Source of the DNA: Bryum argenteum
Taxonomy: Eukaryota > Streptophyta > Bryopsida > Bryales > Bryaceae
Length of the DNA stretch: 64,000 nucleotides
NCBI GenBank assembly: GCA_037043015.1
Contig: CM073330.1
Span: 10,248,512 to 10,312,511, forward strand
Reading direction: 5' to 3'
Below, one piece after another: positions 1 to 64,000 of this stretch (positions within the stretch are counted from its first letter, which is position 1; every line of letters starts with the position of its first letter). Under the pieces are notes generated by a model, which worked only from the letters and a program-made list of their open reading frames with translations, made no database searches and had not been told where the DNA came from. Position numbers and translations under genes: made by a program.

Positions 1-1204
1 CCCATAGTATACTCTTTACAATCACAAGCAACATTGCCCTAACTTAGAAGGCTATCAATTGGCCAGTTTAAATAGTTAAATGTTAAAAAATTCAAGATGC
101 ATAATAGTTCTATAATATAGTCATAAGAAGCAATTATTACGCTCTTGTTAAATGATCAGTGTTAAAAAAAGTATGTTGCTTTGCATTTCCAATATTTCAA
201 GCCTTAAGGTAACCTTACTTCCCCATTTTTCAACATTTAAACATTTATCATTTTAATTAGAAAAACCTTGATATTCAAATTTTCCACAATATTGTAAGAC
301 TTCATCATACATTATCATGTGCGATGATTGAGGCTATTGTTCTGCATAAGAAAGAAAACTTCATTACTAATATATCTAGAAGTGAATACTTTAAATGTCT
401 TCATATATCAAATAACTTTAAAAATCAAAAGTTGAACCTAAAGAGAACCTTGCTTGGTTACATATATTTTGAATATGTAAAGTACTCAAAGAAGGAAAAA
501 CAATATTACATCATCACATTTATCCTTTGCATTTCTCACATGTGTTATTCATTGCATAGTTTTCTAAATCTATATATAAATACGGAGGTGGTATATAATT
601 CACAAAACATTGTCCACACATATATTTTTAAGAAGTACACTACAAGAATATGTAATGATCAAAAATCTAAAAAGTGAGTACCAAACCAGTTACTAGTCTT
701 AAAAATTTATTCCGATTTTTTTTTGTAATTCCAATTTTGATAAAACAACACATTCTTAATATTAAGTAAAAAAATCTCAAATCTAGAAATTTTACGGAAG
801 AGTATAAGTCAACATCAATAAAAATAACATTGTATATCTGTATATCACCAGTAGGAAGTGATGTTAAAATTAATGAATTGATTTGTCTCTAGTGGCGTAG
901 TGTGTTCATTTTAGTTGTGCTTTTAATGACATCAAAATAAATCAAAAATATCATTTTTTTCACTTTTTGATGAATTTTTATCAATCTAGTAAGCTATAGT
1001 ATTACCTATTACACCTACAAATATCCAAGGAAAGTGAGAAAGTAGATCATTCTCATATTTTCAAAAGCATCATCAAAACAAGCAGTCTCCGTTACTAGAA
1101 GGAAGTCACTACAAACGTCATTAGTGTCATTTTCTACATTTTCTACTAGAGTATGTTCAAGAAAAATATAAGGTAGCCTCCTCAAAATGAAAAAGCATCA
1201 GAAA

Positions 1205-1440
1205 TGGCTCACTAGGGTGAACTTTGCACAAGATACTTAATAGTTTAAAAGGTGGATGTATGATGTACTCATAGTGACCATTCTAGATTGCGCCAGTTTA
1301 GGAACACCTATAAGGTCAACTTCAAAAATTCATACCAAATTTTGAAAGAGTTCAAAGATAATGATTCTAGTAGGTCCATGCACAAAAGTTGCTCACCTGG
1401 AGAACTTCACCTCAAAATTGCATGTTCATATTGAACCATC
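1205..1440 (+). repeat. dispersed repeat, left copy flanking RSPH10B
   Basis: Shares ordered words with 8750-8990 and more weakly with 11100-11230 (a GAACTTTGCA word, then GATGTACTC, then TTCTAGATTG, then GATTC(C)AGTAGGTC). All copies have the same orientation, so the RSPH10B gene lies between direct repeats. Type unknown; probably an old transposon fragment. Confidence 0.5.
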
Positions 1441-1950
1441 ATCAGACATGTCACCTTATTGATCACAAAGTTAGTCAATGGTTGTAAAAAGCATCAGAAG
1501 AAAATGTGTAAATAAGCTCAATAATTGGTAAGTACTTTGTTCGTCATACAAATTTATGAATCACTGCTGCAAAGCACCACCGACTTGAATTACACAAAAA
1601 ATGAACACAAGCAACCTAAAGACAAAAACTTTTAGATCTTAGCTATAAATTGAGTTAGGGTTGCTCGTAGCAATACACTAAAATCACAATTAACTTTTTT
1701 GAGAGCGTAATAGATACTTCAATTCGATGATTAAATCCTTTTAGGGTAGAGCTATAAGAACATGGCCACTCGTTAACTAAAACAAGCTCAAGACGCAATA
1801 GTGACAGGTGTGGCTTTTAGGAAGAGGGCCATCATTCTGTCATGAAACGGAAGTGAGCTTCTCAGCTTGCTCAAATCAACCGCCGCCCATTGTCTTCGCG
1901 TTCAAGATAAAGTTCTCTTTCTCCAAGTGACAACACTACTTGCCACAGAA

Positions 1951-2046
1951 GAAGGCGGAATTGCGACATTGGTTTGTCCCTAGACGAAGGGGGAGAGAAG
2001 AAGGCGGAATCGCGACAATGCTTAGTCTCCAGACGAAGGGGGAAGT
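1951..2046. repeat. two-copy tandem repeat, 49 bp unit
   Basis: The unit beginning GAAGGCGGAATTGCGACA at 1951 is repeated at 2000 with a few substitutions; both copies end in AGACGAAGGGGG. It is GC-richer than its surroundings and explains the open frame on the minus strand. Confidence 0.75.
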
Positions 2047-2532
2047 AGGGTGAATACATGCGATTCGGGGGAACATGCATAAGAGAACTTACAAATTGTG
2101 TGGGTGAGTGGGGCTTTCGTAGACTTAAAGGCTCCAACTCCCAAATGTGCACGGAATTTGTCTTATCCAATGTAAAAATCTTGTTCAATGGTAGCCAATG
2201 CCTTAATAAAATATTGTAGTGAAAGTATTTTTATTGAGGATGAAGACATTGAGACAAATGTATGTGGAAAAAACAAATTAGCATTTAGGGTTTATAATTT
2301 GTGAATCCTATATAACTCGAAGGTTTTTAACTCATATCCTTGTAAATCTCAAATTCATATTCAACAATAAATGAGACTATACATTGCAATGTATCATGAT
2401 TTATTTTTCAAAAGACATATGAGCTAAGCTCATTTCACATAGTTATGTATCATGTGATTGTATCACCAAGGATCTCTTGGATATTTTTTTTATATCACAT
2501 TCAAGTATAAGCCTAAACTTTTTTTTATCAAG

Positions 2533-5500
2533 ATGTCGATACGGAAGTCCACACGTCAAAGTGCTAATGTTGAAGGTGGATCAAAAAGAGGCACCGCATT
2601 GGTACGAACAAGTTTATTAGACTCAACACAAGTGTACGAGAAAGAAAAACAAACATATAAGTCATTCACGGGGCATGCGAATATTTTAGAACTTTTGAAT
2701 GTATATGAGCTCTTGAAAAATTCAACCGTTTCACCCGCTATTATTAGTGGATGGATGTGGCATTCATGGCGAGGGGAAGTAAGCGAACAAGGTTTTCCAG
2801 AAGGAGAAGGACGAGCATATTTTGGAGAAAATACCTATTACATTGGTATGCACATTACCTTTGTGCACTATTGGTATTCTATCCTGTAGGTATATCATCA
2901 AGAGTAGGTTGAATAAATATTTTATTTACACCAACCTCAATAGAAGCATGGTATTCTTTGTCTTGATGCACATTATAATTATGCAATAAGATTATACTCA
3001 GTAAACAAGTCTTTCATATAAATTGTCTCCAATTCGTTGGTTGATCTAGGAGGATTTAAACATGGTCTTCTTCATGGAAAAGGGTTATTAAAGTGGGATG
3101 ATGACAAAGGAAAACATCTCTCATTTGAAGGCAACTTTTTCTACAATTGTTTACATGAAAAAGGAGATTACAATTGGGATGGTCAAGGTGCTTATGACGG
3201 AAAGGTAATTCCTCAACCCTACCATAATTCTAAGCATTAGGTATCTTTAGATGCTTGAAACATCTTCTAAACATCATACATCAATAATTTGAATATCGTG
3301 TAGATCCTTGATGGGTTTCCGGACAAAAATGGTGTTATGCAAGAAGGCAAACGAGGACATATATATGATGGAAAGTATGTATATGGTTTGAGAGAAGGAT
3401 TGGTAATTTTTTCATACCCACAATTGTTAAATCTATCTTAGGCTCTCTTTACTTTTCATTGATACGTTTTAAGCCTACATATGTTATAGCTAGATAATGT
3501 TCCAAAGTTGAGATGAGCTATAATTGAAATTGAGCTCTCTAGTGATAGACAATGTATAATTTGTACACTTGTATATACTTCTTTTGATAATATGAAACCA
3601 TTAAAAAGAAAAAATCACATCTTGTGAATCGTAAATTAGTTCTTCTACACTACGAAACACTTGGTAGGTATATCATTGATAGAAATTCTAGAATTTACAG
3701 GTATTCATATACATATATAATCATATCTTAAGTTAATTTCACCAATTCAATCTCATGTAGGGGAAAATGGTTTACAAAGATGGAGAAGACATCCCTAACT
3801 ATGTTGGTGATTGGGTGAAAGACGAAAAACATGGGCAAGGAAGATACATATTTAAATCGGCAACTTATGAAGGTGAATGGGTACATGGGAAGACTGGTGG
3901 ACACGGAATCCAAACTCAATTGATGAACAGAGGTTTTCCAAATCCATTGCGTCCACTTATATTTGCGGCTACCGTTTACGATGGCATTTGGCTTAACGGT
4001 CTTCCACATGGAAGGTATTGTATGCATTAACATATTTGTATGAATATATAAGTGTTGATCTACACGTAGTTGCTTCATTGTCATTGAATTTATTTATAAT
4101 AGGTTAAAGTATTTGAAATATCAGCATTTAGGCTTATAATAACAAAAGTACAATTTAGAATATTTAAAGTTTGATTTTAACATTTTATGATGTTACTAGA
4201 GGCAAACAAATATGGACGTGGGATCATAATAAAGAAACCCTCAATCTTTTACACAATGCATATGTTGGTGATTTTGAATATGGAATGAGGTCAAATAGAG
4301 GCACATTCTATTACGCAAGTGGTGCAATTTATCAAGTAGGTTTTCAGTCAAGATAATCTAACCTTAGACTTCTTGGAGAAAAAATTAGATAGAAATGCAT
4401 ATGATTGTAGATGATTGGAGGATTACAAAGGACTTCCATTCTCTTGTGAACATAAAAGAAAATATCTAAAATTTAACTTCTTGTATGCACATAATCATGC
4501 ATTGATATGTCAATCACCACATGTTTATGTCAAATGAGCATATACCAACTAACATCTAAATTGTATTAGATGCATAGGGATTTTGGAAAAACAACTACAA
4601 AGATGGACATGGTTTATATACATATGACGATGGAAGAATGAACAAAGTACTTTGTACTGCAGACCGTTTTAAATTTCACGACGATAGAAGTATAATGCTT
4701 CATCTCAAACATGTGAGTGTTTTTAATGAGACAAAGAGAGGGTTGACATTTTTACATATTAAATATACATAGTATATTTGTTCATTCATTGCAAAAAACT
4801 TACGCACGTAGTTTTTAATAAAATTACATAAGTTACAATATGTTTATGATAATGTATATTTTAGATGAAGTAATGTCTTATTTCACATACCTTGCATATA
4901 GGCATTGGATAATGTCATAGAAGAAGATATTGATATCGATAGTTTGAAGTTGAAATTGATATATTTGACACTTAGATTCACAAATGCATTTCGGCTTGCA
5001 TTTCATGATTACAGGTTAGTAAAGGACACATTCCTACAAATGTTTGAGTAAATATTGCATATCATTTATGTGTGTATACTATGTCTTGTAAATCTCAAAG
5101 TTCTAATAGGACTGTATTCTTATTGCTTTTTAGATCTAGAATTGAATTATTGTGGTTTTCTATATTCAACTAGATTTGCAACAAATTAAATTTGAAGTAA
5201 ATTATTAGATAAGATTTACATTTTCTTAACATCATAAAAACGTGATAGCTGGTTAGAAATTAACCCGATGGGATCCAAGCACTTATATATCATGATAAAA
5301 CGCCTTGAAAGAGTTGTTGTAAAAAGTGTCCATGTTCCATTAGAACTTATAGAGGGATCCATCATAACTTGTGTTTAAACTCTTAAGGATCCAAGAGGAA
5401 TCATAATTAATTTGATTCTTAAAACTTCAAGAGTAGACCAAATTTGCTAGGAAACATCCTTTTGATTTATAGACCCTTTATATCAAATTTAGAGATATCT

Positions 5501-8270
5501 ATATAATACGTGAAAAACTATTTCACAATATTTTGACTAAATTTAAAAATTCCATACTACTACTACCTAATACTAATATATAGAGACATACTTACGCAAT
5601 TTCACACTTGAGTTCCATAGACATGAAAGCTAAAGTACTTATTGAGTTTGTATACAGTGCCTACTCTACGTATGCTAGTAAGTTTGATTCTACACTCGAA
5701 AAGAAAAAGTTTGAATTAACTGTAGAAGATATCAAAACTGATGATGAGCTTGCAGCACCTGATGGCATAGAAGAACTACCACCTTCACCCCCACCACCTA
5801 CGGAAGAACCTCCACAAGAACCTCAACTAGATGCTGACGGTAATCCAATTCCAATTGTTGAAGAGCCTAAGGTGGATCAATCGGCTGTTCTTCTAAAAGC
5901 TGCACTAAAAAAATATCGTTTGTCAAAAACTGCCTCTGCTAATTTTAGCATTACACAAGACTTCAAAGATGAAGTCTCAAAGAGCTACTTGAAAATGATA
6001 GTGAAGTATGTTCGCGGTAGAGAAAGAAAAGATACATTATTTGGTGATGCATTGGGTGGTCTTGATAACAATTTATACCATATTCACAAGAATTTACGAT
6101 TGGAAGGACAAGCTTATGCTATGACTGTAGATAACTTTTGGCGCCTGTGTTATGATGCTCATGTAAAAACATTGTATATCTATAAGAGTGTAAAAATAGT
6201 GTAAATTTATAATTTATAATCTTGCACTATCAGTAAAATATCAAAAACCTATATCATGTATCTTATTAATTTCTTGCATTCTCTTGCATTTTTATTTCTT
6301 TATCTTATATTTTATTTATTATAATATACTATAGAAAGTTTAGTAAAATAGTGTAGAAATGTCAACTTCCATATGATACACTTGAACTGCAGATAGTAGA
6401 ACCTGGTCTTGGATTAGCTCAAATAGATACTATCATATATCCATCATCAAATTCTTGGGATGATTCATTTGATTTTTATAGTCCGGTAAGTTTATTATCA
6501 TATTATAGAGTTGTACAACTGAAAGAAAGTTGCATCCAGACATATTATTTGCATAACTACATATAATGATAGTTATTTGGTATGGGATTTGGAAAGCTGT
6601 AATGATTTTAAAATATGGTCAATCATTACAATATAGTAGTGAAATCACAATACTTGGACATTAGAAGCGACAACTGATTCATCGAGAGGTGATTGAGAAT
6701 CTAGTGAAAATTGGCTTGTGCAAATATTTTGGGTATGGAATGCAAGTTGACATGAAGGTAATAAACTTATGAAAACTCAAATTTCCTTCTATTATCTTTC
6801 AATCTTCAACATGTAAGTGAAATATGATAACTGAAATATATATTATTGCAAGTAACTCATAATGTGTTTATTATATTGACAATCCTTGTGTTAATAGTTA
6901 CAAGATTTTTTTACACATTGCTTCAATAAAATTGAAAATAAAGATGAAGGATCAACTTATAAATTTTTGATGGAACAACCAACACAAGAAGTTCTTCTCC
7001 ACTTTGAGCCCCAGTTTAGAATATTATTTGCAAAGTTTCTATTGAGGTGTAAATCAAATATGTTTCATATAAGATTAGAATATATTGTGCATTTCTTTCA
7101 GGTTACAATTCTTTCTTATCAAGAATTTCAATGAACCTATTATGTTTTACAATTTGAAAATAAAGTGGTAATTTTTATATCAATATATGATTCTTGAATG
7201 AAATGCTCTATTAATTTTTATATCATATTTTGAAACATATATACGAATGTTGTATAGTACAAATTCTATAAGAATGGAACAATTAAAGACTATATTCTAC
7301 TAACAAAGGTATCAAATTTTAAATTACAGCATATATTGTATGAGGAAGTTATTCCGGAAAGTGATCCAAGTCATATTCCTCCACCTCCTCCACCTCCACC
7401 AGATGATTCCCTCGATGCTCCTCCTTCAATTGAAGTGCCTAAAAACAATCCTTTCCAAGATTCAATATTAAGCGTTGTTTCACAAACTTTGTATCAAGCA
7501 GAGTACATAAACAAGGATCCTAGCATATACTTAGAGCTTGATATAAACTTCAAAGAGTTTGAACTACTTTTGGTCAAATTTGCAATGCTTGTAAGTATAT
7601 CTACTTCCACAAAAAATCATATATCTACAATATCCATGTCATGGTGCTCAAAATATTCTATTAGTCTTCAAACACTCGTTTCATCGAAATACAAAGATCT
7701 CATACATCGTCTTGCTCCTACAATAAATAACATTCATACAAGACATACAAATAATTAAATTGAAGTACTATTTATTACAAAAGTTTGTAATCCGCTACAA
7801 AGAGTTCATTCTTGTTTGAGAGCATTATAAGCTTAATACGCTACATTCAAAAACTTTCACACATTACCTCACCCAATTTATCAAATGGCAACCCTTCTTA
7901 TATCAAGACTATTTAGCATTCTTTTTTCTAAAAAAATGTAGAAATCTACAAAGTCTCTCTCTTTTGTACTAGTCCCTTAACATAACAAATTCTTGAACAA
8001 TTTTTTCAAATCACCTCTATGGGATCATGGTTAGAAAAAAGTGCTTTGTTTTAAGACTAACAAATTGTTTTTTTTTTTTTTACTTTTGTCTAGAGATTTG
8101 CTCCTTATAAGCAACTTGGTGAGGATGATGGCAATCACATGAAGGAACATGTTCAAATGGTACAACACTTTATGAATGAGATATCAAAACTAAGTCCTCT
8201 ACCTCCCATACCCGATGATGAAGAAGAAACAATTGGGGAGGAAGAATTAGAAGAAGAACCTGAAAGTTGA
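2533..8270 (+). CDS. RSPH10B: Radial spoke head 10 homolog B (MORN-repeat flagellar protein)
   Basis: Fourteen exons join in frame: 2533-2845, 3050-3204, 3304-3402, 3761-4014, 4200-4335, 4578-4712, 4902-5014, 5613-6162, 6393-6485, 6665-6757, 6898-7101, 7258-7308, 7330-7590, 8094-8270. They encode 877 aa, matching the roughly 870 aa of animal RSPH10B. Residues about 75-365 carry MORN repeats (for example YEGEWVHGK, YQGFWKNNYKDGHGLYTY, YVGDWVKDEKHGQGRYIF). A proline-rich acidic linker lies near 458-475, a second proline run follows VIPESDPSH, and the tail is acidic. In ciliates and animals the family belongs to the axonemal radial spoke, so the expected site of action is the sperm flagellum. 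The start chosen is the first ATG in the frame after an upstream T tract (MSIRKSTRQ). The exon ending at 7101 uses the donor CAG/GTTACA; the alternative 55-bp intron 7047-7101 breaks the downstream frame. Codon use is AT-rich. Confidence 0.88.
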
Positions 8271-8749
8271 AGCTCTTATTTGATTAATCACAAACTAATG
8301 TGGAACTTGGTAATATACTGTACATGGTTTTGAATTCTATGTATATAAATAAATACCAAACCTTGTGGGGTTAGCGTGAAGAAAATGCCCGTTCGACCTA
8401 CCCTTGATGATATGCACACGGAACATAACAACAATGATAAATCTCTGTATATAAAACACTTCTTAATGTGGAATTTGTTTTAACAAGGGCTACAAAGCAA
8501 CTCCTATTTGCAAGAGTAGGGCGATCTTTATGACCACAATGAACCAAGTTTTAAAACCTTATTCTATATAAAGCTTGTTCACCATTTATATCAACACTTG
8601 AAGAATGTTTATTAAAAAAAAAATGTTGAAAAAAAGGTTATAGACCATCAACAAGGTACAAAGTTTGAGGACCTTGGCGCAAATCACTCGAGTTGATGAT
8701 GTATCTTAAGGCCCTTTTAGTCATTGTGCCATAATGAAGTGAGATCTCA
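8271..8749. other. RSPH10B 3' flank
   Basis: AT-rich sequence after the stop codon. AATAAA-like signals occur near 8348 (ATAAATAAATA), a plausible polyadenylation region for RSPH10B. No gene seen. Confidence 0.5.
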
Positions 8750-8990
8750 AGGCAAGTGTGAACTTTGCAATAGGAACATAGAGCTGATATTTGATGTACT
8801 CTCTAGGAATATTTTCTAGATTGTGCGAGTTTAGAATCACCTACAAGTCCAACTTCAAGATCTCTTTATCTATTTATTTTCGAATTGGTCCAGTTATAAT
8901 GATTCCAGTAGGTCGAAGCTTCTACTTACTTTGCCCACACACACAAATTTGCTCGCATGGCTGATTTCACAATGTTCAAATTTGCGTCTT
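8750..8990 (+). repeat. dispersed repeat, right copy flanking RSPH10B
   Basis: Counterpart of 1205-1440 in the same orientation; its right part merges into the tandem duplication that begins near 8917. Confidence 0.5.
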
Positions 8991-9239
8991 TAGTGTACAA
9001 AATTACCTTCTTGCATCTTAATAAAGGTTTGGTATAGATAAAATTAGTGACATGAAAATGACATAAGGTATGTCATACTAATTGTAAAAAATCTAAGTTA
9101 CACAAAAATGCTTGATCGGGATCCAATATTCTACTTACTTTGCCCACGTACACAAATTGCTTGCATGGTTAATTTCACTATTGCTTTACTATGATCAAAT
9201 TTGCGTCTTTCGTGAGCACATTACCTTCTTTCATCTTAA

Positions 9240-10183
9240 CCCTTAAACGTTTAGCTATATGGTTTGGGGCAGCCCAAAATTGGATCACAACATCTTTTGG
9301 ACTTCGGCATCATGAATAGTGCACTTTTTGAACTTGGGCATCATGAATGATCCAATCAATGATGAGCTTGCAACCTCCTACAAGGCTATGTACAACCCCG
9401 ACCTACCTACCACAATCCTTTCAAAGCACAAAATCACTCATATAAATTGTGATTTGAATTGTAAAATTTCACTTTTTGAATGCATCACAAGAAGGTGACC
9501 AGTTTGACATCAAAATATAAGTGAAAAGTTGAGTACATTGAGTGCTATAGAGAAGATTCTGTTGGAAACGGCCCCCTCGGGGCCGCTCAGACGTTTAACC
9601 CCTAAAGATCCTTGGGTGTTTTTGGGAGCTTAAAACCTCAAAACTCCAATTCTCTACCTCTATGCACTTCAAGGGGTGCGAAACAATTTTTTTATTCTTT
9701 TCTTAACTTCCAACCGTAAGATCTTGTACCTAAGCCAATTTTCAATATCTGATATAAAAATTGACCGTTGGATGTTTACCATTTGAGAGATTATAACATC
9801 CAAAGTTTGTCTACGAAGTTTTTTTGGGCATTGTTGAGATTATTTTTGACACTTTTGGAGGCTGCCCTTGTAAAATTGGTACACTTTTTGACTTGGGGCC
9901 CTTTGGAACTTAAGTAGTGATTTGGTCATGAACATATTTCCAAAAAAAAATTTCAAAAAAATACTAAATTTAAACTGCCCCACTTCGGCTCGCAAACCAA
10001 GAATTGTTGTAGAAGACTCAAAAATTGGAATTTGGCTTTGTAAATTTTACCACATACACTTTGCAGTATAGGGAGCACCCATTAAAAAATTTAGGCAAAA
10101 ATATTACTTTTAACCTATTCATCTAAGCTGCCCAAAATAGCAAAAGCCCGATTTGGTCCTCTTGGATCTTTAGGGGTTAAGGG
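9240..10183 (+). mobile_element. TTAA-flanked MITE, family A copy 1 (interrupted)
   Basis: The element starts CCCTTAAACGT and ends ...ACGTTTAA/GGG once the nested insertion 9599-10180 is removed, leaving about 362 bp. Both sides have TTAA (9236-9239 and 10184-10187), and the empty site at 9018-9021 has a single TTAA. No coding capacity. A perfect GC-rich hairpin (CGGCCCC/GGGGCCG) lies just inside the right end at about 9569-9585. TTAA duplication with CCC ends is the signature of piggyBac-type elements; with no transposase visible, the superfamily assignment is inferred. Confidence 0.85.
9599..10176 (+). mobile_element. TTAA-flanked MITE, family B copy 1, nested in family A
   Basis: The 578 bp element has perfect 13-bp terminal inverted repeats, CCCCTAAAGATCC at 9599 and GGATCTTTAGGGG ending at 10176. 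TTAA is duplicated at 9595-9598 and 10177-10180. It is inserted in the TTAA that forms part of the right terminal repeat of the host family A element. Related copies lie at 54013-54584 and, truncated, near 63440-63922. No reading frame of note. Confidence 0.9.
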
Positions 10184-10290
10184 TTAATAAAGGTTAGTAT
10201 GGATGGAATCCGTGACAAGGAATTGATATACGGTAGGTCATACTAATTCTAAGTCACACTAAAATGGTTTACCGGGATCCAATATGCAAA

Positions 10291-11676
10291 GTGTGAGGTT
10301 GGATTGCGCTGGGTAAAGTGGGTACGAACCTGCGGTACTGAATGTTAGAGGACAAATTGATCACATGTGTAAAGTAGAGCCCTAATTTGCAAATGACAAC
10401 TGACATGGAGAATTGTCAAGCTGGTGTGAGATTAGAATTGAAAGGCTGTTGTCCATCCTGCCTCGCTTTCATACCGCTTGTTAATGCCCGCGTCGAAAAA
10501 CCGAAACGAGGATGCCAATGGCTTTCATTGTGTGCTGCCAAAAACGCATTTTTCTCTTGTCAATGAAACTTAACGGCATCCACATGCATGAAGTTGGTCA
10601 TCCTGCCGCGACCGTCGAATGAGGGGTGAGGGAAGACCTCGTTGAACGAAAGTGTCATTGGATTTAAAATGACATGAGGCATGCCAAAGGGACACAAAAT
10701 ATCCTCCGTATGAGTGGGGAATATGGTGGGAAATATTGTTGTGCACTCAAGGGAAAGGGAGGGAATCTACATACTTCGAGTGAGAAATGAGGAAGTTAGT
10801 AATTTCGGGGATAAGGAGTAGGAAAAGACGAACTTTTCCTATTTTTGTGGTTTTTTTAAACACACACATAATTAAATACAAATTTTAGAAATAAAAGCTC
10901 ATAAGCCGGGGCACCCTAAATATGTACGCATGAGGTACATGCAAGGGAGGTTAGATGTGTATAAAAGCAAGAATCTTGAGTGTCCGCCTTTAGGTGGTTT
11001 CACCATAATTGTTGTTTATACTTTCAAAGACAAGTAGGAGGTTCAAAACTACACGAGGTGAAAAACCGCTCAGCGAGGGCATGAGTTCATTATAGCTTTT
11101 GATTTCAAGTCTTTGATGTACTCATGGTGTACATTTTCTGTTGACGTTTTTTGGTACACCTATCCGTTGATAGAAGATGAATTCAAATTTTGCGGTTCCA
11201 ATTGGTCCAATATTTTGCATACTTTGCAAATCTTCCTACATCAGTTTTCTTGGCTACTCTCCAATGAGCTTGTCATCTAAGTTTATGCGGTTATTGAGTC
11301 TCCTACCTTATAGGCAATCCAAGTCATTATTCATGTGGGGAAATGTTTAGTGAATGGAAGGAAACAATATTCACACTTAATCTATCTTGCAAACCATGTA
11401 CCATACATCAAAAGACATGCATATTGGAAAAATAAGTAAATTTGGATACTTGTTTTTTTGCATGTCACTTTGAGATAAACTACCTTCATAAGTGATAAGG
11501 TAAAGCATCCCAAATTGGCCAAAGTTAGCAATTTGCTTATGTGACAAGGATAAACATATGAGATATGTATTGAGCAAGTAGAGACAAACGTTTGTAAGAT
11601 CATGTAGAGAGATTGTTCGTAGAAATTGAACTTAGTGTTCTTTCTAGATTGTGTGTATCCGATCATTCAAAAATAT
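10291..11676. other. intergenic region with repeat fragments
   Basis: No gene recognised. About 10430-10680 is less AT-rich than its neighbours and contains several CpG sites. The stretch 10840-10990 (TTTTTTTAAACACACACATA, then ATGTACGCATGAGGTACATGC) is repeated in diverged form at 53145-53290. The stretch 11100-11230 is another copy of the repeat that flanks RSPH10B. Two overlapping minus-strand frames at 11377-11666 are unsupported. Confidence 0.5.
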
Positions 11677-11678
11677 TA

Positions 11679-11780
11679 CTCCCTCCATCCCATTCTTATT
11701 GTCTAGTGAATTCTCACAAATCTACCTCCCAAGGTAGATTTGAGAGAACCTACTGAACAATATTAATGGGACAGAGGGAG
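11679..11780. mobile_element. Stowaway-like MITE copy 1
   Basis: A 102 bp near-perfect hairpin with terminal repeats CTCCCTCCATCCCATT and AATGGGACAGAGGGAG, bounded by TA on each side (11677-11678, 11781-11782). The centre is a second hairpin (AAATCTACCTC / GGTAGATTT). TA duplication plus CTCCCTC ends is typical of Tc1/mariner-derived Stowaway MITEs in plants. A second copy lies at 46151-46251. Confidence 0.85.
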
Positions 11781-12274
11781 TACTAGATTGGATAGATGGA
11801 CATAATAGATGAACACTATAAAAATCTTCAAAAATGCTCCTCAAATATTTGCTACTTGAAACTCTTGTTTAGAAGTCTAGGTGTATTGGATACTTCATTC
11901 ATGCTCTTAGGTTTTTCGATAATTGAGTCAAGTTAAGTGATGAGTTTGTGGTGAGTAAGTGGTGTGTCTAGTTCCTATAAGTCCACCTTTTTCATCTATT
12001 TAGGAGCATCAACACTTTTGAAGTGTCAATGGTTCCACTAAGGTGAGTTATTCATATTTGAACCATACAATATTGTCTTGTAAATAAAAAATTATTCCAA
12101 TAATGTGAATGATGTGATGATGTGAGTCAATATCGGAGTCATAAGGCCATATAGATCAAGACATCATTATACCATACATGCAAATTAGTGCAAGGAGTTG
12201 TATTTTTAAGATGTTATTTACTTATGAAATACTCTAAGCGTTTCTCACCATTTTGGTATTTCCCTCATTATAGG

Positions 12275-12690
12275 CTCATTTTTCAACATTTTGTTTTGGC
12301 ATTTCAACTATCAAATCAAGTCTCACTAATGCCTTATCATTATCAACTATTTGAATTTATATTTCAACTACCCAATCAACTTCTATGGACACCTTGTCAC
12401 AATCACTTAACTTGATTCATAATTCCAACTATCAAGCCAATTTCTATTGGCCCTTGTTCCAATCAATTGCTTAAATCATGTTCCCAACTACCAAATCAAG
12501 TTCTATTGTCTCCCTAGTCATATTTTCAACTATCAAGCAAGCTCTACAAGCCCCTTGTCCCAATCAAGTGTTTGGAGTTCTAACTCCAACTATGGAATCT
12601 AATTCTAATGGCTCCTTGTGGCAATCACTGCTTTAGAGCTATATTTCAACTATTGAATCAAGTTTTATTGGCACTTCATCAGTGTCAACT
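12275..12690 (+). repeat. degenerate tandem repeat, unit about 60-70 bp
   Basis: At least six diverged units follow the plan TTTCAACTATCAAATCAAG, TTCTATTGGC, CCTTGTC, CAATCA. Units are irregular in length. The motif recalls the sharper repeat at 13205-13620, so both may derive from one expanding unit. Confidence 0.65.
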
Positions 12691-13204
12691 AGAGCCATAT
12701 TTTTAACTACCAAAACTACACTTATAATCTCTAATATTTTTCTCTAACTTTTGTACTACTACACTAATAGTTTATAACCATGCTACCCTCAATATTATGG
12801 AATTTACTCACTCCAATGTGGAAGCAAGAAACATAAACCCATGTACTAGGAAGCATAAAAAATCAAGGGTTAGATTCACCCTAGTTCTATGCGCAAGCTA
12901 TAAGCAACAAACTAATCACTCTTGTTATAGTGAAGAAGACAAATTTTTCCATGTAGTTTTTCATAATTTGTTTCTGATACCTAATAAAACAGTTGACATT
13001 CTTCAAGTGAGCCTTTACCATTCCCAAGAATGTTGTTCCAAACCCCAAATCTTAACTTCAGATGCCTAGTATTTGTACATAAATTTTCTAAGAATTTATA
13101 CTAATTAACTCTTTTCAAGGTACCGAAGGCTAGTACTATACATGGAACTCTCTGACAAGGAGAGGATTAAGAGATAAAAGTAAGGATAAGACCTACTGAC
13201 CTCA
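12691..13204. other. intergenic spacer, no gene seen
   Basis: AT-rich. A 90-aa frame at 12797-13069 has no recognisable motif. Confidence 0.5.
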
Positions 13205-13620
13205 ACAAGAAGGAGCCTTTAGTTCTCCAATCCATTCCTTGTCAAGGATTATTCAACATCACCCAATGACACACATGAACCTTTTGTTTTGCAGTTCCCT
13301 CATTGTCGGGAGGGTTGTTCAACATCAATCAACGTCTTGAGCCTTTGGTTTGGCAGTCCCCTCCTTATGAGCGGTTGTTCAACATGAATCAACGGCCCGA
13401 GCCTTTGGAATTGCAGTCCCCTCCTTGTCGGGTGTTGTTCAACATCAATCAACGGCTGGAGCCTTTGGTTTTGCGGTGCCCTCCTTGTCTTTGGTTTTGC
13501 GGTGTCCTCCTTGTCGGGTCTTGTTCAACATCAATCAACTGTCGGGCCTTGTTCAACACCAATCAATTGCCCAAACATATAATTTTGCAATCCTTTCCTT
13601 GTCACGGATTGTTTAGCATC
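13205..13620 (+). repeat. minisatellite, unit about 60 bp, upstream of the NPH3 gene
   Basis: Five to six units combine GTTGTTCAACATCAATCAAC, GAGCCTTTGGTTTTGC and AGTCCCCTCCTTGTCGGG. The central copies (13300-13480) are the most alike and the edges are degenerate; around 13480-13560 a half-unit is duplicated. The 191-aa frame at 13303-13878 exists only because the unit is free of stops in that frame and is not proposed as a gene. Confidence 0.8.
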
Positions 13621-13879
13621 AACAACCAACACACATCAACAACTAATGAGAAGACAACGACCTCAAATTACATAGTTTCTCATTACTATGAAAAACAATC
13701 TACCCAAATGAACGGGAATCCCAACAGCGGTGGTTTACATATACGATACACCATACCCCCTAAAATAACAGACACTCTTCATTTACATCAGATAATCAAC
13801 TTGAATTTAAAAGAAATAATAACCCGTGCCGCCAGTAAACGACCATTATCCCAGAGTAATAATATCAAATTAACGTAAC

Positions 13880-14330
13880 CTGGGAGTTAATAATTAAATC
13901 ACTCAGAGCACAGTTGAAATCAATTAATAATACGCCCGTTCGGGGGCAATAATAGAGACCCACGCTCACCGGGCCCGCTCGTGCCCCGACCCCTACAAAC
14001 ACGCCGCTGCCGCTGCACGTTGACAATCCCCCACTCCCGCTCCCGCACGGCCGCGGCAGACACCCCCCCATCTCCCTTCTATCCCCCCCCCACCCCTGCC
14101 TGCCTGCCCCTGCACGAGGCGATCACTAGCTCCCCCCGCTCGCTCGCCCTCCGGATCCACTTTAGGGTTTGGCGCTCTGCAATCATCCATGGCAGGTTCA
14201 CACGCTCCAATGTAGCGACAATGGAGGTCGACGAGCACTATAGCTCTGATCAGGTCGAAAATCGCTTTTATGGTTGTGTCGGTATGTGCAGGTAATGGAG
14301 GTGGGGGAGTGAGATCCGGGGGCATTAGCG
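13880..14330 (+). promoter_or_regulatory. GC-rich promoter / 5' UTR of the NPH3-family gene
   Basis: Composition rises sharply to C-rich sequence (runs of CCCCCC near 14060-14095) immediately before the coding start, and TTTAGGGTTTGG at 14161 resembles plant telo-box promoter elements. Frames on both strands here are by-products of the GC content. No TATA box is obvious. Confidence 0.5.
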
Positions 14331-16145
14331 ATGGAGCAGAAAGCTAAGAGTGAGGGCGGGGGAAGCTCCAACCAGCAGCAACAGAGGAGAGGGCAAGCAT
14401 GGCTGTGCAGTTCCGGGCTCCAGAGCGACGTGATAGTGGAGGTCGAACAGATGAGTTTCCATCTCCACAAGTTTCCGCTCGTGTCCCACTCTCGCCGTCT
14501 CGCGAAGCTAGTCGAAGAAGCCAGCAAGGAAGACGAAGACACTTGCACCATTCAACTCCCGAATTTCCCCGGAGGAACCTGGTCCTTCGAGCTCGCTGCG
14601 AAGTTCTGCTACGGCGTCAAAGTGGAATTCACCGCGAACAACATCGTTGCGCTTCGTTGCGCGGCGGAGTTTCTGGAAATGACGGAAGATCTCGGAGTGG
14701 AAAGCTTGATTGAGCGGAGCGAGGATTATCTCCAACAAGTCGTGCTTCACTCCTGGTCGGATTCGATCACCGCTCTTCAAACGTGCTCTCAGTTTTATCC
14801 CATGGCTGAAGAACTCGGCCTCGTGGACAGACTTATCGATTCCATCTGTAGTAAAGCGACCTTAAACGATTCCTCCCGAGGGGCTTGGCCAATGCAGGGG
14901 CATCGCTCGTTGCAGAGCCCGGGAGGGAGCTTGTTATGGAACGGGATCAGCACAGGTGCTCGAGCTCGCGACAATTGGTGGTATGAGGACATATCCATTC
15001 TCAGTTTCCCGTTCTTCGAGAAAGTGATTCTCGGGATGGAAGGTGCCGGTGTTCGGAACGAAAGCATATGGGGTGCAGTAGTTCATTACGCGAAAAAGGC
15101 TATTCCAGGTCTACACAGACGTCACAGTGGTCGAGAAACTGCTCACACGCATCGCAAGGCGCTTGTGAGTGCCAATCCTACCATCCTGCAGGAAAACGAC
15201 CAACGAATCCTGCTCGAAACGATCGAGTCGCTCCTACCGCCACTGAAAGTGGCAACCTCCACACGATTCTTGTTTGGACTCCTCCGACTGGCGATCATCC
15301 TGAACGCAAGCCCACAATGTAAAACGTCTCTGGAGAAGCGAATTGGTATGCAACTGGAGCAGGCTACACTCGATGAGCTTCTAGTGCCGAACTACTCACA
15401 CGTCGAGGAGACTCTCTACGACATCGACCTAGTGCAACGGATACTCGACAATTACTTACTCTTGGAGCAGAACATTCCACCAGAGTCGGACGAAGAAGGC
15501 TTGCTCATGGGCTCGCCATCGCTATGTCCGATCATGATGGTGGCGAAGCTACTCGATGCCTACCTCGCCGAAATTGCACCCGACGTGAATCTGAAGCCCT
15601 CCAAGTTCCAAGCACTCGCTGAAGCGCTCCCCGATTACGCCCGCCTTGTCGATGACGGTCTCTACCGAGCAATCGACGTGTACTTAAAAGCACACCCGTG
15701 GCTCTCGGAGTCTGAGCGAGAGATGGTGTGCAAGATCATGAGCTGCCAGAAGCTATCTCTCGAGGCTTGCACTCACGCAGCGCAAAACGAGAGGCTGCCA
15801 TTACGAGTGGTGGTACAAGTGCTCTTCTTCGAGCAACTGCAGCTCCGAAACGCCATCGCTGGCTCCTTTCTCGTTGCAGACACAGTGGGACAATCCGGAA
15901 GACCGCAGCTTTCTCTCGCTCCAGCTCGTGAGAGCACCCCGAATCAAACGTACAAGGAAGACATGAGCAAGATTCTGGCACGAGTAAACCAACTCGAGAT
16001 CGAATGTGGGAGCATGCGACAGGAGATTGAGAATCTTCACAGGTCGAAGAAGCAGCCTCCGGAGTTTTCATTCTCGAAAACATTCGGTTGCAAGATGTTC
16101 TCTGCTGTTGTTCCGTCAACTGGCGAGATTGACAAGGGAATGTAA
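14331..16145 (+). CDS. NPH3/RPT2-family BTB domain protein
   Basis: One uninterrupted frame of 604 aa. Residues about 26-125 form a BTB/POZ domain (QSDVIVEVEQMSFHLHKFPL, then AAKFCYGVKVEFTANNIVAL). The plant-specific NPH3 domain starts at WWYEDISILSFPFFEKVI (216) and ends near 517. It includes the family signature LPDYARLVDDGLYRAIDVYL (433-452) with its conserved tyrosine. A short coiled coil lies at about 553-580 (ILARVNQLEIECGSMRQEI). Such proteins act at the plasma membrane as phototropin partners or as CUL3 ubiquitin-ligase substrate adaptors. Which subfamily this one belongs to cannot be decided by eye, so no symbol is given. Length and domain order are normal for the family. The lack of introns contrasts with the intron-rich genes around it. 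The start is the first ATG of the frame, just after a GC-rich leader. Confidence 0.93.
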   Translation: MEQKAKSEGGGSSNQQQQRRGQAWLCSSGLQSDVIVEVEQMSFHLHKFPLVSHSRRLAKLVEEASKEDEDTCTIQLPNFPGGTWSFELAAKFCYGVKVEFTANNIVALRCAAEFLEMTEDLGVESLIERSEDYLQQVVLHSWSDSITALQTCSQFYPMAEELGLVDRLIDSICSKATLNDSSRGAWPMQGHRSLQSPGGSLLWNGISTGARARDNWWYEDISILSFPFFEKVILGMEGAGVRNESIWGAVVHYAKKAIPGLHRRHSGRETAHTHRKALVSANPTILQENDQRILLETIESLLPPLKVATSTRFLFGLLRLAIILNASPQCKTSLEKRIGMQLEQATLDELLVPNYSHVEETLYDIDLVQRILDNYLLLEQNIPPESDEEGLLMGSPSLCPIMMVAKLLDAYLAEIAPDVNLKPSKFQALAEALPDYARLVDDGLYRAIDVYLKAHPWLSESEREMVCKIMSCQKLSLEACTHAAQNERLPLRVVVQVLFFEQLQLRNAIAGSFLVADTVGQSGRPQLSLAPARESTPNQTYKEDMSKILARVNQLEIECGSMRQEIENLHRSKKQPPEFSFSKTFGCKMFSAVVPSTGEIDKGM

Positions 16146-17059
16146 TTTTTCTTCTTTTTCTTTTTCTGTTTTCAGGTAACTGATCATATTCTTTTGCGTT
16201 TCTTCTGCAAATAAATCAAACTCTTGGATTCTTGATAGGAGGTCTCCACTGTACATGAGAAGGAGGTCCGTCTTTGTATCTTTTCCTGTAGCTTATTTTA
16301 GAAACTACTACTGCTGCTGCTGAGATCAACAGTGGAGAATTGAACTCTACTATTGGATTTAGGTACTACTGGTGGTGAAAATGGACAGAGTAGCTATCGT
16401 TTTGTTGTTAGTATTATTATTAGTTTATTTTATTTTTGCAGAAGAGCTGCAGAATCATTTAGAGTCAGGAGTAGATTGCAGAAGAAGAGCAGTTGGTAGC
16501 AACGTTTTTGTCTGCGATTGCTGTATGTGAAGCTACATCCAGTTATCAAAGGTATCCCATTCATTCTTGTGAAGAAGCTTGTCTCGACTCCGAGTGATCA
16601 CTTGTGTTGCACTCTTGGTTGTTGCTCCTCTTCATACCACTAACTACTGTACACTCTGTATGTGGCTTATATGAAAGTGTGGTTCCACAGTAAGTGATTA
16701 CCTTGCTGCCAATCGGTTGACTCCAATTTTATTCAGTTAAGTGCTGAAGAGGTGATTGTATTGGAACCTCAATAATTTTTAAGAATCACAATTAGATTCT
16801 TGTGAAACTTCTTATTAAATTTGGCTTGGGCCATTTGAGTTATATGCAGAGTCCCAACGAAAGCACCAGTTCGCACGCTCAAAGAGGAAATAGAGTACTA
16901 AACTTTTTAAGCTTTAAAAAAGGGACAGAATTAAATTTGGAATGTGAGGCAACCAATGAAGAGCCATTGCACATCCCGAGAATTTAGTCACCATTGTCCC
17001 AATCACCTTCTTGTGCACAAACAAAATTGGAACATTATGTATAGCAAACAAACAAAAAT
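16146..17059. other. 3' UTR of the NPH3 gene and intergenic spacer
   Basis: Begins with pyrimidine-rich sequence; AATAAA at 16210 is a candidate polyadenylation signal. A short duplication (GGAACATTATGTATAGCAA, near 17030 and 17060) lies at the edge of the next block. No gene seen. Confidence 0.5.
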
Positions 17060-17449
17060 GGAACATTATGTATAGCAAGAGCCCCTGCCAGGAGGGTATT
17101 CCGCCGGGGAGATACGCGATGCGGAGGGCGGTAGCCCGACGGATAGGGTATCTCCCTTGACAGAATACGATACCATCGGGGGCTCCCGTGGCGTAACACA
17201 CTTTCCAGTTTTTCTACCGGGTTTGACGGAAACTTTATGGTTTCGGCTGCCCCGTTTGACGGAATTTGTAGGATTCACTTTTATACATTCGGCAACATTT
17301 ACTCGGAAAATTTCTTGTGTTGCCGGCGTTTGTTTCTGTAAGGCAAGAATTGTAGAGGGCGTTATGCCGTAATCCTGTCTCTGGAGCATGCATTAGGGGA
17401 TGGGAGCTCCCGTCAGATGAACAGGCCCGAAACCGAAAAGTGTGTTACG
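17060..17449. mobile_element. GC-rich inverted-repeat block, probable MITE
   Basis: Sharply more GC-rich than both flanks. CGTAACACACTTT at 17192 is answered by AAAAGTGTGTTACG ending at 17449, and GGGAGATAC (17113) pairs with GTATCTCCC (17148). GGGAGCTCCC at 17402-17411 is a perfect palindrome. Frames on both strands are explained by composition. Target duplication and superfamily were not established. Confidence 0.55.
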
Positions 17450-17678
17450 ATCATCTTCTGCAATGTAATCATGAGTTTACATACCAACTCTTTGATGCTC
17501 TCATCACAATCAAAATAGAAATTGAAAATTTTTGGGCAATAGAAAAGTATTAATTCTTGAGTTTATTTGTTTTTTCACAAACTTGGGCAGTCATAAATTT
17601 AATCAATTCTTATGATAACGAGGTTGGGCTCATAAAATCAAGAAGCCTCATCAACTCTAATTAATCCCAGTACTGTGT

Positions 17679-17685
17679 ATAAAAG
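17679..17685 (+). promoter_or_regulatory. candidate TATA box of MCM3
   Basis: TATAAAA about 320 bp before the MCM3 start codon and about 70 bp before the E2F-type sites. The position would place transcription start near or inside the E2F cluster. Assignment is by motif only. Confidence 0.45.
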
Positions 17686-17753
17686 CCATGGAGCGGGATG
17701 TTCATAACGGATGAAAGTCGTCATAGTGGATGAAAATCCAAGCTGGACAGAAG

Positions 17754-17768
17754 TTTTGGCGCCAAAAA
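17754..17768 (+). promoter_or_regulatory. E2F/DP binding site 1 upstream of MCM3
   Basis: TTTTGGCGCCAAAAA is a perfect palindrome containing the plant E2F consensus TTTSGCGC in both orientations. MCM genes are classical E2F targets activated at G1/S in plants. Confidence 0.85.
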
Positions 17769-17774
17769 CAGGCG

Positions 17775-17787
17775 TTTGGCGCCCAAA
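17775..17787 (+). promoter_or_regulatory. E2F/DP binding site 2 upstream of MCM3
   Basis: TTTGGCGCCCAAA, again a near-palindromic TTTSGCGC match, starts six bases after site 1. The paired arrangement strongly suggests S-phase control of the downstream gene. Confidence 0.85.
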
Positions 17788-18002
17788 CGAGGACGAGCTC
17801 CGCCATACCCAAGCCGTCAGAGTCGCATTCATCTCCATGCCCGTTGCGGTTTCGGATTCTCGCAACATTCAACAGGTTTTTGGATTCAGGGTTTGCTGGA
17901 GTGGCACATTACTGAGATGCTACCGTTCGCCTGAAATAAATCCTTCCGACTAAAGCTTTGGAGGGAGGGCGGGAAGGATTCTTCTGTGATTGAGCAGCAG
18001 CT

Positions 18003-23681
<5,679 letters not shown>

Positions 23682-25423
23682 AGATGTTTCAAAGGGAAAT
23701 ATCTGAGCATTCGCCTGTGGTATAATGCAACCTGAAACCCAGGATGATGGTAGCCTTTTCTGATCTCATGAAAGATCATGTACTGAGAAGTTACCAGTCG
23801 GCAATGAGGTTGCATCTTTGGAAAGGTGAATATTGTATAGTAGCAACGTAGATCCTCTTAGAGCCCGCAAGCCCTTAGGCCCATATGTTATTTTCTCTGT
23901 GGGAGAAGTCAGTTCAAAAGAATCTGAGTAGAGAGTTTACTTCGAGATATCTGACTAAGAGGGCATCACATTGGTAAAGTTGCTGTTTAATTGCTGACCC
24001 TGTATTCATGGTAATTGTGCTTATTTGAAGCTAATGTGGGGTTGTAGGTTTTGTTGCAAGATATGTTGTATGTGCTCTTAGAGAGGCACTTAATCATCTA
24101 GCGATCGACCTTGACGTAATGTTTGGAATCGAGCACCTTATTGATCACTTGTTATTGCTACTGATATCACATCTGTACTTGCAAATTTCAGTATGTACTT
24201 ATGCTTGATTTTATATGTACTTGAAAGTAAAATTTCAACCTTACAGAGATTCATCATTAGAATATCTCTTAAATGTTAAGAAATACAAAGAAAGATATAT
24301 GTAAAGAAGATTCAAATATGGAATCTCCTTCATAGTATAGCCCCTCAACAAGAAGCTCTACAGTGACCTTCCCAACAACCACATCTGAAATTTGTGGACA
24401 ATTTTTTTATATGATTCGATTTTGGGAAATACAATCGTAGGATCTTGTTTATAATGTCTACTCACCAATTTTTGTAGAATCTTGTTCAGTGCAATCTAAC
24501 TAGTCTACTCACCACTTTTTATCAGATTTCATTGCATGGATGTTGAGATACATTGAGTCAAAGTTTCAGCCAATTGGCCCGATAGCAACCACGCCAAAAG
24601 TTGTTCATGAAGTTACACTTGATACGATATCCAAAATTCAATATATTGAGATGTGTTGGTTACAATTGCAGTTTGATTTTTGCGTGCACCCCTACTAAAG
24701 TATCTGCTTTGAACGACACCTCATGCAGCCTAATCCGACTTGTGGTTTTTGAGATTCGTTCTTGAGATCATCCGGTCATAAAAACGTAAACTACTTGCCT
24801 CAATATATGGAGAGTAGTACGCTCGTGCCATGTTGCTATACTTGTACAAATAATTTCTAGTAATTTTTGGGCCATAAATCCTTTGAAATTCACTATCTTG
24901 GGATGTGTTGGCTCAATCCTTGATTCAATTGTAGCCACTCCCCTATGTAAATACTAGCTTCTCATGCGGCCTGATCCAACCTACTGTTTCTAAGATCATA
25001 ATGTTAAGAGGAAAAAAACTATATGTTTTATTATATAGAAAGATTAAGTCTTATTATTGGGTAACAAAAACCCATATTTAAGAAAAATAGGAAAAACATA
25101 TCTCTCTACACTGTAATAGAATACATTTTGTAAACGTCACTATACATTTTTGAATTTGGCTGTGGCTAGCACTCAATTGGAGATTCTTCAACTTTACTTA
25201 TTCACATTAGTTGATCAACACTACCAATTTAGCATTTTACTAATTAAGAACTCTCATTTAGTATGTTTCTAAAAATAACAAATTTTAGAATTCACCTTTT
25301 TATTTGTGTCTGGGGGATAAAGGTCCTATGTACTAGTTTGTACTAAAACAAACCAAAATCTCGAGGAAAATAGGTCTTCAAAATTCAAAAACACCAAATT
25401 CACTAGCTATTCGGCACTACAGT
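23682..25423. other. MCM3 3' UTR and AT-rich spacer
   Basis: No gene seen. Two diverged direct copies of one segment lie at about 24640-24790 and 24880-25005 (GATGTGTTGG, then CAATTG(C/T)AG, then CTCATGC, CCTGATCC or CCTAATCC). GGCACTACAGTGCC at 25413-25426 is a 14-bp palindrome touching the MITE that follows. Confidence 0.5.
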
Positions 25424-25424
25424 G

Positions 25425-25622
25425 CCGTTAAGGGACGAGGGGGCGGATTCTGATAGAAATTGGCACAATTTGGATGCTGAATCTACCGTAGGGGCAGATT
25501 CTACAACTGATACCGTATTTGTATTTCGTATTCATATTTTGTAACTAGAACGAAGCAACTAGAACGTATACCATATTTGTATACGTATGAATATGGTCAG
25601 AATATGCCCCCCTCCCTTAACG
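25425..25622. mobile_element. MITE with GTTAAGGG ends
   Basis: GTTAAGGGACGAGGGGGC at 25425 and its imperfect reverse complement GCCCCCCTCCCTTAAC near 25605-25622 bound about 198 bp. GCC stands outside both ends, a possible 3-bp target duplication. The interior has two similar CGTATACC/CATATTTGTA blocks. Superfamily unassigned. Confidence 0.55.
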
Positions 25623-25624
25623 CC

Positions 25625-25746
25625 AGAGAGTGGGATGGGGGAGGCACATTCCAGCTCCCAGCTCGGCTAAAGGTAAAGGGTCGCCCTACCGGGCTCCATT
25701 GTGGCCGAGCTGGGAGCCGGAATGTGCCTCCTCCGACCCACTCTCT
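25625..25746. mobile_element. 122-bp foldback MITE
   Basis: Arms of 43 bp, 25625-25667 and 25704-25746, are reverse complements with few mismatches: AGAGAGTGGG... and ...CCCACTCTCT outside, GCTCGGC and GCCGAGC inside, around a 36-bp loop. It abuts the previous element. GC-rich against AT-rich flanks. Target duplication unclear. Confidence 0.7.
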
Positions 25747-26089
25747 AGTACAAAATGACCATACGAGTACGGTATTTGAATTTTGACATATTTTGGCTTG
25801 GACAATTTGGTAGTTCGCCTGTAAGTAAAATGCCTCTCACATGACTTGAAGACTACTCATGCCAACATTCTTCCCTTGGTACACATTCAATTACCGCCGT
25901 AGGATCACCCTTATAATCAACGCTCCAGATCCCGTAAGGTTCAGGCCCGCAGAGAGCAACTCGCGTTTAGGAGGCGACACAGCCTCCAGCAGAGCGAAGT
26001 CTTTCTGCTTCTTCCGGGGTCGATCGATCGCTGTAGTGGGTTCGATCGGCACTGTGCCACATTGGTGGGATCCCATTGTATCAGCAATC

Positions 26090-27206
26090 ATGGAGGCGGC
26101 CGATTTCGAGGCGTTGCCGGAGGAGGACAAGCACCGGATGTCCACCATGATCGACCACCTCCAAGTCCGCGACAGGTCCTTCCCAAACCTCCACCCCTTC
26201 TCCCACCCTCACTTCTGCTTACAATCGCCAATTGGTGAGTGTACACATTTTAGGGTTTCATATCATCACCCGATCGTGGCTGGTATTTTATCACTAAATC
26301 TGTAGTAGGATGGTGGCAAAGGACGCAACATAGGTTATCGTTCAAAGTAGCGTTTAGGGTTTTGTAATCTGGGGTTTCAAAATCGGAGATTGCAGTATTA
26401 GGTTTTCATTGAGTCTGGAGTCGATGGTGGCGTATTGATTTTGATCAGATTGGCGGCACGGGTTTAGGGTTTTGTAATTTTGAAACCTCAGTGAGGTTGA
26501 TTATATCGAATCAGTTCGAGTGGCAGTTGATTCTTTGTGAGTGTAGGGTATGGAATTGGAGTCTCGATGCAGGGCATAGTACATGCTGTTGTTGGAGGCT
26601 TTTCTCATTATCTGAAACGCCGGCATCATAGTGCGATATTTAAGTAAAGATATAGTGTAGTCTGTTATCTTGAACCAGAAGAAGTGGTGATTTCAGTTTC
26701 AAGGTTTTTCAATCTTTGTGAAATGGTTGGTATCTCCTTTTCTTTCTGAAACAAGTGGGAGGGGCATGAAATGAAAGTTTTGATGTAGGGTTCATCGATG
26801 CTATTTGCTGAACTGCTGGCATTATCAATAAATCACAATATAGTGCCACATATGATTGAATTAGTGATTCCAGTTTCGAACGGTAGGGTAGCGAGATGAG
26901 TAGATTTTCTGCAGAAACGGAATCTTCGATGAAGGATGTAGAGAATGCTGTTGTCGGAGGTTTCGAGCTGAATGAAACGGTGTTCTGACCTGGGTGGGGT
27001 GGGGTGTTGGCTGCTGCAGCTTGAAAATGTACAACTCGTTGGTGGAGAGATGCTTCGGGCATTGTGTGGAGAGTTTTCGGAGGAAGACATTGGACAAGCA
27101 AGAAGAGACATGCGTCAAGCGGTGTGCAGAGAAGTACTTGAAGCATTCCATGCGAGTGAGCATGCGCTTCGCAGAACTAAACCAGGGTGCTCCTACACCT
27201 GACTAA
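26090..27206 (+). CDS. TIM9: Mitochondrial intermembrane-space chaperone Tim9
   Basis: Two exons, 26090-26175 and 27020-27206, encode 90 aa, the normal size for small Tims. The twin CX3C motifs CFGHC and CVKRC, 15 residues apart (QEETCVKRCAEKYLKHSM), define the small Tim family. LPEEDKHRMSTMIDHLQVRD before them and MRFAELNQGAPTPD after them identify Tim9 rather than Tim8, Tim10 or Tim13. Tim9 pairs with Tim10 to carry hydrophobic carrier precursors across the intermembrane space to the TIM22 complex, and is oxidised by Mia40. There is no cleavable presequence, as expected. The single 844-bp intron splits a serine codon (AG/C). The ATG at 26090 is chosen because it begins the conserved acidic N-terminus, although the frame is open further upstream. 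Confidence 0.96.
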
Positions 27207-28195
27207 ACTCAACTAGCTACTAGTTTCCCCCTAGCACATTGTGTTGATGCTGCTCTGACACTGACCGGATCGAATACCATCTTCTTTTCGTGGGGTGACT
27301 TTTGAGTTGTCAGCGAACTATGTAAGCAACTTAGTCTGTCTGTCTGTCAGCCTTCTTCAGAATTTTGAAAGCTCGGATGCAGCTTCTTGCACTATTTTTT
27401 TATCAAAAGAGTTTCCAAGATTCACCATGATTGGCACTCCGAACGCAAGCTAAATACTTTCTTTCTTTCTTGCTCAATTGTTATGTAGCAGATGATGATT
27501 ATCCTTGCTGAGGGTACTGTAAGCACCTCTCTCACAAGGATTGTTTCATTTTCTATAACGGTGTATGCATTGTTGAAATTTGTATTGATTTGCTGTCTTG
27601 CATATACTGAGCCTTCAGACTATGTGCTGTCTGAGTCGATTTTGGTGTTGTTTTAGGAATGGATAATAATTTGTTTCGTAATCATGCTGCGGCACTGTAA
27701 GTGCACAAGAATGCAATAAAAAGCTCGTGTTGCTTCTTGATAGAAGATTGATAAACTTCGATGAACTTCGTTGATGATCTTTGTGATGTTGTTTCGAAGT
27801 TATACCTCCATATATTCTTATGAACGTGTAAAACCCCACAAAAGTGGGACGATGAGAATTCTATTTTGTGTCGTTTTGTTCTCATTTAATTGTAATTCAT
27901 CCACCAGGAATAACCTTGTGTCAAGTCCCAAACACTTTCCAAGGTGACTTGTTCGAAATCCTTCATGTGCATGTACTTGTAGAGAACAATGAAAGTGTCT
28001 AGTTCAGCATGCACTCTATGTGCCTCAAAGTTGTATTACTCTCTTCCTCTCCTATGGTCATTGCACATCTAAGTGCTTTATCAAACCTTATTATAGAAGT
28101 TCTTGTACGAAGGCATGCAAAAGTATAGAAATATATCTCGTTTATACGTTGATGTTCCAACTTTAAAAAATGACGGAGTTTAAAGTTACACATTG
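27207..28195. other. TIM9 3' UTR and spacer
   Basis: Mixed composition falling to AT-rich. Possible 3' UTR up to about 27720 (AATAAA at 27715). No gene seen. Confidence 0.5.
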
Positions 28196-28199
28196 TTAA

Positions 28200-29051
28200 C
28201 CCTTAAACAAGCCAAATGTTGAAAATCAACATTTTGGATGACAAGCAATAACTTTAAAGAGCCATATCTTCTTCATCCGGAGTTTGTTATGGATAACTAG
28301 TATGATACTTGTCGTCCTGACAAGAAAGGTCTTTACATGGTACTTTTGAAAAAGTATCCTGTGTCTACCATTTCCTCAAACGGTTTTTTTTTCTCCCTTT
28401 TTTTTTCTCTTTATTCATATTTTTTTAATACATAAAAGAAGGTAGGTAGGTTGGTAAGTTCGTAGGTTGGTAGGTTGGTACATTGGTGGGCAGGAAGGAT
28501 TGCTGAACAGTATTTTATTATAGAAGTAGATTTACTTGCTTTGAGTCCAAAATCAAGTCTAGTTTGTATAAAAAAAGTTGCAGTCTCATCCAAGAAAGTA
28601 TGAATTTATGGCAAAGCAGGTAGCTCTTGTTTTAGGGTTTCAAAAATGGGGCATGTTTTATCATGCAAGCCAATTATGCAAAATCCAATTTAGTTTTTTC
28701 TTGAATTCTTTTGCATAAGTATGATCTCAAGATGAAATTTAACATCTGTGTGGTTGGAATATTATTGTTTGAATAGTTGAGGTATTGGATATGCAATGAT
28801 GTTTCTATTTCAAGAGAATTAAAAAGAATACATGATTTTTGAAGAGAAGTTTCTCATTTATCCACCAATGGATTTCAATTTTGTTTGTTGGGTTGGATTT
28901 GGATCTAGTTTTGCAATAGAAACCTCAATTTTATCCAAGGTGTGAGGAAGTTATGGCATTCATTTTCGTGCAAGGTGCCTAGTTTTGGACATTTTTCCCT
29001 TTGTAAAATTTCAAGCCGTTTTCACCATTGTAAGGCCATAATTTTTCTCAT

Positions 29052-29099
<48 letters not shown>

Positions 29100-29412
29100 T
29101 TCAAGAATGTCATCAAGATGAAGTTAAACATCTTCATAGTTGGTGATATTTTTCATTGCAATAATTCTAACGGTAGCATTTCTAGTTAAAGTAGAAATGT
29201 TCAGATTTTGTGACGTTCTTTGAGTACTAATACGTTATGATCTGGCAATTTACAGGGCCTCATGACTCAAAATTTGACCGACATGATTTACAATATGTCT
29301 ACTACAGCATTGCCCGGTTGAGATCTAAATAACTTATCTTTGTTTTCATTTATGACACTTTTCAAAAAAATGTTTTTTTTTTTGGTCACAAATGGGTCAA
29401 ACCATTTAGGGG
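28200..29412 (+). mobile_element. TTAA-flanked element, family C copy 1
   Basis: About 1.2 kb starting CCCTTAAACAAGCC and ending CCATTTAGGGG, with TTAA at 28196-28199 and 29413-29416. It aligns end to end with 43515-44710, and its two ends match those of the inverted, shorter copy 30680-31286. A subterminal hairpin ATGTTGA/TCAACAT lies 15 bp inside the left end. It contains a Helitron-like insertion near 28297-28522 and a 46-base poly-T run at 29053-29098. No transposase frame. Confidence 0.8.
28297..28522 (-). mobile_element. Helitron-like insertion inside family C
   Basis: Absent from the corresponding point of the related copies. Read on the minus strand, its low-coordinate end is hairpin CTTGTC/GACAAG, a short AT spacer, then CTAG followed by T, as at Helitron 3' termini. 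It shares its body (TTTACATGGTACTTTT, CTACCATTTCCTCAAA, ACAGTATTTT) with 46419-46680. The other end is not precisely placed. Confidence 0.5.
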
Positions 29413-29416
29413 TTAA

Positions 29417-30675
29417 TATCGATGCAAAAAGTTCCATTTTGTCCTACACCTTAGTAGCAAATTTATCTAATGTACTAGTTTTATAGAGCATCATCTAACA
29501 TTATTGCAAATAATACATAGTTGATTTTATGACATTTTACAAGTTGATAAAAAAAAGTGCATAAAAAAATACCGTAGAGGTGTTTGGTTCTGACAAAACA
29601 TCTTCTAGTTCCTTGTCTTCTCATTGGCTTACTCATTCTCTCATATTTTGGAGGCTGTTCTTACACTAATTGTTTTCTTTTTATGTGCAAACTATCAATA
29701 TTGAAGACAAAACAAGGATGTTCGTAAAGACCAACTGCAATATAGGCAATCAAAGTGTAAAGATGGTTACTGAGAGAAAAGCTTAGCAACAACAAATGAT
29801 TATGGAAGTAAGGCTAAATTGGTCATCTTTCATTGCTTTAGAAGGTTAGTACAACATTACTTGCAACAAATTTATCAAAGTGAACACAAATTAAAAAGAT
29901 GTTGCACTCATATAAAACGTCTATAAGGGCTAAATTTTCTAAAAATTGGTCAAGGACCCTATGAGTGTGCGTATGAGCTATTTTTAAGAGCTCACTTTTC
30001 ATTGTACATGAGTGCAAAAAAGACAATGGCTTAAACTTACATTATTAACCTTCATCGCTAAGTAAAACATGCAAAATATAACTTCAGTGGTCCACTAAAA
30101 GTCATAAGTGTCAACCTTCAAAACAGTCTACTAGTACATATAAAGTACATAGTTTATCTAGTCATTCAATAATATTTTGATGCCCCTCAGGGGTAAAATA
30201 TAGTTCATGATACCACCTTGTCAAAAAAAAAAAAAAAACTCCAAAAATATAGTGTCTCCATTGCTATATATATAAACCTTCATGTATTTGATGACATCAA
30301 AGGTTCTTTTTTCAACTTGAAGTATGATTTTGATTCAAATTGGTATACATTGTTCCTAAGACAAATGCATGTGCAATATTAAATGTCAAAAAGAAGGTTT
30401 CAAAAGCACCTTCACTTTCAAAAGCACACAATTGTATTGTATGTGAATCCCCAAATTAATCTCTGATGTAGATTGTAATTAATTACATTCAAATAATGTA
30501 AACTTGATTTTAAGTTCAGAATCTTGAAGTTTCATTTCTCATATGGCACCAACAACGATCTATATGATTCTTTTTGAATATTCAATTGTTTTATATTCAA
30601 GGTAAATTCATAATATTCTCTAAAACTATATATTAATTCAACGTTACAGTAATTTACGTATGATACTTAGACAAG
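29417..30675. other. spacer between the two inverted family C elements
   Basis: AT-rich with no recognised gene; a poly-A run lies near 30222. A 62-aa minus-strand frame at 29838-30026 is unsupported. Confidence 0.5.
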
Positions 30676-30679
30676 TTAA

Positions 30680-31286
30680 CCCCTAAATGGTTTGACTCAT
30701 TTGTAGTAAAATGAACACATCCTCAAAAGCATTGTCATAGGTGGAGGTAAAAGTGTGTTATCCAAATCTCAACCGTACAATCTTGTCGTAGACATATTGA
30801 ACATCATGTGGGTCAAATTTTGAGTCATGAGGCTTCATAGATTGCGAGATCATAATGTATTAATACTCAAAAATGATCACATAATTTCATCATTTTCACT
30901 TTAAAGTGAAAATGCTACCATTAGACTTATTGCAATGAAAAAGTCACCAATTAGAATGTTGTTCACCTTCATCTCAGTAGCATCCTTGAACAAAAAAAAA
31001 CCATGAGAAAAATTTCTTTGTGCAAATAATGGCCCTGCAATGGTGAAAACTGCCCTAAATTTTACAAAGGAAAAAATGTCTAAAACTAGGCTGCTGTCAC
31101 TGAAATGCATGCCATTAATTCATACTTCATTGTATGGGTCTGAGATTTTTATGACATGAACTAGACTTGATTTGGGACCCAACCCAAGTGATTTCGTCCA
31201 AAACGGAGTCCGGATGAAGAAGTTATGGCTCTCCAAAGTTTCTGTCATCCAAAATGTCGTTTTTCGACATTCGGCCCGCTTAAGGG
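30680..31286 (-). mobile_element. TTAA-flanked element, family C copy 2 (internally deleted, inverted)
   Basis: Reads CCCCTAAATGG at 30680 and CCGCTTAAGGG ending at 31286, with TTAA at 30676-30679 and 31287-31290. Its minus strand corresponds to both ends of 28200-29412 with the middle missing. The subterminal hairpin here is TGTCG/CGACA, differing from copy 1 in both arms. Confidence 0.8.
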
Positions 31287-31290
31287 TTAA

Positions 31291-33431
31291 GACTTGTATG
31301 ATCATATAACATGCTGTGAAGTTAGTTCTCATTGTAGGGGCCATCAAGTGCTAGCCTCAATTATAAGGTATTAGACGTACAAAAGTTCTACAACGTAATA
31401 GTATTAAAATCTTTCAACTTCTCTACATTTCAAGCTCTTCTTATCATTGAAAATTCATATAGTTTAGAATGTCATATTAAGGAAATTATTTTATGTCATA
31501 TTATGTCAGATTGTGCAAAATAGAGGAAATATAGCTAGATCTTTTAGAACATTTATGCTTATTAAGTTCTTTCGAATGATTCAAATCTATAATTTAAGGC
31601 AAGTAGTTTGCTTTGCTTTGTGCATGACATTATGATCTTGGATATTGTCGATTGGATCGGGGCACATAAGGTGTCGTTGGAAGCAAATTTTTACGTAGGG
31701 ATGTGGGCAATATTCGGATTGTGAATGGGGTCCATGGATTCGATATTGAATTTTAAAGTATTAGCCCCATAAATATCGAAAACTATTTGTATGAGCGTAG
31801 CGACGCTGCGTGGGCATATTAGTTATTATACTAAGTTACAAGTTTTGTTCTCTACAATAAAGTAGTTTTTGATGATCATAGATGAAGCTAATTATGAAAT
31901 AATCCATGTAAATTTTATTCTTGTGCTTCTTATGTTTTAATTTTTTAAATTGTGGCTTCTTTTTTGAGTATCTTATTGTTAGTACATGTTTCCCTTGAAA
32001 AGTCTTAATGCCGGATTCAGTTTTGAAGTACTTAGGAGAAATCAATACTTAGAATTGAAATAATCATAGCATATGTTGAGAATATCAATCAAGAAGATAC
32101 AAATATTAATCGTATTTAACTATAAAAATAATACTTTGAATTATTAATATCTTTTAAAAATAAAGATAAATTTTTTGAATTTGTTTTTATTAGCTTAATA
32201 TAACATATTGGAATAAGAACATCATTTAAAAATCATTTATAGAAGAACATAGAAAGAAAAACATGAAATTACTCCAATGAAGTCAAAACTTCAAGCTCTC
32301 CGTTCTTTCTTGTATATCAAAGGCATGTTTAATTTGTCACTAAGAAAATTCAACGTTAACCTTTTAAGAACTAAGGGTTCGTTAGTGTATTAAATTAATA
32401 TTAGAAGTAAGGTTTTCTTTAAAAAACAAATCAATGGATATCATATACCTATGAACAAAAAGTGACTAGCGGTTGTAATTGTGATGATCATCAACTTATA
32501 CGTAAACTATCATCATATTTGATTAAAATTCATCTCAATAAATATATTTAATAACTATTGTACTATCGGATTTAGAAAAAACATAGATCATGTGAAACAT
32601 GGTGAAATTCACATCCTTTATTTGTCCAAAAAAATGATATATATATATATATACTTTTAATATAATCTGTATGTTATTTTTAGAATTTATATTACTCAAA
32701 TTATTCTCATAGCTTATATGTTGTAGATAAGGTTGTATATTCATCATTGTCTTTTTAAGTGCGCACACGCATAGCTTCAAAGAATACCAAATTTGGTATA
32801 AGATCCATCAAAATCAAACTTAATAAATTTTTGGTTCCTTTAAACTTTGTGCATTTGATCTTAGAGATATGGAATATTAGGATTATTGTAAAAATAATAA
32901 TATTTAAAGGTATATTTATGAATTTACAATTTAGTTAGGAAGATTTCACAATAGAATTATATATCCATATTAGATGTTTATTTTAATATTGCGAAGGAAA
33001 GAAACAAATCATAAGTTATCAGATGATTGTTGTAAGTTATACCATAAGAATATGAATATTATACTAAGTATATTTCAATCCATAATTAATTGAAGGTAGA
33101 TATTCTAAAGTTCACTATAAATATCAAATATAGAAAGTAGATACTTTAAGTTTTTGGTAACATCATAGGAGTAATATATAGCTTACAAATTAAAAAATGT
33201 TAGTGGATTAGATACTATCACATTTCATATCTTAGTATAAGTTATAGTACTAATTAAAGGTTATATTTTGTAAATAGAACCTAATATAAAACTTTGATTT
33301 ATGCCATATCCAATCATCAACATCAATAGATCTCCATCATTTTTCGTATCAATCTCAAATTACAAGGGCACAGTTTTAATTTACACTTCTTCTAAGTAAC
33401 AAAACATTATTTAATAATCAAATGAAGTTCT
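31291..33431. other. AT-rich spacer downstream of SF1
   Basis: Apart from a repeat end near 31650-31822, no gene or clear repeat is recognised; a short AT microsatellite lies at 32638-32653. Minus-strand frames here are short and AT-driven. Confidence 0.5.
31650..31822 (+). mobile_element. Helitron-like 3' end, copy 1
   Basis: Aligns with about 42300-42474: GGTGT(C/T)GTTGGAAGCAA, then ATATTGAATTT(T/C)AAAGTATTA, then AAACTATTTGTATGAGC. It ends with hairpin AGCGT/ACGCT, a GC-rich spacer and TTAG before T; the other copy has CTAG before T. Start not defined. Confidence 0.45.
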
Positions 33432-36400
33432 TCAAGTTATTCCAACTGTAGCCATTAACTTTTCATATTCAGCATCAATAGATTGTGTATTTGCACCACT
33501 AGACGTTGGTTTCACTAAAGCTTGCAATTCTGAATCTTGAGATTTTTTGACTTCATTATTTGTTGATTTTGTGGATGATGTAATATTTGGTGTAGTCAAT
33601 GGACTTGATACACTAGATGCTTGCGAAGACAAGCCAATATGATTATTTGTTTGGAAATTAGTAACATTTGTTTCAGTTTGAAAGGTTGGTACTGATTGAG
33701 GTTGTGCATATTGATTAGGTTGTTGCGGTTGCATGTAATTAGGAGGAAAAGCTTGCCAACCATGAGAAGTTACATGAGGATTCGATGGTTGTTGAGGATT
33801 TTGTGATTCTTGAGAAAGAGGTGTAGGAGCCATAGGTTGTGGCCAAGCACCCAACTGACTTTGTGTTTGTAATGAATTTGGTCTAAAATTTCCTTGAAAT
33901 GGTTGCATAGAAGTCGGTAGGTGAATATTTCTATAATCAACACCTTGATGAGGCATTATCACTTGGGTTCTTACAACATTCATAGGATTTACCATACCAT
34001 TTGGAGGTTGTTGAATGATTCGAATTTGTTGACATCTTATAGGTTGATTTGGCATACTTGGATGCATAGTTGTTTGATATACTGGTCTTATCATTTGTTG
34101 GGGGCGTATTCCGATTGGACTTGGACCTGCCACCATTCTTATAGGATTGTGTGACAACCTTGGGCCACTTTGATTTGTTCCAAGTGTTGATATTGGATTT
34201 TGAATGTATGTAACGGTCTTCTCTTGAATTTGAGTAGTTCCCTCACTAGGTGTACTAGATTTTGTATCATTTTGTGGACTTGTCCCAGGTGGAGTATTTG
34301 AACTTGCTCCAGGTGGTCCATTCAAACTTGTTCCAGGTGGTCCACTTGAATTGGCTCCAGGTGTTATATTTGGAGGTGGTTGTTGTAGTATAGGATTTCC
34401 ACCTCCAACTCTTATTAACTGTGGTGGAATGCCATGTGGTTGAAGTCCATTTATTCCTCTCCATGGAGTTGGACTACGTACATATATGATTTGAGGTCGA
34501 TTTACAATATTAGAATTTGGTAGCCGGGGTTGAGACATCATAGTATTATTTGAAACCATTGGTGGTTTATTCAATGCTTGTGCTCCACTCCAAGATGAAT
34601 TTGTACTTGGTAATGCTGTAATTATATAGATTTCATTGCAAGCATAAGATTATGACTATAGAGCCTCAAAAGTTATGTTGTAGTTATGCATGTCATACAC
34701 ATCAACAAATTTTACTTCAAAATTTAGGAATTTATTTAAATTTCAAAGATAATGTAATGCACAATAGATTGAGAGAACTACCGGGAGTAGTTGTACTTGT
34801 TGCCAACGATGCAGAAGATGCACTACTAACTACTCCCAAGGATCCGTTGTTTAACTCCTTCAAGAAATTCATGTATTCTACATCAAGTGTACCCTGTAAT
34901 ACTTTTTTAAGTTAATATTCTATAAGTGTTTAATTTATTACTAGTATAGGATTGGAATGCATATTGTAATTCTAGTTATTATAAAGTTTTTGTAGAAGTT
35001 CACTAGTTCGTATGAAGGTCATGAATTCTCCATTATTGAAGTTTTCTAAAGATCTTAATAATTTATTTCTTCTCATACACTATATATTATTCTTCCCCTT
35101 CCCTTTCAACAATATATTACTTCTTAAGTCTACATTAAAAAAAAAAAAAAAAAAAAAAAACAAAAACACACGCCAATACTATTGTTGATTTGATTAGATT
35201 AGCATATGAGGTTTTCTCCATTTTATTGCAAGATCCTTGTTATTATTTGCAAGACTAATTATTCTTTACAAGATAGTAGAATAATTTTTGATGGTACATG
35301 TATTGAAACGAACTCACCTCTGCAGATCCAGGCTTTGACTTTTTTTGTAGACAATCTATGGCTGGATGACCACCATCTCCACATATTGTGCATACAACCT
35401 AGTGATTCACCAATTATCACAATGTAAAGTTATTCTCATATCAATAAATCCTTCTTAGAGGAACTTATTCTGTAAAAACAAGTATATATTTTATAATATT
35501 TTTGAATGATTTTTGTTCTACTTAAGCTAGTATGAAGAAATGTTTTTGATCTTTTGTTAAAGCTATTACTCTTTCCAACTCTAAATAACATCTTTACTTT
35601 TGTAGGCCTATGCTTTTCATGCATACACTTACACCTATTTTCATGCGTAATAAGTGCAATATGATCTGGTTCTATTGAAGTACCAAAAGTATAAAAATTA
35701 CCTTAGATTGGAAAGTAATCAAGGCTTCTTTTGAACATTGCCAATCTTGGTGACCCATCTCTCCACAAATTGAACATACTTTAAAAATATCTCGCATGGT
35801 TCCTGCATTCAAGAACAAAACAAACTTCAAACATCAAACAATCACAATGATACCTTTATCTCTTGTAAGTACAACTTTTAATGTATAATTTTCCATCCGC
35901 TAGTTAAACAAGTAAATGGTTCTTTTGGGGGTCATTAATTTTTTTGTAACCTCGTTCTTGTACTTCAATCTTTTGTTGTAACTTCTTTGCAATTTGACTA
36001 GTGCTTAAAATGATCTTATGCATTATAATTTAAACTTGTAGAAAAATGTATGCATAAGTGTTTGGAATGCTATTCTCTAGAATTATTTATATCACTTCTT
36101 TTTATGAATTTTATAATGCTATTTACACTAGTAAATTCATGAACTAGGAACATTAGAAGTGAGAGGTTGCGACAAAATTTTAATGTATTTGACAGGCCGA
36201 ATTGGCAATAATTATATTAAATTATCAAATTATCAAAAGAATTAAAAATGCTTATTTTCGGAAAATAGATATCAATACTCAAAAAGCTCAAAGTCACTAT
36301 AGAATTGGGATTGTCAAATTGAAATCTCAATGTAATATAAACATTTAAGAGCCAAGTGTTGAACTAGCCTATCACATGATATATAATATTTGATGTAGAG

Positions 36401-38460
36401 ACTATTTACCATTCATTTCTGCAAGTTCTCTTAGTTGTTTGCGCTTGTGCATATTTTCAACCTCCTGCAATAATATCAAAAGACATGAAACCTCATAATG
36501 AGTTTAAGAAATAAAGAAATTTCAAAATAAAGAATCGTCCATTCACATGCATATATATATAAATGAGTACAAAAATTAACTTGAATGAAACTTTCATGAA
36601 ATGTAATTTAAAATTCGATGACATGTTTTTTAAAATTCCTACAAAAGTACATCAACCTCTCAAAATGTTTAAATTTCATTAAACATGACCCTTGTTTTTT
36701 GTTTTTCTACTATGAAAAAACTCCCTAGAGATCTCTAAAAGAATAATAAAGTGATAAAAAGCATAAAGCACATATTTAGATAATCACAACGTGTGGAGGT
36801 TTTGGAGTAGCATTTCCACTTTGAAGTGAGATAATCTTCTTTAAATACTAGGATAGTATAATCTTGCAATAAATGCAGACTCATGATTCTCAATTCCATC
36901 CGTGTCATTTATAGTAAGTGTATTGAAAAACTACATGGTTATAACTTGAATAGCTCACCTTTAATTAGAATAGTAGCACTTTAAAAGTAGTGTTATTTTA
37001 AGACCAAAACGACCTCAAGACAAGCCCAGCTTTATGAAAATACACTAAAAAGCAAGCCCCTTAGTCATGGTTTGACGTTCAAGGGTCAAGGGACAAGACA
37101 TGTTTGTAGATTTTTCTAGACAAGTTGAAAAGACACATTATACTTTATTGAGTTTTTGAATTTTTGTTGAGTTTTTATCAATATATATATATATATATAT
37201 ATACCAAATTACATGTATTTGGGTTGGAGTACTTACATCAACTGGAGTTAAAAGCGGCTCAATGAGAGCAACTGCCGCATCAACTTTTTCAATAGAATCT
37301 GCTGTTACATGAACATGCAAATCATCATGGAGTCCTTCCAAGTCTTTATCGCGACGTCCTGTTGTGACGGGTCTCTAGCAACAAATACAAATTCAAATAA
37401 TAACTACATCTTATATATAAATTTTAAAAATTAATTAGATTTCAACAAAAAGTACAAATTTATATTAGAAATGTTAACTTTGAATACTTCTAATACCTAT
37501 ACAAGATAAATTTTACTATATTCAGAATGAAATGGCTGTTGTCTTGAATTGCCTATACCTTCCCTTCTTTGAGAGCACCTCGTCCGCGAATAGCTATCTT
37601 GGTTCCGGTTTCCTTGATACATTCAAGAATATTTGTTATATGAAGTAATTAAATCATAGGAAAATAGAATAGCATATTGTGCAATCTAATGAGTTTAAAA
37701 GAAGAGGGTCTAAGGTTACAATGGTGGACTTGAGAAATATTGTAACTATCGCAAGGCGAAACTAATGCAATTACGAATAGAAAGCAAAGCTTGTTCAATT
37801 GTGAAAAATATAAAATAAAATGATATTTACTTTCTATTCTTGTATTTCATGCACCCAAATGATTTACCAATTCATGTATTTGATTTTAATGTTTGTGGAT
37901 AAACTATAAAAGGAGTACAATGTAAAAAGAATTTAAGTATTCAACCTGTTCCATGCGTTTTTGAGTATTTCCTCGTGGACCAAGAATGAGACCAATGAAA
38001 TTGTAGCCGGGATAATTTTTTACCTACATAGTAATTGCTTGAATTATTTTTCAAATATAGTTCAATATCAACTAATTGTTTCTTTTGTTTTATTGAATAT
38101 TTTATGCAAGAGCAAAGTAGATAAGAACAATACCAAATTCAACATAACTCAGGTTTAAATTCTTCTCACCGGAATGAACAATTTTGCTTCTCTAAAAACT
38201 GGTTTATAACCAGCCGGTGGCTTATAATTTGGATTCAGCTTCATACATTCACCTGCAATTGAAGATGTTTTATTTCATTATAGTAAGTCATGTAGACCAA
38301 TACAAGAGGTTTTTAACTGTATCATCTACTATGCACATAGTGGATTACAATATTTGTTGTGCTTTGAATCATCAGAACTAAAACAATATGTATGTACAAA
38401 TACTAACAATTATTTGGTAAATCATATAAATACCTTACTTTCTACTTCCTACACTTAAAG

Positions 38461-38509
<49 letters not shown>

Positions 38510-40233
38510 TAACGGTTCTAATGTAAATTACCTATGGCTTCTCGTCTCTCAATCTCAAGTAGTTCACGTCTTCTACCCTGCCATTAATTTCAAACATGTC
38601 AATAGTCAACATTCATTTACACATTAGTTATCATCTCGTAAATACGATGAAAATTTATTTGGAACTTTAAATAGAATTTTGACTTGATTATTGGTGCAAA
38701 ATTGAATATATTTTAAAGACATATCAAGCTTTTAAAATAACAATTTGAATAATTTAGGTTTTGGTTTTAAAACTGATGTTTAAAAGTATCTATGTTTTTG
38801 AGCACTTTGTTGCAAAGTAATGAAATCCTAAATATGTTGTGCAATACAACTTATTATATTGTCTGAAACAATTTTATTGCTGGACAATTTCTGTGAACTA
38901 ACAAAAGAAGTTTATGTATTTGTAGAGTATTCTGAGAGTCTCATTCATGATTCATACATTTATAATTTTGATACGATATTCATACCTCTCGGGTATTTGT
39001 TCTTTGACCATTAGAATCATAGATTGGCGGAGGTGATGGTGAGCGAGGGCCATCAGTGTCAAGATCCAAAAAACCCGAGTCCAATTGAGCAGCAATTTGC
39101 TCCGCTCGAGTCTGCTCAAAAGTCGTCCCACCAATAACAGGCATCTATATCACTAAAGGCCTTCACCTGGATATGAGCATTATAGTGTTTTCCTTCTTAG
39201 GTGGATAAACACCACATTTTTCATATATAAATGCATCTTGCGTTCACATATCATTGTAAATCACATAATATCATATGTTAATGTTAGATATGATTTAGGT
39301 ATTTTTTTCATAATAAAAGCAAAGACTTGTTAAAAAAATTGTATGTTATTTATAACAAAATTTTGAGTAAAAGTCTGCAAGAAGTAACTTGGGTCAGAAG
39401 TGAAAAAATGATCAATATATCTATACATATAGAAACTCGACTCTTTTTTAGTTTTCAATAATCATTGGTACAAACATCACCTATACTAAGAGTTTCATCC
39501 TAAAAAATCATGACCACCACTTTGATATTTAAAGGCTTCAATTTCATTGTTAGAGTTTGCAACAACTTACTTGCAACGCAAGAGCCAAGCCTCGTTTGAC
39601 AACAGGATCATCTCGCGGATCAGGGCCCCATTTACTCTTTCGTTTAGGTTTTTGCTCGACACCTTCCTCTTTAAATGTAGTATTAGAATTTACTTTTGGT
39701 GCGACGTTTTGATTAACTGGAACAAGGGATCCAAATAACTTATTCTTTGGTATAACAAAATTTGGTTTTCCATTCAATATAGTAGATGATTTTGTAAACA
39801 CTCCATTATTCTTTGACATAGCATTTGTTGGTGCATGTGCTGCCACAAGTGCTGCAGCAGTTTTTTGTGCTGTAGCTGCCGCAACGGCAACATTAAGCTC
39901 AAATGAAGACATTTTTGAGTCTAAAGAAACAACATTATCTTCGGTCTTTGGAACTTCATCATCTATGCACATTGGAACTTCTTCGTCTTTGGTCATTGGA
40001 ACTTCTTCAGCTTTGGTTGCTCGAACTTCTTCGTCTTTGGTCACCGGAACTTCCTTGTCTTTGATCATTGGAACTTCCTCATCTTTGGTCATTGAAACTT
40101 CCGCGTTTTTGGTCATTGGAACTTCCTCACCTTCGGTCATCAAAACTTCCTCATCTTTGGTCATCACAACTTCCTCCTCTTTGGTCATTAGAACTTCCTC
40201 ATCTTTGGTCATTAGAACTTCTTCATTAACCAT
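33432..40233 (-). CDS. SF1: Splicing factor 1 / branch-point-binding protein
   Basis: Twelve exons on the minus strand join in frame: 40233-39571, 39144-38986, 38577-38532, 38252-38170, 38023-37946, 37612-37559, 37374-37237, 36464-36410, 35802-35702, 35398-35318, 34893-34782, 34615-33432. They encode 917 aa. SF1 binds the intron branch point and U2AF65 in the early spliceosome. Residues 4-99 are twelve octapeptide repeats. [10 protein letters not shown] (W202) is the U2AF-ligand motif, and [20 protein letters not shown] is the conserved SPSP linker. A KH domain follows with [18 protein letters not shown] (326-343) and [13 protein letters not shown]. Two CCHC zinc knuckles lie at 435-448 ([14 protein letters not shown]) and 462-475 ([14 protein letters not shown]), then a long Pro/Gln/Asn-rich tail ending [12 protein letters not shown], like the end of plant SF1. 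The RRM that follows the knuckles in Arabidopsis SF1 is absent. Codon use is AT-rich. Confidence 0.92.
37181..37202. repeat. (AT)n microsatellite in an SF1 intron
   Basis: Eleven AT dinucleotides, in the intron between the exons at 37237 and 36464. Confidence 0.9.
38462..38507. repeat. (AT)n microsatellite in an SF1 intron
   Basis: About 23 AT dinucleotides, between the SF1 exons at 38532 and 38252. Confidence 0.9.
39937..40224 (-). repeat. 24-bp tandem repeat coding for an SF1 octapeptide array
   Basis: Twelve in-frame units of eight residues (consensus EEVPMTKD; variants [32 protein letters not shown]) form residues 4-99 of SF1. Every unit keeps the frame. The array is acidic and regular, and unlike the N-terminus of known SF1 proteins. 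Confidence 0.9.
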
Positions 40234-41205
40234 TTACAAAAAACTCTTAATGCAATAGTGATCCTAATTTGGTATGAAGCACTCAAATATCTACTTTCTT
40301 AGACCTAAATTTGAGAAATATTCAATCAAATGCACGAAGACGTATATTATGATGCAATGTTTGACAAAAGAGTAAGTAAAACTATCAATCTAATGAAGCT
40401 AAGAAATAAAAAGTGTCGTCTAAAGTTTGTGACCAAATGCATCAACTTCAAGTCATACAATAAGTGTAAGCCCAAGAATTCAACTAAAAAATGTAAGTAG
40501 GGCGATAAACAACAAAGTGTAGGGTTTGGTTGTGGGATACTTAGATATCGATTTTTTGATTCTTTAATTGCACTTTGTGCACATGTGACGGTTATAGAAT
40601 CTGTGTCTTAAAAAGAGATTAGGAGCTTTCAATGTTTCCGGATTTTATTGAACCAGAATCATTTATCATTATATTTATTAATATTGGATCTAAAAAGTTG
40701 ATTCATTTATACTAATTCTTGATTGAGCATCACATTAAGCCGGCATTTTTATGTGATGATAATTCCATTCAATTTTGTAGACCCATTTTATTTTATTTTA
40801 AAATTTCTAGTATACAAGAGTTGTTACGAGGAGATTAGTGTTATGGGTAACATTTGGTAAAAAACACTATCTCTTAACTCTCTTAGGATTAGAGTTCATT
40901 TTGGGGTGCATTTCAACAGATGTCCCTTGTGTTTTCTTCAAGCCACCAATTCCACCACTTCCAAAGTATTCTTCCACTTGCAAGAATGTGTGCATGTTCT
41001 CACATTTAGTGTTATGGTTTGACGATTAGTGTTGTAACACTATAATGATGTGTGACATTTAGTGTTACAGTTCGCAATTAACGTTTGTAACACTAGTCAA
41101 CAACTATTGTTAACGACTATTGTTTCTCTTTAATGATGATTTCATTCAATTTTGTAAATATTGAATATTTTTTAGAAGTCCTATATATAATTATTTTTTG
41201 ATTTA
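40234..41205. other. SF1 5' flank
   Basis: AT-rich upstream region of SF1. It contains repeated words around GTGTTA(C/T) and AACACTA at 40830-41110 without a clear unit. No gene seen. Confidence 0.45.
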
Positions 41206-42165
41206 ATACCTAAAAATCTTTGTGTTTTTTTGGAGCTCAAATATATAAAATTAAAATTTTCCACAACTTTGCACAAATGGGGTATGGATCATATTTTTAT
41301 ACTCTTGTAGAAATTTTACCCATAGGATCTTGAAGCTAATTATCATCAAAAGTACTATGCCAAACTTTAGTTGTTGGATGTGCACCATTTGTAAGATTAT
41401 ATCACTGAAAATTGATACAATACTTTTTTTGGTGTATACTGCTAAAAGACATAGTCTACTTTGTGCAAAGATGACCTCTCTCATGGTTTACCCAAAATTT
41501 TAGTTGAAATATTTGTTGACATCCCCTAAAGATCTAAGAAAGTCAAATTAACCCCTTTTTTGAACTTTCATGCATATAGAAGGTAAAGAAGCACCAATAC
41601 ACTAAAACATGCATTCCACAAAATATTTCTGACGTAGGAAAAAAGTAAACGGTTAGTAAGTACCTCTATATATTTTTTATTTTCAAGTAAGTTAATTTTT
41701 TTAAAAAATCTCAAATCTCAAATTTTGATCAATGTGAAAAAAACTATTCAAAATTTACCAATAGCTGTAAAGGTTGCAAACTTCACTACATACACCTTGC
41801 AATATAGGGAGAACCTAGTAAAATACTCATGCAAACATATAACTTTAATCCCTTCAACTAGAGTGCAAAAACCCATTTTGGGTTCTGAGGAGAGTCAAGG
41901 CTTAACCCCCATAGATCTTTAAAATCCAACATGGGTTTTGAGGGTTCGTGTGAGAACAAAATTTAGTCAACTTTGAGTGTTATAATTATACAAATAAAGA
42001 AGAATGAATAATTCAATTTGACATTGAAGTAGTTTTTCAAGCTAACTATTAGATCCCACAGTTGGATCTTCTAAATTTTTAGATTGAGTTTTTTTGCTCT
42101 TGAAGAAGAAGGAGGTCATTTTTTGAAATTTAGGCACTTTTGTACCAAGGATCTTCAGAGGTTAG
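41206..42165. repeat. fragments of TTAA-type elements (family B/F related)
   Basis: CCTAAAAATCTTTGTGTTTTT at about 41213 resembles the left end of family B and the sequence at 61533. Words near 41785-41865 (CACTACATACACCTTGCA, ATATAGGGAG) match the right part of family B. From 41906 (TTAA then CCCCCATAGATC) to about 42160 (GGATCTTCAGAG), the sequence parallels the end of 54589-55478. Probably several decayed copies placed end to end. Confidence 0.55.
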
Positions 42166-42299
42166 GTATCTCTAGAGGTTAGTACCTCTTTGAGTATGGC
42201 TTACTTTTATTTGTTTTGTTACTTGTTAAAATATTTGTCATGTAAGGCGGATAGTTTTTTATGTTAGCGAGTAACTTTATGATCTTGAGGACCGCTTAT

Positions 42300-42474
42300 C
42301 GAGTTGGGCTAGACAAGGTGTTGTTGGAAGCAATTATTTTTGTAGTGGTGCAGGCAACAATTGGATCGCAGAATATCAGACGATTCCCTAAATATTGAAT
42401 TTCAAAGTATTAATGGCCCCACAATCATTAGAAACTATTTGTATGAGCCTTGCAACGCCCCATGGGTGTACTAG
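42300..42474 (+). mobile_element. Helitron-like 3' end, copy 2
   Basis: Counterpart of 31650-31822. It ends GGGTGTACTAG at 42474, followed by T, with a GC-rich segment (GCAACGCCCCATGGG) just before. Confidence 0.45.
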
Positions 42475-43514
42475 TATCTATTTATATACAAGATTTTGAT
42501 ACAAATAAAACTTTAATCTGATAAGCTGATAACTTCTCCATATAGAAATTTTGATATCTATGTATCTTAATGGATATAGAAGGTCAATGATAGATGTATT
42601 TAGTTTTTCAAATGAGTTTTATCTCTATTATCATTCACAAAATTCTAAAATGATATTTTGCCATGGACAACATAGGCTTGATGGATTTCATTTACTCTCT
42701 TTCAAAACGTCTTAGCAGAGGTCAAATTCCTTGACTTTTGGCCAAAAGAATGATAAGGTGACTAGTGCCATTTTGCTAAGTCGCTTGGTTATATACTTTG
42801 TGTCAATACTTTATAGTTATATTTGACTTAGCATTAGAGGTTCTATTTTGTTTAATAGAAACCTCTTGCTTCTCAAATAATATCCTTGGAAACCCTTTGA
42901 TACGGTATTCCCTTCTTCTTGTGTAACTTGGCAATTGCCCTTAGCCTTGCTTTAAACAAGACTGCTCGATATCTATGTAAATGAATATAGCTTGCTTTTA
43001 AAACGTTTATAATAGACCATTCTCTCTATCTTTCTATTGTTAAATTAATTAGAAAAAATATGGCTCTTCACAGCCCAAGACACAAAAGCAAATTAAAAAT
43101 ATGATAGAACTATAGGTCTCAACTGCACTTTGTGAAAGATTTATTAACTTCTTTAGTATGATTCCCTAAAGTTAAGTAAGGCCAAAATTCAATTGTCTCG
43201 CCTTTGGTCATGCTCACATATATAAATTTTGATACAATGAAGTTTGAAACCATTTGAGGTTGAAGAATCTTCCCATGATTTTCTAACAAGATCATTTGTA
43301 CATCAAATTTGCACATAAATTAATATGGAACAACTTTTCTTATTTATTTCCGAGAGATGTTACAAGGTGGTATTTCATGGGATTGTAAGGTTTGATCGAA
43401 ACATTTGGACATTGACTATGGCAAGTGAAATATAGTCTTTATCTTTGAGGAACAAAATGATTTCATACGGTCCTAAGAAAACTTTGCACAAATTAACGAA
43501 GGTAGATTTTTTAA
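42475..43514. other. AT-rich spacer, no gene seen
   Basis: No recognisable gene. Minus-strand frame 43119-43316 is short and unsupported. Confidence 0.5.
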
Positions 43515-44710
43515 CCTTAAACTCCCAAAATTTCAAAAAATCAAATTTTGGATAAAGGGAGAAACTTTGACAAGCCTTAACTTCTTCATCAAGAGTTTAT
43601 TTTCGACGAAATCACTTAAGTTGGGTTCCATTTTGAGTCCAGCTTGTGTGGTAAAGATTACATAGCAATATAATAAAGTATCATTTGATGGCATGCACTT
43701 TAATGAAGGCAACTCTTGTTTTTGGGTTTTCATCATGGAACATGTTTTATTATTGTAAGTCATTTATGTGAAATCCAATCTAGTTTTGTTCATATATTGT
43801 GTTCACATAACGGGCAATGGTTCGTGGCTGCTACCAAGGAGGCACCCTAGAATCCGTGGGGACCTCCCAAGGCCTTTTTTGATAATTTTGAATTCAAATT
43901 TGAGGTCTGCGACCCCAAGTTACCCTTGAGAGCCTACTCCTTGGCATTTAATGTCTATACATCAAAAAATTAGGGGGCTCATTACCCCTCCTCCATCCTC
44001 CTTGGTAGCTGCTCCGAACGCTTACCCTCACATAACTATGATCTTAAGATGAATTCTAAAAAATTACTAGTTGGAAATTTTCTAATCCAAATACTTTTGG
44101 TATTAGATTTGCAATGATGTTTTTATGATGAAAAAAGTGAATAGATTCGATGATATTTGAGAAGCTACATCTCCTTCATCCACCATTGGATTTAACTTTT
44201 TTTTTGGGATGATTTCCAATTTGATTCTTGTTTAAGTGGTTGACACCTTCACCCAATCAAGGTATTAAGAAGATAAGGCATAGGTTTGAGTGCAAACGGC
44301 TCTAATTTTGGACTACTTTTCCCTAGTAATTTTTTTGGCCGTTTTAATCATTGCAAGGCGGAAATTATTATTTGGACCGAATTTATTTTTATTGATGAAT
44401 TTTTTGTGTACAAGAGTGTTGTTGAGATGATATCAAGCAACTTCCCATATGGTGAATTTTCATTGCAGTAGTTTTCCTCGTAGCATTTTTATTTCAAAGT
44501 AAAAAGGATACAATCTTGTGATCTTTTTGAGAACCAATATGTTTTTGATCCCACAATCCATGAGGCCTCATGACTCCAAATTTGACCCACATGACCTTAA
44601 ATAAGTCTACTACAAGATTGTATGGACGAGATCCGGATAGCTTACCTTCCTTTTCATCTTTGGAAGAACTTGTATTTCTAGGCTCCGGACCCTACTCGGA
44701 CATTTAAGGG
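43515..44710 (+). mobile_element. TTAA-flanked element, family C copy 3
   Basis: Starts CCTTAAACTCCC after TTAA (43511-43514) and ends GGACATTTAAGGG before TTAT, a one-base decay of TTAA (44711-44714). It aligns along its length with 28200-29412 and carries a separate MITE insertion at 43811-44027. Confidence 0.75.
43811..44027. mobile_element. hAT-like MITE nested in family C copy 3
   Basis: 217 bp flanked by a perfect 8-bp duplication TCACATAA (43803-43810 and 44028-44035) and absent from the family C copy at 28 kb. Imperfect terminal inverted repeats of about 30 bp share GCTACCAAGGAGG on the left and CCTCCTTGGTAGC on the right. An 8-bp duplication points to the hAT superfamily. Confidence 0.8.
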
Positions 44711-44714
44711 TTAT

Positions 44715-45328
44715 ATTTGACTTAAAGCCCAATTTGGGTTGTTTAGCATTTGGTTAGCCTTTGTCTTACTATATTTATCTTGCATGAAGTTACAACCTTT
44801 TTCTAGTTGTAGAATTTTTTCATACCTTCACGATGATTCATTTCATGCTTCAAATTTCCTCATACGTTAGGACATATTTACGGTCAAAGTTTGAAAACAC
44901 TACTTGAAATTTGCCCAAAACTGCCGAGAGTGCAATATATGCTCATTCATTCTCAAAATCTGCCCATAATTAATCAAATGGTATATACCTCAAAAACTAA
45001 AGTTTTACTTTTTTTCAAGTTTTGTTTTTTGGAAATGTAGATAAGGTTTTCAGACATGATCTCATAGTTCGGATTTTTGATCCAATTACTCTTTTCATGG
45101 CATTTTTATGGGTAAAAATTGCATAGACATGTTTCTAACTCACATAGGAACAAGAATGTGAAGAGCCTCACATCAAATTTTCTATCAAATTTGGTTTATT
45201 TGCCCTCATAACTAGATATCCTTTTCACTACACATTTCTATTTTTAGGCATATTCATGGATTCATGCTTCACTCTTTACAGGTGAATTTCTTAAGTTTCT
45301 TATCAAAACTTTTGACATTTATCAAAAC
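44715..45328 (+). repeat. dispersed repeat family F, copy 1
   Basis: Aligns in order with 54600-55100: TGCATGAAGTT / TGTATGAAGTT, then TTCATGCTTC, then GGACATATTTAC, then GTAAAAATTGCAT(A/G)GA, then AGGAACAAGAA, then GAAGAGCCTCA. No coding potential. Confidence 0.65.
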
Positions 45329-45332
45329 TTAA

Positions 45333-46056
45333 CCCTTAAAGGCGCCTGTCAGCCCCTCGGGCTGTTTTCCAACAGAATCTTGCTTGTAGCTCCTTCGATT
45401 CTCAATTTTTCACTTATTTTTTAATATCATTCTGGTCACCTTTTTGTGATGCATCTACAAAGTGAAATTCTACAATTCAAATCGCAATTTGTATGAGTGA
45501 TTTGTGCTTGGAAAGGATTGTGGTAGGTAGGTTGGGGTTGTACATAACCTTGTAGGAGGTTGCAAGCTCATCATTGATTGGTCTATTCATGATGCCCAAG
45601 TTCAAAAAGTGCACTATTCATGTTGCCAAAGTCCAAAAGATGCTGGAATCCAATTTCGGGCTGCACATTGAGGAGTAGAAGAACCTTTAACCTTTAAACG
45701 CCCATGGGGTCTGAAACGGGCAACCCAAAATTGGATCACAACATCTTTTGGACTTGGGCATCATGAATAGTGCACTTTTTGAACTTGGGCATCATGAATA
45801 GACCAATCAATGATGAGCTTGCAACCTCCTACAAGGTTATGTACAACCCCAACCTACCTACCACAATCCTTTCAAAGGACAAAATCATTCATACAAATTG
45901 TGATTTGAATTGTGAAATTTCACTTTTTGAATGCATGAGAAGGTGACCAGTTTGACATCAAAATATAAGTGAAATGTTGAGTACAGAGAGAGCTACATGG
46001 AAGATTCTATTGGAATCATGCCCCTCGGGCTTGCTTGGGCGTTTAAGGGTTAAGGG
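45333..46056 (-). mobile_element. TTAA-flanked MITE, family A copy 2 (interrupted)
   Basis: Starts CCCTTAAAGGCGCC after TTAA (45329-45332). With the nested copy removed it ends ACCTTTAAGGG before TTAA (46057-46060), giving about 361 bp. The body is family A in reverse orientation. A subterminal hairpin CAGCCC/GGGCTG lies near 45350. Confidence 0.8.
45691..46049 (+). mobile_element. TTAA-flanked MITE, family A copy 3, nested in copy 2
   Basis: 359 bp starting CCTTTAAACGCCCATGGGG and ending TTGGGCGTTTAAGGG, with TTAA at 45687-45690 and 46050-46053. It is inserted at the TTAA in the terminal repeat of copy 2, so the right junction reads GGGTTAAGGGTTAA. It matches 9240-9598 closely in the same orientation. 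Copies 2 and 3 together form a 0.7 kb foldback. Confidence 0.85.
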
Positions 46057-46150
46057 TTAAGCTTTCTAGTTTTAGGCCTTTGAAACATAATTCTGTAGAT
46101 CCAAACATAGGATCCTTATATTAACTGCATTTATTAATCAAATTTTTATA

Positions 46151-46251
46151 CTCCCTCTGTGCCATTATAAATGTCTAGTAGGTTCTTTCAAATCTATCTT
46201 GAGAGGTAGATTTGAGAAAATCTATTGAACAATATAATGGGACAGAGGGAG
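46151..46251. mobile_element. Stowaway-like MITE copy 2
   Basis: 101 bp with CTCCCTCTGTGCCATT and AATGGGACAGAGGGAG ends and flanking TA (46149-46150, 46252-46253). Same internal hairpin as 11679-11780. Confidence 0.85.
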
Positions 46252-46418
46252 TATTAAATTGCTATTTTTCTTGTTATGATTTCAAGAGTTTAAAGTGGTA
46301 TGTAAGCTCCTCGGAATCCTTCAAAAGAACTCAAATTTTACTATATCTCAAAATGATCCGTTCATCATTTTAACGGAGACCCAAGCCTACAAGCATTGTC
46401 TTATAGTTTTATAACAAA

Positions 46419-46768
46419 CTAGAAAGATCCCCGTCATCCCGACGGGGAAGGTTTTTACATGGTACTTTTTAGAAAGTATCCCGTATCTACCATTTCCTCA
46501 AACCATGCTCTTTTTTTTTTTTTCTTTTTTTTTCTTTTTTTTTTTTTTAAAAATAATTTTAAAATACATAATCTAAAGAACCTAAACGAAAGGAGGTAGG
46601 TAGGTTGGTAATTTTGTATATTGGTAGGTTGGTAAGTTGGTGGGTAGGAAGGATCACCGTACAGTATTTTGTTATATATATACTAGTAAGGCCCTCGCTG
46701 TCTCGACGGAGAAGCTCTTTATATGGTACTTTTAAAAGAGTATCCTATGTCTATCATTTCCTTGAAAC

Positions 46769-46820
<52 letters not shown>

Positions 46821-46850
46821 AACTTTTGAGGAACCTCTCAATAGACCTCC
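46419..46850 (-). mobile_element. two adjacent Helitron-like insertions
   Basis: The first begins CTAG at 46419 with hairpin CCCCGTC/GACGGGG just inside and ends near 46680. The second begins CTAG at 46683 with a similar hairpin (GTCTCGAC region). Both share the body words of 28297-28522 (CATGGTACTTTT, AGTATCC, TACCATTTCC or TATCATTTCC). In minus-strand orientation, hairpin, spacer and CTAG before T match Helitron 3' ends. An (AT)n run lies at 46771-46813. Confidence 0.5.
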
Positions 46851-47964
46851 AATTCCAATCAACTCTACAGTCTAGAGAGCCAAAACGACAATTTTGAAGC
46901 ATTGTGTTAAGTACAAAGGGCTTCGAAAAAATAAAAATAAAAGTAAAAATTAGTGAGTTGACTATTAATTGAACGAATCTTCACTGGAATGTAGATTATT
47001 TTTATAAATAAAATAACAAACAAAAATATGGCAAGATTTTTGTATGGGCATTTTTGAGACCATTGTATAAACCAATGACTTTTAAGTATGAGTATTCCAT
47101 GGGCAACCCTTTGAAGTACCCACTGTTAATTATTCGGAACATGGGCACCAAAGGTGAGATGGTCAAACCCCATATTTCTTGGTCAAAGAAGGTACTTTTA
47201 ACTCTACTTATATTTTATTTTAGTTGCTTTTTATTTTAGTAAGTTAAATAAAGTATCCTCCTATAAGACCGTACGTTTCAAACTTGCCCAAATAATTATC
47301 ATATGTTTTATTACTTGCATTAAGTGTTGAGTGTTTATGTACTTTTGCCTCTCACAAGCCTCCTCAATGAATTTTAGAACATGTAATGCTTATAAGATAA
47401 ATAAATAAATGGTAGGTAACTATATTCCATGACCTATTTTGTGGAGGGGGCATGGTTTTTCTCGATTATGAAATTACAATGGTTGATTGAAGTTCGATGC
47501 CGCAAAGTCTTAGATGTCCCCTAATTCCATAAAATTATTGTATCTCAATTTATACACTGAAAAAATTTGTTTTTTGTTTTTGTTGTGGAGCTTCTCATAC
47601 TAATGCTTTACAAAATCCTACAATTGCAAGTTTGCTACCATCTTTCGGAAACTCTAAAAATCAATCCATTGACTTGCTCACTTCAAGGAAAGCTGAACGT
47701 TGCTACTTCCTTCAACGTTTGGAGTAAAGTCCTCCCTAAACTAAGTTTTCGTTGAATGAGAAAAAGTAGGATAAGGGAGATAGAATAATAAAGATTTGTC
47801 CAATGTCCAAAACTTGGATGATGGTGTGTTTAGAGTTTGAAGGAGGTGCCCATATTGTGGAAGATTTTCATTGTTACCAAGGGACAAAATGGGTCACTAT
47901 TCTATTTATGTTTTACTAATTTGGGTAGTGTTCTGTCGAGTCACATGGATTTTATAGAACTCAA
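46851..47964. other. intergenic spacer
   Basis: No gene recognised. Short plus-strand frames at 47054-47239, 47567-47755 and 47837-48031 have no known motifs. Confidence 0.45.
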
Positions 47965-48140
47965 GAATAGGTGGGTGCTAAAAAATAGGTCTATCCACAA
48001 TAGGGTGATTTTTTCTCTTTTGGGAGTGTAAAGAGAATAGGTGGGTGCTAAAAAATAGGTCTATTTACCATAGTGTGATTCTTTCTCCTCTTGTGAGTGT
48101 AAAAAGAACAGGTGGGTCGCTAAGAAAAAGGGTCTATGCT
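47965..48140 (+). repeat. tandem repeat, unit 70-71 bp, about 2.5 copies
   Basis: GAATAGGTGGGTGCTAAAAA recurs at 47965 and 48035, and in altered form (GAACAGGTGGGTCGCTAAG) at 48106. Units include TAGGTCTAT and GTGATT, and end in GAGTGTAAA. Confidence 0.8.
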
Positions 48141-49517
48141 CTTAATAAAAAACTTTGCAAAAAAATATTTCAAAACATTGTTCGTTGTTCGTTGTCGGCA
48201 TTGGCGACGTCGGTGTGTACTGGAGTTACGCTCGTAACTTGCGGCCCTCCCTCAAGTTTAAACTTGCAAAATAATTGTCCCAACCAAGGTACACACGGCC
48301 AGTGGTCCATGGGCAAAATAATAGTAGCCATAGGGAAAGTCACGACAATGGTGAGGGGGGTTTGCTACTCTTAACTGCAGACTACTACCATAGCTACTCA
48401 AGTAACACCGTACCCCTCATCTCAAATCAACTCAATTCACATGACAACAACAGCAAAATCAAAAAATAAAATAAAAAATCATATATCCCCCTCCCCCCCT
48501 CCAAGGAAAAAAAAAAAAAAATCCCACCTGTCAGATCTAAACAACTGACTGACTGATTAAACAACTCATAGTACAAGAGGGGTAAAAAAAGTAAGAAGAA
48601 ATGTTACTATTAGTAAGTTAGGGTACAAGTTTAACTAGCATGGGAGCCCCACCCGAGGCGGCATGAACGAAATAAAGATTCAAGCGTGCCAAGGGAGGGG
48701 GTGGAGTACCACCACCACCGCAGGGGGCCAGCATTGATGATAGGGGCAGGTACGGTGACAGGGGGGGGGCTCAGGGCAGGGCACAGTCATAGGGGTAGGT
48801 TCATGGGTCCCAGTCATAATGAGAGCAGTAATGGCCCCCTTGTACCGGGCCCCAACAAACCCCTCCCCATTGGCTCATCCCTTCCTGCTCTTGGACTTTT
48901 CCGGTCCGATCGTTCCCAACCCATTTTACTTTAACTAGGGTTTGTTTGTTTGGGGGGATGTCTGTTTGTCCGACTACATCCATTCTTGCCCCATTCTCTC
49001 TCTCTCCGTCTCCCCTTCTATCTTTCTTTCTTTTTAAGCTTTTTAGTCCACCGAAGCAGCTTGGAAGTGTCCGTAAGTGGGGGAGAATCCGTAAGTGTTT
49101 TTGTTTTTGTCGCAGTTTTTTCAGGAATCGTTCTCATTCATCCGTCGTCTCGTTTGTTGCTTCTCCGTCTACTACCTCGTTCGCTCCGTCTCGTCTTAAA
49201 CCCCAAATTCAGCTTGTTTTCTGTTTTAAGCATCAGCTCGTCGGTAGCCACCCACCAACAACCCACCAAGGAATGTGGAGAATTTCGTTTCGGTGTGTGT
49301 TTTCTTGAATTTTGAATTTCGCGAGGGGGGTCGCATTGGTTTTAGGAGGAGGCGTTAAGCTTTTTTTTCTTCTTCATGATTATTGAAAAGGACGCGGGGG
49401 GAATTGGGGAATGCAGGCGATTGAATGAGGGAGATTCTCGTCGTGTGAGAATATACGATCGATCGATCAGCCGTTATACACAATCGATGAGTTTGTGAGT
49501 TTTGAGTAGTAGTTAGT

Positions 49518-49560
<43 letters not shown>

Positions 49561-49566
49561 ATCATC
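48141..49566 (+). promoter_or_regulatory. 5' flank and leader of the PHD/SAP30 gene
   Basis: Composition becomes less AT-rich from about 48200. 48650-48900 has G-rich runs (GGGGGGGG near 48762) and 48990-49050 is a pyrimidine tract (CTCTCTCTC, then TTTCTTTCTTTTT), common in plant promoters and leaders. Overlapping frames at 48946-49315 are probably chance. (GA)n at 49521-49559 ends seven bases before the start codon. Confidence 0.5.
49521..49559 (+). repeat. (GA)n microsatellite in the 5' leader
   Basis: Nineteen GA dinucleotides directly before the start codon of the PHD/SAP30 gene. GA repeats in plant leaders can bind BPC-type GAGA factors. Confidence 0.9.
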
Positions 49567-51292
49567 ATGTTTCAACGGCAGCTTTGCTCGAATCCTCATT
49601 GCAAGCGAACTTCCCCGGGGGATGGACCGTAAGTTCCTTCTTCGTCTCCTTTGATGAAAAATTCCGAGCAGTTAAGCTGCCGTTACTACAGTCAACAGGA
49701 ATGTGGCTTCTTTAGATTCTTTCGGAATGGCGGTTCTTCCAAATTCTTGGCTCGATTTTCTTGACACTTACCCCGATTTCCTTAACTGCAGGACGTGTCG
49801 GTGGCATGTTCGAAATTATGGAAGCCAAAAGGACCCGAAGCACGTTACTCTCTGCAATGCGTGCAAGATCAACTTCGATCAGGTGCGAAACTCCGTACTC
49901 CCTCTCCCTCTTCCTGTCGCCGACCGGATTCGATCCCATGACCTCTCTCACACTGTTCACTCAATTGCAGGGAAAGTATTGTCCTTTCTGCGTGCAAATC
50001 TACCGAGAGAAGGATCCCGACAGCTTCGATGGAAAAGAGGTAACCCACAATTCCTTACCCACATTGGCTCCGATCAAGCTTTGATCGTTTTACTTACGAT
50101 GATGATGTTTTTGGAGCAGTGGGTAGGTTGCGATAATCGGACTTGTAGGCGATGGGTTCACGTGGAATGCGAAATTGGAGGAGGCAACCAAGTTGATTCT
50201 ACGGCGTTTTATCTCTGTCCCAGCTGCCGAGAGGTGAATGCGGGGGTTAGTAAATGATGCTTTGTGACTCTTAACAATCTCTGACTTCATCGCATGTAGG
50301 AGTCCGTGCACTTATTGGATATGGTTTTTTGTCATGCAGAATGCGCAGGAGTTTGGTGACAGAAAGCGATGTGGTCGTGAATCAGTCGAGGCTCAGATGG
50401 ACAACAACAGCTCCTCGGTACATACATCCTCCTGTCACCTTTCAGTTTTCTTCTAGAACCTAAGGAGAATGTTTACATTATGAGTGATCATGGCGGTGCA
50501 GGATCATGAACAGAAGCCGAAGAACCCACTTTCCTTACGAAGCACACGACGACCCTTGCAAGTGGATCTTTCAAAACTGGAGGTAAGTTTCTCAGTCTTC
50601 TACACATCCAAGAGATGAATGCACCGGGTTATTGAATCTTCACCATCAAGTAAAAAGTGAAATTTAGCCCTTCTTGTTTCCATTGTGATGTTTTACCTTG
50701 GAATGTGGTCCCGGCTTGATTGATGTCTACTTTTTCCTTACAGACATCATCATTGAAGCGGTATCGACGCGTCTACAACTTGAGAGAAGTAGCCAGCAGC
50801 TGCAAGGTAATACACTACCTTCTTCCTACTCGTTTTTGTTAAACAAAAACTCACTCTCATGCTTCTTATAACAATTTCAATTCTTCGTTTTCGCAGGAGG
50901 AGCTCGTTCCAGCTGTTGCACAACATTTCGCTGCTCAGGTATGGCCATTGAAACCAGTAACAAAACACCTCCCTACGAGACCAGTCAAAACTGATTGTCT
51001 CTCAACAAGGATGGAAACTCCAACCGTACATTTTCTGTAGACTAAACATACTACTAAAAAAATTCTCCACAATGAGCATCGCGTCCAGACTGATATTTTT
51101 TGGTTGACATTCTTGATCGAGTTGCTACTTCTACTGTTTTGTTACTTATTTATTGAGGTTTTTGTGCTGTGGGTGCAGGTGGTGGAGGAGAATGAGACGC
51201 TACTCTCGTTTGCGTTTTTTCTGAGGAAGCAGCAGTCATTTGCAACATCATCGTTAAGCCAGCACCAGGTTGCGCACCCGGTGGCGAAATGA
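49567..51292 (+). CDS. PHD-finger protein with SAP30-type Sin3-binding domain
   Basis: Nine exons join in frame: 49567-49628, 49792-49882, 49971-50039, 50120-50233, 50340-50417, 50502-50582, 50744-50806, 50897-50938, 51179-51292. They encode 237 aa. The N-terminus has paired cysteines C7/C12 and LCNACK (C42/C45), resembling a GATA-like finger. A PHD finger follows with C55, C58, C78, C83, H88, C91, C107, C110 (spacing C-x2-C-x19-C-x4-C-x4-H-x2-C-x15-C-x2-C). After a basic, serine-rich linker, residues about 157-215 read VDLSKLETSSLKRYRRVYNL ... ETLLSFAFFLRK, which matches the C-terminal Sin3-interaction domain of SAP30. This suggests a subunit or adaptor of a Sin3-type histone deacetylase complex that reads chromatin through its PHD. 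The PHD call is by spacing; the SAP30 call is by residue pattern. No symbol is given because the exact orthologue is not known to me. Confidence 0.85.
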
Positions 51293-52672
51293 GAGTGACG
51301 AGACTTTTCCATCAATGCTAGCTAGCCTAGTACCATTCTTGTACACTGAAATGACTCTGCTCCGCTATCTATAACCAACATACAGCCACTCGCCACTCGA
51401 CTTGTAGGTAGTTTTTGTAACATATGGCGAGATGAACATACACTCTTTTTTTACGTTACGCAGCAGAGATTGAAGTGTGAAAACAGTTGCTTGAAATATC
51501 CACTCCTCTGGCGGCCGGAGGACCTGCTTCCTTGCTAGCTAGCTAGCAGCTACTTACTAACCTTCTTCCTTTAGATTGGAGAAGACGAAGAACTCTTTAC
51601 TTTGACTTTCTTTCTACAGGCTTTACTTAGTCTTCCGAGATTTTGCGCTTTCCTCCAGCAGGCTGAGGAGAACATTAGGCATCTCATCATCAATGGTCGT
51701 TTTCATCTTTTGAATTTCAAAAACTGACATGATTTCTGACCAATATGACTGTTCGTGTAGCTTTGGGTTTGCGTTATATATCAAATCGACTGAAGCTGTT
51801 GTTGTGCTTGGAGTACTCTGTCAGAAGTTAAGGCTAACAAGGGAGATCGTGATTCTTTGCTAAATAGAAATAAGAGAGGTTCTGTCAATGTCGAAACATT
51901 GCAGTTGTGGAAGTGACCAGTTTTTCTCAAGGAAAGTAGTATAATGAATATTTTCAACTGTCGGTGCTTTATATGTAAGATTCGATCTATTTTAGGTTCC
52001 AAGTATCAAAAGAGACTTGGCTTCAACTTGAATGAGTCTTTTGGGGAAGAATCCATGCAAACGAGGGAAAGTCCAATTGCATGGCCCAAGAAGGAAAGGA
52101 ATTTGATTCTCTAATTTTTTTGAAGTGTGAATAGAGGGTTGTATAGGAGCAGCGTAAGAGGTTGGTAGTCACACAGATGGTGATATGACATGTGCGCATA
52201 TAATAAGGAGAAGCCAAACAAATACTCTATTTACACTATCTTTGTGTTAGTAGTACTTGTTTTCTGTGGGGACTCTTCTTCCTTTTAATTTCCATAAACG
52301 GAAAGAAATCCTCGGTGAACTAGAGGTTCTATGGGAAGTTTGTCACTTCTTACACTGAACACTTAGGGGTCAGGTCACCGCCATTGTCACCCAATGCAAT
52401 AATCATTTCTGACAAGCTCTGAAGTTTGGGTTGCTACTATTTACCCCTCTCCCCCATCTGTATTTCCACCCACACTTGCTCAATGTACGTTTTTGCATGC
52501 CATCTAGTTGTGCTTGTATTTACACCATTAACTGCATAATTATGTAAGAGTTTAGTTTTGTTGAATAACTGTTCATACATTAACTTCTTGTTTGTGATTG
52601 ATTGAAATTTTGGTTCAACCGGCTGTAGATATGGGTTTCACTTAATTGTGTTTAAGGAATACATCTCCTTAA
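51293..52672. other. 3' UTR of the PHD/SAP30 gene and spacer
   Basis: Mixed composition to about 51700, then AT-rich. CTAGCTAGCTAGCTAG near 51534 is a small simple palindrome. Minus-strand frames at 51781-52217 have no recognised motif. Confidence 0.5.
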
Positions 52673-52889
52673 CCCTTAAGCGTCAAATTGGGTTTTTTTT
52701 GAGAGAATCTTGCTCATAACTTACACTCCATTATACCAAATGGAATTTTTAGAATTCCAAACTAAGCACCTTAAAGAGATCTATACTTTCTTAGAATAGA
52801 GCTCAAGCAAATTAAAAATAGAATAATGCTAAAAATGGAGTTCAAAAGAGATTTTGGGTGGTATCAGGAAAGCATATGACGTTTAAGGG
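52673..52889. mobile_element. TTAA-flanked MITE, family D
   Basis: 217 bp with ends CCCTTAAGCGTCA and TGACGTTTAAGGG (one mismatch) and TTAA on both sides (52669-52672, 52890-52893). Smallest complete member of the TTAA group here. No hairpin as clear as in families A and C. Confidence 0.88.
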
Positions 52890-52893
52890 TTAA

Positions 52894-54008
52894 CCTTGTA
52901 AATAACAAAAACTCACATAGAGCCTCCTTGAGCAGATTGAGTGTAGAAGAAATACACACGGTGCTATTTCCACCCACGTGTTTGGACGCTTCTCGTTAGG
53001 AAAGAAACTCTTTCCGACAAAGAGATTTCACTACAGATATCAAAATCTCTTTAAAAAACCACCTATCATTGAATGATATAAGGAATCTATTTGTCAGGAA
53101 CAAGAAAAAAAGAAGAAGAACGAGACCAACTTTCCCTAAATTTGTGTTATTTTTTTAAACACACACATGATTAATTCAATAGTAATAATCATACTAAAAT
53201 AATAATAATACAAATCTTAGAAGTGGAAGACAAAAAAAACGCGCACTCTAATTATGTACGCACGAAGTACATGCAAAAGATTGTTAGATCTTTACAAACG
53301 CAAGAATCATAGGAAGCGGTTTCCCCCACAAGAGTGTGGCAACAGAAACCAAGATAGATGAATGACAACAACAAGAAGCAGATATCCGAGATCACTACCC
53401 ATAATGGCAAGGGAGACATTTGTGAGTTTCGAGGACATTCACCACTCACCTCCATATCTGAATGATTCACTCGCATTAATGGCGCCATTCATTGCCAAAA
53501 GCTGCAACATGCTGCTGCATCACCTGCTGTCCTCCTTTCTACAGTTGCCGTGTTTCATGTTCTGGACCCATGGCATGGACATTCAGGCATAGCCCTCTGC
53601 TCATGCACTGCACCTGTTCCTGTTCAGTCGTGCCGTCCATATGATAGTGAGTTTACCGGAGTTCTCAATTGTCACCACCTATTCATCAAATACATTATTG
53701 GGTGTGTTTCGTCCGGAGTCACTCTTGTTGATGGTATGATGGTGATCCTGACGTTGGTTTCCTTGATGTTAGCCGGTCGTGTGGAGACGATGGTAGGGAG
53801 TGAGTTACCCTTTTGTTTGTGATGGTTGGAAATCTTTGAGGAGAAGTAGGAGATTTGACCTTTAAGGTTTTTCCTCATAACCCATAATGGGTTTTCAGGG
53901 TTTGAGGAGGGACAAGATTTAGGAAAGTTTGATTGTTGTGATTTGAGAATCGGAGAAGAATCGATGGTTTTAGATGTGGTATGGGAGTAGTATGTTGAGA
54001 GTTATTTT
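52894..54008. other. spacer containing a compositionally distinct, unidentified block
   Basis: 53145-53290 is a diverged copy of 10840-10990. About 53290-53830 is clearly less AT-rich than its surroundings and has longer frames on both strands, for example 53252-53488 (-, 78 aa with hydrophobic WVVISDICFLLLSFIYLGFC) and 53550-53822 (+, 90 aa). None matches a family I recognise and no convincing exon chain was found. It could be a gene fragment, a captured sequence or a non-coding RNA. Confidence 0.4.
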
Positions 54009-54012
54009 TTAA

Positions 54013-54584
54013 CCCCTAAATCTTCATGGTGTTTTTTGGGAGTTTTTTGTTGCGATTTTATACCTCTAAGCACTCGTGGGGGTGTGAATCAATTTCTTTT
54101 CCTTTTTTAAAACTTCCAACCGTTAGATCTTGTACCTAAGAATATGCTTGATTACGTTAAAAAAATTGACCTTTGGATGTTTACCATTTGATAAATCATA
54201 ACATCCAAAGTTTGTCTCCCAAGTTTTTTTTGGGAATTGCAAAGATTGTTTTTGAAAATTTTGGAGGCTGCCCTTGTAAAACTGGTGAACTTTTTGATTT
54301 GAGTCACTTTGAAATTTGAGTAGTGATTTAGTAATGAACATGTTTTAAAAAAAAAAGATATCAAAAAAGTTACTTTTTTAAGCTACCTTATCTCGGCTTG
54401 CAACCCAAGGATCGTCCTAGAAGACTCAAAAATTGGAGTTTGGCTTTGCAGATTTTACCACATACACTTTGCAGTGTAAGGAGGACCCAATAAAAATCTT
54501 AGGCAAAAATATTACTTCTAACCCCTTCATCTAGGTTGCCCCGAATTGCAAAAACCCATTTCAAGCTTCAAGATGAGTTAGGGG
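54013..54584 (+). mobile_element. TTAA-flanked MITE, family B copy 2
   Basis: 572 bp from CCCCTAAATCTTC to GAGTTAGGGG with TTAA at 54009-54012 and 54585-54588. It aligns along its length with 9599-10176 (CTTCCAACCGT(A/T)AGATCTTG, GGATGTTTACCATTTGA, ACATCCAAAGTTTGTCT, TTTTACCACATACACTTTGC). Confidence 0.85.
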
Positions 54585-54588
54585 TTAA

Positions 54589-55478
54589 CTCGTGAAGTTG
54601 AAATCAAGGAGATTGGGGTTGATTTGATTTCGGTGAGGCTCTTGGTTACTAAATTTAGATTGTATGAAGTTGCTACTTTGGCATGTTGTAGAGTTTTTTG
54701 AGACCTTTTGGATGAGTCATTTTATGCTTCGGAAGTCCTTATGGTTTAGGAGATATTTGCACTCAATGTTTAAGAACATTATTGAAATCTGCCTGAAGTG
54801 CGGTATATGTTCATTTATTCTTAAAAATCTCCCTAAAGTCAATTAAATCCCAAAAAATTCAAAAATTCAAGCAAAATTGAGGTTTTAAGACTAAGATCTT
54901 CAATCCAATTATTCTTCACATGCCATATTTATTGTTGAAGACTTGCCTTTGTAGTTGAATTTTAATCAACCTCCATGTGAGAAATCAAGCATTTCCTTGG
55001 GTTTTATAGAACATATGAGGGTAAAAATTGCATGGATATATTCCCAACTCATCTAGGAACAAGAATTTGAAGAGCCTCATATCAAATTTGCTACCAAAAT
55101 GTTTTTTGGGTCCTCAAAGTACCACTTACCCTTTTTCCGACAAGTGAAAAAAAACTTTTTTCCTACTTTGAGCATTATGATCTCACAAAGGGTAAGGAAT
55201 TTGAATTCAAGATTTGACGTACATGTAAATATACAAGTGAAGTACAAGATCTTATAGTTACATACTTTAAAATACATCAAAAGTAAATATTTGCACTTTG
55301 CATTGAAGAAGGATGTTTTTGAGGGTCTTTTAGAGTTTTGAGGCCTTTCTACTTTAGAAATTAAAAATTCTATGGTTGGATTATCTAAATATTGCTTAAA
55401 TTGAGCTTTTTTGGTTTTGAAGTAGAAGGAGGATGTTTTTTGTGATGAAGGCAATGTTGCACCAAGGATCTATAGGGG
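54589..55478 (+). repeat. dispersed repeat family F, copy 2, TTAA-bounded
   Basis: Follows directly after the TTAA of family B copy 2 and ends GGATCTATAGGGG before TTAA (55479-55482). Its first part aligns with 44715-45328, its last 120 bases with about 42040-42160. It is probably a further TTAA-type element, but its left terminus (CTCGTGAAG) lacks the CCC start. Confidence 0.55.
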
Positions 55479-55482
55479 TTAA

Positions 55483-57590
55483 CCCATAAAGCGGAGTGGT
55501 CCAATACAATCCCGAAATGATCCTGGATAGAATCAATATGAAATTTTAATAAAAGCATTGGATGTTGGAGTTTAAACTATAGGATTGTTTGAATTATCGA
55601 ATTATCAGCTTGTTATTGAATTTGACTATACTCATTGTGAAATGTATTTGGTCAGATTTTCAATTTTGTAATAATAACCTTGTATTTTGAGTAAAATAAC
55701 CGATATAGGGATCTTTTTGACTTGGGATATTACAACTGTTTTTCAGAAGGGAGATGTGGGATGAGGACTGTTAAATGTTTCAGAGTCCCTTCCTGCAAAT
55801 TTGTGGCGTATAGGTATTATAAAGGACTTTGTTGTGGGTAGCAAACACTAAGTTGTCATATATGCAATATTATATGTATTACTCTAAGATATAATGATGC
55901 ACAACTGAGGATTTCATTTCACTACAATAATGATAATAAGTCAAATTGGTGGTATTTCAATGTGCAATTTGATATAATGTGCACATTAATGAGTTGTGGA
56001 GCCAATGAGACAAAGAACTTAAGGCGAACGTATCAAAATTGTTAAGGAACCAACTTACAAATAACTTGAAATGTATCACAGAGCAACTTATGTGGCTTTT
56101 CAAATCACCATGTTGCTCAAATAAATATTTACAACACAAGATTGAGGTTGATGCTATTTCTTTGTGATGAGAGTATGAGGATAATTGGTTTTCCTCCCCA
56201 TAATTGTTCAAAAATATAAACATAGTTTGCTCTACTTAAATACAATTTATATTTTTTTAGATCGTCACAATATAGGTTTTCTAAAATTTATACTAGTAAG
56301 TTTAAATTAGTGATTGTGATAATGATCAAAATTGGATTGTCAAATTTGTTCCAAATTCATGGATATACCATGATAGGTAGGTTAACAAAACAATTTAATC
56401 ATGTCAACTTTATCAAATGTATCATTGTTTGTTGTTTTTGTTTGGAGGTCACTCTTGGTACCAAGGTACATGTGATGCTTCACACTCCCTATGCATACAA
56501 TCAAAATAGATAAAATAACAAGGACAAAAGATTTTACAAGGTTTAATATGACCTACAGAGGCAAAATTGAGGAAAACAATACCTAATCCACGTCAAGAAC
56601 AAAAATTATTAAAGACTCATTTCCCTGTTTTTTATACATAATTTTTATAGGCGTGAAAAATACAACACTTTAAAAATATCTTCTATATATTTTATTCCCA
56701 AATTTAACGATTACGATCTTACAAGTAGTAAGAAATAAGAATATAGGATTTTGTTCACATATACATATAGAACTTAGGTGAAGGATCTCATGATTATTTA
56801 CCTCAAATATATTGTAGATTGAAACTTTTACCTTGTAGTGAAAGTAGGCCATTTTGAGGAAAAATTAGATGATAGAGGCAAATTCATTGTAGGGGTTATG
56901 AAGTTTTCTTATGAGATATAATGCATATTTACTTAAAATAATAATTGAGAATCAATTCTAATTACGTAGATATTTGATTGAATGACTATGTGCTTAGCAA
57001 TTTTGTCCTGTGCACATTTTTGATAATTTCTACTTGTAATGTTAAGGTAGTAAGTCTTTAAATTTATGTTTACAGAATAAGAGTGTAAAATATTAAATAT
57101 AATTAATTTGATATATTTGGTTCCCTCAAAAACATTACATAACATTTTGGTTTTTCTATACTAAGGTCTTGAAGCTTACTACTTAGCAATATGGTGATGA
57201 TGGTTTAAAACATGAATTTGATTCAAATTTCAAATAGACAATAGAGAGAAAAAGAAATTTGACTTTGAGGTACAAAATGAGTGCCTCTTTGGTGCTAAAG
57301 ATAATGATGAAGATTAATATGTAAAAAACAATGATTACATCCTTTAAAAATTAGATGTATAGTATTTTGAGATAATTTAAAATAAAAAAGTAACCATTTA
57401 TAATTCAAATAAACCCTTTGTGAAGCCCAAAAATAGTTTTAATTCTCTTCTTTATTTGGCCTTTATATTTTTTCTAATTGGTTTCTCTTTAGATTAGATA
57501 TGAAGCGCTACTAATAATATTTTGTTGGTGGATGAGAAATGTTAGGTTTGGTGCAAAAAATAGGCCAAATCCATCTTGGAAATGGGTTTT
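55483..57590. other. AT-rich spacer, no gene seen
   Basis: No recognisable gene or structured repeat. Short frames on both strands reflect AT-rich sequence. Confidence 0.5.
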
Positions 57591-57716
57591 ATGCTATAAG
57601 GAGGTAAATTAGGTATTGGGAGGTTGTTCCATGCTATAAGGAGGTAAATTAGGTATTGGAAGGTTGTTCCATGCTATAAGGAGGTAAATTAGGTATTGGA
57701 AGGTTGAGAGTCATAA
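57591..57716 (+). repeat. tandem repeat, 40-bp unit, about 3 copies
   Basis: ATGCTATAAGGAGGTAAATT recurs at 57591, 57631 and 57671 with almost no change (GGGAGG versus GGAAGG), indicating recent expansion. Confidence 0.9.
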
Positions 57717-59098
57717 AGACTTGATTGTGTGGATCAGTCTACAACCACAAAATTAGGGTTGTAGATTTAATGTGGTTGCCTTTGCATTCTTTTTATCAAG
57801 TGTCATTGTATAAATTTGGAGTAGGTTGTAAATTTACAAAAACATTGAATTTAGTCTTATAGTTAAACTTCAAAAGTCTAGATTTAGGATTGTAATAACT
57901 CACAAAACATATTCTTTGAAGTTCTTGTTCCAAAGTTGGACTACACAAGGGATTTGAGGATTTGCCAATGGATCATGTAAGTCTACTCAAGCTTATTGAA
58001 GAATTTGATACAACGATGATATCAAAGATTGATCATAAAATTCAACCATTGATCAACCATTGATCATAAAATTCATCATTCTTTAAGCTATTTCTATTTG
58101 AGTCCTCGGAGTGCTTTGCATCTATGTTGTACAATGTTTAAGTTTCATGTCATCAATTTGTATTATATACTATCAAACACAAAATATTGTGATTGTAGTG
58201 AACTAGTGATAGATTCTATCTAAACAAGTTTAAGCATGACAATCAATTATCATAATTGACCTAAATTTTATATAACTATTAGTGTTTGTATTGTAGCTCA
58301 ATTGGGTCCAATTCAATAAGATACAACATTATAGACTTCCTAACTTAACATTATCGTAGACTTTGAATCATTCACTATATAAAATTGTACAAAAACTTCT
58401 CTTTCTTTGATGTAGGAATAGTGACAAAAGATTGAAATGAGTATCAAGGATCATAATGAAAGTCTAAATGAAATATATTGTGAAAATTGTACGTGTGTTG
58501 TATTGTAGGCACTTAGTAGTTTGTCAAAGAACCCTTCTCCTGAGGAAGTGACAAGAAGATGGATGAAATAATGAAGGCAATATGTCAAGCTTTCTTGCAA
58601 TATGTAAAGTTTGGATTTATTAGGTTAACAAATTATATGTCAATTTTTTTTTTGAGGCATGCTTTAAAGAAGTAAGGATTGCTTTGAAATCTTTGACAAT
58701 GCTAATAATCCTTGAGATAATGTTGTGTCATAACAATGAAAGAATCCTCTAAAAGCATACAATTCTAAGAAGTTCAACTCTAATTATTCCAATATCCAAC
58801 ATGAGGAAATTTGAAGTAGGAAATTGTATAATATAGAAGAAATCTAGTTTGGAAAATAGTTATAATTGAGATTGATCTAATTTCTACTTTGTATCTCTTA
58901 GGTAACATACAAAATAATGATGATGAGGCAAATTTGGAGACTGAAGTAGCCTAGAGGACTTTGATGACTCTAGGTATTATAACCTGATTGATATACATAT
59001 ATCTTAATGTTGAAAACTTCACTATACATCTATACATCTATATATCTTAAAAGGTATAAATTGGTATTGAAAAGGTTGACAACGTAACATTCAAAAAG

Positions 59099-59172
<74 letters not shown>

Positions 59173-60339
59173 AAAATGATTTTTTTGCATTAATCTCAAT
59201 GTTTTTTCTAGAATTGATATCCAACATTATTGTAGGTATAAAGAATTGTTGCATTGTAATCTACGAATTTCCTCTAAACATTGTTTTTGATGTTTTTGGA
59301 AGTTAGTTTTAAAGCATTAAGTCATGAACCACAAAATATGATGTAGACACTATATATCTATACTTCGGGAATCAGATAGATATTCTTAGAATCTTCGGGA
59401 ATCTTTGAAAACAACTAAATCAAGGCTTATTAAAGTTCTGGTTTATCGAGATAATAATAATAATTAGAAAAAGAAAAAGGTAACAATAAGGAGTACTCAA
59501 ATTAAAGAGTAATAATTTTTGAACTCATTAGTATAGTACATAAACTAGCTTGAAGAAAACTGATAAAGATTATAAATTCAAATAAATTCATATGGAGAAA
59601 TAATAATGTGAGTACTTGGCGTATGATACTCCTTACCAGAAATTGATGTTGCTTAAGAACTGGTACTATATTTCAATACACCAGAAAGAGCATAGTTATA
59701 AGACAGTGTTAAAATATTAAAGGCTCTTGAACGAGCTGAAAGACATACTAGGCTTTAGAGGCTCCTCCAATAAAAATTCCATTTATGACTCTTTGATGGC
59801 TTAGCACTTTAGATAATAACACCACTTGAATTACATAATTGCACCAACTATTCACTACTTCAATTTTAGTGGCTATTGTTCAAACAATCTTTTAGTGGAG
59901 GTTGAATAAAAAAAAAACTCTAATGTGGATAATTTACAAATTCTATAAGTCATTGAACATCTAATCGGCCAATAGCCTATGTAAATCCAATAGCAATATG
60001 TATATTGACTAAAATTTTTGAATCCCATTGCTTATTTCCATTATTATATTTTATTTATTGGCCCTTTAGAATTTGGTCTCAAAAAAAGTGGGAATTACAA
60101 AAATGTCTTGATTTAAAAAATGGGAAAATCACATAAAGATCTCAAGGAACTCTACATTGCACATAAAGAAGTTAGACAACAGTTGATGAAAAGGTAGAGA
60201 AAATAGATAACTCTAAAAGTAAATGTAAAAGAAGCTATACAATATCCACTTCTTTGATAAAGAGTAAAAAGAGGAGAGTGCCCTAAAGTAGGAAAGGGTT
60301 GAGGATGGAAATAGGGTCGAAGACAAAGACAATCTTGAG
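57717..60339. other. AT-rich spacer with (TA)n
   Basis: No gene seen. A (TA)n run lies at 59100-59169. CATTGATCATAAAATTCA is duplicated around 58030-58075. Confidence 0.5.
59100..59169. repeat. (TA)35 microsatellite
   Basis: Uninterrupted TA dinucleotides for about 70 bases; the longest AT run in the window. Confidence 0.95.
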
Positions 60340-60545
60340 CAAGTACGGAGACATGATTGAGAGTAGGAACGGAGACATGAATGAGAGTAGGAACGGAGAC
60401 ATGAATGAGAGTAGGAACGGAGACATGAATGAGAGTAGGAACGGAGACATGAATGAGAGTAGGAACGGAGACATGAATGAGAGTAGGAACGGAGACATGA
60501 ATGAGAGTAGGAACGGAGACATGAACTAGAGTAGAAACGGAGATA
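60340..60545 (+). repeat. 24-bp minisatellite, about eight units
   Basis: The unit GGAACGGAGACATGAATGAG + AGTA repeats without gaps from about 60366 to 60533, with diverged units at each end. The 24-bp period leaves frames open on both strands (MNESRNGD on plus, FLLSFMSP on minus). These frames end at the array edges and in the poly-T tract, so a protein is not proposed. Confidence 0.92.
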
Positions 60546-60699
60546 AAAATGGGGAAACGGGGACGTGAACGAGGACACGGAATGACATGGAGATAGAGGT
60601 GAGGAGGAGGACAAGAACAAGTATGGGGATAGAATGAGCATGGGAATTATACGAGCATGCAAATAAGACACAACACAAAGACGACGGCAAGCATGGGTT

Positions 60700-60700
<1 letters not shown>

Positions 60701-60763
<63 letters not shown>
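60701..60763. repeat. poly-T tract, 63 bases
   Basis: Uninterrupted T run, equivalent to a long poly-A on the minus strand. It is followed at once by GATGACAAAAGATCATC, a small inverted repeat. It could be the tail of a minus-strand retroposed sequence, but no SINE or cDNA body was recognised. Confidence 0.9.
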
Positions 60764-60764
<1 letters not shown>

Positions 60765-60840
60765 ATGACAAAAGATCATCTTTTATCGAAATATAATATG
60801 GGTCACCCTATACTATAATGGCCGGAAGTGAGGAGCTTAA

Positions 60841-61525
60841 CCCCTAAACGCCCAAGGGGGTAAAGCTCCAAAGAGTTTATAAAAACGCTGATTTTTTCAA
60901 AACTGCGTAAAAAAAAATAAAAGATGAAAATGGATAATCCAATCGTAGGATCTTCTTTGGAGCATGAAAATTAGTATGCCTACCAATTTACATGCCATTT
61001 GGAGCTATGGATTCCAAGATCCATGCAAAAAAGGGGTGAAAAACGCCCCCAAAAAAGGAGGGGCAGCAAGCATCACCCCACTTTAGGGGTGTAATACTTT
61101 TTTTGAGAGTCTCGGATAGAAATTATTCCTTCTAAAGGAAGGAAGATAAGAGAGCATAGAAGAAGAATCCCAAAACGGAATGTGAAAAAAAATAATTAAA
61201 TAGCGGCAATCCACCTTGCAAGGCAAGGTGGTGAAATTGTGGCCCACAATTCTCTTCCCGTTTCTCTTCCCTGCCTACCCAATTTCCAAGCAAAATTTTA
61301 CATCCCAATGCAAAAACTTTCATGCAAAAAGTCTATTGCTCCCTCTCACAACTTGAAAAATGAAATTTTTACTATTTACCCAACTGCCCAGCAGAGTAAA
61401 CCCGACGAGGAGGCGGGTAAAAAAAACCCCGGATGAAAAAATGATCGGATGAAAGCACGGCATCATTGCAAAGATGACGGTGTACATCCAGAATGTCGAA
61501 AAACGACACTCTGGGCGCTTAAGGG
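60841..61525. mobile_element. TTAA-flanked element, family E
   Basis: 685 bp from CCCCTAAACGCCCAAGGGGG to CTGGGCGCTTAAGGG with TTAA at 60837-60840 and 61526-61529. The right end carries the TGTCG/CGACA subterminal hairpin also found in family C, although the interiors differ. Confidence 0.82.
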
Positions 61526-61529
61526 TTAA

Positions 61530-63435
61530 ATCCCTAAAAATCTATGTGTTTTTGGAAGCTCACAATACTAAAGTGTGATTACTTATTGTTTTGCACAGTT
61601 GAGGGTGTAGATCATATTTTATAGTCTCGTTAAAACTTTCAACAATAAGATTTTGAATTTCATACATACTTAAAAAGAATAAATTAGCACAATCACTTAA
61701 AGCTTCTAGGCTTGATGGTGTCAATTACAAAGGCCGCCCTCTACTTAATGCCTTTCTCGGGATAATTAAGAAGTAGTTGGGTGCCATTGATAGAGCAAGA
61801 TCGAGGGGGAGAATTGGAATGTAAGCTCTGTAAGAGTTGCAAAAAATATATCAAAAGTACATTATACTTCTTCATAGTTCGGATCGTAGCTCCGCAAGAG
61901 CCTAATTGAGAGGGTGGCCTCCGTGAGAGATGTTTACGGTATTTGATGAAGAGAATGCGGCTTGATCAAGGGGTGAAACTCCATGAGAAGAGTGTTGCCT
62001 AGCCTTGGTCTGGAGATGAAACTCCATGAAAAGAATCCCGATCAACCTCGAATGCAGGGTGAACACCTTCAAAACGCCTCGAAGCGGCAACTACTTGACT
62101 ACAAAAATCAAGGGCATCGGGTGTTTTTTTCGTGGGTTGACTTCTTGCTTCCTAGTCCAAATGTCGAGACTTGGTATCGTGTCCATAGTAAGTTTATTTA
62201 CAAGTTGTTTGTATGATACTTTACAGTCCCGTTCAGTTTGTCTTGTTCCAGATGTCCACCGCACCATGTCTTGGCGGTTCTATTGATGCTTGGTTCAATG
62301 CACACTACCTATCAAGCAAGGAACCCAAATAAAGACATACTTACATAGAAAAAAGCCTAAAAGAGGATGTTGAGCATCACTTTTTTTTCTTCTGGAAGAC
62401 TAGTAAAGAAATTGAGGGACATGGACTTAGTCAAATGCAGTGCAATCAATTGGTACTTCCAAGGTCGCTTGCAAGACTTCCACTTACTCGCCTCTCCTGT
62501 TCCTTTCCAAGTTTCTCAATCTTTGAATGACACTTTTGAATAAAAGCCCTAAAGTAGAGAACTCAACAGGTGTACTTCTTTGGGTTTGCGCGACGATGCG
62601 AGGGTAAAGGAGTTGGTGTTGGTGATCTACGACAAGGCTACTTTAATCCAAATGACACCATATCTAAAGTGAAGTCCAGCTGCCGCGCCTCTACTCTCTA
62701 CAGGGGCCATTTCTAAGAGACCATGCCGTTGTTCTGGAATATGTTGAACATATAACTTGAGTGACTTAAAAAGCTGAGTAGCATATGGTAATAAACATAA
62801 AACCGTTTTTTATAATTGCTCCATTCCACCTTGAAAAGAAAAAACTCGCTGAAAGATTTAAATTTCCAAATTTGACTATCTCGTGATTGTAACATCCACC
62901 TTCTATGTATAACCACACCCACACCAAATTACAATCCAAACCAATAGGATTTGACCCTTCAACTAAGTTGTTCAAAACAACAGAATCCTTTTGGTTTTTT
63001 AGGATCTTCAAGGGTCAAACATGTGATAATAATTGGAGAATTGATCCTTTATTTCTTTTTAAAACTCAATTCTAATATTTATTTTATTTGAGGTAACCTT
63101 AATGTCGCGTTTAGCAAAACAAAAAATATTCATGTAATTGGAACATGTGAGTTACTTTGTTTTACATACATATGCCATATATATAGCTTTGGCTTCTCAA
63201 TAAATGCAATTCTCTTATTACATACAACAAATTCTGATTATATCAATTCTTGAAAATCTAAAAGTTCTATAACAACGTTGTATTATTTTCTGAAAAAAAA
63301 AGGTTCGATGCAAAAGACTTGTAGAACTCATTGTGACAAGATATAGTGAGAAACCAGAAATTAATCTCTAAAGTACTAAGCATGTTTTTGAACCTTCAAA
63401 ACCAAAACGTGCAATTTTTGATCACTATCTATAAT
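61530..63435. other. spacer with a family B-like left end
   Basis: ATCCCTAAAAATCTATGTG at 61530, directly after the TTAA of family E, and the following 130 bases resemble 41213-41390. Frames at 61902-62286 are overlapping and unidentified. GACCCTTCAA near 62956 and TTCAAGGGTC near 63008 may be the remains of a small TTAA-type element. No gene recognised. Confidence 0.45.
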
Positions 63436-63439
63436 TGAG

Positions 63440-63922
63440 GTATAATTTAGTATTTTTTACTTTTTTGGTGTTTCCAACTGTAAGATCTTCAACAAACTAC
63501 TAGTACCAACACCATGTTAAATCTTAATCGTTGAATATTTACCATTTGTGAAATTATAATGTTCAAAGTTGATGCAAAAGGTTTTTAGCCACACTTAGAA
63601 GCTTGCTCTTGTAAATTTTGGAGGTTGCCCTTGTAAAATTTGGCAAACTTTTTGACTAGGGGAACTTTGTAACCCAAGTAGTGATCCGATTATAAACTTA
63701 TTTCCAAAAAGATAAATAAAAAAGAATCAAATTCAAACTTGCCCCAACTGCCTATTTTGGGGTTGAAAATTAGCGTTAAAAAATTCCTAATTTAAAACTT
63801 GACTTTGAAAGTTTGCACACACACCTAGAAGTGTAGGGAGCACTCTGTAAAAATCTTAGGCAAAAACAGGTTGCCCGAAAAAAAAAAAAAAACTACTTTT
63901 GACATCCTTGGTCCTTTAGGGG
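63440..63922 (+). mobile_element. TTAA-type MITE, family B copy 3, left-truncated
   Basis: Aligns with the body of family B (TTTCCAACTGTAAGATCTTC, TTTACCATTTGTGAAATTATAA, GGTTGCCCTTGTAAAA, CTTTTTGACT) and ends CCTTTAGGGG before TTAA (63923-63926). The left end is not recognisable. Confidence 0.65.
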
Positions 63923-64000
63923 TTAAACATATCTCAACTTGACTACAACTTTGTTTTGAAACCCATAATTTTCTTAAATTTATACTATAGAGCAAAGTCG

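Follow-up and report, generated by a model that had tools for sequence, protein, structure and literature searches.

We consider a window of 64,000 nucleotides (the whole stretch of moss DNA that was analysed, C10:10248512-10312511 of a 259 Mb assembly with 25 contigs, which is also the genome searched below), where the two units of a tandem duplication present the same target site once empty and once filled. The block that fills the site is, very probably, a pair of nested non-autonomous MITEs of the piggyBac superfamily, A and B, moved by transposases made elsewhere, with B arriving later and inserting into A. The features of the site are collected in Table 1.

An empty site beside two nested elements

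When the insert is removed from unit 2 and the two units are aligned pairwise, 169 of 220 columns are identical, and the alignment score of 207 lies far above the maximum of 32 reached in 300 shuffles; the duplication, and with it the comparison between an empty and a filled site, is therefore real. The site in unit 1 reads CATC-TTAA-TAAAGG with a single TTAA, and in unit 2 the same words are parted, CATC-TTAA standing 5' of the insert and TTAA-TAAAGG standing 3' of it. The inserted block amounts to 944 bp plus one extra TTAA. An empty site with one TTAA next to a filled copy is what the initial annotation had described, and both the sequence and the unit alignment agree with it.

Table 1. Features of the duplicated target site and of its insert (window coordinates)
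Feature	Position	Strand	Details and basis
Tandem duplication, unit 1 (without insert)	8920..9129	.	alignment to unit 2
Empty target TTAA in unit 1	9018..9021	.	sequence
Unit 2, pre-insertion part, last bases TTAA	9130..9239	.	sequence and unit alignment
Element A, left TTAA copy	9236..9239	.	sequence
MITE A, main part	9240..9598	+	left TIR CCCTTAAACGT 9240-9250; right TIR start ACGTTTAA 9591-9598; sequence and genomic copies
Element B, left TTAA copy (the TTAA within A's right TIR)	9595..9598	.	sequence and window TIR scan
MITE B, 578 bp	9599..10176	+	TIRs CCCCTAAAGATCC 9599-9611 and GGATCTTTAGGGG 10164-10176; 13/13 inverted match; 321 genomic end matches
Element B, right TTAA copy	10177..10180	.	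sequence and window TIR scan
MITE A, terminal GGG, split off by B	10181..10183	+	sequence; un-nested A copies
Element A, right TTAA copy	10184..10187	.	sequence
Unit 2, post-insertion part	10188..10287	.	unit alignment

The excision of piggyBac restores TTAA seamlessly, as a passage of PMC7351741 has it, so that a former insertion leaves no mark, and a unit 1 that was never occupied cannot be told by its sequence from one that was perfectly healed. It could thus be that unit 1 once held A and lost it tracelessly after the duplication. We consider this unlikely; nothing in the sequence demands it, and a site that was never occupied is simpler.

The block had been taken for one element with its ends fixed to the base. 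Its outer ends stand, but the closing GGG does not close a single element: these three bases are the last of A, cut off by B, and two elements from different families lie nested between the words of unit 2. B inserted at a TTAA that A's right terminal repeat ACGTTTAAGGG contains. Subtraction of B and one TTAA gives A a native length of 362 bp. Elsewhere in the genome, un-nested A copies of about 361 bp run from CCCTTAAACGTC to GACGTTTAAGGG with an intact right end (GACGTTTAAGGG-TTAA), and this proves the nested reading. A single 944-bp element from CCCTTAAACG to GGG would fit both outer ends and the empty site, and nothing in principle prevents a composite from moving as a unit. Such an element is nonetheless very improbable, as A and B each occur apart from the other at many loci, flanked by TTAA copies of their own, and the join between them falls exactly on the TTAA of A's terminal repeat.

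Both nested elements start with CCC and end with GGG (A with CCCTTAAACGT, B with CCCCTAAAGATCC), the YY termini of piggyBac. They are also MITEs by their properties, being short, present in many copies, lacking a transposase gene of their own and having ends in common with transposase-coding families; the open reading frame list of the window has no frame of 140 aa or longer within 9240-10183. A scan of the window for inverted CC... ends bounded by TTAA yields 13 pairs at 445 TTAA sites (overlapping combinations included), and the same scan with control tetramers gives 0 pairs for ATAT (684 sites), 1 for TATA (575) and 2 for AATT (703). Such pairs at TTAA are more frequent than expected by chance.

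Several further elements of this kind lie in the window. An A-like cluster at 45329-46060 is made of arms that are inverted copies of each other (45501-45669 and 45715-45883, 93%), and its right end is GGGTTAAGGGTTAA, the same as at the nested site. A B-like element at 54009-54588 (572 bp) resembles B at about 80%, and at 52669-52893 there is an element of 217 bp with CCCTTAA ends and TTAA on both sides. There is also a TTAA-bounded stretch of 3.1 kb at 28196-31290 with imperfect CCCTTAA... ends (TIR score 8 in 20 bases) and several long inverted arms, e.g., 29179-29382/30708-30911; it is possibly a larger, non-autonomous, foldback-like relative. The window also carries an NPH3 gene and two 24-bp tandem arrays (39904-40239 and 60289-60576), the first of them within open frames on both strands.

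Genome-wide copies and the four-base duplication

The ends of A match the assembly 463 times and those of B 321 times (at most 3 mismatches), with no match for either reversed control. Our sample of A consists of 27 loci, L002-L008 together with L042-L061, the latter being 20 out of 27 listed exact matches to a search pattern that holds no TTAA. Both ends are recognised in 20 of the 27, and a search for the second end finds none in the other seven. TTAA stands on both flanks in 17 of the 20 two-ended copies; the other three are one base off on one side (GTAA/TTAA, TTAA/TTTA and TTAA/ATAA). As to B, TTAA precedes the left end in 95 of the 100 matches listed from the total of 321, found with a search pattern that, through its first letter, is biased against G at the fifth base out.

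For a closer look at the B flanks, 20 copies were fetched, namely the five with an odd left flank and the first 15 with TTAA on the left, and both ends are found in 19 of them. Among the 14 two-ended copies that had been chosen for TTAA on the left, 13 read TTAA/TTAA and one TTAA/TTAT. In three of the five odd copies the left and right flanks share one odd tetramer (TTAT/TTAT, TTAG/TTAG and ATAA/ATAA), and the remaining two read TTGA/TTAA. The repeated odd tetramers argue for a duplication of four bases upon insertion. The annotated TTAA duplication is upheld in this way, with the TTAA flanks that were to be expected genome-wide, and flanks of another kind are not seen in these copies, since the cases other than TTAA are one base away from it.

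These off-target insertions are decisive because a TTAA target gives the same letters under two models. A Tc1/mariner-like element with ends ACCC...GGGT that duplicates TA, and has a taste for T-TA-A targets, would mimic a TTAA duplication; the two models are identical on a TTAA target, and the single site of the window cannot separate them. To account for TTAT, TTAG and ATAA on both sides of B, however, the TA model needs a mutation in the element that agrees with the host base in every one of these cases. Long elements of A and B end type (described below) also code for the piggyBac transposase domain PF13843 instead of a Tc1/mariner enzyme, in all seven proteins scanned against Pfam, one of which (from L030) has an additional PF01609 match below its cut-off. 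We have dropped the Tc1/mariner reading, which is extremely improbable with odd tetramers duplicated on both sides. The off-target copies (L063, L065 and L066 for TTAT, TTAG and ATAA) form, in addition, a small natural record of loose target reading by the transposase.

Exact matches to the 14-mer TTAACCCTTAAACG number 5,945 across the assembly, compared with 4 for its reversed control, where the count is one of ends and an element can match at both. The terminal repeat CCCTTAA bears a TTAA target of its own. A flank that lies at the end or TIR of another element was counted by hand in 15 of 200 listed matches, of which 11 belong to the 100 for A and 4 to the 100 for B. Under the same rule the window has 26 such cases at 890 TTAA contexts, and 20 transposase loci have 54 at 883; against this background a preference for nesting into other elements is not claimed.

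Transposases, their ends and their probable MITE partners

We turn to the genes. From 776 first-look candidates, at least 116 matches to PF13843 (piggyBac transposase) were listed and scored, all of them over the cut-off, with a best value of 7.4e-82, and none of 14 control genomes is positive. Free of stops are 93 of the 116 listed. The best 20 of the 116 (L022-L041, 8 kb each) serve as the sample of long elements. Matched CCC/GGG inverted repeats at TTAA enclose the transposase in 14 of these 20 loci, by a search that took in TTAA-flanked ends only and so cannot itself show a preference for TTAA. In the other six a matched TTAA-flanked pair is absent, with one end in L026 and L039 and none in L024, L028, L034 and L036. 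From end to end the long moss elements measure about 4.5 to 6.5 kb.

Ends of type A stand on both sides of L022, L023, L031 and L037. In L022 (522-5471) and L023 (529-5727) these are CCCTTAAACGCCC on either side, and the pairwise alignment of the two loci stops at the same boundaries; for this reason 522-5471 was taken for L022, whose best-scoring pair is wider (522-7846). Ends of type B are found in L025, L027, L032, L033, L035, L038, L040 and L041, L027 and L035 having CCCCTAAAGATCC itself at either end. Two more kinds of ends are seen, CCCCTCAAGGCCCATG at both ends of L029 and CCCCAAAG at both ends of L030. A candidate that did not hold is TTAACCCCAAATTCC... as the ends of L009, L010 and L013, where the TTAA is internal and pairwise alignments gave the real ends.

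The proteins resemble known piggyBac transposases of animals. For the protein of L010 (A-type), the match to the structure of T. ni piggyBac (6x67) has an E value of 1e-29 and that to piggyBat (9c0f) one of 2.1e-24; the protein of L027 (B-type) matches the same two at 1.4e-28 and 3.8e-28. The catalytic triad of T. ni piggyBac is given as D268, D346 and D447 in the portion of PMC7351741 that deals with it, and in the printed alignment to 6x67 all three are aligned to D in L010. A D-D-D triad lies within one open frame in 17 of the 20 loci and fails in L028, L034 and L041. The superfamily, which the initial annotation had deduced from TTAA and CCC/GGG, is thus borne out by the enzymes found between such ends: long elements that encode a DDD-type piggyBac transposase exist for A-type as well as B-type ends, and another transposase class does not appear at cut-off among the long-element reading frames checked.

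This also bears on other superfamilies with a taste for TTAA. The target duplication of Sola3 is TTAA. Kolobok likewise duplicates TTAA (a passage of PMC9587614). Kolobok termini, however, are 5'-RR...YY-3' in the same passage and go with a different transposase class, whereas the ends here are CCC...GGG, and the transposases enclosed by A-type and B-type ends are similar to T. ni piggyBac and carry PF13843 matches, which speaks against Kolobok and Sola3 both. Kolobok was rejected on its termini, and either superfamily is a highly unlikely source of these elements.

With piggyBac as the preferred assignment, the end types can be compared with the phylogeny of the enzymes. In a transposase tree of 19 of the 20 loci (L028, too short, was left out; L026 and L039 were labelled from one end), the five A-type rows fall together (100/100), and so do the nine B-type rows (100/99). 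The end type therefore tracks the transposase clade, and ends and enzyme are inherited together.

The link between the MITEs and the long elements was examined in the first 120 bp of each MITE side with the terminal 16 bases excluded, against 200 shuffles. The subterminal sequence of B matches B-type long elements at both ends, best of all L038 (z 26.2 on the right and 12.4 on the left); the best 12 rows are all B-type, and none of the 200 shuffles reaches the score. This makes for a strong partner link by sequence likeness: B is related to the B-type elements and has been shortened internally. For A, two A-type loci score best (L022 and L023, z 5.0 to 7.2), where z 7.2 is reached by 1 of 200 shuffles and z 5.2 by none, and some B-type rows follow at z of about 3. 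The likeness of A to long elements beyond the terminal repeat amounts to a modest link, and A derives most likely from an A-type lineage; its exact autonomous partner was not found among the 20 transposase loci.

Some features of the long elements and their proteins stand apart from these comparisons. The open frames of L029, L030 and L027 reach 867 to 1187 aa, of which 368 to 715 putative residues are N-terminal of PF13843 with no Pfam family covering them. TTAA makes up 0.70% of the positions of the window and 0.27% of those in the L022-L041 loci; the long elements are situated in TTAA-poor DNA or are themselves poor in TTAA.

Order of events and relation to known systems

Combining the target site, the copies and the transposases, a course of events can be proposed. 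Having no transposase of their own, A and B would have to be moved by enzymes made elsewhere. A transposase of this kind would recognise the ends of A, excise A from its donor site and join it to the TTAA of unit 2, leaving TTAA on both sides. Later B, belonging to another piggyBac family with its own ends and transposase clade, would insert by the same chemistry, its target being the TTAA that happens to lie in A's right terminal repeat. If the moss enzymes act like that of T. ni, for which passages of PMC7351741 describe excision through a TTAA hairpin and footprint-free repair of the donor, then excision would proceed via the hairpin, insertion would occur at TTAA and the donor TTAA would be healed seamlessly here as well.

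The divergence of the copies gives the same order. Median identity is 98.4% for B (range 84.2-99.7, n=14) and 94.2% for A (range 89.0-97.8, n=20), in samples selected by well-kept ends and hence biased to young copies; with B inside A and the B copies more alike, the spread of B came later. It may be that the moss harbours a large native piggyBac population in which at least four transposase lineages differ in their ends and have a MITE swarm apiece, a population so recent that 93 of the 116 listed transposase matches are stop-free and B copies are about 98% alike; some of it might still be moving. We put this forward tentatively, as a possibility somewhat short of an even chance. If some elements do still move, the moss would hold a native plant piggyBac system.

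The closest known systems are those of animals. T. ni piggyBac (IFP2; 6x67) is alike in its TTAA target and duplication, its CCC/GGG ends and its DDD transposase; it is unlike the moss elements in its low sequence identity, its other TIR sequences and its length (2472 bp for IFP2, compared with the moss elements several kilobases long), and the moss host is a plant. The piggyBat of bats is an animal element with different ends, yet the alignment of its protein with that of L010 spans residues 72-541 of 543 and takes in the cysteine-rich tail at the C-terminus, as seen in this one protein. The MITEs of animal piggyBac elements, e.g., those of coral genomes (PMC2872659), are short and non-coding and have TTAA duplications like A and B, but differ in sequence and in the kingdom of the host.

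That piggyBac is rarely described in land plants, as had been presumed, holds in part. Passages in several papers state piggyBac-like elements for plants in general (PMC10140906, PMC8086355, PMC10813416, PMC10794571), a survey excerpt counts PiggyBac among the superfamilies present in all groups studied (PMC4438587), and a fern repeat table labels 1,230 pieces PiggyBac (part of PMC6890710). Given these papers, a land plant with elements of the superfamily is in itself no novelty. On the other side, work on piggyBac centres almost entirely on animals, and plants receive it as an imported tool (an excerpt of PMC10905368); in a moss genome paper (PMC10619864) the word occurs twice, at least once as part of 'piggybacking'. 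A description of moss piggyBac families was not found in our literature search, whose scope left out most subscription journals. What we add are these families, their nested MITEs and their scale in this moss. The result is solid, and extends a known superfamily without adding a new kind of element. With thousands of ends and many unbroken transposase domains, the way in which piggyBac spread in land plants becomes testable, as do the silencing of piggyBac by plants, the separation of families through their ends and the use of plant-native transposases as seamless tools.

As a side observation from the same genome, SAM_LFY matches were found at five loci (L017-L021, on C5, C9, C9, C10 and C3, respectively), one strong with 106.9 bits and four weak with 31-45 bits, the two on C9 being 5 kb apart. 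LFY is a land-plant family, and its best match here marks the host as most likely a moss. The DNA-binding domain of this match scores 244.8 bits to 4bhk, which we take to be the Physcomitrella LEAFY structure, and the next 173.5.
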